A DNA stretch of 54,355 nt from Caldifarciminota bacterium. GTDB lineage: Bacteria; Hydrothermota; Hydrothermia; B15-G9. Positions 1-54,355 of this stretch are shown piece after piece. Every line of letters begins with the position of its first letter. Within the stretch, counting starts at the first letter, position 1. The stretch is taken from assembly GCA_015489175.1 (NCBI GenBank), contig WGAI01000001.1, positions 1 through 54,355 of the forward strand, in the 5' to 3' direction. Under the pieces are notes generated by a model. It was given only the letters and a program-made list of their open reading frames with translations, was not told where the DNA came from and did no database searches. The position numbers and the translations under genes are program-made.

Positions 1-523
1 GATTCTCTGAGATCATCGAGGTCGCCGAAGGCACTGCCGCGGCGCAGTAAGGATGTCGCAAGTTCCCCACGCAATATCAAATTCGTCTCATCGTTATCCT
101 TGACCTCCGGCAGTTCGATGAGGTTGTTGAGCAGCTCTATGGCGCGGTCTATGGCATCTTTGTCATGAGTGGCTTCAAATGTTTCTAGCCGAGCGTTTCC
201 CTGTATTCGTTCAGCTCCTTCTGGAGCGATTCATCGTCCAAGTGGAACGACATGTTGAGGATGATTGGGAGGAGCATCGGGTCGCTTTTTGCGACATCTA
301 ACGCATTTTCGGGGGCAACGCCTCTCTGGAGTGCTGCTGCGGCGATAAGGGTTGCGTGATAACGCAACTCCTGGGGCCATTGGTTGACCCATTCCTGCCA
401 GTTTCGGGGCAACATCCCGAGGATTTCCTCATAGGCTTCAAATGCATCGTTCTCTGCGGCCATTTTAAATCGCTCTCCAAATAAAGTTAACGCATTCAGA
501 TATAAAGCACTTCGGTGAGACAT
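1..523 (-). pseudogene. TPR-like protein, frameshifted and cut by the window edge
   Basis: A 112-residue frame starts at the ATG at 521-523 and stops at 185. A second minus-strand frame, shifted by one base, begins at the same place and stays open to position 1, reading LETFEATHDKDAIDRAIELL and later LRRGSAFGDLDDLRE. Both halves look like the helical repeats of TPR proteins of the kind found in CHAT-associated scaffolds (alternating small and large hydrophobics, DLDDL motif). The second half has no start codon of its own near the junction, so a single frameshift in one longer gene is the simplest reading. No Shine-Dalgarno sequence precedes the ATG at 523. It lies downstream of ileS in the opposite part of the same strand, past the ileS terminator. 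Function unknown; the shift could be real decay or an assembly error. Confidence 0.5.
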
Positions 524-606
524 GCAAGTGAAATTTTGGGAAATTTGCCAATACCGTGAGGAGCAGATTTAAGTCGTTTTTAGCTGCCGATTGTTGTAGA
601 GGCTAT

Positions 607-635
607 AAAAAAGCGGGCGGCCTTCGGCCGCCCGC
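607..635 (-). terminator. Rho-independent terminator of ileS
   Basis: On the minus strand a perfect 10-bp GC stem (GCGGGCGGCC, loop GAA, GGCCGCCCGC; 613-635) is followed directly by six T residues (607-612). It lies 24 bases after the ileS stop codon. Confidence 0.93.
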
Positions 636-659
636 TGATAGCTTCACTCAAAGCAGAGC

Positions 660-3467
660 TCACTCCTTTCCGAGCGCTACCCTGCACTTCGGGCACAGCC
701 CGTCCTCATCGATGTCTTCGCTCCACAGCCAGCACCTTGCGCATTTCTGACCCCTCGCATGGTCAACGCCGACGACATACCCATCGCCGTCAACGACAAC
801 CGGGAGGTCAGGCCGCACATCGACTATGTCAACCTGCTGCGACACTATGAAGATCTCATAGAGCTGATCATGGTATTTCTGCAGCACCTGTTTGAGCTTT
901 TGGTCATCTGTGAAGATCTCGACCCGCGCTTCAAGCCTGTCGCTCAAGATGTTGGCCTCCTTCCTCGCCTTCTCGATGGCCACCAGAACCGTGTCCCTGA
1001 CCTGCAGCAGCCTGTTGAAGTCGGCTGCGAGTTCCTCGTCCCTGCGCTCATCGACAGGAGCAGGCCAGTCCTCGAGGAATACAAATTCCTCTTTGTCGCC
1101 CGGAAGATGTTCCCACGCCTCATCGGCCGTGAATGAGATCAGCGGCGACAGCATGATGAGCAGCTCACGCAGTATCAGGTAGATGGCCGTCTGCGCGCTG
1201 CGCCTGCCCTTCGAGTTTTTGCCCCATGTGTAGAGCCTGTCTTTGGTTATGTCCAGGTAGAATCCTGAGAGCTCGATGACCATGAATTTGAACATGTTGT
1301 AGAAGCCCTTGTGGAACTCGTAGGCCTCGTTGAAAGCGGTGACCTGTTCTTTGACCTCTTCAAGCCTGTGCAGCATGAACCTGTCAACAGGCATCATTTC
1401 GTTTACAGGCACCTGATCCTTCGACGGATCGAAATCCGACAGGTTTCCGAGCATGAACCTGATGGTATTGCGAATCTTGCGATAATTGTCGGCCACCTGA
1501 GCGAGGATGTGTTCGCCAAGTCGCACATCCTGAGTGAAGTTAGTGCTTGCCACCCACAGCCTGAGCACATCAGCCCCGTTCACATCGGCAACCTTAACCG
1601 GATCAACGACATTACCAAGCGATTTGTGCATCGGACGGCCTTCCTCGTCGAGCGTCCAGCCGTGAGTTACGACGATGCGGTATGGCGCCTTGCCCCTCTC
1701 GGCTACGGCGACCATCAGAGCGGAGTTATACCAGCCGCGAAACTGGTCAAGTCCTTCGAGATAAATGTCGGTAGGCCACGGCATGTCGTGGGTTTGCTCA
1801 AGGACGAGGCTCGAAGCGCCGGAATCGAACCAGACATCCAGCACATCGTATTCCTTTTCAAACTCCTCTCCGCCGCATTTGGGGCATTTAAAACCTTCGG
1901 GCAAAAAGTCTTCCACAGGATGAGTGTACCATGCGTCCGAATTCTCCTCAGCGAAGATTTTGGCTGCATTCCGAATGACGATCGGGTCGAGTATGATCTC
2001 GCCACAGTTCTTACACCTCACGGCGGGTATGTTGACGCCCCATGCTCTGTGCCTCGAAAGCACCCAGTCCGGTCTGAATTCGACTGCGTTGTGCATGGTG
2101 ACCTGCGTGGTGGGCGGTATCCAGACGACATTGTTGTCGATCTCGTCTAACGCCTTCTTGCGCAGGTCGTTGTGATCCACATTCAGGAACCACTGCTCAG
2201 TTGCGCGGAAAATCAGAGGCGATTTGCAGCGCCAGCAATGCGGATACTCGTGGGTTATCGTTCCGAGATGCATGAACCTGTTGCGCTCCTTGAGCACCTG
2301 AACGACCTTCTCCGAGGCCTCATCCGTGCTAAGTCCCGCGAACATCTCGCCCGCTTCCTCTGTGAAGTGGCCGGTCTCATCGACAGGAGAGATTATCGGC
2401 AGCCCGTATTCGCGGCCAACCTCAAAGTCTTCCTTACCGTGACCCGGCGCTATGTGCACGATGCCGGTGCCGTCCTCAAGTGTCACGAAATCCGCCAGAA
2501 TTGCCACAGAATCACGCTCGAAAAACGGATGTTCGAAAACCGTGCCCTCAATCTCTGTTCCTTTGACTTTCTTGAGCACCCTGTAATTTTCCCATCCGAG
2601 CGTTTTGGCATTGCTTTCCAGCAGTCCCTCAGCTAAAAGGTAACGGTTTTCATCGACTTCCACGACGACATAGTCGAATGCCGGGTTGAATGCAAGTGCC
2701 ACATTGGAGATGATGGTCCACGGGGTAGTCGTCCACACCAGAGCATACCCCTCTTTGCCGTCAAAGATGCCTTTTTTGTCATCTTTGACCTTCAAAAGGA
2801 ACCAGAGAGAAGGAGATTCTTTGGTTTTGTATTCGACCTCCGCCATAGCAAGGGCCGTCTGGCAGTGTGGACACCAGTGAATGGGCATAAATCCGCGGTA
2901 AACGAAACCCTTTTCGACTATGTCAGCGAAGATCTCGGTCTCCTTTGATTCGTATGAGCTCGCCATCGTGTAGTAATAGTTGTCCCAATCTGCGAGGATG
3001 CCAAGCCTGATGAACTGCTCACGCTGAACTTTTATCCATTTTTCCGCCTCGCGGCGGCATTTAATTCGTATTTTTTCGCGTATTCGGGGATCCTTGAGGG
3101 CGTGAGGATCCTCAAGAATTTTTGAAATTTCAGGGTCTTGCTTCGTGACCCTGTGCTCAATGGGCATGCCGTGGTTGTCCCAGCCGGGTATGAACGGGGC
3201 AGCATACCCCTTGAGGGCCTTATATTTGTTGATGAAGTCCTTGACGATCTTGTTCAATGCGTGGCCCAGGTGAATAGCGTCATTTGAGTATGGCGGCCCG
3301 TCGTGGATGATGAAGTATTTCCCGGTTTTCTCCCGCTTCTCCACCCATTTGCGGTAGAGATCAGCCTCCTGCCACTTCTTCAGTCGCTGAGGTTCCCGTT
3401 TGGGCAGGTTGCCCCGCATGGGAAACCGCGTTCTTGGGAGATTTAATGTCTCCTTATAATCCTTCAC
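660..3467 (-). CDS. ileS: Isoleucyl-tRNA synthetase
   Basis: Class I aminoacyl-tRNA synthetase charging tRNA-Ile in the cytoplasm; 935 residues, normal for the bacterial form. The HIGH motif is HLGH at residues 66-69 inside GPPYSNDAIHLGHALNK; the KMSKS motif is MHKSLGN at 613-619, with His in place of Met-Ser context seen in the variant KMSKS of some families. The CP1 editing domain is marked by TTTPWTIISNVALAFNP, and the C-terminus carries the four-Cys zinc motif CARCW...CPKC. The start is a GTG (3465-3467) preceded by GGAGGG at good distance; no ATG fits better. It stands alone with its own hairpin terminator downstream. No T-box motif is visible upstream, so control by uncharged tRNA is not supported. 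Confidence 0.98.
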   Translation of the reverse strand: MKDYKETLNLPRTRFPMRGNLPKREPQRLKKWQEADLYRKWVEKREKTGKYFIIHDGPPYSNDAIHLGHALNKIVKDFINKYKALKGYAAPFIPGWDNHGMPIEHRVTKQDPEISKILEDPHALKDPRIREKIRIKCRREAEKWIKVQREQFIRLGILADWDNYYYTMASSYESKETEIFADIVEKGFVYRGFMPIHWCPHCQTALAMAEVEYKTKESPSLWFLLKVKDDKKGIFDGKEGYALVWTTTPWTIISNVALAFNPAFDYVVVEVDENRYLLAEGLLESNAKTLGWENYRVLKKVKGTEIEGTVFEHPFFERDSVAILADFVTLEDGTGIVHIAPGHGKEDFEVGREYGLPIISPVDETGHFTEEAGEMFAGLSTDEASEKVVQVLKERNRFMHLGTITHEYPHCWRCKSPLIFRATEQWFLNVDHNDLRKKALDEIDNNVVWIPPTTQVTMHNAVEFRPDWVLSRHRAWGVNIPAVRCKNCGEIILDPIVIRNAAKIFAEENSDAWYTHPVEDFLPEGFKCPKCGGEEFEKEYDVLDVWFDSGASSLVLEQTHDMPWPTDIYLEGLDQFRGWYNSALMVAVAERGKAPYRIVVTHGWTLDEEGRPMHKSLGNVVDPVKVADVNGADVLRLWVASTNFTQDVRLGEHILAQVADNYRKIRNTIRFMLGNLSDFDPSKDQVPVNEMMPVDRFMLHRLEEVKEQVTAFNEAYEFHKGFYNMFKFMVIELSGFYLDITKDRLYTWGKNSKGRRSAQTAIYLILRELLIMLSPLISFTADEAWEHLPGDKEEFVFLEDWPAPVDERRDEELAADFNRLLQVRDTVLVAIEKARKEANILSDRLEARVEIFTDDQKLKQVLQKYHDQLYEIFIVSQQVDIVDVRPDLPVVVDGDGYVVGVDHARGQKCARCWLWSEDIDEDGLCPKCRVALGKE

Positions 3468-3723
3468 TTTGCCCTCCTCGTGATTTTTGCCCTCGTTTTA
3501 ACCTTATGTGAGAGCTTAATTTTATCGCCCATCTGGCCAAAATTAAATACGGCAGGGACTATTTGCTGTTTTTTTACTGTAAGTGAAATTCCCCTAATCA
3601 ACAGAAGGCAGGGAAATGAACATACTCTTTCAATACAGAAAGTAAAAGCTCAATCTGCCTATATTGCAAGACCATGATGTATATCCACAGACATCCCCTT
3701 GAAACCAAATGCATTATACGCTT

Positions 3724-4258
3724 ATGAATGACTGCCCTTCCTATGCCTTTTGAAACCCCATTTGCTTCATCTGTCCCAAATGCAGAAAGTCCATCGTAAA
3801 ATACCCTGAAGGTATAATCCCAAGATTAAAAATTCACATCGATGTTTTTATCTGCGCCTTGAGGAAACTCGCTTATATGCCAACCTATAAGGTTGCTATG
3901 ACGATGGAGATGAGACATCTAACATCCTGAAATAATTGAATTTGACACTGGCAAAGATGTGTTTGCCCAGAGGAAGAGATCATCCTGAAGATAAATAAAT
4001 TTTACTGGAAGAAAGGCAAAGCCTACATTGTGATAACCGAGAAGCATGGCGAGATAGTGGCTATGATATTTTCCCTGCGGTTAGGTGCGGAGTTGCGGAT
4101 AAAATGGCTGGAATTGCTAATGAGATAGCTGCGAGGAGCTAATGAGATGGCTGCGAGGAGATGGTATAGGGATAATCATTTATGCAAAGAGATTGAGGCA
4201 GGTTTATAGATTATATCTTACTGATAATGCGGAAGTTATGTCGAGCACCACAAAGTAA
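3724..4258 (+). pseudogene. Decayed transposase with N-terminal zinc ribbon
   Basis: The 900-base gap between ileS and queA has no intact gene, but one plus-strand frame shows protein-like pieces separated by stops. The first reads a zinc-ribbon-like CPKCRKSIVKYPEGIIPRLK (from about 3772) followed by a helical stretch ending at a stop at 3928. In the same frame from 3973 a second piece reads EEEIILKINKFYWKKGKAY and then IVITEKHGEIVAMIF, which resembles the catalytic strand region of DDE transposases. A third piece (QVYRLYLTDNAEVM) lies in another frame near 4200-4258. Stops and a frame change mean it cannot be translated whole. The transposase assignment is inference from pattern, not from a search. 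Confidence 0.45.
4117..4160 (+). repeat. 22-bp tandem duplication
   Basis: Two adjacent 22-base copies of CTAATGAGATAGCTGCGAGG-AG (4117-4138 and 4139-4160) differ at one base. The duplication lies inside the decayed transposase and shifts its frame, so it is probably one of the inactivating lesions. Confidence 0.8.
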
Positions 4259-4374
4259 ACGGCATATAGCCATATTGATAATGAATTGTCAACTTTTCTT
4301 CGCTTTTCACCATTCCTTTGTTCATCTATGATCATGGCAGCAGGTTTGGGTGTATCTGCATTAAAATATTCATC

Positions 4375-5394
4375 ATGTTCAGACTTGATGCTTACGATTT
4401 CGAGCTTCCGTCAGACCTAATCGCGCAGTATCCGGCACAGAGGCGCGATGAGTCCCGCCTCCTTGTGATCAGGCGGACACCGTTCTCGCTGGAACACCGC
4501 AAGTTCTGGGAGATCATAGACTACTTCTCGAAAGGTGACCTCCTTATTTTGAACAAAAGCAAGGTGATCAAAGCCCGAATTTATGTCAGACGGGCATCGA
4601 CCGGCGGCAAGGTCGAGTTGCTTGTCGTCCGTGTGAGGGAACCTAATCTGTTTGAAGCGCTTGTCAAGCCGGGCAGGAAAGCGAGGCCTGGCGAAAAGCT
4701 TGAGCTTGACGGCCATGTTTTCACTGTTGTCGAACACCTCGGCAATGGCAAACGGCTCATCGAACTGCCGGAAGGAGAGGTTATCTGGGAGTTAATGGAG
4801 GAATACGGCAAGCCACCACTTCCGCCTTATATCCATCGTGAGGCCAGCCGTGAGGATGAGGAACGGTATCAGACGGTCTATGCCGAAGTTCCGGGCTCGA
4901 TAGCTGCGCCTACCGCGGGCCTGCATTTTACCCGAGAACTCCTTGATGCCCTCGCCGATAAAGGCGTTAAAATCCGCTATGTCGTCCTCCATGTGGGCAT
5001 CGGGACATTCAAGCCGATAAAAGTTGATGACATCAGACAGCATGTCATGGATCCGGAATACTATGAGGTGCCTGACGAGGTGGCGGAGGAGGTGATAAAT
5101 GCCAAGCAGGAGGGTCGCCCTGTAACCCTTTGCGGCACAACCGTTACTCGAACGATGGAGACATGGGCGTTAGACGAAAATCCGCGCCGGGGCTGGAGCC
5201 GCATATTCATCTATCCACCTTACGAATTTAAGGTTGCGGACAGGCTTATAACCAACTTTCACCTGCCGAAATCAACGCCTTTTATCCTGACGGCGGCGTT
5301 TACCGGACTTGATAAGCTCAAAAAGGCCTATGCTGAGGCTATTAGGTTGAGATATAGGTTCTTCAGCTATGGAGATTCGACATTTATAATTTAG
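4375..5394 (+). CDS. queA: S-adenosylmethionine:tRNA ribosyltransferase-isomerase
   Basis: Transfers and isomerises the ribosyl part of SAM onto 7-aminomethyl-7-deazaguanine at the tRNA wobble position, giving epoxyqueuosine in the queuosine pathway. The 339-residue protein has the family start MFRLDAYDFELPSDLIAQYP and the conserved GSIAAPTAGLHFT and THFHLPKS-like (NFHLPKSTPF) segments. The frame is open upstream to 4318, but the ATG at 4375 fits the family N-terminus exactly, so the longer start is rejected; neither start has a good Shine-Dalgarno sequence. The unknown membrane protein follows 24 bases later on the same strand. No other queuosine gene is in the window. Confidence 0.96.
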   Translation: MFRLDAYDFELPSDLIAQYPAQRRDESRLLVIRRTPFSLEHRKFWEIIDYFSKGDLLILNKSKVIKARIYVRRASTGGKVELLVVRVREPNLFEALVKPGRKARPGEKLELDGHVFTVVEHLGNGKRLIELPEGEVIWELMEEYGKPPLPPYIHREASREDEERYQTVYAEVPGSIAAPTAGLHFTRELLDALADKGVKIRYVVLHVGIGTFKPIKVDDIRQHVMDPEYYEVPDEVAEEVINAKQEGRPVTLCGTTVTRTMETWALDENPRRGWSRIFIYPPYEFKVADRLITNFHLPKSTPFILTAAFTGLDKLKKAYAEAIRLRYRFFSYGDSTFII

Positions 5395-5418
5395 TCAAAC
5401 CTGTTTCGGAGGTACAAG

Positions 5419-7311
5419 ATGAAATTTCGGGGACCTACCCTTAACTTTCACAATGTCGGGGCTGGCGTGAAACACGGAGCCAGACATGTTGCATCGTTTT
5501 TTGATGATGTGGTCAAATATGTAAACCGTTTTCTGGGCAAGAAAGAAATAAGGTGTGAGTTCTTTTATGTGCCTCCCAAGAAAGGTCTTAAACGGACTAA
5601 GCTGCCAATTGCCCTGTTGCTCAGCCATTTACAGGCCGCACTGTTTAACGGGATTTTGATAGGCATTATAGTCAACATTTTGTGGGCGACTTATGGAAGT
5701 GTTATGAAAAAATCAGCCATTTTTCGGGGGCCGATATTCATCCTCCTGATAATCCTGTTGGGACTTGTCCTGTGGATATCTCGGGGATCTGGTGCAGCGC
5801 TGGCGGCATGGATAAATGTGCCGCTCGAAGACCATGAGCTTGCACTTTACCACAGCCCCAGATGGTTTTTCAAGGACACGCCTTTCAGTGGTCTTAGAGT
5901 GAAGTTCGGGATGCAGACATACCACGGCAGAAGGGGAGACATACCGCTTGAGCCTCAGCTGGCGCAGAGCACACTTATCAGCAGATTGGCCTTTATTGCC
6001 TATGCTGCATTGGCGCAAAACGCCAGTAAGCTACTTCCGCATTCGTTTCAGGTCCCATTGTTGCTGCATTTGTTTCAGGCTGCATTATTGCTGTTTTTTC
6101 TCGTGCCTATTGTCATGGCCAACACTTATGCCGCAAACATAAGGGCTGCTATGTCTAAAAAGATAAACTTCATGGAATTCCGAAATGTCCCGATTCCCGT
6201 GACCGTGATTGCTCAGCTTCTCTATTTTGCCGTCCTGAGCGCTGTCTTCCTTTACGGCATTGCTGTTGCAACTCATGTTGTGGATTCACGGATTCTGGGC
6301 GGTTCATGGATGTTCATTGTGCCATTTCTCGGGTTGTTCGATCTGGTGTTTCTGTATTTTGAGGGGCCTGGCATATTCCACAATGCCCCTTTGCTCAGGT
6401 TTTACTGGCTTCAAAAGTTTTATGTCCTTTTGAATAACATCAAAGTGGCTTACTCACATCTGGCCTATGGACTTTTCGGGCTCGGCGTGCTCGTGTTTTA
6501 CATTTTTTCGGTCAGGATTGTGCATTACAAATTACCTTCTGTGGATGTGATTTCGGTGCTTGGCCCGATATACCTGAAAACCTATCTCGTGTTTACACTG
6601 GCATTTCTTCTAACGCTCGGAGTTTGGAGAACACTAAACTCCATGTTTGGAGGCGGACAGATTGTTTATTTTGCGTTTAGAGGACTTTATTACACAGTCC
6701 TGATCCTATTTATTCGTGACTTTTTAATCTATTACCACAGCATCGCCCCGCTTGGGCGGTGGGACATCTTCATTATTTCGTTGTGGGCTGGCCTGACCGG
6801 CGTGCTAACGGCAGCGATAGCTCATGGCGTTAAAGGGTTTTACGCCCCACTACTGTTCAACAAACCGCTGGAATCGGAGGAAAAATCCGCTCAAAAATGG
6901 TTTGACCTTGATATGCAGATCTTTCCCAACTATCCAGAACCGACCTCAAGCATGCTTGGCATCGAATTTCGCAACTGGGCGCTTTTCCTTGTAACAGTTC
7001 TCATAATGGCTGTTCTGGCTGAGATCGTGGGGGGCTCCGGTTTTCAGAGGTTCTTTCCTTATCCCGGAATTTACATCGTTGCCATTTTGCTACTGCTTCG
7101 GGATGAGCTTGTGGCCATGCCCCAGGATAGGAAGCAGAAATACAAGACTGCCTCGGATTTCACCCGTGAGATGAGGGGGTTGGCACGCCTGACGCGCGGG
7201 AACCGCTACGAGAAGGCATCAATTCTGTTTCCTTTGTGGATAGAGGGCGCTACCGGCTTTATGTGGGGCTACGATTACATCTACAACTTCATGGCGTGGC
7301 GCCTGTTCTGA
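5419..7311 (+). CDS. Large multi-pass membrane protein, unknown function
   Basis: A 630-residue integral membrane protein that I do not recognise. The first 70 residues are soluble and basic. About ten to eleven hydrophobic segments follow (roughly 72-95, 103-122, 208-235, 257-285, 293-313, 340-362, 378-402, 412-440, 448-472, 518-540 and 550-572), with a soluble stretch of about 80 residues after the second. A good ribosome site (CGGAGGT) precedes the ATG. It sits 24 bases behind queA, probably co-transcribed. Its last 31 bases overlap the 3' end of the convergent glycosyltransferase gene. No catalytic motif is apparent; a transporter or lipid-modifying enzyme is possible but unsupported. Confidence 0.85.
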   Translation: MKFRGPTLNFHNVGAGVKHGARHVASFFDDVVKYVNRFLGKKEIRCEFFYVPPKKGLKRTKLPIALLLSHLQAALFNGILIGIIVNILWATYGSVMKKSAIFRGPIFILLIILLGLVLWISRGSGAALAAWINVPLEDHELALYHSPRWFFKDTPFSGLRVKFGMQTYHGRRGDIPLEPQLAQSTLISRLAFIAYAALAQNASKLLPHSFQVPLLLHLFQAALLLFFLVPIVMANTYAANIRAAMSKKINFMEFRNVPIPVTVIAQLLYFAVLSAVFLYGIAVATHVVDSRILGGSWMFIVPFLGLFDLVFLYFEGPGIFHNAPLLRFYWLQKFYVLLNNIKVAYSHLAYGLFGLGVLVFYIFSVRIVHYKLPSVDVISVLGPIYLKTYLVFTLAFLLTLGVWRTLNSMFGGGQIVYFAFRGLYYTVLILFIRDFLIYYHSIAPLGRWDIFIISLWAGLTGVLTAAIAHGVKGFYAPLLFNKPLESEEKSAQKWFDLDMQIFPNYPEPTSSMLGIEFRNWALFLVTVLIMAVLAEIVGGSGFQRFFPYPGIYIVAILLLLRDELVAMPQDRKQKYKTASDFTREMRGLARLTRGNRYEKASILFPLWIEGATGFMWGYDYIYNFMAWRLF

Positions 7312-8381
7312 GTATCGGATACCAACCGCTCCCACTTCGCAATCATCCTGATCATGTTTGACCTAAGATCAGCCTTCTGCCTGACGAGCTGGACATTCAA
7401 TTTTAGTGCCGTTTTGAAGGCATCCATGTTTCTGATTGCCAGTTTTATTGCGTTGGCGAGTCCCTGAGCGTCGCCGGGCTCAAACATCAAGCCGTTCAGC
7501 CCATCGATCACCCACTCCCTCAAAGCTGGCAGATTAGTGACTATCGGCAGAAGGCCAAGCGACATGGCCTCCAAAAGGGACACAGGTGTGGAATCCGTCA
7601 AAGAAGCGGACACCCACAGGTCACCTCTCAACAGCGTTGAGATCATCTGCTCGCGCATCAACCTCCCTGTAAGCTCGACATTGAGGGCATGGCGCGCAAT
7701 GTAGTCCTTAATCTCGTCCATCAGCTCGCCATCGGACATCAGGATGAACCGAACTGGCTCATCCCTCAGGATATGCGCCGCCCTGAGGATGGTCATCGGG
7801 TCCATGTCACTGTCAAGCCTGCGGTGGCTCACAACTGTCCACATCCCTGCTTCTTTGGCGTCCGTTTTCGGCTTTGCGTTCAGGAATTCTCTTTCAACGC
7901 CGAAAGGGAAGACATCGATCCTGTCAGCTGTTATCCCGAACTCATTTTTCAGGATGTCGGCCATGTGATGGGCGTCAACATGCAGTGCCACAGCGTCTTT
8001 CAGGATTTTACGACTGATTAACCTCTTAATTCGGCTGTTGCGTGCGACCAGTAGCAGGTCCGAGCCCCAGACCGACATGTAGAACGGCAACCTGTTGGCA
8101 AGGTGGCTCATAAGCCCGTAGTTTGGGATGTAATGCGGATTTAGAAGATGGGGCTTGAACCCCTTGATGACCCTGTTCAACTCCGTAACGGCCGCCGCAT
8201 ATCGAAATCTATGCGGCACATAAACGGGCGGCTCATAAAGATGCACATGGAACTTTATCGGATCGCGCGGCTCTTCAAGAGAGAACAGAAGCACATCCAA
8301 GCCCAACTCTGACAGCAGGTTACACCACCTGATGGCATGTGGCACTGAGGCATCGGCGAGGACAATGACCCGTAAATTCAT
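7281..8381 (-). CDS. Glycosyltransferase family 4-like (GT-B fold)
   Basis: A 366-residue GT-B glycosyltransferase, expected to move a sugar from a nucleotide-sugar to a lipid or polysaccharide acceptor at the cytoplasmic membrane face. The N-terminal domain begins MNLRVIVLADASVPHAIRW and contains HYIPNYGLMSHLANRLPF; the C-terminal donor domain has SVLVS-type strand VVSHRRLDSDMDPMTILRA and the sugar-nucleotide signature DSTPVSLLEAMSLGLLPIV, where the usual first Glu of the EX7E motif is Asp-Ser-Thr. The start overlaps the stop of the inositol monophosphatase gene by four bases (ATGA), so the two are translationally coupled. Acceptor and sugar cannot be told; a link with phosphoinositol or another phospho-sugar made by the neighbour is plausible. 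Confidence 0.88.
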   Translation of the reverse strand: MNLRVIVLADASVPHAIRWCNLLSELGLDVLLFSLEEPRDPIKFHVHLYEPPVYVPHRFRYAAAVTELNRVIKGFKPHLLNPHYIPNYGLMSHLANRLPFYMSVWGSDLLLVARNSRIKRLISRKILKDAVALHVDAHHMADILKNEFGITADRIDVFPFGVEREFLNAKPKTDAKEAGMWTVVSHRRLDSDMDPMTILRAAHILRDEPVRFILMSDGELMDEIKDYIARHALNVELTGRLMREQMISTLLRGDLWVSASLTDSTPVSLLEAMSLGLLPIVTNLPALREWVIDGLNGLMFEPGDAQGLANAIKLAIRNMDAFKTALKLNVQLVRQKADLRSNMIRMIAKWERLVSDTQNRRHAMKL

Positions 8382-9169
8382 GGCGTTTTGAATATGCTTG
8401 AGGTCACCTCAACGAGGAACTCGTGCACCTTTGGCGTCCCAGCAACGGTGTTTCCTGTCATTATGAACAGGTTACTGCCCATGAAATCGGACACGATACC
8501 GCCGGCCTCCGACACGAGCAAGCTGCCTGCCGCAATGTCCCATGGCGAGAGCCCGTATTCGAAGAAACCCTGAAATATGCCGGCTGCGACATAGGCGAGG
8601 TCAAGTGCAGCGGAACCGGCTCGCCTCATGCCTGCCGCTTTCAGAAACACGATTCTGAACACGCTCAGGTAGGTGTCCAGCACATCCTTGGCCCTGAACG
8701 GAAATCCCGTCGCTATCAGAGAGTAGCCGATGTCTGACACCTCAGCAACCCGAATTTTCTCGCCGTTCCGATAAGCGCCTTCGCCCATGACGGCATGGAA
8801 AAGGTCGTTTTTTATCGGGTCGTAAATCACGCCGACCACGATTTCGTTGTCTATGCTCAGGGCGATCGAAATTGCAAAGTGAGGGAATGTATGGATGTAG
8901 TTCTTCGTCCCATCGAGCGGGTCAATTATCCATGTCGGCTCGGATGTTATCGGTGAGCCGCCACTCTCTTCGGCAAGGATATGGTGTTCCGGGAACTTTG
9001 AGCTGATGAAATCCTTAATCCTTTTCTCGGATTCCATGTCCACATAGGTCACGAAATCATAAGCTTTTTTCTCATGGATGTCCTGTTCTTTGAGTTTGCC
9101 AAGGTGCTCCATCAGCACATTGCCGCCCAGCTGAGCGGCTTCTATGGCCGCGTTCAGAAATTCTTTCAT
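8378..9169 (-). CDS. Inositol monophosphatase family phosphatase
   Basis: Mg2+/Li+-sensitive phosphatase of the IMPase/SuhB family, 263 residues, hydrolysing myo-inositol-1-phosphate or a related sugar phosphate (fructose-1,6-bisphosphate and 3'-phosphoadenosine phosphate are alternatives in the superfamily). All metal-site motifs are present: AEESGG at 66-71, IDPLDGTKN at 82-90 and WDIAAG at 210-215. An AAAAGGAG ribosome site precedes the ATG. It lies 20 bases after the glycosylase gene and overlaps the downstream glycosyltransferase by four bases, inside the mnmG-thiL-glycosylase run. Confidence 0.93.
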   Translation of the reverse strand: MKEFLNAAIEAAQLGGNVLMEHLGKLKEQDIHEKKAYDFVTYVDMESEKRIKDFISSKFPEHHILAEESGGSPITSEPTWIIDPLDGTKNYIHTFPHFAISIALSIDNEIVVGVIYDPIKNDLFHAVMGEGAYRNGEKIRVAEVSDIGYSLIATGFPFRAKDVLDTYLSVFRIVFLKAAGMRRAGSAALDLAYVAAGIFQGFFEYGLSPWDIAAGSLLVSEAGGIVSDFMGSNLFIMTGNTVAGTPKVHEFLVEVTSSIFKTP

Positions 9170-9189
9170 CCCACCACTCCTTTTGATTA

Positions 9190-9840
9190 TCAGTCAATTT
9201 TAAGGCCGTTCAGCGGACACAGCTCGCACAGAGGGTTGCTCCGCTTGCAGACCTCTTTGCCCGTGCGCACTATGAGGGCATGATATTCGTTGAACAGCTG
9301 AGGATTTCGGGGCAGACACCCCTCAATCACGGATCTGAGGCGATCGTAGTCCATCTTTGATGCGTCTTTGAGCCCGTGCCGCTCGAAAATGCGGCGTGTG
9401 TAAGCGTCTATCACAAAAACAGGCCTCTCAAACACATAGAGCAGCATCGAGTCGGCCGTCTCCCGTCCGATCCCTTTCACGGATAGCAGTTTTTCTCTCA
9501 ACTCATAAGTGTCCAATTTCCGCAACTCGTCAAATCCACCGCTATCGTGCAGCCATCTTATGAACGCCTTCAACCTTTGGGCTTTCACATTGAAATAGCC
9601 TGCGGGCTTTATGGCATCGGCCAGCGTCTTCTCGTCCACATCCAGTAGCCCCCTTATCGACAATAAATTGCGGGATTTCAGGGCGTTTATCGCCCTTTCA
9701 ACATTTCGCCAGCTCGTGTTCTGGGTCAAAATTGCACCTACGGCTATCTCCAGCTCCGAATCGCCTGGCCACCAATGCTGATGGCCATAGCGCTCAAACA
9801 TCGCTTTGAATGCCCTATCGATGAACTGGCACAATGTCAT
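9190..9840 (-). CDS. Endonuclease III-related DNA glycosylase (monofunctional type)
   Basis: A 216-residue HhH-GPD protein of the endonuclease III-related group (the group that includes 3-methyladenine glycosylase MagIII). The early GAILTQNTSWRNVERAI segment and the hairpin LLSVKGIGRETAD (118-130) are diagnostic; the catalytic Asp is D145 in VIDAYTRR. The lysine that gives endonuclease III its lyase activity is Glu127 here, so a glycosylase without AP-lyase activity is expected. The C-terminus has only three of the four Cys of the usual iron-sulfur loop (C198, C205, C208), and the protein ends eight residues later. The ATG overlaps the thiL stop by one base. Role: removal of alkylated bases; substrate inferred from family only. 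Confidence 0.9.
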   Translation of the reverse strand: MTLCQFIDRAFKAMFERYGHQHWWPGDSELEIAVGAILTQNTSWRNVERAINALKSRNLLSIRGLLDVDEKTLADAIKPAGYFNVKAQRLKAFIRWLHDSGGFDELRKLDTYELREKLLSVKGIGRETADSMLLYVFERPVFVIDAYTRRIFERHGLKDASKMDYDRLRSVIEGCLPRNPQLFNEYHALIVRTGKEVCKRSNPLCELCPLNGLKID

Positions 9841-10829
9841 CAGAGGTAGGAAAAGTGCTCGAAGCCCTTGATGTAATCGATTTCCCTGCCGTTCGTTTTA
9901 ACGAACTTGACGGTAGGCCGGAATGTCGGCCTGAACTCGCCGATCTTTATCAATTCAATGCCTTCAGACTGCAGCTTTTTGAAATCCTCAGGTGGCATAA
10001 CAAGGATGAGCTCGAACTCCTCGCCGCTTGAAAGCGCAATTTTCCACGGATCGACGCCGACTTCGTTCGCAACAGCTTTCACAACCTCAGGCATAGGCAT
10101 AAGCTCCTCGTAGATAACAGCTTCGAGATCAGCCTTTTCTGCAAGTTTGAACAGGTCGGAAGAAAGTCCATCGGATATGTCTATGGACGCGCGTGGTTTG
10201 ACCACACGCCTTACCTTTTCGATAATCTCAAATCTGGGCATCGGCCTGCGGAACTTCATGATGGCGGTACTGCGGAGCTTGTGATCTATCTTGGAAGCAA
10301 GGTTGTAAACCTTAAACAGCCTTATGGCGGATTCGACTATGCCGACCTCACCGGTTATCGCTATGATGTCGCCCTCTTCCGCGCAGCATCTGGCTATGTA
10401 GCCATCTTTTGGCACTTCGCCTACGACCGTCGTGACGATGCCAATCCTGTCCGATGCGGTGAAATTGCCGCCCGCAGGTGAGATGCAGAACTTTTCTCCG
10501 AGCGCAGACATGCCCTGCATGATTTCACGAACTTCGTCGATCTCGATGTCTGTGGGAAGCTCAAGGTTCACGAAAAAGGTCAGCGGTCTGGCGCCCATTG
10601 CCGCAAGGTCGCTCAGCGATGCTGCAAGCGCACGGTAACCCATGTCCTCGTATTCCAGCCAGTGCGGCTCGAAATGGACATTCTCAATCAGCGCATCGAC
10701 GGACACGACGAGGTCGTTTGTGGAGACCTCTGAGATGATAGCGGCATCATCGCCGGGGCCAAGCTTTATGCGATTGTGCTGTTTGAAAAAGCTTTGAGCG
10801 AGCCGAATAAAATCGCTTTCTTTCGCCAT
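9840..10829 (-). CDS. thiL: Thiamine-monophosphate kinase
   Basis: Phosphorylates thiamine monophosphate with ATP to thiamine diphosphate, the last step of cofactor synthesis. The 329-residue protein has the PurM-like fold signatures: GPGDDAAI at 24-31, DALIENVHF at 45-53, SLSDLAAMGARP near 72-83, and the later DISDGLSSDLFKLA. AAGGAGGT lies four bases before the ATG. Downstream gene starts within its stop codon; upstream mnmG ends 26 bases away. No TPP riboswitch is visible nearby, as expected for an internal operon gene. Confidence 0.96.
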   Translation of the reverse strand: MAKESDFIRLAQSFFKQHNRIKLGPGDDAAIISEVSTNDLVVSVDALIENVHFEPHWLEYEDMGYRALAASLSDLAAMGARPLTFFVNLELPTDIEIDEVREIMQGMSALGEKFCISPAGGNFTASDRIGIVTTVVGEVPKDGYIARCCAEEGDIIAITGEVGIVESAIRLFKVYNLASKIDHKLRSTAIMKFRRPMPRFEIIEKVRRVVKPRASIDISDGLSSDLFKLAEKADLEAVIYEELMPMPEVVKAVANEVGVDPWKIALSSGEEFELILVMPPEDFKKLQSEGIELIKIGEFRPTFRPTVKFVKTNGREIDYIKGFEHFSYL

Positions 10830-10855
10830 TTTACCTCCTTATTGAAGCCAATATT

Positions 10856-12754
10856 TTAATGCATGGCTCGGTCTGCACCCCGTTCTGACTGGCGTTTGTT
10901 CTCAAGCCAGTAGTAGATCGCCATGACATCGGCAGGGGATACGCCTGAGATTCGGAGGGCGGATCCGAGCGTGCGCGGCCTGTTGGCCGTGAGCTTCTCG
11001 ATCGCCTCGTTGGACAGGCTCTTGATGAGCGAGAAATCGACATCTTCAGGTATCGGGTAATCGTCCAATTTTGCCATCTTCTTTGCCTCGGCCTCCATCC
11101 GCCTGATATAGCCTTCGTATTTGATCTCGGTCTCGACCCGTTCCGCTATCCAGAAAGGCAGGTCGTGCATGACCCCATGTTTTATAAGGTGCCACCATCT
11201 GACTTTAGGCCTCCTCAGTATCGCTGCGCCCGTGAGCGAATCTCTGGTTTGCGGTTCGCCAACCTCCTGAAAGATTTTGTTGACCAGCTGCGGCTTGAAA
11301 CGGGTGGTTCGGAGCCGTTCCAGCTCCGCCTCCCGCATCTCCTTTTCTTTCAGGAAGCTTTCCCATTCAGTCTTCTTGATGAGGCCGAACTTCAGGCCGT
11401 AGTGCATCAGCCTGTCGGTTGCGTTGTCCATCCGAAGTATCAATCTGAATTCGGCCCTTGCGGTGAAAAGTCGATATGGCTCGTCCACGCCCTTTGAAGT
11501 GAGATCGTCGATCAGGACGCCGATGTATGCCTCCGACCGTTTCAGCACGAAAGGCGGCTCGCCGTTTGCCTTCAACGCTGCGTTAATTCCCGCGATAATT
11601 CCCTGAGCCGCAGCCTCTTCGTAGCCAGAAGTGCCGTTTATCTGACCGGCAAGGAACAATCCCTCGACCACCTTAGATTCGAGCCACGGATGCGTCTGAA
11701 TTGGATTGACGAAATCGTATTCGATTGCGTAGCCCGGCCTTATGATGACGGCCCTTTCCAGACCGGGTATGGAGTGAAGCATCTCAATCTGTGCGTCCTC
11801 CGGTATGGAAGTCGCAAGTCCGTTGAGGTAGAACTCGTTTGTGTTGCGGCCGTCAGGTTCTATGATAACCCTGTGCGACGGCCTATCCGGGAAATCTGCG
11901 ATCTTCACTTCGATTGACGGGCAATAGCGCGGGCCTTTGCCGACGATCATGCCCGTGAAAAGCGGCGCTCTCGGGAACGACGCCCTGATGATCTCGTGAG
12001 TGCGTTCGTTAGTGCGTGTAAGCCAGCAAGGGACCTGTTCAAGCCCCTCGATGACCGGATTTCTGAACGAAAAGCCTCTCGGCGGTTCATCTCCGGGCTG
12101 GATTTCCATGCTGTCGAAATCGATCGTCCTGCCGTCCACGCGTGGCGATGTGCCGGTTTTCAGCCGACCGAGCTTCAATCCGAGCCGTTCAAGAGATTCC
12201 GATAGGTCATCGGACGGCGGCTCTCCCATCCTGCCAGCCCTGTATTTCACCATTCCTATAAAGACGATGCCGCGGAGGAATGTGCCGGTCGCGAGGACGA
12301 CCGATGGGGCACGGTAGAACATGCCGGTTCTCGTCACTACGCCCTCAACTCTGCCGTCTTTCGCTACTATATCGACGGCCTCCTCCTGAAGGATGTGCAG
12401 GTTTTCCGTGTTTTCGACGACGCGCCTCATGTAGCTCCGATAGGCGGCGCGATCGACCTGTGCCCTGAGCGACCAAACGGCGGGGCCCTTGGAGGTGTTC
12501 AGCATCTTGAACTGGATGCCGTTTGCGTCTGTAGCCTTTCCGATTTCGCCGCCAAGCGCATCTATCTCCTTGATAAGATGGGCTTTTGCGATGCCACCCA
12601 TTGACGGGTTGCAAGACATCTGGCCGATTTTATCCAGATCGAACGCCAGCATGAGCGTGTTTGCACCCATTCGCGCGGATGCAAGCGCTGCCTCTATGCC
12701 CGCATGACCGCCGCCTATGACAATGACATCAAATCTTCTGGGATAGACCATCAT
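10856..12754 (-). CDS. mnmG: tRNA uridine-5-carboxymethylaminomethyl modification enzyme
   Basis: FAD- and folate-dependent partner of MnmE that modifies U34 of tRNAs ending codons in A/G. The 632-residue length is normal. The Rossmann motif [15 protein letters not shown] lies at residues 9-23, followed by the family signatures [16 protein letters not shown] and [16 protein letters not shown]; the C-terminal helical domain ends with [15 protein letters not shown]. Either of two adjacent ATG codons could start; neither has a clear Shine-Dalgarno sequence, so leaderless or weak initiation is possible. It is the first gene of a minus-strand run continuing with thiL. mnmE is not in the window. 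Confidence 0.97.
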
Positions 12755-12878
12755 AGCGGTTTAAATGATAAAGCGTTGCAATTGGTTTTGATACTACAAA
12801 AACCCCCTGCAACGAAAAAACGATGCGCGGAACACCACTCAAAGCCCTGAAACCGTGCCTACATGTTGTCGCGTCCGA

Positions 12879-13400
12879 CTAACTTCCAAGCAAATTGCGA
12901 TAGTAATCGGCTATCTGATGGACCCTTGCCGTGTCATTTTCGGAATCGCACCAGACCCAAACGGTGTATTTCTGTCCCACAACGAAACTGTATCGCACAG
13001 AGTTGTGATGTGATGTCAGTGCATCGTATCCAAGCTGTGCCGAGGCAGCGTCTGTGTATTCAAGTGCGTAAATGCCTATCTCGCCGTCGTGATAAAGAAT
13101 CTGCACCATCATTCCCTTCACCGTAGCGGTTACGGAGTCGGGCAGGCCGAGCCATCGCGAGCAGAAGCAGTTTATCACTGAGGAATCCCTTGTGATGTAG
13201 GGATTTCCGCTTATTCCACAAAGAAGCGTGTCGCCGTTAGGCGGATGTGGATCCCATGTCACGCTGTCAGGGAAGGCTGAAGACGGCAGAACGAGGTCCT
13301 CGATGCCGCTGACCTGATCACCTTCAGATTTGGGGCTGCATGCAGCCACGAATATCGATGCCATGATGATGACGATGGCAGGATATAAAAGTTTTTTCAT
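12879..13400 (-). CDS. Lipoprotein, unknown
   Basis: A 173-residue protein beginning MKKLLYPAIVIIMASIFVAAC, a classic lipoprotein signal with the lipobox FVAAC at its end. An in-frame start eight codons upstream exists, but AGGAGG sits six bases before the chosen ATG and the signal peptide fits only there. The mature part has no motif I recognise; it has several Cys (positions in LLCGISG, NCFCS, WVWCDS) and ends in a helix (ADYYRNLLG). The sequence has a possible -10 box TATAAT on the minus strand at 13424-13429 with no good -35. It is divergent from the 788-aa secreted protein, with a 166-base shared upstream region. Confidence 0.85.
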   Translation of the reverse strand: MKKLLYPAIVIIMASIFVAACSPKSEGDQVSGIEDLVLPSSAFPDSVTWDPHPPNGDTLLCGISGNPYITRDSSVINCFCSRWLGLPDSVTATVKGMMVQILYHDGEIGIYALEYTDAASAQLGYDALTSHHNSVRYSFVVGQKYTVWVWCDSENDTARVHQIADYYRNLLGS

Positions 13401-13566
13401 AACATGCCTCCTTTGACGCACCAATTATAAAGCACAGTTCTTTGTAGCATAACGACTTGTGCGCATTTTTTAGAAGCAATTGCTGAAATAAGAATTCATC
13501 CGTTTTTTCAAACAAAGGTTCAAACATCCTGTTTTTAAACTTTGTCCCGATGAAGGAGGTGGTATC

Positions 13567-15933
13567 ATGAAAGCCTTTAAGTTACTTGTTGGCATACTGA
13601 TGGTTGTAGGTCCAGTGTTGAGTGATTCGTGGGTTCAGGCTACAAAGGATGCGTTCAAAACCGGCGTCATGGATGGGGTTCAAGCGAGCAGACCTTCAGG
13701 CGAAGACGACGGCTATCTCAGATTGGCGACAACCGTTTACAACGGGTATTTTGACGAGTCGGACGACGCCATGGACGGCTGGGTCGATGAAAGCACAGGC
13801 GACGGCACTCATACCGTCGAGGTGGTTGACGGCGGCGGAAGGACATCGGTTTTACACCTTTACGCCTCTTACGGGACAGAGGAGACCTTTGCCCGTGCAT
13901 CGCAGACTTTCACCGAAGGCCTCGATTTCCTAACAAGGTTCAACTTCGAGATATACCCAATCAGCAGCGAGATAACCGTTTCGAGCAGAATAGTGATGCA
14001 TGTTTTCGCTTACGATTCGCAGTGGAACTCCATCGTTGATGGCGGATGGTTAACCTATTTGATTCAAGGTGAATACACCCCTAATTATCAGGATTGGCGT
14101 GAGCAGACCGAACTTGATGAGTGGAATGTGTATCGATTCGACCTCAAGTCTGACATAACATCCCGTCTCTCAATGGGCTACACATGGGATGATATTGCGA
14201 GTGTAAAGGTGATGTTTTCCATCGAAGCCCTGATATCTGGAAGGATTTCTGGCGCCTACATCGATGCTGTGTGGGCGGCACCGTTCATAGACGACAACTT
14301 CGACGACAATGTTATCGACACTGACAAGTGGACGGAATACGACAGCCTCTACAACATAAGCGAGGAAAATCAATATCTCAGGTTCTGGGGACACGATGAC
14401 GATGATCAGGCACAGACATGGGCTTCGCTCGACAGGGAAAGGGATACAGTTTTGTCGTCCCATTCCTGCGAAGTGTCAGCGCTTGTCCGCCATCAATACA
14501 TGGAGGACGAAGAGGGACAGGAATTTGCAATAGGTTTTTACGCTCCATCATCGGGCAAATATTTGATACTCAAAACGCACAGGACATCGTCATCTCAAAA
14601 TCAGGGGGTGTATGTTGTAACCTCCTATGACGGCGCCACATGGTCGGATCACATGATCGGGACTTACTATTTCCTGCCGATGGATGCGTTCCATGAATGG
14701 AGGCTGCTGTATGATGCTGATAACGACAAGTTTGAGGCATGGGTCGATGGCAGAATGGTCGGCCGCGTTACGAATTTCCAGATGGACGACTATTACCCCT
14801 ACATAGCAGCCACGAACAACGAGATCGACACGACAGACTCTATCGACTGTCAGGTGGACGATTTCATGTTCTTCGACTTCTCGCAGGGAGATTACGATAA
14901 GCGCTATGTCCAGAGTGGCGAATACATCACGGCGGTTCAGGATCTTGGTTCCCCAGTCAACTTCTTGAAATTGAAATGGAAAGCAACTGAGCCGAGCGGC
15001 ACGGATGTTAAGTTCCAGTTTCGGAGCGGATGGACCGTCTCCGAAGTGGAGAACGCCGCATGGCGCGGCCCGAACGGTCCCGGAACCTATTACACGACAT
15101 CTGGTGAGCTGATAAGCGATTACCACGACGGACACAGATATTTTCAGGTGAAAGCCATTCTCAGCAGCGATGATTCTATGACAACGCCAATGATCGATTC
15201 GATCGTGGTGGAATTCGATTCGATGGCGGTGATTGATGCGGATAGCGGTCAGGTTGAGCTTGGCGATGGGGTAAATTCAGTCGTCCACTACGATGATGCT
15301 GGCAGGCGGTCGCTTGTGGCCTACTTCACCGATCTCAGTGGGCCTTCCGGGAGCAATCCGATATTCACAGCTGCATTGCATCACGAAAGCAATCCGCGGC
15401 TCAACGGCGGGATTAACAGATGGTGGCGGCTGGGACTTGAAGGCGATTACACATCTGTTGACCTCGTTTTTTACTACCTTAACTCCGATATACCGTCGGA
15501 TATGGACGAAGGAAACATGGTGTTGTGGCGTTACGACGGGAGCTGGACATCGATGGAACCGGATGAACGGGATACATCGGATAACTTTACGAGACGGAAC
15601 GGCATCACAGCTCTTTCCGAGTGGACGCTCGGCGACCCCGGCGCATCTGAAATCTCGGAGGAGGGGAGTGCATCTCCTCCTGAAACTGCCCCGTATTTGG
15701 AGAGGTTGGTCAGAGGTAGGGCAATCGGTGTGCGTTTCGTCCTGCAGGAAACTGCAGTCTGCAATTTCTTCGTTTACGACGCCATCGGCCGTGAGGTTAT
15801 CAGGGTCGATCTGAGCTTCGACAAAGGGACTCATACTGTGTGGATTGGAAGCGTGCCCCATTCGGGCGTATTCTTCCTCAGATCGGAAGTGAACGGCCGC
15901 ACGACCACGCATAAGATACTGGTGATCAAATAA
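13567..15933 (+). CDS. Large secreted protein with lectin-like domain and C-terminal sorting domain
   Basis: A 788-residue secreted protein. It has a signal peptide (hydrophobic stretch LLVGILMVVGPVLS), an Asp-rich N-terminal jelly-roll-like part, a concanavalin/DUF1349-like domain from about 240 to 435 (DDNFDDNVIDTDKW ... FEAWVDGRMVG), a beta-sandwich (about 450-560), and a further domain to 690. The last 75 residues (VCNFFVYDAIGREVIRVDLS ... HKILVIK) look like the C-terminal sorting domain of type IX secretion cargo. The Shine-Dalgarno AAGGAGGTGGT is strong. No catalytic motif is seen, so a carbohydrate-binding or surface role is inferred. Confidence 0.85.
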   Translation: MKAFKLLVGILMVVGPVLSDSWVQATKDAFKTGVMDGVQASRPSGEDDGYLRLATTVYNGYFDESDDAMDGWVDESTGDGTHTVEVVDGGGRTSVLHLYASYGTEETFARASQTFTEGLDFLTRFNFEIYPISSEITVSSRIVMHVFAYDSQWNSIVDGGWLTYLIQGEYTPNYQDWREQTELDEWNVYRFDLKSDITSRLSMGYTWDDIASVKVMFSIEALISGRISGAYIDAVWAAPFIDDNFDDNVIDTDKWTEYDSLYNISEENQYLRFWGHDDDDQAQTWASLDRERDTVLSSHSCEVSALVRHQYMEDEEGQEFAIGFYAPSSGKYLILKTHRTSSSQNQGVYVVTSYDGATWSDHMIGTYYFLPMDAFHEWRLLYDADNDKFEAWVDGRMVGRVTNFQMDDYYPYIAATNNEIDTTDSIDCQVDDFMFFDFSQGDYDKRYVQSGEYITAVQDLGSPVNFLKLKWKATEPSGTDVKFQFRSGWTVSEVENAAWRGPNGPGTYYTTSGELISDYHDGHRYFQVKAILSSDDSMTTPMIDSIVVEFDSMAVIDADSGQVELGDGVNSVVHYDDAGRRSLVAYFTDLSGPSGSNPIFTAALHHESNPRLNGGINRWWRLGLEGDYTSVDLVFYYLNSDIPSDMDEGNMVLWRYDGSWTSMEPDERDTSDNFTRRNGITALSEWTLGDPGASEISEEGSASPPETAPYLERLVRGRAIGVRFVLQETAVCNFFVYDAIGREVIRVDLSFDKGTHTVWIGSVPHSGVFFLRSEVNGRTTTHKILVIK

Positions 15934-15977
15934 TTGCCTGCACTTTTAATCATGGGTAAAACCAATCGTTTCACGGC

Positions 15978-17126
15978 TTAGCCCAAACGGATGGTTGCAG
16001 CTCTGTCCCATTTCAGGGATAGCATGACCGATGCGTTTGCGACGGCGAGCACTGTTGCGACGACAAATGGCGCAGATTTCCCGTAGGTATGGCTGAGTTT
16101 GATTCCTATGATTGGTGCAGGTGCGCTGATCAGGCCAGAAAGTGTGTTTACGGCTCCGAAAACCCGCCCTTTGCTGTCGGCATCTCCCATCTTTGACAGC
16201 CCAATGTTGTAGGCTATGTGGACAAGCTGCGAGAACGGAAGCGCGATCACAAGCAACAGGATTGACGGCTCTGTGCTCCAGATCAGGAGGATGGACTCCA
16301 TTATGAACAGCCCCATCGCCCATGAGAACAAGAGCTGTTTCCTTTCGATCAGCTCGCCGACCGCGAAACCGATGGCCGCGCCTATCAGGTTGCCGTAAAA
16401 GAAGCTCAGGTTTATCCGCGCGTCGGAATAGCCGATCTCCTTTTCGATCAACTGGATAAACGGCCCGTAAATGCTGAAATTGAAAGCGACCATCGTCAGA
16501 ATGGCCGCAAGAGCAAGGATTAGATGGGTTCTGTCCACGAATGGATTTGACCACAATGGGATGTGTGGCTTCTCATTCGTAAAATTCTCGTCCAGAGCGT
16601 AATGTCGTGCGAGCGATATGAAAAAGTTTGAGGCGGCGTAGATTATCAACAGTCCTCTGACGCCGACCACCGGGAGCAGGATGGCTCCTGCGAACGGGCC
16701 GAGGGCAATTCCGAGACTGACAAACGCCTCCATTCGCGCAAAATGTGACCCCGCACCTTCTCCGATGTCCGCTATCATGGCCAGCATGGCGGGCCATTGG
16801 AGTGCTGACATGATCGCCGCAATAGCGAGAAGGACAACCACGACATAAACATTGCGGCACAACGAAGAGAACATGTAGCTTACGGCCGTTATGTAACCCG
16901 GAAAGACTATCAGTGGTTTCCTGCCTATTCGGTCGGAGATTGTGCCTCCTATGAACTGAAACACCGTGTAGGATGCAAAATTCAGCGAGAAGGAGATGCC
17001 CACAAGCCTGTCGTTGCCGCCAAGAGACATCAAAAACGATGGCAGCAGGTAGTTCCATGTAAACATAAAAAAGACGAGGAGCCCAACAGTTACCGCTATG
17101 ACATCGCCGTTGCGACGCTTGATCAT
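15978..17126 (-). CDS. Major facilitator superfamily transporter
   Basis: A 382-residue, about 12-helix transporter. The loop between helices 2 and 3 has the MFS motif A as GGTISDRIGRKP, and the central loop divides two six-helix halves. Substrate unknown; drug or sugar efflux types share this architecture. The gene starts three bases after the YraN gene stop and is the last member of the run valS-membrane protein-YraN-MFS on the minus strand. It converges with the secreted protein, 44 bases apart, without a visible terminator hairpin between them. Confidence 0.92.
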   Translation of the reverse strand: MIKRRNGDVIAVTVGLLVFFMFTWNYLLPSFLMSLGGNDRLVGISFSLNFASYTVFQFIGGTISDRIGRKPLIVFPGYITAVSYMFSSLCRNVYVVVVLLAIAAIMSALQWPAMLAMIADIGEGAGSHFARMEAFVSLGIALGPFAGAILLPVVGVRGLLIIYAASNFFISLARHYALDENFTNEKPHIPLWSNPFVDRTHLILALAAILTMVAFNFSIYGPFIQLIEKEIGYSDARINLSFFYGNLIGAAIGFAVGELIERKQLLFSWAMGLFIMESILLIWSTEPSILLLVIALPFSQLVHIAYNIGLSKMGDADSKGRVFGAVNTLSGLISAPAPIIGIKLSHTYGKSAPFVVATVLAVANASVMLSLKWDRAATIRLG

Positions 17127-17129
17127 TTC

Positions 17130-17504
17130 TCAGTAGTCAAAAGCGTTAGGGATGTGCTTTATCTGGATGTTTCCGCCTGCTCCGTAAGTCACTGTTATGA
17201 CATCGAACCTCACATTTATGCGGTCGAGGAGCCCTTTTCGGTAAAGGTATGTCTCAGCGGCACGCTTCAAAAAGACTATCTTCCTGCGTGTTACCTTTTC
17301 TATCGGGTCTATGAATGGGATACGGCTTGATTTAACCTCAACGAACACCAGAACATCGCCATCGCGGGCTATGATATCGATCTCCCCACCACGTATCGTG
17401 AAATTCCGTTCGATTATCTCATATCCCTTTCTTTTCAGGTAACTTGCAGCTATACTTTCTGCCTCATGCCCCTTGTTTCTGGTATTCTTTGATCTGTTTT
17501 TCAT
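17130..17504 (-). CDS. YraN family (UPF0102) predicted nuclease
   Basis: A 124-residue protein of the YraN/UPF0102 family, related to Holliday-junction-resolvase-type nucleases. The fold signature GGEIDIIARDGDVLVFVEVKS gives the PD-(D/E)xK-like residues E41, D43, E56 and K58. Length is standard. Its ATG overlaps the stop of the upstream small membrane protein by four bases (17501-17504), so translation is coupled. Its biological role is not established for the family; a role in DNA repair or recombination is inferred. Confidence 0.92.
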   Translation of the reverse strand: MKNRSKNTRNKGHEAESIAASYLKRKGYEIIERNFTIRGGEIDIIARDGDVLVFVEVKSSRIPFIDPIEKVTRRKIVFLKRAAETYLYRKGLLDRINVRFDVITVTYGAGGNIQIKHIPNAFDY

Positions 17505-17911
17505 TCATAAATTATCGCTGCTAAAAACGCTGTGACAAAAAGTGCAATTATGAGGTAGATGGTTATCTGCGGTATAAGCCTCATAGTATCTACGAACGAG
17601 AGAAGCGAATCAGGCTCATCTTCGTATTTTCTCGCCTCTTTGCTCGCTTTTATCCACAGTAAAGAGAGCAGAATCATTGCGCCATACAGTATCAATGCTA
17701 TCACGGCCTCTTTCGAGGACAATATTATGAGAGAGGATATCACCGCCAGAACGGAGAATAACAAACTGACAACACCGAATGGCATAGCCCATGTCGCGAA
17801 ACGGTTTAGCTTTTTGATGAGGTCCCTTTTGTATTTATCCTCATATATCTCTCCATACTTTTCCCTCTCTTTCTTTAACATGCTGCCATCTTCTGGTAAA
17901 TTTTCGGCCAT
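17501..17911 (-). CDS. Small membrane protein, unknown
   Basis: A 136-residue protein with an acidic-basic N-terminal tail (first 35 residues) and four hydrophobic helices arranged as two hairpins (about 40-62, 66-84, 107-134 with one short). No family recognised. A strong ribosome site (AAGGAGGTG) lies before the ATG. It is 39 bases downstream of valS and coupled to the YraN gene, so it is likely a real member of this operon. Confidence 0.8.
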   Translation of the reverse strand: MAENLPEDGSMLKKEREKYGEIYEDKYKRDLIKKLNRFATWAMPFGVVSLLFSVLAVISSLIILSSKEAVIALILYGAMILLSLLWIKASKEARKYEDEPDSLLSFVDTMRLIPQITIYLIIALFVTAFLAAIIYE

Positions 17912-17950
17912 GATAGCACCTCCTTTTTAACATCCAGCTATGGTTTAAAT

Positions 17951-20626
17951 CTAACCTGTCATCCTTGAAAGGTGCGCTTCGAGCCTTGCTATCTTGTTTT
18001 TGAAATTGCGTGCCTTTTCTCTTTCGGCCTCGACCACATGGGAAGGCGCCTTCTCCACGAAGTTTTTGTTGTTCAGTTTCTTCTCAGTCCGCTCAAGCAG
18101 CTTCTTCAGCTCAGTAATCTCTTTGAGAAGCCTTGCTTTTTCTTTCTCCACATCTATCAGACCTTCGAGCGGCACATAAAAGTCTATCCCCTGAATTACA
18201 GTAGATGCCGACATGCGAGGCGGTTCACCCTCGTATCTGACAGCGGAGACCCTGGCCAGCGATGCGAGCAACTCAAGTTTGGCATCAAGCAGATCCCTGA
18301 CTTTTTCGGCTTCCGGCATGCGTGCCACCAGCTCGATGTCGGATTTGGGCGGTATCTTGAACTCAGCCCTTATCTCGCGAATCTCGGTGATAAGCTGTTT
18401 CAAGAACTCGAACGCATCTGCCGATTCGGGATCGCTCAGCCCGTCATCCTGCGGCCAGCTGGAAACCATTATGGATTTTCCATCTTTGTTGGGCAGTTTT
18501 TGCCAGATCTCCTCGGTGATGTATGGCATGATGGGATGGAGCAGTTTCAGGAATCGGTCAAGTACATAGAACGCCACGGCAAGCGCATCGTCCTTGCGGC
18601 TGTCAGCGAGACGTGGCTTTATCGCCTCCAGATACCAATCACAATATTCGTGCCAGAAGAAATCGTATAGCTTGCTTGCAACTTTGTTGAATTCAAATCC
18701 TTCGAGTCCCTCTGTTACCGATTTTACGGTTTCGTTTAGACGGGTAAGTATCCATTTATCCTCAAGTTCCAGCTTTTCGGGCAGGCCATTCCATTCAAAC
18801 CCTTCCGACTTAAGGAGAAGCAACCTCGATGCGTTCCAAATCTTGTTTGCGAAGTTGCGGCCGCTTTCGATGCGTTTCTCACCAAATCTGAGGTCCTGAC
18901 CTTCGGGCAGCGAGAGCACAATGCTGATTCTGAGGGCGTCGGCACCGTATTTTTCCATGTATTCGATGGGATCGATAAAATTGCCCTTGCTCTTGGAGAT
19001 CTTTTCGCCCTTTTCGTCGCGGACAAGTCCGTGCAGGTAGATGTCGGTAAACGGTTTTTCCTTCATGAATTCATAGCCCGCCATGACCATGCGTGCAACC
19101 CAGAAGAACAATATGTCCCAGCCCGAAATAAGCACATCGTTCGGGTAGAATTTATCGAGCCATTCCGTCTTTTCAGGCCATCCGAGCGTTGAAAACGGCC
19201 AGAGCCACGAGGAAAACCATGTATCAAGCACATCTTCGTCCTGAACGAGGTTTGTTGACCCGCATTTCGGGCATTTCTCTGGTGGCTCCTCCGACACGAC
19301 CGTATGACCACAATCTTTGCAATAATAAACAGGAATTCGATGACCCCACCATATCTGTCGGGATATGCACCAGTCCTTTACATTCTCAAGCCAATGGAAG
19401 TAGATTTTTTCAAACCTTTTCGGGGTGATCTTGATCTCACCTTTCTTAACTGCCTCGATTGCAGGCTCTGCAAGGGGTTTCATCTTCACGAACCACTGTT
19501 CGGACAGGTAAGGCTCGATCACGGTATGGCATCGATAGCAGTGCCCAACTGCGTGGCTGTGGTGCTCTATTTTTTCGATAAAGCCGAGCTCCTTAAGCTC
19601 CTCGACAATGCGTTCTCTTGCCTCATATCTATCCATTCCGCGGTAAGGACCGGCGTTTTCGTTCATCTTCGCCTCTTTGTCCATCACAACTACGAACGGG
19701 AGACCGTGTTTCATGCCCATCTCGTAGTCGTTGGGGTCATGTGCAGGCGTGACTTTCACAGCACCCGTCCCGAATTCGGGATCCACAAGTTCGTCTGCAA
19801 TTATCGGTATTTCCGGGGGCACATCTGTCGGCTCTTGATCTCCCACTGCGTAGCTCCGCCTCATCCAATCGACCATTGGAAGCCTTACTTTTTTGCCTAC
19901 CAGATGTTTGTAACGCTCATCGTCAGGGTGCACCGCGACGGCGGTGTCGCCCAGATATGTTTCAGGCCTTGTGGTGGCCACCACTATATATTTTTCAGGG
20001 GCATCCACAAGCGGATATCTGATATACCAGAGATGGCCCTCGTGCTCCTCATGCTCCACCTCATCGTCTGCAAGTGCCGTGCCGCAGCGAGGACACCAGT
20101 TGATTATGCGCGTTCCCCTGTAAATCAAGCCCTCCTCGAACAGCTTTACAAACGCCGTTATGACCGCACGATACATATCCGGATCCATGGTGAACTTGGA
20201 GCGTGACCAATCCGCCGATACACCAAGCCTTTTTAGCTGGTTGATAATCCTGTTGCCGTATTCCTCCTTCCATTTCCACACCCTGCGGATAAACTCCTCA
20301 CGGCCGACATCAAATCTGGTTTTCCCTTCTTTTGCAAGCTGCCTTTCAACCACATTCTGCGTTGCTATACCTGCATGGTCAGTGCCCGGCTGCCACAACA
20401 CATTGTAGCCCTGAAGCCTGCGCCACCGCACGAGTATGTCCTGCAAGGTGTTGTTCAGAACATGGCCGATGTGGATGATTCCTGTCACATTCGGAGGAGG
20501 CATCGAAATTGAGAATTTCGGACGCGATTCATCGTTCGGGTCAGCTTTAAAGAACCCGCTCTCTTCCCAAAATTTGTACCACCTATCCTCGACCTCTTTG
20601 TGGTTGTATCTCTTTGGTATCTCCAT
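17951..20626 (-). CDS. valS: Valyl-tRNA synthetase
   Basis: Class I synthetase for tRNA-Val. The frame is open to 20665, but MEIPKRYNHKEVEDRWYKFW at 20626 matches the family N-terminus, so the upper 13 codons are dropped, leaving 891 residues. HIGH is intact in PPPNVTGIIHIGHVLNN (52-55); KMSKS reads KISKS around 541; the editing domain has TTRPETYLGDTAVAVHP; a two-Cys-pair zinc ribbon CPKCGS lies near 440. The C-terminal coiled-coil arm (VEKEKARLLKEITELKKLLE) completes the protein. No good Shine-Dalgarno sequence and no T-box are seen upstream. A small membrane protein and the YraN and MFS genes follow on the same strand. Confidence 0.97.
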   Translation of the reverse strand: MEIPKRYNHKEVEDRWYKFWEESGFFKADPNDESRPKFSISMPPPNVTGIIHIGHVLNNTLQDILVRWRRLQGYNVLWQPGTDHAGIATQNVVERQLAKEGKTRFDVGREEFIRRVWKWKEEYGNRIINQLKRLGVSADWSRSKFTMDPDMYRAVITAFVKLFEEGLIYRGTRIINWCPRCGTALADDEVEHEEHEGHLWYIRYPLVDAPEKYIVVATTRPETYLGDTAVAVHPDDERYKHLVGKKVRLPMVDWMRRSYAVGDQEPTDVPPEIPIIADELVDPEFGTGAVKVTPAHDPNDYEMGMKHGLPFVVVMDKEAKMNENAGPYRGMDRYEARERIVEELKELGFIEKIEHHSHAVGHCYRCHTVIEPYLSEQWFVKMKPLAEPAIEAVKKGEIKITPKRFEKIYFHWLENVKDWCISRQIWWGHRIPVYYCKDCGHTVVSEEPPEKCPKCGSTNLVQDEDVLDTWFSSWLWPFSTLGWPEKTEWLDKFYPNDVLISGWDILFFWVARMVMAGYEFMKEKPFTDIYLHGLVRDEKGEKISKSKGNFIDPIEYMEKYGADALRISIVLSLPEGQDLRFGEKRIESGRNFANKIWNASRLLLLKSEGFEWNGLPEKLELEDKWILTRLNETVKSVTEGLEGFEFNKVASKLYDFFWHEYCDWYLEAIKPRLADSRKDDALAVAFYVLDRFLKLLHPIMPYITEEIWQKLPNKDGKSIMVSSWPQDDGLSDPESADAFEFLKQLITEIREIRAEFKIPPKSDIELVARMPEAEKVRDLLDAKLELLASLARVSAVRYEGEPPRMSASTVIQGIDFYVPLEGLIDVEKEKARLLKEITELKKLLERTEKKLNNKNFVEKAPSHVVEAEREKARNFKNKIARLEAHLSRMTG

Positions 20627-20864
20627 GATGGCGCTTATTTTAAACAAAACCCATGCGTCAGGCAAATAAAAGGCTTACATGTACCTATCCAGACATGTTC
20701 AGAGGAGGGGAATGGGGCAACATTTTCGACCATTTTTTCGGGTATCTCAATCTGGGGTTTTCCACTTTTCCGTTTCGCTTAACTTTTTGTGATACATGTC
20801 GCATCTTGACCTCTATTTTGGGAACATTATCATTTTTAGCTATTTTTGAAACTAAGAAAAAAAC

Positions 20865-22043
20865 ATGCAAAAGAATAAAACTATATCTCCATTGAGACTT
20901 GTTCTCGCGTTCCTAAAAATAGGCCTCACTGCCTACGGGGTTGCCATACTTCAGCAGATGAGGGCAACTATTTTGGGTAACAGATGGCTTTCCCCTGAAA
21001 AATTTGAGGAAGGGCTTGCTATGGTTCAGCTCTATCCAGGCCCCATTATGTTTGATCTCGGCACCTATTCCGCCTATGAAATCTGTGGATTCACCTGTGC
21101 TGCCCTCGCCATGTTCTCCTTCCTTCTCCCTTCATATCTCCTGATGGTAGCACTCTCTTACGTTTACTTCAAATTTGGCAATGTCTCGTGGATTCACCCT
21201 TTATTTCTCGCCCTTGAAGCCATGGTTGTGGGTGTAATTACTCATATTTTTATTGATTTTGTCAAAAAATATGCCCTCAGCTGGCAGGGGATTCTGATCT
21301 CAACTCTCTCCTTCGCCTTAATGATCCTTCAGGTGAGCGCTATCCTGATAATCTTCCTCGCTGCCCTGCTATCCATGCTCATTATTACGAAAATTAAAAA
21401 TCCTCGAAAGAATGTGAAAGCTTTTGAAACTTCATCTCACACTGGAAATCTCGAAAAAATTGGTTTTGGAGCAACTGCACTTGTATTCGTTGGTTTAATT
21501 ATACTCACTATCATCTCTCCCAAGGGCTCCTCCGCCGCTCTTACAACCTCCATGTTCAAAATCGGAGCAGTGGCCTTTGGCAATGCCTTCACCATCATGC
21601 CCCTCATGCAGCAGGAGGTGGTTTCAATTCATCACTGGCTAACCCTGAAGCAGTTTTCGGATGGTATAGCCCTTGGGCAAATAACTCCAGGCCCATTTCT
21701 GATCACAGCCGTATTCATTGGCTATAAAGTCTCGGGAATTCCGGGAAGTGCCCTTGCAGCATTCGCAATATTTTTCCCGAGTTTTTTCTATACCCTTATC
21801 GCAACCCTTACCTATTCAAAGATCAGAAACAACATGTATGTAAAAAAGGCTATAAAAGGCATTCTATCCGCATTTACCGGTATGTTACTTTATGTTTTGA
21901 TAAGTATCGGGAAGTTTTCGCTTAGAAATCCAGTTGCCATCATCTGGGCCCTATGGGCATTTGTAGCGGTCCGATTTCTGAAGCTAAACCTGCTGTGGGT
22001 TTTCCTTATCGGCATGATTTTCTCGATTATCTTTTACATTTGA
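20865..22043 (+). CDS. chrA: Chromate transporter family (ChrA) protein
   Basis: A 392-residue CHR-family transporter with two homologous halves: FLKIGLTAYGVAILQQMRA with GLAMVQLYPGPIMFDLGTY early, and FKIGAVAFGNAFTIMPLMQQ with GIALGQITPGPFLITAVFIG in the second half. Paired PGP motifs and about ten helices are typical of the long (two-domain) ChrA form, which exports chromate in exchange for sulfate. No Shine-Dalgarno sequence precedes the ATG. No other metal-resistance gene is close. Substrate may be sulfate-like anions other than chromate. The 3' side borders a recombination scar with two truncated genes. Confidence 0.92.
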   Translation: MQKNKTISPLRLVLAFLKIGLTAYGVAILQQMRATILGNRWLSPEKFEEGLAMVQLYPGPIMFDLGTYSAYEICGFTCAALAMFSFLLPSYLLMVALSYVYFKFGNVSWIHPLFLALEAMVVGVITHIFIDFVKKYALSWQGILISTLSFALMILQVSAILIIFLAALLSMLIITKIKNPRKNVKAFETSSHTGNLEKIGFGATALVFVGLIILTIISPKGSSAALTTSMFKIGAVAFGNAFTIMPLMQQEVVSIHHWLTLKQFSDGIALGQITPGPFLITAVFIGYKVSGIPGSALAAFAIFFPSFFYTLIATLTYSKIRNNMYVKKAIKGILSAFTGMLLYVLISIGKFSLRNPVAIIWALWAFVAVRFLKLNLLWVFLIGMIFSIIFYI

Positions 22044-22079
22044 CTCAAGGCCTGACATATCCACATGATCCAAGGAGAG

Positions 22080-22343
22080 CTAATTTTTGCCTTTACCCAA
22101 CAGATTGCCCCCAGATTGCTTCAGTTCCCGCACGCCTTTGAACATGCCGCCCGGGAGATGCACGGGATGTTCCGTTACCACAACTTCGTCTCCTATGATA
22201 AGTTCTGGGAATACTGTAATCATTTCAGCAGATTTGAGATCAAACAGCTTTGTCGTCAACTCGATTTTTACGAGCTGCTGCTCCTTGTGTCCGAGATCGA
22301 TTTCAAATAGCACATTACCACTGGCATCTTTAAACCTCAGGGC
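22080..22343 (-). pseudogene. Possible gene fragment of unknown family
   Basis: A minus-strand frame reads MALRFKDASGNVLFEIDLGH and continues with FPELIIGDEVVVTEHPVHLP to a stop at 22080. Its composition is protein-like, unlike the plus-strand translation of the same bases, which is rich in Ser, Cys and Thr. Upstream the frame stays open into the decayed ATPase, whose plus-strand homology begins near 22375, so this fragment looks like the 3' end of a gene truncated at that junction. No family recognised and the start codon is a guess. Confidence 0.3.
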
Positions 22344-22374
22344 CATGGGCTTGCCTATCCGACCTCTTTCAGTG

Positions 22375-23542
22375 GACATTAGTGGTTTTGAGCTCGCAGA
22401 TAACATGGAAACCAGACCAAAAGTGGCTGAGTATAGGAGCTTAGTTTACAATCGCCAAACAAATTACACTTTCTTTCAGATGGAGAACGAAAATATCAGT
22501 TATCAAGGAAGTTATGAGGATTGGATTGACATACTTGACAAGATCAAGGTTATCAAACTGCAACCAGAACGATTAAAAGCCCCTTCACCTGTTTTCGAGG
22601 CGAATTTGAAGGAAGATAGAAGCAACATAGCCTCTTTTTTGCACAATCTTAGGAGAAAATTCCCCGAAAAATACAGGAATATACTCTACGGCATATCAAC
22701 TTATGTGCCGGAGATAAACGGCATCGAGACAGAGGAGTTCCAGCTTGACGGCAAATTATTCGTTAGATTGCTATTTCAAGACTCCAGAGGCTGGCATCCA
22801 GCAGCTGTCATGTCCGACGGACAGTGAGGATTCTGGGATTTCTGGCATTTTTCACCCTGAGAGATTGAAATGGTGGATAGAATCCCTCGTCTCCGGCACC
22901 CGTCAAAATACCATTCAGGTTATACTGATGACCCATTCGCCGCTAATTGCTGCGAGCGTTCCAAGGGAAGCATGGTGGATAACAACAGCTTCTGCTTCAG
23001 GTGCTTATATTGAGCAAGTACCTGACTTCGTGGACAAAATTGAGGAACTGCTATGTTTGAAAATCATAAAAATTTTAGGTGAAGACAAGTGCCATATCCT
23101 CTTGGTAGAAGCCATATTGCGGCACATCAAACTGAAAGGATTGCATCCCCAAAAGTTGATCGAGAAAGGAGCGGGAGGGGTCTGGAAAACATTCCAAAAA
23201 CAACTCAAAAGTTCCAGCTTGTATCATGGCGAGATCGTCCTTCTGGATTGCGACAGAACTGAAAAGGAGATCCCAAAGATAGAAAAATTTCGGGCTCGAT
23301 TCAAATGGGAAATTCACCTGACCGTGTTAGAACCCAATTGCGAAGGGGTCATTTTGAACTGGGCGGGGATAAATTCCAATTCGTCCAAAAGGGAGTTTCG
23401 CAGAATCTTGGCAAATTATGAGTTCATCCATCCAGATCAATTCATCCCCTTTGTCATCGAAGAGCTTGTTTCATGGGATAATCCGCCTAATGTGGTTCAG
23501 GAACTTATTGGCTTATTGAAGAGAATAGCATTATTGGGATAA
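22375..23542 (+). pseudogene. Decayed OLD-type AAA ATPase/TOPRIM protein
   Basis: Two overlapping plus-strand frames carry pieces of one AAA_21/OLD-like gene. The first (QTNYTFFQMENENISYQGSY to VMSDG) is followed by a stop; inserting one base gives SDGTVRILGFLAFF, the ABC-signature region. The frame then resumes as HPERLKWW and VILMTHSPLIAASV, the D-loop and His-switch region, with the Walker B acidic segment between them deleted. Downstream, HILLVEAILRHIKLKG lacks the Gly-x-x-Asp that follows the catalytic Glu of the TOPRIM domain, while LLDCDRTEKE (DxD site) remains. The N-terminal Walker A part is absent. Such genes often act in phage defence; this one cannot work. Confidence 0.75.
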
Positions 23543-23608
23543 TACCTCAACGATCACCGCTTTCTCCCGCAATTGAACAGCATCTGGTTATCTGTTATCC
23601 TAAGAGCC

Positions 23609-24514
23609 ATGAAATGTAAGATCTGTGGCGAAAAGGCGATAATCCATCTCAGACAACACAACCTTGCGCTGTGCCGCAAGCACTTCATCGAATGGTTTGA
23701 AAAACACACCGAGAAGACTATCAAAAAATTCGACATGTTCCGCCGCGGCGAACCGATAGCCATAGGCATCTCAGGCGGCAAGGATAGCACCGCTGTGGCA
23801 CTTGCGTTGAAACGGCTTGGCTACGATGTGCGTGGAATTTTCATCGATCTCGGCATCCCCGTGTATTCGGAATATTCAAGGAACCTCGTAACCAATTTCT
23901 CCAGCAAGTTCGGCATTCCCATCGAGATTTACAACCTCAAGGAGCATTATGGTGAGTCGCTTCCGGAACTTGCTGCCAGAAGGCGGGACAAAATTTGCTC
24001 GATGTGTGGAACCATAAAGCGATACATCCTGAACAAATGGGCGCTTGAGATCGGGGCAGCAGCACTTGTGACAGGTCACAATCTGGACGATGAGGCGGCA
24101 ACCCTGCTCTCCAACACTCTGAGGTGGGACGCAAGCTACCTTGCCAAACAAAATCCCGTCCTTCCGCCAACTCACCCGAAATTCGTGAAAAAAGTAAAAC
24201 CATTTGCGTTTTTCACCGAGCGCGAGATAGCCGTTTATGCGATCGTGATGGGCATCGAATTTTCAAAGATGTCATGTCCTTTCTCAAAAGGCGCCAAATC
24301 ACTGAGATACAAGCATGTCCTCAACGAGTTAGAGGTGCAGTCGCCCGGCACAAAACTTAGATTTTACCGGGAGTTCCTCAAGTTTCAGAAGGATTATCTC
24401 AAAGTTCAAATCGAGGAACCAAAACTAAGGAAATGCAAGATCTGCGGAATGCCGACCACGCTCGAAGTCTGCTCGTTCTGCCGCATTTTCGGCCTTGACC
24501 GTAAGGAGGACTAA
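23609..24514 (+). CDS. tRNA 2-thiolation protein, TtuA/CTU1 type
   Basis: A 301-residue PP-loop ATPase that adenylates a tRNA uridine for replacement of its 2-oxygen by sulfur. Features in order: N-terminal zinc finger (CKIC at 3-6, LCRKH), PP-loop GISGGKDSTAV near 51-61, the CSMC pair near 130 and SKMSCPFS, which with a third Cys hold the iron-sulfur cluster in TtuA, and a C-terminal zinc finger CKICGMP...CSFC. A frame with TTG at 23573 exists, but ATG at 23609 begins exactly at the family N-terminus MKCKIC. The recombinase gene starts one base after its stop. This archaeal/thermophile-type enzyme suggests a hot habitat; whether it acts at U54 or U34 is not decidable here. Confidence 0.92.
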   Translation: MKCKICGEKAIIHLRQHNLALCRKHFIEWFEKHTEKTIKKFDMFRRGEPIAIGISGGKDSTAVALALKRLGYDVRGIFIDLGIPVYSEYSRNLVTNFSSKFGIPIEIYNLKEHYGESLPELAARRRDKICSMCGTIKRYILNKWALEIGAAALVTGHNLDDEAATLLSNTLRWDASYLAKQNPVLPPTHPKFVKKVKPFAFFTEREIAVYAIVMGIEFSKMSCPFSKGAKSLRYKHVLNELEVQSPGTKLRFYREFLKFQKDYLKVQIEEPKLRKCKICGMPTTLEVCSFCRIFGLDRKED

Positions 24515-24515
24515 A

Positions 24516-25397
24516 GTGGACAGACAATTGATCGATGACTTCCTCTCATACCTATCCTCACAGAAGAATCGTTCTCTCAATACGATAGAGGCTTACAGAA
24601 ACGATCTCAACCAGTTTGTCGAATTCCTTGAACTCAACAGGGAAGTCGAAAGCATCACGGATGTCAAACAGGAGGATGTCGCGGCATTCGTATCAGCTCT
24701 TTTTTCACACGGGCACCGCAAAACGAGCATCGAAAGGAAGCTTTCGGCTGTCAGAAGCTTTTACAACTTTCTACTGAGGCGAGGACATGTGGAGCTCAAT
24801 CCAGCCCGATATGTGGGGCCAATAAAAAAAGGCAAACAGCTGCCTCAGATCGTGACCGAAAGCGAAATTAACGGCTTGCTCGATGACTGGCATCCTCAAA
24901 GCCCATTGGAATTCAGGGACAAAGCCATAATAGAGCTGCTATACGACACAGGACTTCGCGCATCGGAGCTGCTTTCACTGGATGTCAGCGATGTCAAGGA
25001 TGCCGATTCCGTTCTCGTGCGCGGAAAGGGACAAAAAGAAAGGTTTGTGCCCCTGACAAAGAGTGCCATCTTAGCCATCAACTCTTATCTCGCCGTGAGA
25101 GACAAACTTAAGCCGAAGGAAGAAGCGCTTTTCTTGAACCGTTTTGGCAAAAGGTTGTCCAGACGCGGGCTCTACAATGTCATAAGGAACAGATTTGAGC
25201 AGTTAGCAACGACTTACGGCGTCCATCCGCACATGCTGAGGCACGCCTTTGCGACCCATCTACTCAACAACGGGGCGGATCTGAGAAGCATTCAGGAACT
25301 TCTCGGTCACTCAAGCATCTCGACAACACAGATTTACACCCATGTCAGTTTGAGGAGAATCGTTGAGCAGTATCGTAAGTCACATCCCCGCAAATAG
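24516..25397 (+). CDS. Tyrosine recombinase, XerC/XerD type
   Basis: A 293-residue tyrosine recombinase, the length of chromosome-dimer-resolving Xer proteins. The N-terminal SAM-like DNA-binding domain starts with RQLIDDFLSYLSSQKNRSLN. Catalytic residues are complete: R148 (TGLRASELL), K171 (RGKGQKERF), H238 and R242 (HPHMLRHAFATHLL), H265 (LLGHSS) and Y274 (TQIYTHV). The start is GTG with AAGGAGG six bases upstream, overlapping the end of the thiolase gene, one base after its stop. No attachment site or phage gene is next to it, so housekeeping dimer resolution or a Xer-like role is more likely than prophage integration. Confidence 0.93.
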   Translation: MDRQLIDDFLSYLSSQKNRSLNTIEAYRNDLNQFVEFLELNREVESITDVKQEDVAAFVSALFSHGHRKTSIERKLSAVRSFYNFLLRRGHVELNPARYVGPIKKGKQLPQIVTESEINGLLDDWHPQSPLEFRDKAIIELLYDTGLRASELLSLDVSDVKDADSVLVRGKGQKERFVPLTKSAILAINSYLAVRDKLKPKEEALFLNRFGKRLSRRGLYNVIRNRFEQLATTYGVHPHMLRHAFATHLLNNGADLRSIQELLGHSSISTTQIYTHVSLRRIVEQYRKSHPRK

Positions 25398-25400
25398 AGT

Positions 25401-26381
25401 TCAATCCTGGACGCTTCCTAAAAACCGCCTGATAGCAGGCCCCAATCCGTAGATGAGTACCATTATATAAGCCACCTGAATTATCGGTTTGAACGAGAGA
25501 GCGAACACCGTCAAAGGGCTGAACATTGTGGCCGCAACGCTCAGCGATATAGCCTGTGAGCTTGCGGTGGCGCCCAAAATCAAAATCATACCCTCTTCGT
25601 AAGGCAATTTGAGCAGTTTGGCTGTCAGAACGGCAAGCGTGGTCTGAATCAGGTAGTAAGCCACAAGTCCAAGAAGCACAAGGCCGAAAACTATCGGTTT
25701 ACCTATCACGAACCTTGAGACTTTAGCAACAGAAAAGAAGACTATGATCAGAATTCCAATTGCGGAGATGCCGGGGAACACCTTTTTAATCTCCATGAAG
25801 TAAGCCATGCCCTTCTTTTTGATGATCCAGTGTCTGGTCAACATGCCAAGTATCAGCGGGATAGCGATATACGACAGGAGCAGAACGGCAAGGAGTTTGA
25901 CGCTAAAGGATACGAATACCCCTCCGCTGATTTTCAGGATGATGGGGGAAAGTATCGGAATTAAAATCAAGCCGACGACTGCGATCACAAGGGCGTCCTC
26001 GACGCTGGCATCCGCTATGCCTGACCAGCCTATCAACATGTTTGAGCACGGGATAGCGCCAACCATCACCATAGCAAACGCTATATCCGGGAATGACTTG
26101 AGGATTGTCCTCGATATCACGAACGCGGTAAGCGATGCCACGATGTAAGCGAAGAAGAGCGTGGTAAATATCAACTTAAAGTTCCGCCCCGCCTTCTTCA
26201 CTTTCTCGATGACCATTCCAGTGAGCATCGGGTAGAGCATTATAAACACGGCTAAAACGCTGATCGGCCGAATGTTCATCCTTCTGAAATCCACGAAATA
26301 TCCAATCAGAAGGGCAAGCAAAAAATCGATCAGGACATAGAGGTAAAGTCTTTGCTTTATGTGCATCAAAAACTTACGCAT
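25401..26381 (-). CDS. ACR3/bile acid:sodium symporter superfamily transporter
   Basis: A 326-residue ten-helix membrane protein of the BASS superfamily. The segment MVGAIPCSNMLIGWSGIADA resembles the conserved Cys-containing helix of the arsenite exporter ACR3; LGATASSQAISLSVAATMFS resembles the second discontinuous helix. Start: GGGAG lies six bases before the second of two in-frame ATG codons, so that one is chosen. It converges with the recombinase gene (three bases between stops). No arsR or arsC gene is near, so arsenite export is only one option; organic-anion sodium symport is another. Confidence 0.85.
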   Translation of the reverse strand: MRKFLMHIKQRLYLYVLIDFLLALLIGYFVDFRRMNIRPISVLAVFIMLYPMLTGMVIEKVKKAGRNFKLIFTTLFFAYIVASLTAFVISRTILKSFPDIAFAMVMVGAIPCSNMLIGWSGIADASVEDALVIAVVGLILIPILSPIILKISGGVFVSFSVKLLAVLLLSYIAIPLILGMLTRHWIIKKKGMAYFMEIKKVFPGISAIGILIIVFFSVAKVSRFVIGKPIVFGLVLLGLVAYYLIQTTLAVLTAKLLKLPYEEGMILILGATASSQAISLSVAATMFSPLTVFALSFKPIIQVAYIMVLIYGLGPAIRRFLGSVQD

Positions 26382-26422
26382 AACCATCTCCCTGTTTGGA
26401 TGGCAATTATAAGGCAGGTATT

Positions 26423-26448
26423 AAAAAGGGCGGGTCTTCGACCCGCCC
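26423..26448 (-). terminator. Rho-independent terminator of gap
   Basis: On the minus strand a perfect 9-bp stem GGGCGGGTC/GACCCGCCC (26428-26448) with a three-base loop is followed by TTTTT (26423-26427). It lies about 30 bases after the gap stop codon. Confidence 0.9.
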
Positions 26449-26479
26449 GTCATAAGCTCCTCACATCGGGGAAGGGAAA

Positions 26480-27748
<1,269 letters not shown>

Positions 27749-27756
<8 letters not shown>

Positions 27757-28075
27757 TTCCACTACCTCCTTGTTTTTTTCCACCAAAAATACTTCCTACC
27801 AATGGCCCAGCTATGTTGAACAAAATTGGCAACAGCATACCGAGTATAGACGAAAAATCTGTGTCAGATTTAAATGGTTTGACAATGCCTTCCACTTCCG
27901 TAAGTATCTGTCGCGCCTGCTCATTCGTCTTAGATAGCTCGGCAATTACCTGATTTGCCTGTCTGACAGCTCTCAAAGCCTCCTTCAAGAGAACAAGCAG
28001 GTAAACGAGCACCACAATGCCCAAAAGCACCAGCACAAAGTAACCAAGATGTAACAGATCAAATGTGATTTTCAT
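27749..28075 (-). CDS. DUF948-like small membrane protein
   Basis: A short protein with one N-terminal membrane helix (LGYFVLVLLGIVVLVYLLVLL), then a predicted coiled coil (RAVRQANQVIAELSKTNEQA) and a hydrophobic Gly-rich end. This architecture matches DUF948 proteins, which usually neighbour YtxH genes as here. ATG at 28075 gives 108 residues; a GTG seven codons upstream (28096) is an alternative, and neither has a convincing ribosome site. It overlaps the YtxH gene by eight bases and starts the operon leading to gap. Confidence 0.8.
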
Positions 28076-28183
28076 GGTTTTTAATATACCCGCCACTCAC
28101 AGGACGGTCAAGAATTTAAAAATATTCGGCTAATACCCTCATCTGAGCTTTAAAATATTCCCACTCAGACGGGAGGAGCGAAA

Positions 28184-28792
28184 ATGAAAAAACGCTGGTT
28201 TCTTATAATATTAGTGCTTCTTTTGGCGACAAGCTGGCTATCTGCCTGTGACATTTCGGTGCTGCCAGAAAAGGACAAAGTTCTTGTCGGCGATACGCTT
28301 AAGGTGCTCGTCAAGGTGCATCTAACACATCGCAAATGCGTGCTGCCCATCGACGAAACCGAGGTTGAGCCCACAAACGGGGTCGTGCTCAACCACACCC
28401 CATGGAAAAAAACCGGGCGCATGGATAGAGAAAGCGTTTACACTATCGTCTTCACCCGCGCAGGCAGGAACCGCATCCTTGTGACAAGGGAATGTTCTCG
28501 CGAGGGGCTATCCGAAGGGAAAAACTATGTAGCTGTGACATACAACCGTGAGCGTGCAATTCAGCTTGCCAGACTGATACTGACCGAAATTAAGAACGGT
28601 AAGCGCATAAAAACCAACGCCGACAGGCTATCTGACATTGTGAAATGGATAAATTCTCAGGGAAAAGCAGACGATAAGCTAAACTCCCTTGCCGAGATCC
28701 TCGAGGGCGTCGTCGAGAGCGCTCAAAAAGACCTGAACGCCGCCCGCAGAAAAGCCAGAACTGCGTTAAAATCGACGGTTTTCAAGGAGTGA
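28184..28792 (+). CDS. Lipoprotein next to a NapH-type protein
   Basis: A 202-residue lipoprotein: signal MKKRWFLIILVLLLATSWLS ending in lipobox LSAC. The following domain (about 25-115) reads like a beta-sandwich (VLVGDTLKVLVKVHLTHRKC ... VYTIVFTRAGRNRILVTREC) with two Cys that could pair or bind metal. The C-terminal 80 residues are helical and basic. GGGAGGAG lies a few bases before the ATG. It ends four bases before the membrane polyferredoxin gene, suggesting they work together in electron transfer to something in the periplasm. No family recognised. Confidence 0.82.
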   Translation: MKKRWFLIILVLLLATSWLSACDISVLPEKDKVLVGDTLKVLVKVHLTHRKCVLPIDETEVEPTNGVVLNHTPWKKTGRMDRESVYTIVFTRAGRNRILVTRECSREGLSEGKNYVAVTYNRERAIQLARLILTEIKNGKRIKTNADRLSDIVKWINSQGKADDKLNSLAEILEGVVESAQKDLNAARRKARTALKSTVFKE

Positions 28793-28796
28793 TTTC

Positions 28797-29627
28797 ATGA
28801 CTGGCTCGGCGACTTACTGGTGGGTTGTCATTTTAGTTGCACTTCTGACGGTTTCGGTCATAGCGTTCCACCTGAAATGGATGTGGTTGAGGTATCTGAC
28901 ACTCCTGACCTCACTGATATACTTCGGGTTTTACAACACGACGGCACTTGCCGGGCCGGGTTGGTTAGAAGACATCGTCCTGAAAATCCATGAGTTTGCG
29001 AAATACCTGCCGTTTTATTTGATAGTAATCGCTATCCTGCTGTTCACGCTTGTTTTCGGGCAATTCTTCTGCGGTTGGGTCTGTCCTATGGGCGCCATTC
29101 AGGAGTTCCTGCATGATTTCCACAGGCGCCAGGTGCGCATACCCGAAAAGTTAGACATTACCCTTGGCATCACGAAATATATCTTTGCCGCTTACCTTCT
29201 CCTCAACGCCCTGATAAAACACACAAAACTCCACTACCTGAACCCATTTTTCGTGGCGTTCAACCTCGAAGGCCCGAAATTGCTCGTTCTGGCGGCTTTT
29301 GTGATTTTTGCAGCGTCAATTTTCGTCTATCGGCCGTGGTGTAGATGGATTTGCCCGTTCTCGGCTATCTTCAACTTGCTCAGCAAGATAAGCTTCTTTC
29401 AGCTCAAAACTAACGAGAGGTGCACGAACTGCATCCTCGGCGAAAGGGTCTGCCGGATAGGTGCGATCAAGGTAGAAACCCGAAACGGCGCCAGAAACAC
29501 CAAAGTCATAAACTCCAGATGCATAAGATGTGGCGATTGCGTAGCTTCGTGCCCGCGAAAGGGCATCGGGATTGAGTTCATCCTCGACTTAGACCGTGAA
29601 AGCGACGGAAATCCAGATCAAAGTTGA
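28797..29627 (+). CDS. NapH-like membrane polyferredoxin
   Basis: A 276-residue membrane iron-sulfur protein of the NapH/NosR-C/CcoG-like type. It has about four helices, with the motif CGWVCP at 92-97 and a second CRWICP near 183, both on cytoplasmic faces, then a two-cluster ferredoxin domain. The second cluster site is complete (C242, C245, C248, C252; CIRCGDCVASCP). The first has C209, C212 and C219 but Gly215 stands where the third Cys of CxxCxxCxxxC would be, so it may bind a 3Fe cluster or none. Its end overlaps the convergent CBS-domain gene by ten bases. Confidence 0.9.
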   Translation: MTGSATYWWVVILVALLTVSVIAFHLKWMWLRYLTLLTSLIYFGFYNTTALAGPGWLEDIVLKIHEFAKYLPFYLIVIAILLFTLVFGQFFCGWVCPMGAIQEFLHDFHRRQVRIPEKLDITLGITKYIFAAYLLLNALIKHTKLHYLNPFFVAFNLEGPKLLVLAAFVIFAASIFVYRPWCRWICPFSAIFNLLSKISFFQLKTNERCTNCILGERVCRIGAIKVETRNGARNTKVINSRCIRCGDCVASCPRKGIGIEFILDLDRESDGNPDQS

Positions 29628-30079
29628 TGTTCGAGTATGAACTTTATGATCGTTGGGATGTCAACATAGCCTATGACCCTCATATCATCGTCAACCACGG
29701 GGACATCCTTTATGCCTTCTCTGACCATGAGCTCGATTGCCTTTTCAACAGAATCGTCCTTTTTGAGATAAACGACATCGCGCTTCATTATGTCTGATGC
29801 CAAGGTTGAGAAAAGCGTGTCAATGATATAGCGTGCCCTGAATCCAGTCACAGGCAAGTTATCATATCTCCCATGTAGAAGGTGTTTCAACAGCTTGTGA
29901 AGCATCACGATGCCGACAAGTTTTCCCTCATCGTCAACGACATAAAGCGAGCGCTTGAAGTTGGATTTGACCACGACCTGAGCAAGATCCTCAATCAGAT
30001 CCTCCTTGTGCACCACTGGTGGTGGATCGTCAAGTTCATGCATAACTTCGCCGACTTTGATATCTTCCCATTCTCCCAT
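29618..30079 (-). CDS. CBS-domain pair protein
   Basis: A 153-residue soluble protein made of two CBS domains, a Bateman module that usually binds adenine nucleotides or SAM. The first spans about 10-85 (VVHKEDLIEDLAQVVVKSNF ... DEGKLVGIVMLHKLLKHLL), the second about 90-153 (SDIMKRDVVYLKKDDSVEKA ... DMRVIGYVDIPTIIKFIL). It starts one base before the antiporter stop, directly downstream of that gene, so it is likely its cytoplasmic regulatory partner, though CBS pairs regulate many enzymes and channels. It overlaps the polyferredoxin gene tail to tail. Confidence 0.92.
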   Translation of the reverse strand: MGEWEDIKVGEVMHELDDPPPVVHKEDLIEDLAQVVVKSNFKRSLYVVDDEGKLVGIVMLHKLLKHLLHGRYDNLPVTGFRARYIIDTLFSTLASDIMKRDVVYLKKDDSVEKAIELMVREGIKDVPVVDDDMRVIGYVDIPTIIKFILEHQL

Positions 30080-30080
30080 T

Positions 30081-31337
30081 TTAAACCTCCCCTTTTTGAG
30101 GCTGTTGTTTTTTGGCCCGAATCTCCCCCGCCTTTGCTATGGCGAGTTTTGAAAAGATGGGGCCGAGAAGTTCATGCAACGCCGTTGTTCCGAGAATGAG
30201 GTTCATGACAAGCGGAGCATAGTTGCTGAATTCGGGGCGGCGCACCGTCGCAAGGGCGAGTCCAACAACAATGCCGCCCTGAGGTATCAGTCCAAGCCAG
30301 AGATGTTTGTAAACATTGGGAGCAGTATCCGATAGTTTGCCGCCGATGAACACACCAATCGCTTTGCCTACAAATCTGAGCGATACGAAGGCAAGGACAA
30401 GAAGGCTCGCTTTCACGAGCACTCCGAGCTCAATGTGCGCTCCACTCAGGACGAAGAACAGCGTGAACACCATTTCCTCGTAGTATTTTTCGATAATTTC
30501 AAACATTTTTTCGACATTCGATGACATGTTCACGACCACTGCGCCAGCTGTCATCGTGGACAGAAGCGGATCTAAATCAAGAGCATGTGCCGTCCCAAAC
30601 ACTATGAACAGAGTGCCGAGGATAATGGTGATGACCGAGCCTTCCCTGCGTATCTTCGCGGAGATCTTGACGAGGATATATCCGCCGATGGCTCCCACAG
30701 CGATGGAAGACACGATGTCGATGAGCGGTTTTATCGCAATCGTGAAGCCGTTTATGTGCTGGCCGGTTATCAATGCAGAAGCAATGCCAATGGCCACGCT
30801 GTAATTTATGATACCAAGCGCATCGTCCGAAGCCGCAACACCAAGCAATGTCGTGGTCAAAGGCCCTCTTGCGCTGTATTCGTGTATTACGGCAAGCGTA
30901 GCTGTCGGGTCGGTGGGAGATGCCATTGCGCCAATCAGCAACGCAAGCGGCAACGCCACATGCAAGAACTCTCTCGCTGTCTCAGTATGAAAGAAAAACG
31001 GCAGTATGACGACAAACCCGATTATCATTGCCAGAAATGCCATCTCTGCCTCGAAGACCGTTATGAGCACTATGGACTTTCCGAGTTTCTTTATGCGTTG
31101 TATGGCCAGACTTCCGCCTATCGAGTAGGTTATCATGGCGAGAGCGAAATCAGTCACGATGTCCGAGCTCTTCACGAAATCTATCGGAAAAATCTTTAAG
31201 ATTGAGGGACTTAGCAGCATACCGGCGAGTATGTAGCCTGACACGCGCGGCAGGTGAAATCTATTCGCCAGTTTACCGCTGTAATATCCGATTATCAGCA
31301 CAAGTCCTATGTAAAAGACCGCCCCCAATTCCATCAT
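30081..31337 (-). CDS. Cation:proton antiporter (NhaP/CPA type)
   Basis: A 418-residue sodium/proton exchanger with about twelve helices. The ion-binding helix carries GAMASPTDPTATLAVIHEY, with the TDP motif of the CPA1 branch, and another key helix has GVAASDDALGIINYSVAIG. The C-terminus ends in a basic tail, not in a TrkA-N or CBS domain. A CBS-domain gene follows after two bases; separate CBS partners of exchangers control activity by nucleotide binding in some systems, so this pair is a probable functional unit. Ion choice (Na+, K+, Li+) cannot be told. Confidence 0.92.
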   Translation of the reverse strand: MMELGAVFYIGLVLIIGYYSGKLANRFHLPRVSGYILAGMLLSPSILKIFPIDFVKSSDIVTDFALAMITYSIGGSLAIQRIKKLGKSIVLITVFEAEMAFLAMIIGFVVILPFFFHTETAREFLHVALPLALLIGAMASPTDPTATLAVIHEYSARGPLTTTLLGVAASDDALGIINYSVAIGIASALITGQHINGFTIAIKPLIDIVSSIAVGAIGGYILVKISAKIRREGSVITIILGTLFIVFGTAHALDLDPLLSTMTAGAVVVNMSSNVEKMFEIIEKYYEEMVFTLFFVLSGAHIELGVLVKASLLVLAFVSLRFVGKAIGVFIGGKLSDTAPNVYKHLWLGLIPQGGIVVGLALATVRRPEFSNYAPLVMNLILGTTALHELLGPIFSKLAIAKAGEIRAKKQQPQKGEV

Positions 31338-31355
31338 CTATGCTCCTTGTTTGGG

Positions 31356-31766
31356 TTATTCCACTCTTAGCAGCGAATTAGTATATGGCCCACTCTGGAT
31401 TGTTTCAGGATTTGATGGGTCGAGATACCATGCCGTCCCATCGACGACAAATTTGTATTGATAAACGCCGGGTTTAAGCGGCACGATTATTGTCCACACG
31501 CCATCGCCGGCAACATCGTCACCGTGCGTTCCGTCGTCATACATGCGTCCGATCGACGGGTCAAACCGCCCGTTCGCCGTCCCTGCCCAGCCATTGAAAT
31601 CGCCGGCCAGATTGACATATCTCGCAGACGGAGCATAGAACTGGAACTTAATGCCGCCCTCGACTTTGTGGGGCGCAGGGAGGCGCGGCTTGACATATTT
31701 CAAAATCATACAGCCCGAAAACATCACAAGAAGCGACGCAAGGATCAATTTCTTCATGTTCTTCAT
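31356..31766 (-). CDS. Lipoprotein with CBM48-like glycogen-binding domain
   Basis: A 136-residue lipoprotein: signal MKNMKKLILASLLVMFSGC with lipobox MFSGC, followed by a single CBM48/AMPK-beta-type domain of about 95 residues (VKFQFYAPSARYVNLAGDFN, GWAGT, then PLKPGVYQYKFVVDG and DPSNPE). The ATG chosen lies after a GAGGT site; GTG at 31775 is three codons upstream. Such domains bind alpha-glucans or act as starch-recognition caps on glycogen enzymes; here they are exported. It starts just before the end of the following CBM48-barrel gene, whose stop is ten bases upstream, so both are one transcript. Confidence 0.88.
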   Translation of the reverse strand: MKNMKKLILASLLVMFSGCMILKYVKPRLPAPHKVEGGIKFQFYAPSARYVNLAGDFNGWAGTANGRFDPSIGRMYDDGTHGDDVAGDGVWTIIVPLKPGVYQYKFVVDGTAWYLDPSNPETIQSGPYTNSLLRVE

Positions 31767-31776
31767 AGCGTTCACC

Positions 31777-33510
31777 TCAGAATTTTACGACTGTCCATAT
31801 TGAAAACCGGCTGTTTGTCTCCTCAAGCGCTTGCTCGGCAGCCTGAACCACAAACGGCAGTCTGAGATAAGCACTTCTGGCAGCGGCAGATGTCAAACCG
31901 TGATCCATCAGAAACGACTCGCGGGCTCCATACTCATCGTTCAGGTCGATCGGGTTGTAACCCCATGAAAATTTGAGCGCTACGAAGGCGTTGAACGCAT
32001 AGCTGAGCTCGAAATACCTGTCAGAGAAACTCATAACATTGACAGAACTATCAGTGCCAAATCCGACAAACCGATAGTTTACATTCCTGATGTCGGCCAT
32101 AAATCCTATCCTGCCTTTTCTCGCTTCTATCTGGAAGATGGTCTGGTCAGAGATGTTTTTGCCCATGAGTTCGCTCGCATACCCGCTGTAATCAACGGAA
32201 AACCGCCAGTTCAGAAACAGTTTTTTGGATACCGAATACCGCATTGTCCTTGCAATCCTTTTTGAATAGCCAGCAAGCACATACTCAGGAATTTGCCATC
32301 TCGGAATCCGATAGTAGTCGAACAACCTCATCCATATCAGAGAATCGGAAAGTCTGGTCGGGTTTGACACGCTGACATTCGTCATCGCCAGGCCAAATGA
32401 GAATGTCCCGATCGGAGTGGAAGGCAGCTCGTAATCCATTCCCAACTCCGAAAAACTTATGGAAAGCTCGTCAAAATATCTGTTCCGCTGTCCGGCAAAA
32501 TGCAGGTTCAGGCTTTTGATGCCCGCTCCAACAAATGCAAAACGAGAGGAATGTTCAAAAGAGGAATCTGAGAATGTGCTTCCGATGCCCATCTCCCAGC
32601 TAAATCGGAAAAGGTCACCGTTCATGGCAGCGTCAAGGGCATAGAGCTCGTCAAAATTGCCCTGATGCCTATTCCTACGCCTTAAAGTAGTCGCCAGTTT
32701 CAATTTGCCCAAAAAGATTTTGTATCTTGCGGCCATCAAATCGCGCTCGCCGTGCGGTTTCCTGCCATACAACACCTGAAGGTAGTCTTTCAGGAACAGG
32801 CTCGTCGATGCAAGCACTCCCTCCTCGTCACGGCCGTAAGGGTCACAATAATTGTTGACGCAGCCAATGGATATGAGCGGGTCATCAAACTGCGTGACAA
32901 ATCGGTTGTAAAACCCCCTCAAAAAGCTAACGCCTCTGGAAAGTTTGACATCGAGCCGCTCAAGTTTGACGGGGATGTTGCCCAGTTCACCGCTCGTCGT
33001 GTTGTATCTGAACCTTGTCCACAAGTTCGAGCCGCCTATCACGCTTCCTATATCCAATTTGGCGTCATAGACCGTGTTTTGAAGCGAGTAAAGACGGCCG
33101 CCTTCGTCGTTTTTGTTGAAGTTCAGGAACCCTCGCAGGTCGCCGTGTATGAAAACATTGGGATTGCTCGGCAGGTTGCCGGAAGGCGGCGGGGTCAGCG
33201 ATATGCTTCCATCCTCCTTAATCCAGATGACCGAATTGCCGTAAGCTCCTGCCGTTGTCGGATTCATCGGGTCGGCAACATATTCCCCATCGACGACGAA
33301 TTTGTATTCGTATCTTCCCGGTGGTAGGTATATGACCCGTTTCCACACGCCCAACTCATCCTTTTTCAGAGGCAGCTGCGATGTGTTCCAGTTGTTGAAA
33401 TCCCCTGCAATGTAAACACTTTCGGCATACGGAGCGTATATCGAAAACTCAACTCCGTTTGGTGTTGGTCTGGGACCAAGCAATATCAAAGCGTAAATTA
33501 AAATGCTCAT
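31777..33510 (-). CDS. CBM48-type domain fused to predicted outer-membrane beta-barrel
   Basis: A 577-residue exported protein. A short signal peptide (MSILIYALILLG) is followed by a CBM48/AMPK-type domain (GVEFSIYAPYAESVYIAGDF to NSVIWIKEDG), the same fold as the next gene. The remaining 450 residues alternate short hydrophobic and polar strands with aromatic girdle-like ends (DYLQVLYGRKPHGER, YELSYAFNAFVALKFSWGY) and end in a final strand RFSIWTVVKF with a C-terminal Phe, typical of an outer-membrane barrel. The barrel reading is inference. ATG at 33510 is better placed after GGAGGG than the first ATG at 33516. It is followed by the CBM48 lipoprotein. Confidence 0.8.
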   Translation of the reverse strand: MSILIYALILLGPRPTPNGVEFSIYAPYAESVYIAGDFNNWNTSQLPLKKDELGVWKRVIYLPPGRYEYKFVVDGEYVADPMNPTTAGAYGNSVIWIKEDGSISLTPPPSGNLPSNPNVFIHGDLRGFLNFNKNDEGGRLYSLQNTVYDAKLDIGSVIGGSNLWTRFRYNTTSGELGNIPVKLERLDVKLSRGVSFLRGFYNRFVTQFDDPLISIGCVNNYCDPYGRDEEGVLASTSLFLKDYLQVLYGRKPHGERDLMAARYKIFLGKLKLATTLRRRNRHQGNFDELYALDAAMNGDLFRFSWEMGIGSTFSDSSFEHSSRFAFVGAGIKSLNLHFAGQRNRYFDELSISFSELGMDYELPSTPIGTFSFGLAMTNVSVSNPTRLSDSLIWMRLFDYYRIPRWQIPEYVLAGYSKRIARTMRYSVSKKLFLNWRFSVDYSGYASELMGKNISDQTIFQIEARKGRIGFMADIRNVNYRFVGFGTDSSVNVMSFSDRYFELSYAFNAFVALKFSWGYNPIDLNDEYGARESFLMDHGLTSAAARSAYLRLPFVVQAAEQALEETNSRFSIWTVVKF

Positions 33511-33749
33511 TTCCATGACCCTCCATTCGAGAACTAAGCATATTGAATTTTCAGATTTTTCTCAATAGGAGGGGAGAAAGACAAGGTCTATAGAGAAAAA
33601 AAGCAGGTGAATAAGGAAAGAACAACTTCACCCTAATTTCAATCTATTGGTAATAATTACCTAAAAAGTGACAGGACGAAAGTGATAAGCTCCTCTTTTA
33701 TGACCGTTTCTCTGGCAGTTGGTATCCACATTCTATGCCTTAGCCCCAC

Positions 33750-34463
33750 CTACACATCAACAAAAACTATTTCATCTGACCAGTGAGGGGATTTAGCCAG
33801 TATGACGCCATCCTTATAGATGATCAGTCCACCGCCGAAAGCTGACTTATTCAACTTATCAAGTGCATTCGAGATGAAAACATAATCGGCAAGACCAGTA
33901 GCCGCACGAACATAAGCCCATTTTTCCTCCTTCTCCCACCGTTCCATATCAGGATTTTTCTTGTCGAAACAGCGATAAATCGGAATTAGAAGCAGATCAG
34001 GCCCCAAACGCCGAACCCGTTCGACTACACTATCGTCAAAAAGGTCTCCGCACAGGATTATCGTGCTCATGAGGCCATAGAACTCGAACATAGAGACATT
34101 CGTCCCTGCTGACAGAGGGGGTTTTTCGTTGATTTTCCGGTGATACCCCACAATTCGCCCGTATTTGTCCACAAGGAAGCTGCTGCTGAAAAAACTATCG
34201 CCCATTCTCTCAGCAAAACCTGCCACCAGAGCTATTCCGGCCTCCAATGCCACTCCCGACCATAGTTCGGCCGCTTTATCGAGGCTAACTGCGAATTTTT
34301 CAAGTTCGTGAGGCTCAAAAATGTATCCGGTTAACGACATTTCAGGCAAAACTATCAAATCTATGTCCATAGCTCGTGCCTGCATCAATCGATTACGCAA
34401 GGAATCAAGGTTATGGGCAATTTTTAGTGGTTTAATGGAGAGAGGCAATATCCCTATCCTCAT
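33750..34463 (-). CDS. Carbon-nitrogen hydrolase (nitrilase superfamily)
   Basis: A 237-residue nitrilase-superfamily amidohydrolase. The catalytic triad is complete: E41 in VLPEMSLTGY, K110 in GYHRKINEK and C138 in ILCGDLFDD. Length fits the small free-standing members such as omega-amidase or N-carbamoyl amidases. The genes around it are not clearly related; a stretch of about 230 bases separates it from the barrel gene, with no visible gene there. Exact substrate (amide, carbamoyl or nitrile) cannot be told. Confidence 0.9.
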   Translation of the reverse strand: MRIGILPLSIKPLKIAHNLDSLRNRLMQARAMDIDLIVLPEMSLTGYIFEPHELEKFAVSLDKAAELWSGVALEAGIALVAGFAERMGDSFFSSSFLVDKYGRIVGYHRKINEKPPLSAGTNVSMFEFYGLMSTIILCGDLFDDSVVERVRRLGPDLLLIPIYRCFDKKNPDMERWEKEEKWAYVRAATGLADYVFISNALDKLNKSAFGGGLIIYKDGVILAKSPHWSDEIVFVDV

Positions 34464-34802
34464 GGGGCAGATTTTAATGGACAGGATGCAGAATTAGAAC
34501 ATTAGCCCCCATTCCCGTGTCAGGCCACGCGTCAAGTCAAATAAAAATGTTGCCGAGAAAAATTTAGGAGCCAACAAGGAAGCCGCACCTCTGCTTCACA
34601 AATCTGCTGTCGCCCTCGTTGCGGGGCGTGATAAGCAGATTTCAAGGTGCTTCTCGTAAAAAAGCTCACACCCATCTTGGTAACATTATCATTTGGTGAG
34701 CGGTTTCATTTCGGTAAAATTTTAAAAATGAGTAATAACGCGGGCTTTACGGATTATATGCTCTGGCAATATCATTGCAATCAACCGAGTTAGGGAGGGC
34801 AG
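34464..34802. other. Noncoding region with a structured palindrome
   Basis: No gene is seen between the amidase and the permease. The stretch holds an imperfect hairpin (next entry) and a weak promoter-like arrangement before the permease (TTTACG near 34750, TATCAT about 18 bases on). Confidence 0.5.
34579..34653. other. Imperfect three-helix palindrome
   Basis: Nested inverted repeats pair as follows: GAA with TTC (34579-34581/34651-34653), GCACCT with AGGTGC (34585-34590/34645-34650), AAATCTGCT with AGCAGATTT (34600-34608/34634-34642), and CGCCC with GGGCG (34611-34615/34624-34628), with an eight-base loop. No poly-T follows on either strand, so it is not a simple terminator. It could be a cis-acting RNA, a mobile-element end or a REP-like palindrome; I see no second copy in the window. 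Confidence 0.6.
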
Positions 34803-35606
34803 ATGAAGAGATTCTGGATCTACTTTGCGATAACGGTTGTTCTAATTATTGCACTTTCGCCGTTTTTCTGGATGGTTGTCACAGCGTTCAAGCCTGAGCC
34901 TGAAGCTTTGACGCTCAGGCTGTTGCCTCACCACCCAACGCTTGCCAACTTTCGCGATGTCTTGACGAGATACAATTTCCTCAGATATTTCAAAAACAGC
35001 CTCATAATCGCCACACTGGCGTCCTTCTTCTCCACGCTCTTTGCCGCTATGGCGGCGTATGCTTTTGCGAAGAAGGATTTTTACGGCAAAAATGTGCTTT
35101 TTGTGCTCTTTCTCTCCTCGATGATGGTGCCGGGACTGCTCTATGTCGTGCCGCAGTTCGTCATCGTGTTCTCGCTCGGATGGCTGAATTCTTACAAGGG
35201 CATGATAATCCCGCATCTCGCCAATGTTTTCGGGCTGTTTATGCTGGTTCAGTTCATGAAAGGGCTGCCGGACGAGCTTATCGAGGCCGCAAAGATGGAC
35301 GGTGCGTCCGAGTGGCTCATATTCTCGAAGATAATTGTGCCGCTGACGCTGCCGGCCATTGCCACGGTAATGCTTTTGAACTTCCAGTTTCACTGGAACA
35401 ACTTTTTGTGGCAGCTCCTTGTCGCACAGGACGAATCGCTTTACACCCTCCCGGTTGGGCTCGCCATGTTCAAATCGGCACATGAGGAGGCATTTGCGCT
35501 GAAGATGGCGGCTTCAACGATCTCTGTTCTCCCTATCGCCCTGCTTTTCCTGCTCGCTCAGCGCTATTTCATCGAAGGGATAACGCACGGAGCCGTCAAG
35601 GGCTGA
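34803..35606 (+). CDS. Carbohydrate ABC transporter permease, MalG type
   Basis: A 267-residue binding-protein-dependent permease with six helices, MalG/LacG-like. The cytoplasmic loop that meets the ATPase carries the EAA motif as ELIEAAKMDGASEWLIFSKI, followed by LPAIATVMLLNFQFHWNNFL; the first helix and its YAFAKKDFYGKN loop are typical. GGGAGGG lies before the ATG. The partner MalF-type permease, a solute-binding protein and an ATPase are all missing from the window, so this is an orphan or its partners are elsewhere. It ends one base before the convergent propeller gene stop. Confidence 0.92.
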   Translation: MKRFWIYFAITVVLIIALSPFFWMVVTAFKPEPEALTLRLLPHHPTLANFRDVLTRYNFLRYFKNSLIIATLASFFSTLFAAMAAYAFAKKDFYGKNVLFVLFLSSMMVPGLLYVVPQFVIVFSLGWLNSYKGMIIPHLANVFGLFMLVQFMKGLPDELIEAAKMDGASEWLIFSKIIVPLTLPAIATVMLLNFQFHWNNFLWQLLVAQDESLYTLPVGLAMFKSAHEEAFALKMAASTISVLPIALLFLLAQRYFIEGITHGAVKG

Positions 35607-37820
35607 TCACCGAACAGCAAATTTCAGCCTCTTAACCACATCTCCACTTTTGATCACCACAATGTAAAGGCCTGGTGGCAAATCTTTCACCTTTACGAAA
35701 GCTTCCGTTCCGCGTTTCAACACATCGAGGTCAAGTCTTTGACCGGAAACATCAAACACCGCAACCTCAGCATTCGGTTCGACATCTACGATCGTGATGT
35801 AGAATGATTGATAAGTTGAGAGGTAAGGGTTGGGGTAGATGTATGGATGCTCAAGTTGGTTATAGGTATCCATCACATCGGGTTCAAAAACACCGACGCC
35901 GTTCGATGTGGCCACCCAGACATCTCCGATCTCGCTTCTAACAGTAATCACCTCGGTCTTGTAGGACGGATTAGGCGTTTCAGGCATGCTGTAAGGCCCG
36001 GCAACAAACTGACTTTCGATGAAACCAGACTCGGGCCTGAGCACGAGCACTCTATCGGATGTCACCACCCAGAGTCGGCCATCTGCTGACGGTGCAACGG
36101 CACTCACATCTTCGCCCTGGAGGTAGATGCGCGGCGGCTCATTGCCCTCGTAATACGCAAGCCCGTTCTTCGTGCACACCCATACGCCGTTGCCATCCGC
36201 CTTAAGCATGTTGATGTAATTGGTGGGCAATCCGTTGCTTTCCGTAAGCCAGAACGAATCACCCGTTCTGAGATCTAACACCTTAACGCCTGTGCCCTGG
36301 GTTCCGATCCAGAGCCTGTTCTGACCGTCAATGTCGATGTCAACGGGATTGGTAACCTGAAGATCAACGGGGTCTGAACCGTATCCGGTCAGTGAATCGC
36401 CATCGAACACATACCACACCTTGTAAATGCCAAACTGCGATATGCACATATACAGCGTATCGCCATTTGAAAAAGCCATGTCTATTATCGGATACGAAGT
36501 AACATCCAGCTGTGCGACGAAATTGGCGGTAGAATCGAATACGAATATCCCGTCTGATGTCGTGCCAGCCCAAACAAATCCCTTATGGTCAACGGCATAG
36601 GCGAACACACCTCTGAGCAACCCCATGGGATTTTGAACATACACGGTATCGCCTGCAATGCCTTGAATGTAAACGGGATACTTTGAGCCATCACGCATGA
36701 GGAGCCATACCACATCGCCGTGTGTGAGCACGAACGCTGGCGCATTAAACCACAGCTTGCCGATGTGATGATTTATCCACATGCCCGTCATTGTGTCATA
36801 GATTGCGATGCCCGCGCCAAATTTGGTGAAGTCAGGCTGTATTGAGTAACCGAAACCGGCAATGAGCTGTCCTCCGTTATCGAAAACAGCCGTCGCAAAT
36901 CTTCCCCAGGTGAAGTTATAAGAGCCAGCCCAAAAGCTCAAAGGTGTTGCCCATCCATCCTGAGTTATACGCCATACACCCCCATCGTTAGGGTAAGACC
37001 AACTTCTCCTGTATGATGCGATGTAGAGCGAACCGTCCGAGCCTTCATAGCAATCGTTCAATCTCGTCCAGTGGTCGCTGCCTGTGAGGAACGGAAACGA
37101 TGTGTCGGGCGTCTGGATGAACATCCCGCGATCGCTTCCGATCACGAAGTAGTGTTCAGACCGAAAGACGATGGTCAAATCATTGCCTTCGAGGCCTGTG
37201 CCGCTAAGACTCACAGTATGCCATCCATCAAAGTAGGTGAGGCTGTCAATGTTTGCGAAATAAACTGATGAGGGGGTGGCGATGTAAAGCGTATCGTCAA
37301 AAAGATCGACAGAGACCACTGAGTCCGTGTCAAACGGGAAACCGCGCCTTCTGGAAATCTCCATGCCGAAGTCGTCGCTGAAATTGTCATAAGTGCCGCG
37401 CGTATCGAGCACGAAAAGCCCCGAAGTGGTTGCGATCGCCAGCCTGCCGTCGGGCAAGGGTTCAAGATCGGTGGCGTCGGCGGATGGTGGGAACATAGAC
37501 GGAGGGTATGGCGTAAAATGATCCTCATCATCATTTTTGAAAGATAATCCCTTCCCCAGTGCGAGTGCCCAGAGGTAGCCATTGGCATCGCGCTCAATGT
37601 CCTTAACGACCACACCTAACAACCCCTCGGTATTGGTGTATATCTCGGTGGCTTCCATCGACTCGAGATTAAAATAGACAACTCCACCGGATGTGGCGAG
37701 GATGAGCGTCTCCGACGGCACAGGGCCAACAGGCATGATTTTGTAAATCACATCTGCATCAGTTAAAGTGTGCCAGTTGCCATTCAAAACGGTCATCAAA
37801 GCTATAACAATCAAATTCAT
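35607..37820 (-). CDS. Secreted beta-propeller protein with C-terminal sorting domain
   Basis: A 737-residue secreted protein. A signal peptide (MNLIVIALMTVLNGNW) is followed by many propeller blades of the two-component regulator propeller type (WIGTQGTGVKVLDLRTGDSF, LPTNYINMLKADGNGVWVCT, VWVATSNGVGVFEPD). The last 75 residues start with HPYIYPNPYLSTYQ and end with PPGLYIVVIKSGDVVKRLKF, a sorting domain of the type IX secretion system. ATG at 37820 is preceded by AAGGAGG at a usable distance, whereas the ATG at 37829 would overlap it. The function is unknown; propellers of this kind bind polysaccharides or proteins. No kinase domain is attached. Confidence 0.88.
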   Translation of the reverse strand: MNLIVIALMTVLNGNWHTLTDADVIYKIMPVGPVPSETLILATSGGVVYFNLESMEATEIYTNTEGLLGVVVKDIERDANGYLWALALGKGLSFKNDDEDHFTPYPPSMFPPSADATDLEPLPDGRLAIATTSGLFVLDTRGTYDNFSDDFGMEISRRRGFPFDTDSVVSVDLFDDTLYIATPSSVYFANIDSLTYFDGWHTVSLSGTGLEGNDLTIVFRSEHYFVIGSDRGMFIQTPDTSFPFLTGSDHWTRLNDCYEGSDGSLYIASYRRSWSYPNDGGVWRITQDGWATPLSFWAGSYNFTWGRFATAVFDNGGQLIAGFGYSIQPDFTKFGAGIAIYDTMTGMWINHHIGKLWFNAPAFVLTHGDVVWLLMRDGSKYPVYIQGIAGDTVYVQNPMGLLRGVFAYAVDHKGFVWAGTTSDGIFVFDSTANFVAQLDVTSYPIIDMAFSNGDTLYMCISQFGIYKVWYVFDGDSLTGYGSDPVDLQVTNPVDIDIDGQNRLWIGTQGTGVKVLDLRTGDSFWLTESNGLPTNYINMLKADGNGVWVCTKNGLAYYEGNEPPRIYLQGEDVSAVAPSADGRLWVVTSDRVLVLRPESGFIESQFVAGPYSMPETPNPSYKTEVITVRSEIGDVWVATSNGVGVFEPDVMDTYNQLEHPYIYPNPYLSTYQSFYITIVDVEPNAEVAVFDVSGQRLDLDVLKRGTEAFVKVKDLPPGLYIVVIKSGDVVKRLKFAVR

Positions 37821-37877
37821 GTCGGACATCCTCCTTGATGTTTTCTCAGGCTCGAATTATACGCCAGAATCTAAAGG

Positions 37878-40610
37878 TCAATGTAATCGTTGGATATTTT
37901 CCTGTTCTGCGAGTGATTTCTCACCGAGCGCTTTGTAAGCCCGGACAAGGAGTTCTCTGAGCTCTATCGAGTATGGCTGGACTACAAGGCCGAGACATGC
38001 GTAGTCTATGGCCTTCTCAGGCATGAAAATGTCTATGTAGTGGTTTGCCACATGAATGTAAGTCTCCGTGATCCTGTTTTCGATGTAACGCAGCATGGGC
38101 TCCAGCGCTTCGAATGCAACATCGACAAAAGGCTGTCCCTCGACAAGTTTTAGCGCTTTCTCATAATTCCTGATCGCCTCAATTCGGTGGCCATTCTGCA
38201 TCGCAAGTTCACCCTTCTTTATGTGCCCCATAAACTCAGCAACATCGGTCTTGACCACATCTGAATCAAATCGATACTGGTCACCTTTTTTCCGAAAGAT
38301 GTTCATGCCAAGCGTTTTTCTTATGTGGGTAAACAGCCAGTGGATGTTGTGAATCTGCCTGTCGGGTGGCATATCAGGCCACAACATCAGTGCAAGCGAG
38401 GCAGCACTCGTGTTGATATAGCCCACATCAGCAAGTGCAAGCGTTAAAAGGAGCTGTCGTGCCTTGTTCGATCCGATTTTTACAAGCACATCGTTAGATG
38501 GTGTTATGATCTTGAACGGACCAAGCACCTTTATCCACACAAATCCCGCCCTGTCTTCAGACAGAATTGAAGCGAGTTCCCGTCCATGTTGTTCGGGCAG
38601 TGTCTGAATGAACCAGAAAGCGCGCGGACGAGCATTCAGTTTGTCGATAATCGACAGGTAAGCAATCATTTCCTCCTGAAACCTCATAGTGTCCATATCG
38701 CTGTATGCGAGCCCTCTCATAGCTCTCTCAAGCACATAGGGAAGCAAAAGGATGTATCCTCTGGAACTGATAGATTCCTTTGCCCTTTCAATTTCTTTCA
38801 CCCCCTCGCTCAGATTGCCCATCCTCATAAGAATTTCTCCCTTAATGGCGAAAGACTTGATCAGACCGATGATTGCGTTCATACGGGAATACAGCTCAAT
38901 AGCGTTGTCGATCAGGGTATAAGCGTTTGGAAGGGCTCCTCTGGCCAGACTTAACTGTGCCTTAAGCCTTTTTATCACCGGACTCCACAATGGAATGCTT
39001 CCGATGACGGGTTCGGCTCTGCGTATCCACCTCGCTGCCTCTTGATACCTGCTCATTTCGATCATGGTTTCTGCAATGTGAGCCATTGCCACGCCGCGAT
39101 CCTCCTCACTCTCCACTTTAGTCCTATTCAGGATACTGAGTCTCATGTCGTAAAGACCACGAAAGAAAAGCACATCGGAGTAATGGGAACTGACATTTTT
39201 CATAACTTCTTCGCTGCCGCCAGTAGATAGCAGCGACCACATCTCCCTGAACATCCTATCGGTGTAACCTTCAAAAGCATAAAGTGTTATCCCAAGTGAG
39301 CGAGCCATTTCAGGAAACGAGTTTATGCCGGCATAACGCGCATTTTTCAAAGATTCCTGAAAGTATTGCTTACTATCCTCGATTTCACCCATCGCAAACA
39401 GTATGTGACTCATGTTGATAGCTGCTATTGTTCTGACGATGGCTGAGTCAGAGGCGTCAAATATTCCCTTGAGTATCTCCAATGCTTCTGTTAGATGGGC
39501 ATCGTGAATCAATGAGCTGGCCTCCTCAAACTTTTTAATCGTTTCATGAGACACTGTTTCGGCAAAGGAGCCTATGTCGGAAAGCCGTTGAGTGACATTA
39601 TGTTGTGTTTCTGAATCTCCTGTAACATGGTTGGAAAAACCTGATCGCATTTTCAACTTGCGAATAAGCCTATCACAGTCTGTGTCGCCATAGATCGAGC
39701 TGATCACCCTCAAAAGTATTTCTCCTGCAATCCGCATCTCGTGCCCGTGCCTCACCACAATGCCTGCACATTTCAACCTGTCCACTTCTTCTTTGCCGAA
39801 CAGCTCAATCAACAGGTTTTCGGATGCAGATTTGATGCAGCCTATAACCTTCAAAAGCTCACTCCACAACTCCATGGACTGGATTATGCTTCTGTGATAA
39901 TCCACGATGTAGCTGAGATCCGCATCTCGATACTCCGTGACGAGCTGTCCCTTAGACAGGATTCCCTGCTCTATGAGAGCATCGATTATCTGGCGTATGA
40001 TGAGTGGCACGCCGCCGCTTTCGTTATAAAGCCATTTCACAAACTGAGGATCCTGTTCCCTGCCCGTGAATTTCAGCAATGTCTGCCAGATCTCATCGGG
40101 ACTCATAGGTTTGAGATCCAGAGGAATCCATCGGCTGGAGGGCGGCACGGCGCCACACCCCGTGAGAATCACCATTATCGGATAGCCCCAGATCGGTGAA
40201 AACAGGCTTTCAAGGCCTTTTATATCCCGGAAGTCGTAACCAGGACTGAGAACGAGGACGATCGGTATGTGCGGTCCAAGTGTCATCACAAGCTTGCGGA
40301 AAAGCGAAACCCTGTCGCAATCGAATGGATAGGATATGCCTCGCCTTTCGAGCTCGGCCATGAGAAGCTTTCGGTTGATCCCACTTCTGTTCAAAATCCA
40401 GTCGATCCATTGACTTACCACACCTTCAAGGTTGTCCGAGCTTGCCCTTGCGCTTACCACACCCTGAACAGCAGAAAGCAGCTCCTCGATCGCATCTTCG
40501 GCTCCCATCGAAGGTGGGCCGTTGAGAAAAACGAGTTTTGTCCCCTGCACCTCTGCATCAGCAAGGATGGCCGTGAGTTTTTGAGTAAGAGACCTGTCCA
40601 TCAATCGCAT
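37878..40610 (-). CDS. BTAD/TPR regulator with degenerate ATPase domain
   Basis: A 910-residue protein of the large AfsR/SARP-like or LuxR-like type. The N-terminal 350 residues resemble a STAND-type NTPase, but the P-loop region reads LNGPPSMGAEDAIEELL with no GKT, so ATP binding is doubtful. Residues about 350-670 are TPR-like helical repeats. The C-terminal 250 residues are a winged-helix plus BTAD module (WIKVLGPFKIITPSNDVLV, ALMLWPDMPPDRQIHNIHWL, HIRKTLGM) that binds DNA in SARP activators. The start ATG at 40610 follows GAGG. It is divergent from the membrane-protein module; it may control genes in response to a signal read by the TPR part. Confidence 0.82.
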   Translation of the reverse strand: MRLMDRSLTQKLTAILADAEVQGTKLVFLNGPPSMGAEDAIEELLSAVQGVVSARASSDNLEGVVSQWIDWILNRSGINRKLLMAELERRGISYPFDCDRVSLFRKLVMTLGPHIPIVLVLSPGYDFRDIKGLESLFSPIWGYPIMVILTGCGAVPPSSRWIPLDLKPMSPDEIWQTLLKFTGREQDPQFVKWLYNESGGVPLIIRQIIDALIEQGILSKGQLVTEYRDADLSYIVDYHRSIIQSMELWSELLKVIGCIKSASENLLIELFGKEEVDRLKCAGIVVRHGHEMRIAGEILLRVISSIYGDTDCDRLIRKLKMRSGFSNHVTGDSETQHNVTQRLSDIGSFAETVSHETIKKFEEASSLIHDAHLTEALEILKGIFDASDSAIVRTIAAINMSHILFAMGEIEDSKQYFQESLKNARYAGINSFPEMARSLGITLYAFEGYTDRMFREMWSLLSTGGSEEVMKNVSSHYSDVLFFRGLYDMRLSILNRTKVESEEDRGVAMAHIAETMIEMSRYQEAARWIRRAEPVIGSIPLWSPVIKRLKAQLSLARGALPNAYTLIDNAIELYSRMNAIIGLIKSFAIKGEILMRMGNLSEGVKEIERAKESISSRGYILLLPYVLERAMRGLAYSDMDTMRFQEEMIAYLSIIDKLNARPRAFWFIQTLPEQHGRELASILSEDRAGFVWIKVLGPFKIITPSNDVLVKIGSNKARQLLLTLALADVGYINTSAASLALMLWPDMPPDRQIHNIHWLFTHIRKTLGMNIFRKKGDQYRFDSDVVKTDVAEFMGHIKKGELAMQNGHRIEAIRNYEKALKLVEGQPFVDVAFEALEPMLRYIENRITETYIHVANHYIDIFMPEKAIDYACLGLVVQPYSIELRELLVRAYKALGEKSLAEQENIQRLH

Positions 40611-40676
40611 CTGAAGCCTCAGCCCGTTAAGTGTAATCAAACGACTTGCAACATTTCAATCCGATGATGACATGTC

Positions 40677-40704
40677 TTGACTTTAAACTATCATACAATA
40701 TACT
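40677..40704 (+). promoter_or_regulatory. Sigma-70-type promoter of the membrane-protein/regulator operon
   Basis: TTGACT (40677-40682), a 16-base spacer and TATACT (40699-40704) match the housekeeping consensus well. The start ATG lies 27 bases past the -10 box, with AGGAGG between. Confidence 0.8.
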
Positions 40705-40719
40705 TTGTAACACAAAGTA
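40701..40719. promoter_or_regulatory. Probable operator, inverted repeat TACTTTG-n5-CAAAGTA
   Basis: A perfect 7-bp inverted repeat (TACTTTG, TAACA, CAAAGTA) overlaps the -10 box and the likely transcription start. The second gene of this operon encodes a winged-helix protein, so autoregulation by repression is the natural inference. A partial copy containing TGTTACA lies at 41750-41756, before the lytic transglycosylase gene. Confidence 0.7.
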
Positions 40720-40731
40720 GGAGGTTGAAAA

Positions 40732-41439
40732 ATGAGCAACAACAAAACGAACGATGCAAAAATGAGAGATGTGATAGACATAATCGAGTATGTCGTGGAT
40801 GTGCGGCGGCGTGTGTATGATGCGGGCTCATGGTCATACATCATCTGGGGCGGATTTTGCGTGGTCACAGGTGCGGTCTATCTGCTGACCCACTTCTGGC
40901 TGATATGGTTCGTTCTTTTTCCTGTGGCTGGATTTTTTGAGACAGCCAAAAGTGCAGGGATAAGGGCATCGCTGATAGGATGGGGACTTGCCCTTGCTGT
41001 TCAATTTTTGGGCGTAGCGACGGCGTTCAGATACGGCTCGATTGCATTCAGCGCCATCGGATTCGGGATTGCTGCAACGGTTGGATTTGTGGTTCCATTT
41101 GCGATATCGAACAAAAAAGCTAGACCGTCTTCTAACCTATGGCTTGGCAAAGTAATCGGCACGCTGTGGATCGTGTTGGTGATCTCGACGCTCGTTGCCA
41201 TCTCGGTCACAGTGACGCTTGCCGACATAAGGAGCATCTATCTGTGGATGACGATGGTGGGCACGGCCTACATGATAATGGGCGTGGTTCTAAACGACCG
41301 CGGGCCTGTGATCGGCGGCACCCTTACGCTGCTCAGCGTGATAGGATTTAAGGTTTTCAATGCCAGTCCGATAGTTTTAACCATAGTTGTCGGGCTGATA
41401 AGCATAGGAGTTGGGGTATATGCAAGGTCGAGAGATTGA
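40732..41439 (+). CDS. Membrane protein paired with winged-helix regulator
   Basis: A 235-residue protein with a polar N-terminus (about 30 residues) and six to seven helices (first WSYIIWGGFCVVTGAVYLLT, last IVLTIVVGLISIGVGVYA). No catalytic motif is seen. A strong ribosome site AGGAGG and the promoter above drive it. Its last 20 bases overlap the start of the winged-helix gene. Membrane proteins of this size often accompany ArsR/PadR-type small regulators in two-gene operons; it may be the sensor or the effector of that regulator, or a transporter. Confidence 0.85.
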   Translation: MSNNKTNDAKMRDVIDIIEYVVDVRRRVYDAGSWSYIIWGGFCVVTGAVYLLTHFWLIWFVLFPVAGFFETAKSAGIRASLIGWGLALAVQFLGVATAFRYGSIAFSAIGFGIAATVGFVVPFAISNKKARPSSNLWLGKVIGTLWIVLVISTLVAISVTVTLADIRSIYLWMTMVGTAYMIMGVVLNDRGPVIGGTLTLLSVIGFKVFNASPIVLTIVVGLISIGVGVYARSRD

Positions 41440-41728
41440 TATTCACGGACTTGACCCCATTATCCATGAAAGGGTGAGGTTGGCAATACTCGTCTTGCTC
41501 TCGGAGACCGAAAGCCTTGATTACAACTCGTTGAAAAAAGTCCTGAAAATAACCGATGGCAACCTTGTGAGCCATCTACGGAAACTTGAGGACAACGGGT
41601 TGATTTCGGTCAAAAAATCGTTTGTAGGCCGCAGACCCAGAACAACTTACTCCATCACAGAAGAAGGGAGGCAACGGCTGTCGGAATACCTGAAAAACCT
41701 GAAGCAGCTCATATCTGGAGTTGAATGA
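41420..41728 (+). CDS. Winged-helix transcriptional regulator (HTH_34 type)
   Basis: A 102-residue DNA-binding protein. The helix-turn-helix reads DYNSLKKVLKITDGNLVSHL with the wing GLISVKKSFVGRRPRTTYSI, and a long C-terminal dimer helix follows. This matches the HTH_34 family of small regulators (an ArsR/MarR relative). GGAGTTGGGG lies before the ATG at 41420, and the gene overlaps the membrane protein gene by 20 bases. The operator-like palindrome at 40701 is a plausible binding site. Confidence 0.9.
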   Translation: MQGREIDIHGLDPIIHERVRLAILVLLSETESLDYNSLKKVLKITDGNLVSHLRKLEDNGLISVKKSFVGRRPRTTYSITEEGRQRLSEYLKNLKQLISGVE

Positions 41729-41769
41729 TTAACACATTAGATTTCAATTTGTTACATTGTTTAAAGTGA

Positions 41770-41797
41770 TTTCCACCTGTTTCACATGCGCTATAAT
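41770..41797 (+). promoter_or_regulatory. Possible promoter of the lytic transglycosylase gene
   Basis: TATAAT (41792-41797) preceded at 16 bases by a weak TTTCCA (41770-41775). A TGTTACA half-site of the neighbouring operator-like palindrome lies just upstream (41750-41756). Confidence 0.4.
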
Positions 41798-41832
41798 TCC
41801 AATTTAACTTCCAGAAGGGGGAAAGCTGGTAT

Positions 41833-43803
41833 ATGAACCTTTTCCTTACCATAGTATTAGCTGTCGGGCCGCTGTATTCGGCGTATTATTCAGCAGAGCG
41901 GCAGGATTGGGCGGGCGTAAAATCGATAACATCGAAACTTCTCTATCAGAAGGTGGCCAGAAAGATGTATATGGCCGCCTGTTTTCGCACAGGTGATTAT
42001 CAGGGCATTGTTCAGGCCATTGAAGTTGCTCCTCTTGACCAGATAGACGAGTATGACATCGTAGCTTACGCCTATGCGTCCTACAAGCTGGATGACCCGT
42101 CAACGAACAGATTGATAGACGAAGCGAGAAAAGTTGCTCCTTACCTCGACGATTTTATCGATTATGTCGATATGAACTACAATCTGAGGCACAGAAATTT
42201 ATGGAGAGCGCATCGCATAGCGTTGACGGCAGCTTCCCGATGGAAGAGGGTTGATAAGACAACCGTTTTCACTTATGCAAACTCCGTCTTGAACAACCAT
42301 CCTTCTAACGCCGTTGAGGTTTTAAAGGCGGCATTGCCTAACATGGCACGCGAGGATTCTGCAAGGGCGTTTTTGCTCATGGGAAAGGCATACAGGAAAG
42401 CAGGCAATGTGTCACTCGCCACTCACTATTTCAAGATGGCGTTGATAGACTACCCTGAGACGCCTTACAGTATCGCAGCGGCTCGTTACCTCAAAAATTA
42501 TCGGACAGCAAAGGCAAAAGCCTACTTCTTCAACAAAAAATACACAACAGCCCTGAAATATGCACCATCCTATTCCGATGTCCGGCTTATGATTTACTAC
42601 AAAAAGGGGAGATATTCATCTTTCATGAGGCGATATAATCCCAAAAAGAAGCACGACCCACGAGTTTATCTCTACGCCGCAAGGATTTACAAAAGGAGAG
42701 GCCAGTTTTTACGAGCAAGGAGGGAGTATCTCAAGGCTTTAGATGCGAAGGATAAAGATGTGAGAGAGGCGGCTGTGCTGGAGCTGAGCAATCTGATCAT
42801 CAGGAGGCGGGATTTTGTGGGCTATTCCCGAATGAAGGGCAAGCTCGTAAACCCTGACCAGTTTCAGAGCCTGCGCATCGGGATAACGGCTTATGCATTG
42901 AGGAAAAAAGGTGATGCGATAAAGTATCTTGAGAAGGCAGCCTCGTCCGATGAATCCCGATTCTGGAAGACTGCCGCCCTATTCTGGCTCTACAAAATAA
43001 CCCACAAGCGCAAGTATCGTATTCAGGCAAGTCGCACGAAGACATACTCATACTACACGCTCAGAACATACAAGGGAAAGGTGCTTACGACCGATTATTC
43101 CAGATGGATACAGGCTCACAATCCACGCTACTCGGAACACGCGAAACGGGGAAAATTCTTCGCCTTCATCGGGTTTATCCTATGGGCCATTGATGAAGCA
43201 AAAATGGGCGAATTGGCCGCAGGCTACGACATCGGCCGTTATGCGCAGTCCATCGGCGACTACCAGACGGCTATCGCAACCGCATCCGTGACCGTCGATA
43301 ACGCGCGCGCACCGGTTCCCAAAGAAGTCCTCAAGATTGCTTATCCGTGCCTTTTCCACTCATGGGTCACGAAGCACTCCAGATCTTACAGGCTGTCAAA
43401 AGGGCTCCTCCTTGGCTTGATGCGGGAAGAGAGCAGGTTCATGCACAGGGTTGTCTCAAGGGCTGGGGCTGTCGGGCTAACTCAGGTGATGCCTAAAACC
43501 GCAAAAAAGGTGTGGCGCAAGATAAAGCCGGGTAGCAGATTCCATTCAAAAGTCCTCAGGAATCCGGACACTAATATCAAGATCGGCGCGTATCACCTGA
43601 AAGAGCTCCTGTCAGCTTTCGGAAACGAAATCTATGCGCTTGCAGCATACAACGCCGGCAAAGGACGAGTTGTGACATGGAAGCACTATATGCCTTTTGC
43701 GGACACCGACCTGTTCGTAGAGATGATCCCGTTCAAAGAGACAAGGGGTTATGTCAAAAGGGTCATGCGAAGCGCCTATATCTACAAAGCCATCTGCGAG
43801 TGA
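41833..43803 (+). CDS. Soluble lytic murein transglycosylase with TPR domain
   Basis: A 656-residue Slt70-like exported enzyme that cleaves peptidoglycan glycan strands, giving 1,6-anhydromuramic ends. A short signal peptide (MNLFLTIVLAVGPLYSAYYS) opens it; about 470 residues of TPR-like helices form the ring domain; the C-terminal SLT domain has the catalytic Glu E533 in GLMREESRF, then GAVGLTQVMPKTAKK, and ALAAYNAGKGRV. Length fits the Slt70 form. It stands alone between the winged-helix gene and convergent fetB. Confidence 0.92.
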   Translation: MNLFLTIVLAVGPLYSAYYSAERQDWAGVKSITSKLLYQKVARKMYMAACFRTGDYQGIVQAIEVAPLDQIDEYDIVAYAYASYKLDDPSTNRLIDEARKVAPYLDDFIDYVDMNYNLRHRNLWRAHRIALTAASRWKRVDKTTVFTYANSVLNNHPSNAVEVLKAALPNMAREDSARAFLLMGKAYRKAGNVSLATHYFKMALIDYPETPYSIAAARYLKNYRTAKAKAYFFNKKYTTALKYAPSYSDVRLMIYYKKGRYSSFMRRYNPKKKHDPRVYLYAARIYKRRGQFLRARREYLKALDAKDKDVREAAVLELSNLIIRRRDFVGYSRMKGKLVNPDQFQSLRIGITAYALRKKGDAIKYLEKAASSDESRFWKTAALFWLYKITHKRKYRIQASRTKTYSYYTLRTYKGKVLTTDYSRWIQAHNPRYSEHAKRGKFFAFIGFILWAIDEAKMGELAAGYDIGRYAQSIGDYQTAIATASVTVDNARAPVPKEVLKIAYPCLFHSWVTKHSRSYRLSKGLLLGLMREESRFMHRVVSRAGAVGLTQVMPKTAKKVWRKIKPGSRFHSKVLRNPDTNIKIGAYHLKELLSAFGNEIYALAAYNAGKGRVVTWKHYMPFADTDLFVEMIPFKETRGYVKRVMRSAYIYKAICE

Positions 43804-43807
43804 AGCC

Positions 43808-44596
43808 TCATTTATAGTTGAATTTCCTCGAAATCCTGTTCGCAAAGTATAGCTTTTCATATTTGTTCTTCAGGACAAGATAAAATGATCCGTAAGTCGT
43901 TATCATAGTGGCAAGTGAAGTAACAGAAAATATGGCGTATGCGATCATCGCCTGATAAGCCGCCGCCTTTATGGGCGGAGTGCCCGCTATCAAGAGGCCT
44001 GACATCGTTCCAGGGATATGCACCACGCCGAGTATCTTCATGCTGTCTATCGACGGGAGGAGGGTTATCCTGAGGAGGTCGTGTATGAAAAACCTTGCGG
44101 CGGTGGTATAGCTTGCCCCGTCGATAAATGCTGCTTCGATAACCTCCTGATTGTTCTCTATCATGCGGTAAACTCGATCATAGGCAAGTGAAACCGATTT
44201 TGTGGCGTTCCCGATCATCATTCCCGAAAGCGGTATGAAGACATTGGGGATGGATTTGACCACGCCGGTGGCGAACAGGACGAGTGCAGCAGGCAGGTAG
44301 CCGATTATGAAAGCTGTAATCGCAAGCGGAAATGCAAAAGGCACCTTTTTTCCACGCTCAGAGGCGATGAACGACCCGAACACAATAAAGAAAAGGACTA
44401 CGAGTGGACCTATCCATTTGGGCATCTGGAAGATATACAGCAGGACTGAGCCAAGTATAGCAAGCTGAATTAGTGCGCGCAGACCTGAAAGAAAGATGTC
44501 CTTTTCGAGGCGCATCTTCTCCCGCCATGAAATCAGCGCGGGCACCGATAGGAGCATGTAGCCGGCTACGGCTATGAGGGTAGCTTCCTTTGTCAT
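43808..44596 (-). CDS. FetB/UPF0014-type ABC exporter permease
   Basis: A 262-residue permease with about seven helices of the UPF0014 family, whose E. coli member FetB works with ATPase FetA in iron export. Family features include SGMMIGNATKSVSLAYDR and the coupling segment SIDSMKILGVVHIPGTMSG followed by LLIAGTPPIKAAAYQAMIAY. The ATG overlaps the stop of the glycosyltransferase gene by four bases. No ATPase gene is near, so its partner must be elsewhere or a shared ATPase is used. It converges with the transglycosylase gene, four bases apart. Confidence 0.9.
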   Translation of the reverse strand: MTKEATLIAVAGYMLLSVPALISWREKMRLEKDIFLSGLRALIQLAILGSVLLYIFQMPKWIGPLVVLFFIVFGSFIASERGKKVPFAFPLAITAFIIGYLPAALVLFATGVVKSIPNVFIPLSGMMIGNATKSVSLAYDRVYRMIENNQEVIEAAFIDGASYTTAARFFIHDLLRITLLPSIDSMKILGVVHIPGTMSGLLIAGTPPIKAAAYQAMIAYAIFSVTSLATMITTYGSFYLVLKNKYEKLYFANRISRKFNYK

Positions 44597-45540
44597 TGCC
44601 TGTCCCTGTTTTTGTCGCAGCTTTCACGAATCTTGCGTTCGATCCTCTCGAACCGCATCTCCATCTCGTCCCTGATGTTAGCCACAATTTCGCCGAGGAA
44701 TCCCATCGAAAACAGGCTGATGCCCAGCAAAATGAGCAGCATCGTGAGGTACACAATAGGTCTGTAGCCGATGTTTTTGAAAACCCTGAAATATACCGCG
44801 ACGAGCCCCACAATCAGGCCAAGCAAAAGCGAAATTCCCCCCAGCGTGCCAAACAGGAGAAGCGGCTTCTGCCCAAAAGACAGCTGGAATTTCACGGCGA
44901 TCAGGTCAAGCAAGCCGATTATCACGCGTCCCAACCCTTTGTATTTGCTTTCACCGTAAATCCTCGGCCTGTGCTTAATCGGCACTTCCGTGATCGTGAA
45001 ACCGGCCTCATGCGCGAAGGGAACGATGTAGCGGTGCCAGTCCTTTCTGAACGGCAGCCTATCAACGACCTCCTTCCGAAAGGCCTTGACCGAGTTCATA
45101 GTATGTATCTTCAGGCCGAACATCTTACGGGTCAAAGAGTTGTAGATGTTTGACACAAAGGCCTTTTCATATTTGCCCTGCCGCCATCCGCACACGAGAT
45201 CCCATCCTTCCTCGAGTTTTTCAACAAATTTCGGGATTTCGTCTGCCGCAACCTGAAGGTCGGCGGGAAAGAACATGTAAGCATCGCCGTCGGCTATGCG
45301 GAAGCCAGTTTTAAGAGCATGGGAAACACCCATTCGCCTGCCATGTCGTGCAAGTTTAAGCCACGAATATTTCTCGGCTGCCTCTTTCGCTTTTTCGTAA
45401 GTGCCGTCCGTAGAACCATCATCGACAAGGATAACCTCAATGTCCATCCCTGAACTGCGAATCATCTCATCAAGCTCTTTCATAAGAAGAGGGATGTTCT
45501 CTTCTTCGTTGTGAGCAGGTATGACAACGGATAGTTTCAT
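44593..45540 (-). CDS. Membrane glycosyltransferase family 2 (GtrB/Dpm-like)
   Basis: A 315-residue GT-A glycosyltransferase: the N-terminal 220 residues hold the nucleotide-sugar site (VVIPAHNEEENIPLLMKEL, EVILVDDGSTDGTYEKA, YMFFPADLQVAADEI) and two C-terminal membrane helices anchor it (near 233-252 and 265-290). This is the GtrB or dolichol/undecaprenyl-phosphate mannosyl- or glucosyl-transferase design, moving a sugar onto a polyprenyl phosphate. A GGAGGT ribosome site precedes the ATG. It is coupled to the FetB permease by a 4-base overlap. Confidence 0.92.
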   Translation of the reverse strand: MKLSVVIPAHNEEENIPLLMKELDEMIRSSGMDIEVILVDDGSTDGTYEKAKEAAEKYSWLKLARHGRRMGVSHALKTGFRIADGDAYMFFPADLQVAADEIPKFVEKLEEGWDLVCGWRQGKYEKAFVSNIYNSLTRKMFGLKIHTMNSVKAFRKEVVDRLPFRKDWHRYIVPFAHEAGFTITEVPIKHRPRIYGESKYKGLGRVIIGLLDLIAVKFQLSFGQKPLLLFGTLGGISLLLGLIVGLVAVYFRVFKNIGYRPIVYLTMLLILLGISLFSMGFLGEIVANIRDEMEMRFERIERKIRESCDKNRDRQ

Positions 45541-45629
45541 CTTTACCTCCAGCTGAAAGTTCCATCGGGGCTAAATCTCACCCCGACAAAGCCATTTGGT
45601 CTAAAAAAACGATTTGTGCGGCAGCAGAG

Positions 45630-46013
45630 TTACTTCTTTTCAGCGCACTTTTTGTATTTCTCGATCTCCGCCACCGTCTCTCGGTAGATGTAGTTTGTGA
45701 CCTCTACATCGTCGTCATATCCCACAATTGGATACCAGTCAGGTATGAGATCCTGCTTTTTAATCAGGTAGTAGAGGGCGAAGACGATTAGCTTTCTGGT
45801 CTCCGCATCAACTTTGCAGTTCTCATCTTTGAGTATCTCAAGGAAAAGCTTAGCCCTTTCCTGCGCTTCTGGATCAAGCCTCATCCTTTTGATCTTCTTG
45901 AGGACTTCATCCTCCCTGCCCAAGAGATCCTTCTCAGTTTTCTCATTGATCTTTGGCAAGGCCTTTTCAAGATATTTTTTGATCTCACCTATCAACATTG
46001 GATTGGGTCTCAT
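45630..46013 (-). CDS. DUF1232-type (YkvA-like) protein
   Basis: A 127-residue helical protein. Its C-terminal part KKQDLIPDWYPIVGYDDDVE is the DUF1232/YkvA signature, which in other members reads DLIPDFIPVLGYLDD. The N-terminal 60 residues are charged helices; no clear membrane helix remains. ATG at 46013 is preceded by AAGGAGG, better than the TTG seven codons upstream. It lies 17 bases after the oxidoreductase gene. Function of the family is unknown. Confidence 0.78.
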   Translation of the reverse strand: MRPNPMLIGEIKKYLEKALPKINEKTEKDLLGREDEVLKKIKRMRLDPEAQERAKLFLEILKDENCKVDAETRKLIVFALYYLIKKQDLIPDWYPIVGYDDDVEVTNYIYRETVAEIEKYKKCAEKK

Positions 46014-46030
46014 CGTTAACCTCCTTTTTG

Positions 46031-47176
46031 TCAAATGACCGCCTTCTCGACCTTTATTTCCCCGCTCTTGAACCTTTTCTCGCTGAGAGGTTCGAGCGTC
46101 ATGGATGGTTTTCCAAGGACTATGAGTTCGGCCAGAAGCTGGGCGGTTTTTGGGCCGACCATAAAGCCGTGTCCGCTGAAGCCCACGGCCTGATAAAACC
46201 CCTCAACCTCAGACGAGCCGCCAATTATGGGCTGAGCATCAGGCGTCATGGCATACAGACCAGCCCATTGTCTGAGTATCCGCACATCATCGGCCAGAGG
46301 CATCACGGCTGCAAGCTTAGCCGCTATGTTTCTGAGGAAAGGAAAACTCGATTTTATGTTCTTGCTGTAAGGTTCCTCGGGATCACCATATCCCATGACG
46401 ATGCCGCCGGACATCTCCTGCCTGAAATAAATGCCGTGTTTGAACGATATGATGAGCGGATCAAAAAGCTTTCCAATCGGTTCGGTGACAGCAATCTCAT
46501 GCCTTTGAGGGTTTACGGGGAAATCAAGTCCTATCATCGAAGCGATATCTTTTGTCCATGCGTTCGTAGCATTCACAACGATCTCTGTATCAATCGTATC
46601 GCCCGTGTTCAATTTGACACCTTTGATTCTGGATTCTTTTGTCTGGATTCCGACAACCTCAGTTTTCAACGCAAATTCAACTCCCAGCCGTTGAGCTGCT
46701 TTGTAATAGCCGAATGTCACAAGGAACGGATTAGCATGTCCATCGGTCGGACAGTATGTTGCGGCCAGAAGGCCATCTGTGTTGATGTAAGGGACAACCT
46801 GCTTAGTCTCATAGGGATCAAGGAGTCTGACATCAAGGCCAAGCGATTGCTGAAGTTTCACCCTGCGCTTGAACCATTCTGCATCTTGTTCACGGTATGC
46901 AAGCAAAAGGTAACCGCCCTGATAATATTCTGTTGGAAAGCCAAGCTCGTCCTCTAACTGCTCGAATATCTTAACGCTGCCCATGGCAAGCTTGATGTTA
47001 TATTCGGAATCCCATTGTTGCCGTATTCCACCAGCACATCGCCCTGTCGAACCTGAACTTATGTAATTCTTTTCAACCACAAGGATGTCTTTGAACCCAA
47101 GTTTGGCCATGTAATATGCGGTGGCAGTCCCGATTATGCCACCGCCGATAATCACAGCACCATATCCCTCTTTCAT
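46031..47176 (-). CDS. FAD-dependent oxidoreductase (DAO/sarcosine oxidase beta type)
   Basis: A 381-residue D-amino-acid-oxidase-fold flavoenzyme. The FAD Rossmann motif is GAVIIGGGIIGTATAYYMA near the N-terminus; the family stretch SSGSTGRCAGGIRQQ and the C-terminal GFSGHGFMVGPKTAQLLAEL close the FAD site. This set matches sarcosine oxidase beta or proline dehydrogenase subunit-like enzymes that oxidise secondary amines. No alpha, gamma or delta subunit is near, so it may be a single-chain enzyme. GGGAGG lies before the ATG. The DUF1232 gene follows on the same strand. Confidence 0.9.
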   Translation of the reverse strand: MKEGYGAVIIGGGIIGTATAYYMAKLGFKDILVVEKNYISSGSTGRCAGGIRQQWDSEYNIKLAMGSVKIFEQLEDELGFPTEYYQGGYLLLAYREQDAEWFKRRVKLQQSLGLDVRLLDPYETKQVVPYINTDGLLAATYCPTDGHANPFLVTFGYYKAAQRLGVEFALKTEVVGIQTKESRIKGVKLNTGDTIDTEIVVNATNAWTKDIASMIGLDFPVNPQRHEIAVTEPIGKLFDPLIISFKHGIYFRQEMSGGIVMGYGDPEEPYSKNIKSSFPFLRNIAAKLAAVMPLADDVRILRQWAGLYAMTPDAQPIIGGSSEVEGFYQAVGFSGHGFMVGPKTAQLLAELIVLGKPSMTLEPLSEKRFKSGEIKVEKAVI

Positions 47177-47403
47177 AATGCCTCCCTCAAGAAATTCGAG
47201 TTATATTTTGTCCCAAACCATCCCCAAACTCAAGGGAGACAGGTCACGACTGTAAAATCACATCGCAAAGGTTTCCCGTCAGGCCTTAAAACAGCTCCTC
47301 CGATGCAATGGAAAGAACCAATTTCGGCTGAGATGTGAGTTTAGGAGCAGGGGAGGGGTTTATCTGGAAATTGAAACACTGTTGATAGCTTTCTAAGGCA
47401 GGG

Positions 47404-47443
47404 TAGAGCCAAGAGACCTCAAAATTTGGGGATGTCGGCTCTA
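47404..47443 (-). other. Hairpin at the 3' end of the metallohydrolase gene
   Basis: On the minus strand TAGAGCC (starting with the stop codon at 47443) pairs with GGCTCTA at 47404-47410, enclosing a second short stem CCCCA/TGAGG. No T-run follows, so a Rho-independent terminator is not certain; it could stabilise the mRNA end. Confidence 0.5.
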
Positions 47444-48145
47444 AATCTCCAGTTCAAACCCCACGCCAACATCGACGAACCTGTTGCCAAACCTCCTGCG
47501 AATGATTTCCCTCGCTCTGGCCCCTGTGCAGTGGCATGGGGCAACCTGTCCGACGCCCAGGTCGAACAGAGCGTCGGCAATTACCGACACATTCGACGGG
47601 GAGAAGCCGCCCAAATGGAATCCTCCGACCACAAATTGCGGTGGCCGACCAATTATTTCGATAAACCGCTCAACGATTTTGACTATTCCGGGATGCGAAC
47701 ATCCCACGACCAGCACTTTGCCGTCAACTATCAACGAGTGTTCCTTAAGGGAGCTGCCAGCATCCATTGAGCCCGTGCTGACATATCCGTCCAGAATTTC
47801 GGTCGGTGACGCTCCGATCCCTATAAATTCGCCGCCATACATTTCTATCCTTCTATCAATCATCGGAGGAGCAGGCGATGGGCCGTAAATACAAGCCGCT
47901 TCAGTATCTTTCATGAGCTCCCACAGCCCGCCCGTATGGTCCCAATGCCAGTGCGAGATGAAGATGTGTTTTACGGCGCTGAGGTTCAGTCCCATCTTAC
48001 GGGCATTGTCGAGCAGAATATCGGCCTTGCTGCCGGTATCGAAAAGTATCTGCGTGCCGTTTCTCTCGACAAGGGTAGAAAATCCCCATCCAGTTACAAG
48101 ATCCTTTCTGTATAGATAGTTGTCGAAGATAACTTTCAGTTTCAT
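47441..48145 (-). CDS. Metallo-beta-lactamase-fold hydrolase (COG1237 type)
   Basis: A 234-residue MBL-fold enzyme of the group that includes RFA-P synthase-like 7,8-dihydropterin enzymes. Metal ligands: H65 and H67 with D69 and H70 in ISHWHWDHTGG, the late CSHPGIVKIV segment, and CHCTGARARE near the C-terminus, all at the right spacing. The family forms phosphoribosylaminobenzene-linked pterins in methanogens but has uncertain roles in bacteria. No Shine-Dalgarno sequence is seen before its ATG. The 264 bases beyond it hold only a hairpin. Confidence 0.88.
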   Translation of the reverse strand: MKLKVIFDNYLYRKDLVTGWGFSTLVERNGTQILFDTGSKADILLDNARKMGLNLSAVKHIFISHWHWDHTGGLWELMKDTEAACIYGPSPAPPMIDRRIEMYGGEFIGIGASPTEILDGYVSTGSMDAGSSLKEHSLIVDGKVLVVGCSHPGIVKIVERFIEIIGRPPQFVVGGFHLGGFSPSNVSVIADALFDLGVGQVAPCHCTGARAREIIRRRFGNRFVDVGVGFELEI

Positions 48146-48281
48146 CGTGGAATATTATGAGCCCAGTAAAAAATCCTTACAAGGCTTCGAGAAACATCGC
48201 AAAATGAGTAATAACGAGGCAGGGCTTTGATACAGGAACTGGCTTATAATAACGGCCTCCAAAACTCAGAGGGTGATAAAC

Positions 48282-49529
48282 ATGGTCGAAGAAAAGATAT
48301 TTGCCCCCATTGAAGACGCAATTGAGGACATAAAACAGGGCAAGATGGTTATTGTGGTCGATGATGAGAACAGGGAAAATGAGGGCGATTTCATCATGGC
48401 AGCTGAGAAGGTCACACCTGAAGCCATAAATTTCATGGCCAAATACGGTCGAGGTTTGATCTGCCTTGCCCTTACAGAAGACAGATTTCACGAGCTCCAG
48501 CTTGACCTGCCAATAGCCAACACATCGAAGCACGGCACCAATTTCGGCATCCCGATAGATGCCAGAGATGGCACTACCACAGGAACTTCAGCTTATGACC
48601 GTGCCGTAACAATCCTGAAAGCCGCCGATCCATCATCCAGACCTGAAGATTTTGCAAAACCGGGGCATGTTTACACTCTGATGGCCAAAAACGGAGGTGT
48701 TTTGCGTCGTGCAGGCCATACGGAGGCGTCGGTTGACCTTGCTCGTCTTGCAGGGTTGCAGCCTGCTGGCGTGCTTTGTGAGGTGATGGATGAGGACGGC
48801 TCAATGGCTCGCCTGCCAAAACTGATCGAGGTGGCCAATAAATTCGATCTAAAGATCATCTCGATAGCCGACCTGATAGAATACCGAAGGAAACGGGAAA
48901 AGCTGATCGAGAAGGTCGTCGAGGTCAATCTCCCGACGCGATGGGGCTTTTTCAGGCTCCACGCATACCGTGACATACTCACAGACGAGGTCCATGTTGC
49001 CCTTGTCAAAGGCGATGTGCGCGGCAAAGAGAATGTGCTCGTGCGTGTGCATTCGGAATGCCTGACAGGCGATGTTTTCGGCTCTCTCAGGTGTGACTGC
49101 TACGATCAGTTGCACGCTGCGATGGAGATGATAAACAAAGAGGGGCTTGGCGTTCTGGTTTACATGCGGCAGGAAGGGCGCGGGATCGGGCTTCTCAACA
49201 AACTCAAGGCGTATCGGCTTCAGGAGATGGGGCTGGACACGGTTGAAGCCAACGAGGCGCTCGGCCTTCCGGCTGACCTAAGGGATTACGGCATCGGCGC
49301 ACAGATACTGGTTGACCTCGGGCTTTCGACGATAAGACTTATAACGAATAACCCAAAGAAAATAATCGGGCTTCAGGGCTACGGGCTGAAAATCGTCGAG
49401 CGTGTGCCCGTAGTCATCCCGCCTCATGAACATAACCTGAAATATCTTTTGACGAAGCGCGAAAAACTTGGCCACATGCTCGGAGACATAGAAAAACTTT
49501 ATCATCCCAATAAGGAGGACCAAAAATGA
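48282..49529 (+). CDS. ribBA: Bifunctional 3,4-dihydroxy-2-butanone-4-phosphate synthase/GTP cyclohydrolase II
   Basis: Catalyses the two entry steps of riboflavin synthesis. The N-terminal RibB domain (about 1-205) has [20 protein letters not shown] and the [20 protein letters not shown]-like [20 protein letters not shown]; the C-terminal RibA domain has the zinc ligands in [15 protein letters not shown] and [12 protein letters not shown]. The protein is 415 residues from the ATG at 48282; a GTG three codons earlier is in frame, but GAGGG is placed better for the ATG. A -10-like TATAAT lies at 48245-48250. It overlaps ribH by four bases. No FMN riboswitch is visible upstream. Confidence 0.97.
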
Positions 49530-49990
49530 AAGTTTACAAAGGTCAGCTTGATGCACAGGGCTTGAGAATTGGCATAGTGGTGTCTGGTTTCAACGAGGTT
49601 GTCACAACCAGACTGCTTGATGGTGCGGTGGATGAGTTCAAGAAACTTGGCGGCTCTGAGGACGACATCGAGGTGTTCTGGGTGCCCGGTTCGTTCGAGA
49701 TCCCGCTTGTGCTGAAAAAACTGGCCACGACAGGCAAATACGATGGGCTTGTGGCGCTTGGCGCAGTTGTGCGCGGTGAGACACCACATTTCGACTTTGT
49801 CGCATCCGAGACCACAAAAGGCATTGCAAAAGTGATGCTGGACGAGAAAATACCGGTGGCTTTCGGCATCATCACGGCAGACGCCCTTGATCAGGCCATC
49901 GACAGGGCAGGCGGTAAGACAGGCAACAAGGGGAGACAGGCCGTTCAGGCAGTGGTAGAGACCATTCGGGTTATCGAAAACATAGAGTGA
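49526..49990 (+). CDS. ribH: 6,7-dimethyl-8-ribityllumazine synthase
   Basis: Condenses 3,4-dihydroxy-2-butanone-4-phosphate with the pyrimidine to lumazine, the product of the next riboflavin step; it forms pentamer-based shells in many bacteria. The 154-residue protein has the family stretch [19 protein letters not shown] and [20 protein letters not shown]-like [19 protein letters not shown] overlaps the ribBA stop (ATGA). Riboflavin synthase (ribE) and the reductase/deaminase (ribD) are not in the window. Confidence 0.97.
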
Positions 49991-49994
49991 TCGA

Positions 49995-50936
49995 ATGGCT
50001 TCTCTAAGACGAAATGCCCAGCTGAAAGAACTGCTTGAAGACATATTAGGTTCCGAATTGGACGAATTCCTCAGGTGGATGGAGGCTCCACTTCAGGATG
50101 TCATCAGGGTCAACACTCTGAAAATCGATCGCGAAACCCTCTACAAACGGTTGACCTCTCAGGGATTTGAGCTTGAAGAGCTGGATTTCTACAGAGATGC
50201 GTTTCGCATAAAGAAGGCTCCGATGCCGCCGGGCAAGACGATTGAGCACTTTCTCGGCTATTTCTATGTCCAGGAAGTCGCCTCGATGCTCCCGCCCCTG
50301 ATACTTAACCCCGCCCCGGGCGAATATGTGCTTGACATGGCAGCTGCACCGGGGTCAAAGACCACTCAGATGGCTCAGATGATGGGTAACACGGGTGTGA
50401 TAGTGGCGAACGACATCAACTTTGAACGCATCAGGGCGTTGTCCCACAACATAGACAGGCTCGGCGTGCTAAATGTGATAGTGACTGAGTTTGACGGCTA
50501 CAAATTCGCTCACCTGACACCTGAGACCTTCGACAGGGTGCTGATCGATGCGCCATGTTCGGCAATAGGCACACTGCACCGCTCACAGGAGATTTTGAAG
50601 TGGTGGAGCTGGCAGAAGGTCGGGCGGCTAGTGAGAACTCAGCGGGGCCTGATACTTGCAGGTTACGATGCGCTGAAGCCCGGCGGAATTATGGTCTATT
50701 CGACCTGCACGCTCACACCTGAGGAGAACGAGGGGACTGTGGATTTCCTGTTGTCGAGGCACCCGGAGGCCGAGATTTTGGAGGTGCCAGATTTCGGGTT
50801 TGTGATGGACGACGGTCTACCGGGCTGGCGGAGGAAAACCTACAATCCAGAGGTCAGGAAAACGAAAAGGTTGTTGCCGCACAAGAACATGACCGAGGGC
50901 TTTTTCATCGCAAAAATCCGGAAACCGCCGATATAG
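49995..50936 (+). CDS. NOL1/NOP2/Sun family RNA cytosine-5 methyltransferase
   Basis: A 313-residue SAM-dependent m5C methyltransferase for tRNA or rRNA. The SAM site is VLDMAAAPGSKTTQMAQMM; motif IV DAPCSAIGT and motif VI YSTCTLTPEENEG hold the two conserved Cys, of which the YSTC one is the catalytic nucleophile. This short form lacks a long N-terminal NusB or PUA extension, resembling RsmF-like or archaeal-type members. It starts four bases after ribH with no good ribosome site, likely coupled by re-initiation. Confidence 0.93.
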   Translation: MASLRRNAQLKELLEDILGSELDEFLRWMEAPLQDVIRVNTLKIDRETLYKRLTSQGFELEELDFYRDAFRIKKAPMPPGKTIEHFLGYFYVQEVASMLPPLILNPAPGEYVLDMAAAPGSKTTQMAQMMGNTGVIVANDINFERIRALSHNIDRLGVLNVIVTEFDGYKFAHLTPETFDRVLIDAPCSAIGTLHRSQEILKWWSWQKVGRLVRTQRGLILAGYDALKPGGIMVYSTCTLTPEENEGTVDFLLSRHPEAEILEVPDFGFVMDDGLPGWRRKTYNPEVRKTKRLLPHKNMTEGFFIAKIRKPPI

Positions 50937-51058
50937 GGTTAACTACGACGCAATGTGATGTTGGACGGCGACACAACGGTTAGGGCTTATCTCTGACACA
51001 GGGCTTTAAGTATGTAGCTGTACTACAATTTGTTATATGAATCTCCAATGGGCTGGAA

Positions 51059-51249
51059 ATGAAAGCGATATATGATGGGAAATGGGTGTTGAGGACAAAT
51101 GCGGACATAGACACGAATGGTATGGTAAAGGTATACAGGGACTTATGGAAAGTTGAGGGGCATTCAGGGATTTGGGGGATGTATGGAGGGTGAGGGCGAT
51201 ATACCCCGGTGATTTTGCTGCTAAAGAAGAAATCCGCCGAGATAGATAG
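51059..51249 (+). pseudogene. Relic of an IS1634/IS4-type transposase
   Basis: The only gene-like part of a 500-base gap. One frame reads MKAIYDGKWVLRTNADIDTN then GMVKVYRDLWKVE, the C-terminal catalytic-region signature of IS1634-group transposases; after one base of shift the next frame continues AFRDLGDVWRVRAIYPGDF. The joined reading follows the family order, so a frameshift separates them. The N-terminal two-thirds and the terminal repeats are missing. The rest of 50937-51438 shows nothing else. Confidence 0.7.
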
Positions 51250-51438
51250 AATTATAAGAGTTTGGGGGATAAGACGGTCCGTCGGATCAAATGGATAGGG
51301 GGAAAAAAGCAGCACTTGACATCTGCTCAAGGAAGAGATTGTTGTAATCATCAACAACTTCTATGAGAAACAGGAGGCATTTCAACCCCAGACATGTTCA
51401 AGGTGAAACAGTTCCGTTAGAGGTCGTGGGGCACCCTA

Positions 51439-52848
51439 TCAATATGCCCCTTCTCCTTTTATCACGCATTTTATGGTTTTGATTATCAAAATGATGTCGA
51501 GCCAGAATGACCAATTAAGAACATACCACACATCAAGCTTTACCCTGAAATCGTAATCTGTGTCACTTCTTCCTGAGACCTGCCATAGCCCGGTTATCCC
51601 TGGCTTCACTCTAAAATAGAACTCAGCCTTATCCCTGTAATATTTCTCTATCTCATCTTTTACAACGGGTCTCGGACCTACGAAACTCATCTGTCCAAGT
51701 AGGACATTAAATATCTGGGGAAGCTCGTCTAAGGAGGTTTTTCTCAGAAACTTACCGATTTTTGTTACCCTTGGATCGTTTTTCAGCTTAAAGTTTCTTT
51801 CCCATTCCTTTCTCGCCAGTGGATCAGATTCGAGGATTTCCTTTAACCTTCTATCAGCATCCACATACATACTCCTGAATTTCAAGATCTTAAAGCTTTT
51901 GCCGTTGTAACCAATCCTTTCGTGGCTGAAAAAGATAGGGCCTTTCGAGTCAAGTTTTATTGCAACGCCAATTATCGCCATAAATGGTAGGAGAAATGGC
52001 AACAATATGATCGAAAATACGATGTCAAATGCCCTTTTCAAAGCCTTTTTCGGCGTTTTGAGGTTGTTATCGATCTTTACTAGAAAGAGCTGCTCCATGA
52101 AAAGTGGGAAAAATTCGCTATTGAGTACGGGTATCCCTCTAATGTTAGGAGCGATGAGCACAGTTTTGATATGGTTCTGAACCCTTCCTATCACCTTTAT
52201 GAGCTCATCTTTTGAAAGAGAAGGTGCGGCGATGGCGACTGCCCTTATGTCATTATCTCTCAGTATAATTTCGATTTCCTCCAAGCTGCCAATTACATTA
52301 AGCTTCTTTCCATTAACACGGATGGATTTTCCATTTTCATCTACGAAACCCACAACCTCATAACCGATGAACCTATTGTTCTTCAAAAATCCCGCAATCG
52401 ATTTTGCCATTTCCCCTGAACCTATAATCGCAAGCTTTTCTTTCCAGATACCAGCTTTGAAGAGCGCTGTTTTGCCGATGAACCTAAAAATAGGGAATGT
52501 AAATATACCATAAAGCCATAAAAATGCTAATGTTATCCATGATGTATCAACAGGTTTTCCTATTGATACAATGGCAAAGATAACGACGGTCGCTGCTGTG
52601 ATTGATTTCAATATCTCCCTTGTTTCATACCAGAATGGCAATCTCCTTGTGTAAAGTTTTCCATAAATAAAGAAAAGAACAAAAGTAAGCGCCATCCACC
52701 ACAGTTTGAAAAGATAAGAAGGGGAAAATTGAGAGTTAGCGGATAAGTGAAGTGCTTTTGTTGTAAGGAAAGCCAGAGTTAGGGATGCGTAAAACGCCAG
52801 AAGATCGAAAAGCAGAAGAAAGCTTTCACTTGCAAGATCTTTTTTCAA
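51439..52848 (-). CDS. Undecaprenyl-phosphate glycosylphosphotransferase (WcaJ/WbaP type)
   Basis: A 469-residue initiating glycosyltransferase of exopolysaccharide or O-antigen synthesis: it moves a sugar-1-phosphate from a nucleotide-sugar onto undecaprenyl phosphate. The N-terminal part has four hydrophobic helices, a CoA-binding-like Rossmann domain follows (KLAIIGSGEMAKSIAGFLK), and the C-terminal catalytic domain has KRAFDIVFSIILLPFLLPFM, FKILKFRSMYVDAD, RKTSLDELPQIFNVL and MSFVGPRPVV. Start is TTG at 52848 after GGAGGG at seven bases; no better ATG exists. It is the last complete large gene of the window. Confidence 0.95.
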   Translation of the reverse strand: MKKDLASESFLLLFDLLAFYASLTLAFLTTKALHLSANSQFSPSYLFKLWWMALTFVLFFIYGKLYTRRLPFWYETREILKSITAATVVIFAIVSIGKPVDTSWITLAFLWLYGIFTFPIFRFIGKTALFKAGIWKEKLAIIGSGEMAKSIAGFLKNNRFIGYEVVGFVDENGKSIRVNGKKLNVIGSLEEIEIILRDNDIRAVAIAAPSLSKDELIKVIGRVQNHIKTVLIAPNIRGIPVLNSEFFPLFMEQLFLVKIDNNLKTPKKALKRAFDIVFSIILLPFLLPFMAIIGVAIKLDSKGPIFFSHERIGYNGKSFKILKFRSMYVDADRRLKEILESDPLARKEWERNFKLKNDPRVTKIGKFLRKTSLDELPQIFNVLLGQMSFVGPRPVVKDEIEKYYRDKAEFYFRVKPGITGLWQVSGRSDTDYDFRVKLDVWYVLNWSFWLDIILIIKTIKCVIKGEGAY

Positions 52849-53086
52849 GTCAGGCCCTCCTTTATTTATCCAGGTTTCATATAGGTTTCAATTATATACT
52901 CAAGCGACGAAATTACGGGAACGTCGAACGATAGTTAAAAATAAAACTTAGGCGAGTCCTGACTTACAAGACTGCTACAAAGTTATGAAGAAACGGACTG
53001 GATGTGAAAGAGAGGAAGATGCTTGCGGCTGCTGTAGCTAAATATCTGGGGCTTGAATCACCACAAAGCGGTAGCTAAAACTTTGG

Positions 53087-53299
53087 CTATGCGCGGATAA
53101 ATAGATAGTAGCCAAAATAAAGGAATATTAAAACGATAATGACAAGAGTAACTCGGATGCTGATAGGGAGCGGAACAGAGAAGGCTATATACAAGCCACA
53201 AAGAGCCATGCCGAGGAAAACGATAATACCCAGATAACGGAACTTTTCACCTAACAGGGAAACGATAGCTAATAAGATGACCATTTCTCCCAGAGACAT
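53087..53299 (-). CDS. Small hydrophobic membrane protein
   Basis: A 70-residue protein with three hydrophobic segments (about 5-24, 24-43 and 47-68) and few charged residues. No family recognised and the ribosome site is poor. A second ATG five codons on is an alternative start. It stands beside the phage tape-measure relic on the opposite strand; a holin-like phage protein is possible but not shown. The 240 bases before it hold no gene I can defend; a short 24-codon frame (MKERKMLAAAVAKYLGLE, GTG at about 53006) is visible. Confidence 0.45.
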   Translation of the reverse strand: MSLGEMVILLAIVSLLGEKFRYLGIIVFLGMALCGLYIAFSVPLPISIRVTLVIIVLIFLYFGYYLFIRA

Positions 53300-53330
53300 A
53301 GCATGAAGAATTTACAAAGGTGAGAGGGAG

Positions 53331-53687
53331 ATGTCAATGGATACACTGCAGGTAGCTCTCATCATCCAAGGGGTAAACGAAGCGTCTTATGCGCTACGGG
53401 AGACGAGACAAGAGCTTAAGGAACTGTCGAAAGTTGCGAACGGGGAAGCTATTGCGCTTGAGAAATCGTTGAAGGCATAGCACAGGGTTGCTTTAGCGCC
53501 TGCGGCAATGGTTGCCACATCCCAACTATTATCAGGGAAAATAGAACGGCTTACGGTGGATTATCTTGAGTTTGATCAGGCAATACACGATGTGGGGACA
53601 GTGATGCCGTTAACAGGAGAGATTCTGAGAGAGATTACCAATCAGTTAGAAGAGGCATCCCGTGCTAATAGGATCCGTGCCAAATAA
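53331..53687 (+). pseudogene. Phage tail tape-measure protein N-terminal relic
   Basis: One plus-strand frame starts at ATG 53331 (alternative 53337, with GAGGG before it) and reads a tape-measure N-terminus (LQVALIIQGVNEASYALRE to KELSKVANG), then has a TAG at 53478-53480. In the same frame the continuation HRVALAPAAMVATSQLLSGK and VDYLEFDQAIHDVGTVMPLT matches the TP901-type tape-measure conserved region (the AFEQAMANVGAVTGAT-like segment). It ends at a TAA at 53685. The rest of the gene, normally several hundred codons more, is missing, and the CRISPR array begins within 30 bases. Confidence 0.72.
53651..53680. repeat. Degenerate CRISPR-like repeat at the array's distal end
   Basis: Aligned as a 30-base unit one spacer length (35 bases) before the first intact repeat, it matches 18 of 30 positions, including the run TAGGATCCGTG at 53669-53679. 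This is typical of the decayed last repeat at the leader-distal end of an array. It falls inside the tape-measure relic frame. Confidence 0.55.
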
Positions 53688-53715
53688 TCGGTGAACAATT
53701 ACCCTACGGAGTTCA

Positions 53716-54355
53716 GTTTCCATTCCTTGTAGGTAGGATCCGTGTTACCAGCCCCTCTATTTCGCTACTATCTAATTTAAAATGTTTCCATTCCTTGTAG
53801 GTAGGATCCGTGTTATCCGGGTTCCAGTTCTGTTCGTGTGGTGCAGTTGGGTTTCCATTCCTTGTAGGTAGGATCCGTGTGAGTCAGGATCCGGTGGATC
53901 GCGAATGGAAAAGAACACTAGTTTCCATTCCTTGTAGGTAGGATCCGTGTTCACTAATCGGCGGCCATAATGGACAAGCCATTCAGGTTTCCATTCCTTG
54001 TAGGTAGGATCCGTGTTCTATCAATAACACTTTTGTGTCACTCGTTATGAATCCGTTTCCATTCCTTGTAGGTAGGATCCGTGTTATGACCGCCTCTGGA
54101 ATAGGAAAGCCTCTCCGGGGTGTTTCCATTCCTTGTAGGTAGGATCCGTGTGTGTTGCCCTCGCTTTCTCCACGCCTGTAAGCTTTCCTGGTTTCCATTC
54201 CTTGTAGGTAGGATCCGTGTGCCGTTTCCAATTTCCGTTCCTCGACCGCCAATTGATACGTTTCCATTCCTTGTAGGTAGGATCCGTGTTGAAAAAGTGG
54301 CTGATTATTGTGGCTATACTGTTGCTTTAGTTTCCATTCCTTGTAGGTAGGATCC
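53716..54355 (-). CRISPR. CRISPR array, nine full repeats and a cut tenth
   Basis: Repeats of 30 bases begin GTTTCCATTCC and end GGATCCGTGT on the plus strand; nine are complete and identical (starts 53716, 53784, 53851, 53921, 53987, 54055, 54122, 54191, 54260) and the tenth starts at 54330 and is cut by the window edge. Spacers are 36-40 bases and all different. The reverse complement ends ATGGAAAC, the classic 3' end of type I-B/III repeats that becomes the crRNA 5' tag, so the array is probably transcribed leftwards with the leader beyond the right edge. No cas gene is in the window. Confidence 0.97.

Follow-up and report, generated by a model that had tools for sequence, protein, structure and literature searches.

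Two adjacent genes for exported CBM48 proteins were found in the window, i.e., the whole 54,355-nt stretch of DNA analysed here. One encodes a lipoprotein and the other a CBM48 domain followed by a predicted outer-membrane barrel. Judging from the sequences and their gene neighbourhoods, we consider it likely that the pair forms the outer-membrane portion of a system for acquiring alpha-glucans (starch, glycogen, maltodextrin), in which CBM48 modules stand in place of SusCD. To our knowledge, most of what is known of glycan capture at the outer membrane comes from SusCD-type and maltoporin-type systems. Alpha-glucan uptake by the CBM48 pair is probably a little-described route that does without Sus machinery; no account of a CBM48-barrel cluster was found in the literature searched, in which few subscription journals were covered. 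A CBM48-based cluster of this kind would give two largely uncultured phyla and a Krumholzibacteriia genome a testable carbon source, and would add two barrel families that have neither a Pfam match nor a convincing PDB sequence relative.

The gene pair and its CBM48 domains

The features of the window that are discussed below are as follows:

31777..33516, minus strand: CBM48-barrel gene (A2 family), 579 aa (ORF, Pfam, homologues in 19 of 147 genomes)
33220..33480, minus strand: CBM48 domain of the barrel protein, residues 13-99 (Pfam matches 13-83 and 31-99), with contact equivalents W43, K72, Y79 and N94 (residue conservation)
31780..33177, minus strand: predicted outer-membrane barrel region, residues 114-579, ending in ...WTVVKF (homology across two phyla, terminal F, hydrophobic alternation)
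31767..31779, minus strand: barrel-gene stop codon and overlapping lipoprotein RBS (GAGGTGA), from sequence reading
31356..31775, minus strand: CBM48 lipoprotein gene (A3 family), 139 aa from a GTG (ORF, Pfam, RBS, AlphaFold, matches to solved CBM48s)
31710..31712, minus strand: lipobox cysteine codon, C22 of the 139-aa reading (invariant in 12/12 and 20/20 rows)
33537..33565, minus strand: promoter-like site TTGAGA-17-TATGCT, about 20 bases upstream of the barrel gene (consensus scan only)
30081..31337, minus strand: Na+/H+ exchanger, a neighbour only, outside the system (Pfam 9.3e-34)
34803..35606, plus strand: lone MalG-type ABC permease (Pfam BPD_transp_1 4.6e-19; BLASTP 2.9e-120)

The two adjacent CBM48 proteins described in the initial annotation were recovered as neighbouring ORFs that both pass the Pfam cut-offs. 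The start chosen there for the barrel gene, 33510, is the second in-frame ATG, and the true start of the lipoprotein is likely the ATG at 31766, behind GAGGTGA. This ribosome-binding site overlaps the stop codon of the barrel gene, which suggests translational coupling. The claim that both genes share one transcript is compatible with the promoter-like site upstream of the barrel gene and with the lack of a terminator-like site between the two genes, but is not proven by them; the consensus scan behind the promoter-like site found 12 sites in the region against 7.0 expected. The Na+/H+ exchanger gene starts 18 bases past the lipoprotein gene, and adjoins the pair in two further loci (L018 and L020).

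Both proteins are firmly assigned to CBM48. The 579-aa protein scores 52.4 bits for CBM_48 and 55.3 bits for AMPK1_CBM, and the 139-aa protein, most of which is spanned by its Pfam match, scores 37.2 and 33.4 bits (cut-offs 22.4 and 26.8, respectively). Among PDB sequences, AMPK-beta CBM chains are the best matches of the lipoprotein profile (2.4e-6). Structure prediction, a check proposed with the initial annotation, returned a CBM48 beta-sandwich for the lipoprotein (AlphaFold, 36-row alignment, pLDDT 83.9). The model matches CBM48 chains in Foldseek, and VIA-align gave its best fold match with a feruloyl-esterase CBM48 (6rzn; Z 13.3, rmsd 2.0, 91 aligned), and a further match with the cyclodextrin-bound CBM of AMPK beta1 (4yef; Z 11.3, rmsd 1.6, 78 aligned). 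The ligand of that feruloyl esterase is presumably of the xylan type, and since its CBM48 is the best structural match, the ligand does not follow from the fold by itself. The barrel protein's own CBM48 reached a pLDDT of about 65-80 within a poor whole-protein model (AlphaFold, 5 rows).

Contact positions were mapped by aligning the lipoprotein profile with AMPK-beta CBM chains, in which the W, K, W and N equivalents are what we take to be the glucan-contact residues. In the barrel family (35 rows, one gapped), these positions hold W in 34, K in 34, W or Y in 27 and 7, and N in 34 rows. All four are kept in 20/20 rows of the lipoprotein family; this count omits ten lipoproteins, which are covered by the 12-row A3 alignment, where the four residues are invariant as well. 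For comparison, in a rough, pattern-based control that missed some CBM48 domains, the contact lysine was K in 1/9 CBM48s fused to ParA, 0/2 of the anti-sigma type, 6/9 of amylases, 3/9 in two-CBM48 spirochaete-type proteins and 6/11 in four-CBM48 proteins.

The lipoprotein signal peptide ends in ...VMFSGC, and the lipobox cysteine is invariant in both alignments, in agreement with the earlier description of a stand-alone, exported CBM48 lipoprotein. Behind the lipid anchor, an R-[LV]-P-x-P linker is conserved, which may dock the lipoprotein on a barrel. An insertion around MYDDGTHGDDVAGDG lies within a stretch that matches NCBIfam choice_anch_X. The accompanying statement that CBM48 domains normally sit on cytoplasmic enzymes proved too narrow, as CBM48-GH57 proteins whose N-terminus is a hydrophobic leader occur commonly in this lineage.

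CBM48 domains were also seen in other settings. In ten loci (L022, L024, L027, L028, L032, L033, L038, L040, L053 and L082), the domain is C-terminal on a ParA/MinD-type ATPase with a KGGxGKT motif, and the contact lysine is mostly R. In L026, L057 and L080, it ends short membrane proteins that by eye resemble anti-sigma factors, the one in L026 adjoining a gene that by eye looks like a sigma factor. On contig C9 (L099:4973-5392), the window genome encodes another small CBM48 protein (139 aa), which has a leader and no evident lipobox.

The predicted barrels

The C-terminal region of the 579-aa protein is likely an outer-membrane barrel, as far as sequence features tell. No match to this part was found in Pfam, NCBIfam or PDB sequences, and AlphaFold, run on the whole protein with 5 rows, gave a pLDDT of 37, with residues 108-579 below 50 and merely rich in strands. 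Outer-membrane barrels typically carry a C-terminal aromatic residue and alternating hydrophobics as the BAM signal. Both were present in 32/32 intact barrel homologues, the other 3 of the 35 rows (fused, frameshifted or cut by a contig end) being set aside. The alignment-averaged hydrophobic alternation is a modest signal that exceeds that of shuffles (z 3.5), with soluble controls at -1.0 (GH57) and 1.2-1.6 (lipoprotein family), and about 19 strand-like segments were counted in the barrel region. Single-sequence alternation parts barrels from soluble controls weakly, with a mean z of 1.6 for 17 barrels, 1.3 for 12 second barrels (see below), 0.3 for 11 soluble proteins and 2.3 for six TonB receptors. 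The signal peptide of the window protein is short; the orthologue in the Eisenbacteria-type locus L021 starts with an ordinary-looking one. Thus, of the initial claim of a CBM48 fused to a barrel, the CBM48 half is confirmed, and the barrel half is supported, though not confirmed, by homology, the terminal F and the alternation.

A second predicted barrel, A4, lies directly upstream of the CBM48-barrel in many genomes. A PDB profile search with A4 gave one weak match, to a collagen adhesin, and comparison of the A2 and A4 profiles gave a probability of 26% and an E of 7e-4 (the A2 alignment held 14 of 18 barrel sequences, leaving out L103, L105, L109 and L114; the A3 alignment had 12 rows).

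Distribution and gene neighbourhood

The window genome (2.06 Mb, 77 contigs) has MAGs of candidate division WOR-3 bacteria as its closest named relatives. A search of 147 phylum genomes with the barrel part minus its CBM48 gave matches in 19, from 9 of 79 genera. These 19 are also the genomes in which the full-length lipoprotein was found (E <= 5.3e-56; next match 4e-20). Barrel and lipoprotein are adjacent in 16 of them and lie apart in G011, G016 and G024. In G122 the barrel match is weak (57/493 positions), and the assignment rests also on a 491-aa ORF that adjoins the lipoprotein. The distribution is patchy, the pair being absent from the remaining 128 genomes, including the other families of the window's order. 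The joint occurrence in the 19 genomes and the presence in a second phylum bear out the conservation of the pair, on which the initial annotation had made its proposal depend.

Other genes follow a similar distribution. A4 was found in 21/147 genomes, namely, the 19 with the pair plus G003 (80% complete) and G124 (75% complete). For a CBM48-GH57 protein that starts with a leader (Pfam GH57 5.5e-57, Glucodextran_C 1.3e-66), matches at E <= 1e-200 occur in 16/19 pair genomes, versus 3 of the 128 others. No GH57 homologue at E <= 1e-30 was found in G030 (98% complete) and G122, and G002 has a contig-edge fragment of CBM48-GH57 and one more distant GH57. In G123 and G124, a MalE gene lies three genes upstream of the second barrel. 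A lipoprotein of 430-460 aa (A5) is encoded close to the pair in several WOR-3-type genomes, with matches at E <= 1e-70 in 18/147 genomes, i.e., 17 of the 19 pair genomes plus G003. A resemblance of A5 to SusE/F, noted by eye (GDFQGW...), is not supported, as Pfam gave matches of a carboxypeptidase-regulatory type, and none to SusE/F, for the two members scanned. Two further proteins were observed in these loci. In three genomes, the two barrel genes flank a gene for a protein of 1024-1030 aa (L112:2662-5754 and the corresponding position in L113 and L114); the L112 copy has a sorting-domain tail and no Pfam match in the first 680 residues. In several genomes, the genes for the CBM48 and A5 lipoproteins are separated by that of a small membrane protein of about 124 aa, for which no family match reached the cut-off (e.g., L108:7946-8320).

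A fixed gene cluster around the pair was found in a second phylum, that of an Eisenbacteria MAG, where 17 of 20 genomes (G147, the source of locus L021, and 19 more) contain the lipoprotein. In the 17 loci compared (L021 and 16 others), the order, as far as the stretches reach, is: a large Glucodextran_C protein, a PorP/SprF-like protein, A4, the CBM48-barrel, the CBM48 lipoprotein, MalF, MalG, MalE and a Glucodextran_C protein (Pfam names taken from one such cluster). The large Glucodextran_C protein has a FlgD/CHU_C-like tail. A4 precedes the CBM48-barrel in 16/17 loci, the contig of L161 starting inside the barrel, and MalF follows the lipoprotein in 16/17, the contig of L157 stopping there; MalG was seen in 13 loci, MalE in 11 and the downstream Glucodextran_C protein in 10. 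In five of these ten, CBM48-GH57 comes next. Of the other five, the stretches compared for L158 and L163 end there, L164 has an amylo-alpha-1,6-glucosidase-type protein instead, L167 has none, and in L021 none was matched. Some reading frames of L160 are broken. An apparent natural fusion of CBM48-barrel and lipoprotein in one frame in L167 was rejected: at its junction, the final strand of the barrel and the signal of the lipoprotein are missing, and it is therefore ascribed to a deletion or an assembly error. Lastly, the same five genes, from the large protein through the lipoprotein, occur in the Krumholzibacteriia locus L029, with an alpha-amylase domain 2.7 kb further on, on the opposite strand.

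Proposed uptake route, alternatives and related systems

We infer the following scheme, including the ligand, the transport and the side of the membrane that the fused CBM48 faces. The exported CBM48-GH57 would cut alpha-glucan outside the cell, and the CBM48s of lipoprotein and barrel protein would hold chains or products at the barrel. The A2 and A4 barrels together would form the passage through the outer membrane, MalE would collect the products in the periplasm, and MalFG would import them for degradation by cytoplasmic enzymes. Both ends of an outer-membrane barrel are normally periplasmic; the fused CBM48 would therefore face the periplasm and not the surface, and may act as a periplasmic catch at the pore exit rather than as a surface hook. 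The initial annotation had proposed alpha-glucan capture or surface anchoring. Capture agrees with the Mal/GH57 neighbourhood and the conservation of the pair, whereas a surface position of the fused CBM48 is disfavoured by this topology rule. In a wider and more tentative reading, which we hold to be possible but on balance doubtful, the cluster represents a third route for starch across the outer membrane, independent of SusCD and LamB, in which two new barrel families work with a CBM48 lipoprotein and the barrel-fused CBM48 catches glucan at the pore mouth and ratchets it into the periplasm without TonB.

Acquisition is favoured over anchoring because of the fixed MalF-MalG-MalE, Glucodextran_C and CBM48-GH57 neighbourhood. 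Anchoring would mean that the CBM48s bind the cell's own alpha-glucan (capsule, storage or wall) and thereby fix the outer membrane or a surface layer, much as the SLH domains of OmpM-type porins tether to peptidoglycan. A soluble domain N-terminal to a barrel normally lies in the periplasm, where such a tether would act, and the direct downstream neighbour of the pair in the window is a Na+/H+ exchanger and no sugar enzyme; yet the cluster neighbourhood and the association with CBM48-GH57 indicate catabolism, and a tether is thus regarded as unlikely. Still less probable is a role in secretion or display, in which the barrels would help to bring large surface proteins (Glucodextran_C-like domains, type IX-like tails) to the outside or to hold them there, with the CBM48s as attachment points. 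Such a role fits the PorP/SprF-like protein and the large, FlgD/CHU_C-tailed Glucodextran_C protein upstream of the barrels in Eisenbacteria-type loci, as well as the 1024-1030-aa protein between the barrels in three genomes (with a sorting domain in the one scanned), but most WOR-3-type loci read have A4, CBM48-barrel and lipoprotein without those genes, and the ABC importer genes behind the lipoprotein in the second phylum would be needless for secretion.

It is just as improbable that the CBM48s are merely structural or have ceased to bind glucan, the fold being kept and the ligand lost or changed (e.g., to xylan). The best fold matches are indeed feruloyl-esterase CBM48s (Z 13.3), and the contact lysine is lost in many CBM48s of other settings. 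However, the four AMPK-type contacts are kept in 34/34 barrel rows and 20/20 lipoprotein rows, and the cluster enzymes belong to alpha-glucan families (GH57, GH13, GDE_C). A possible point against alpha-glucan uptake is that no growth was obtained with an isolate of the WOR-3 lineage when test substrates, starch and maltose among them, replaced yeast extract (PMC12285271).

Alpha-glucan acquisition by the pair shares elements with several known systems. The barrel of the Bacteroides Sus system is SusC. SusDEF and SusG are described as the starch-binding lipoproteins and the amylase that act on alpha-glucans (PMC9112005). The pair resembles Sus in combining an outer-membrane barrel (here predicted), a binding lipoprotein and a secreted alpha-glucan enzyme, and differs from it in its CBM48 binding domains, its MalEFG-type ABC importer and its lack of SusD. 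SusD, searched for as PF07980 only, was found in 1/147 phylum genomes and in none of the 19 pair genomes, and the 579-aa protein has no TonB-receptor or LamB match in Pfam at E <= 1; the pair was therefore classed with neither Sus nor the maltose regulon, and its earlier description as distinct from SusCD is supported. The window genome has six PF00593 (TonB-receptor) matches elsewhere, so that receptors of this type are present outside the pair.

In enterobacteria, the outer-membrane barrel LamB feeds the MalE/MalFGK route. MalA is described as the outer-membrane barrel of maltose uptake in Caulobacter (PMC6851124). Like these systems, the cluster has a barrel (here predicted) followed by a periplasmic and inner-membrane MalE/MalFG route; unlike LamB, whose Pfam family it does not match, the barrel bears a CBM48 of its own and is partnered with a CBM48 lipoprotein and a second barrel. 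The lipoprotein is like the CBM48 of AMPK-beta in fold (4yef) and in its four contact positions, and differs by the insertion around MYDDGTHGDDVAGDG and, as does the barrel protein, by being exported. In CBM9/DUF5916-type proteins, a domain of carbohydrate-binding type precedes an outer-membrane barrel. The 579-aa protein has the same predicted arrangement, but has no Pfam match to such a family at E <= 1.

In the window lineage, the parts of the system appear to be dispersed. Linked MalF, MalG and MalE genes are present in the Eisenbacteria-type loci, whereas near the window pair there is MalG only; the genes for MalE, A4 and an exported CBM48-GH57 lie in other parts of the genome. The MalG-type permease (34803-35606) shares 60% identity over 261 aa with MalG of the Eisenbacteria-type cluster, and may therefore be a remnant of the same cluster. 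Contig C6 encodes a relative of MalE with 48% identity to the cluster MalE and 51% to the G123 protein, and the genome's GH57 is 53% identical to the cluster member. A4 is found on C36, an A5 lipoprotein on C8, GH57 on C61 and MalF candidates on C40 and C44, among others. As these parts are spread over several contigs, the argument from gene clustering is borrowed from other genomes. MalE-type and similar names were given by similarity; maltose and maltodextrin binders are among the PDB relatives of the MalE-type protein, whose best PDB match has no stated substrate. On C6, the MalE-type gene is followed by genes for 327 and 257 aa (L145:4427-7437), an order that resembles the one before the barrels in G123. 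The window ends (53713-54355) in a series of ten direct repeats, each about 30 nt long and spaced 66-70 nt, which run up to the contig end and resemble a CRISPR array.
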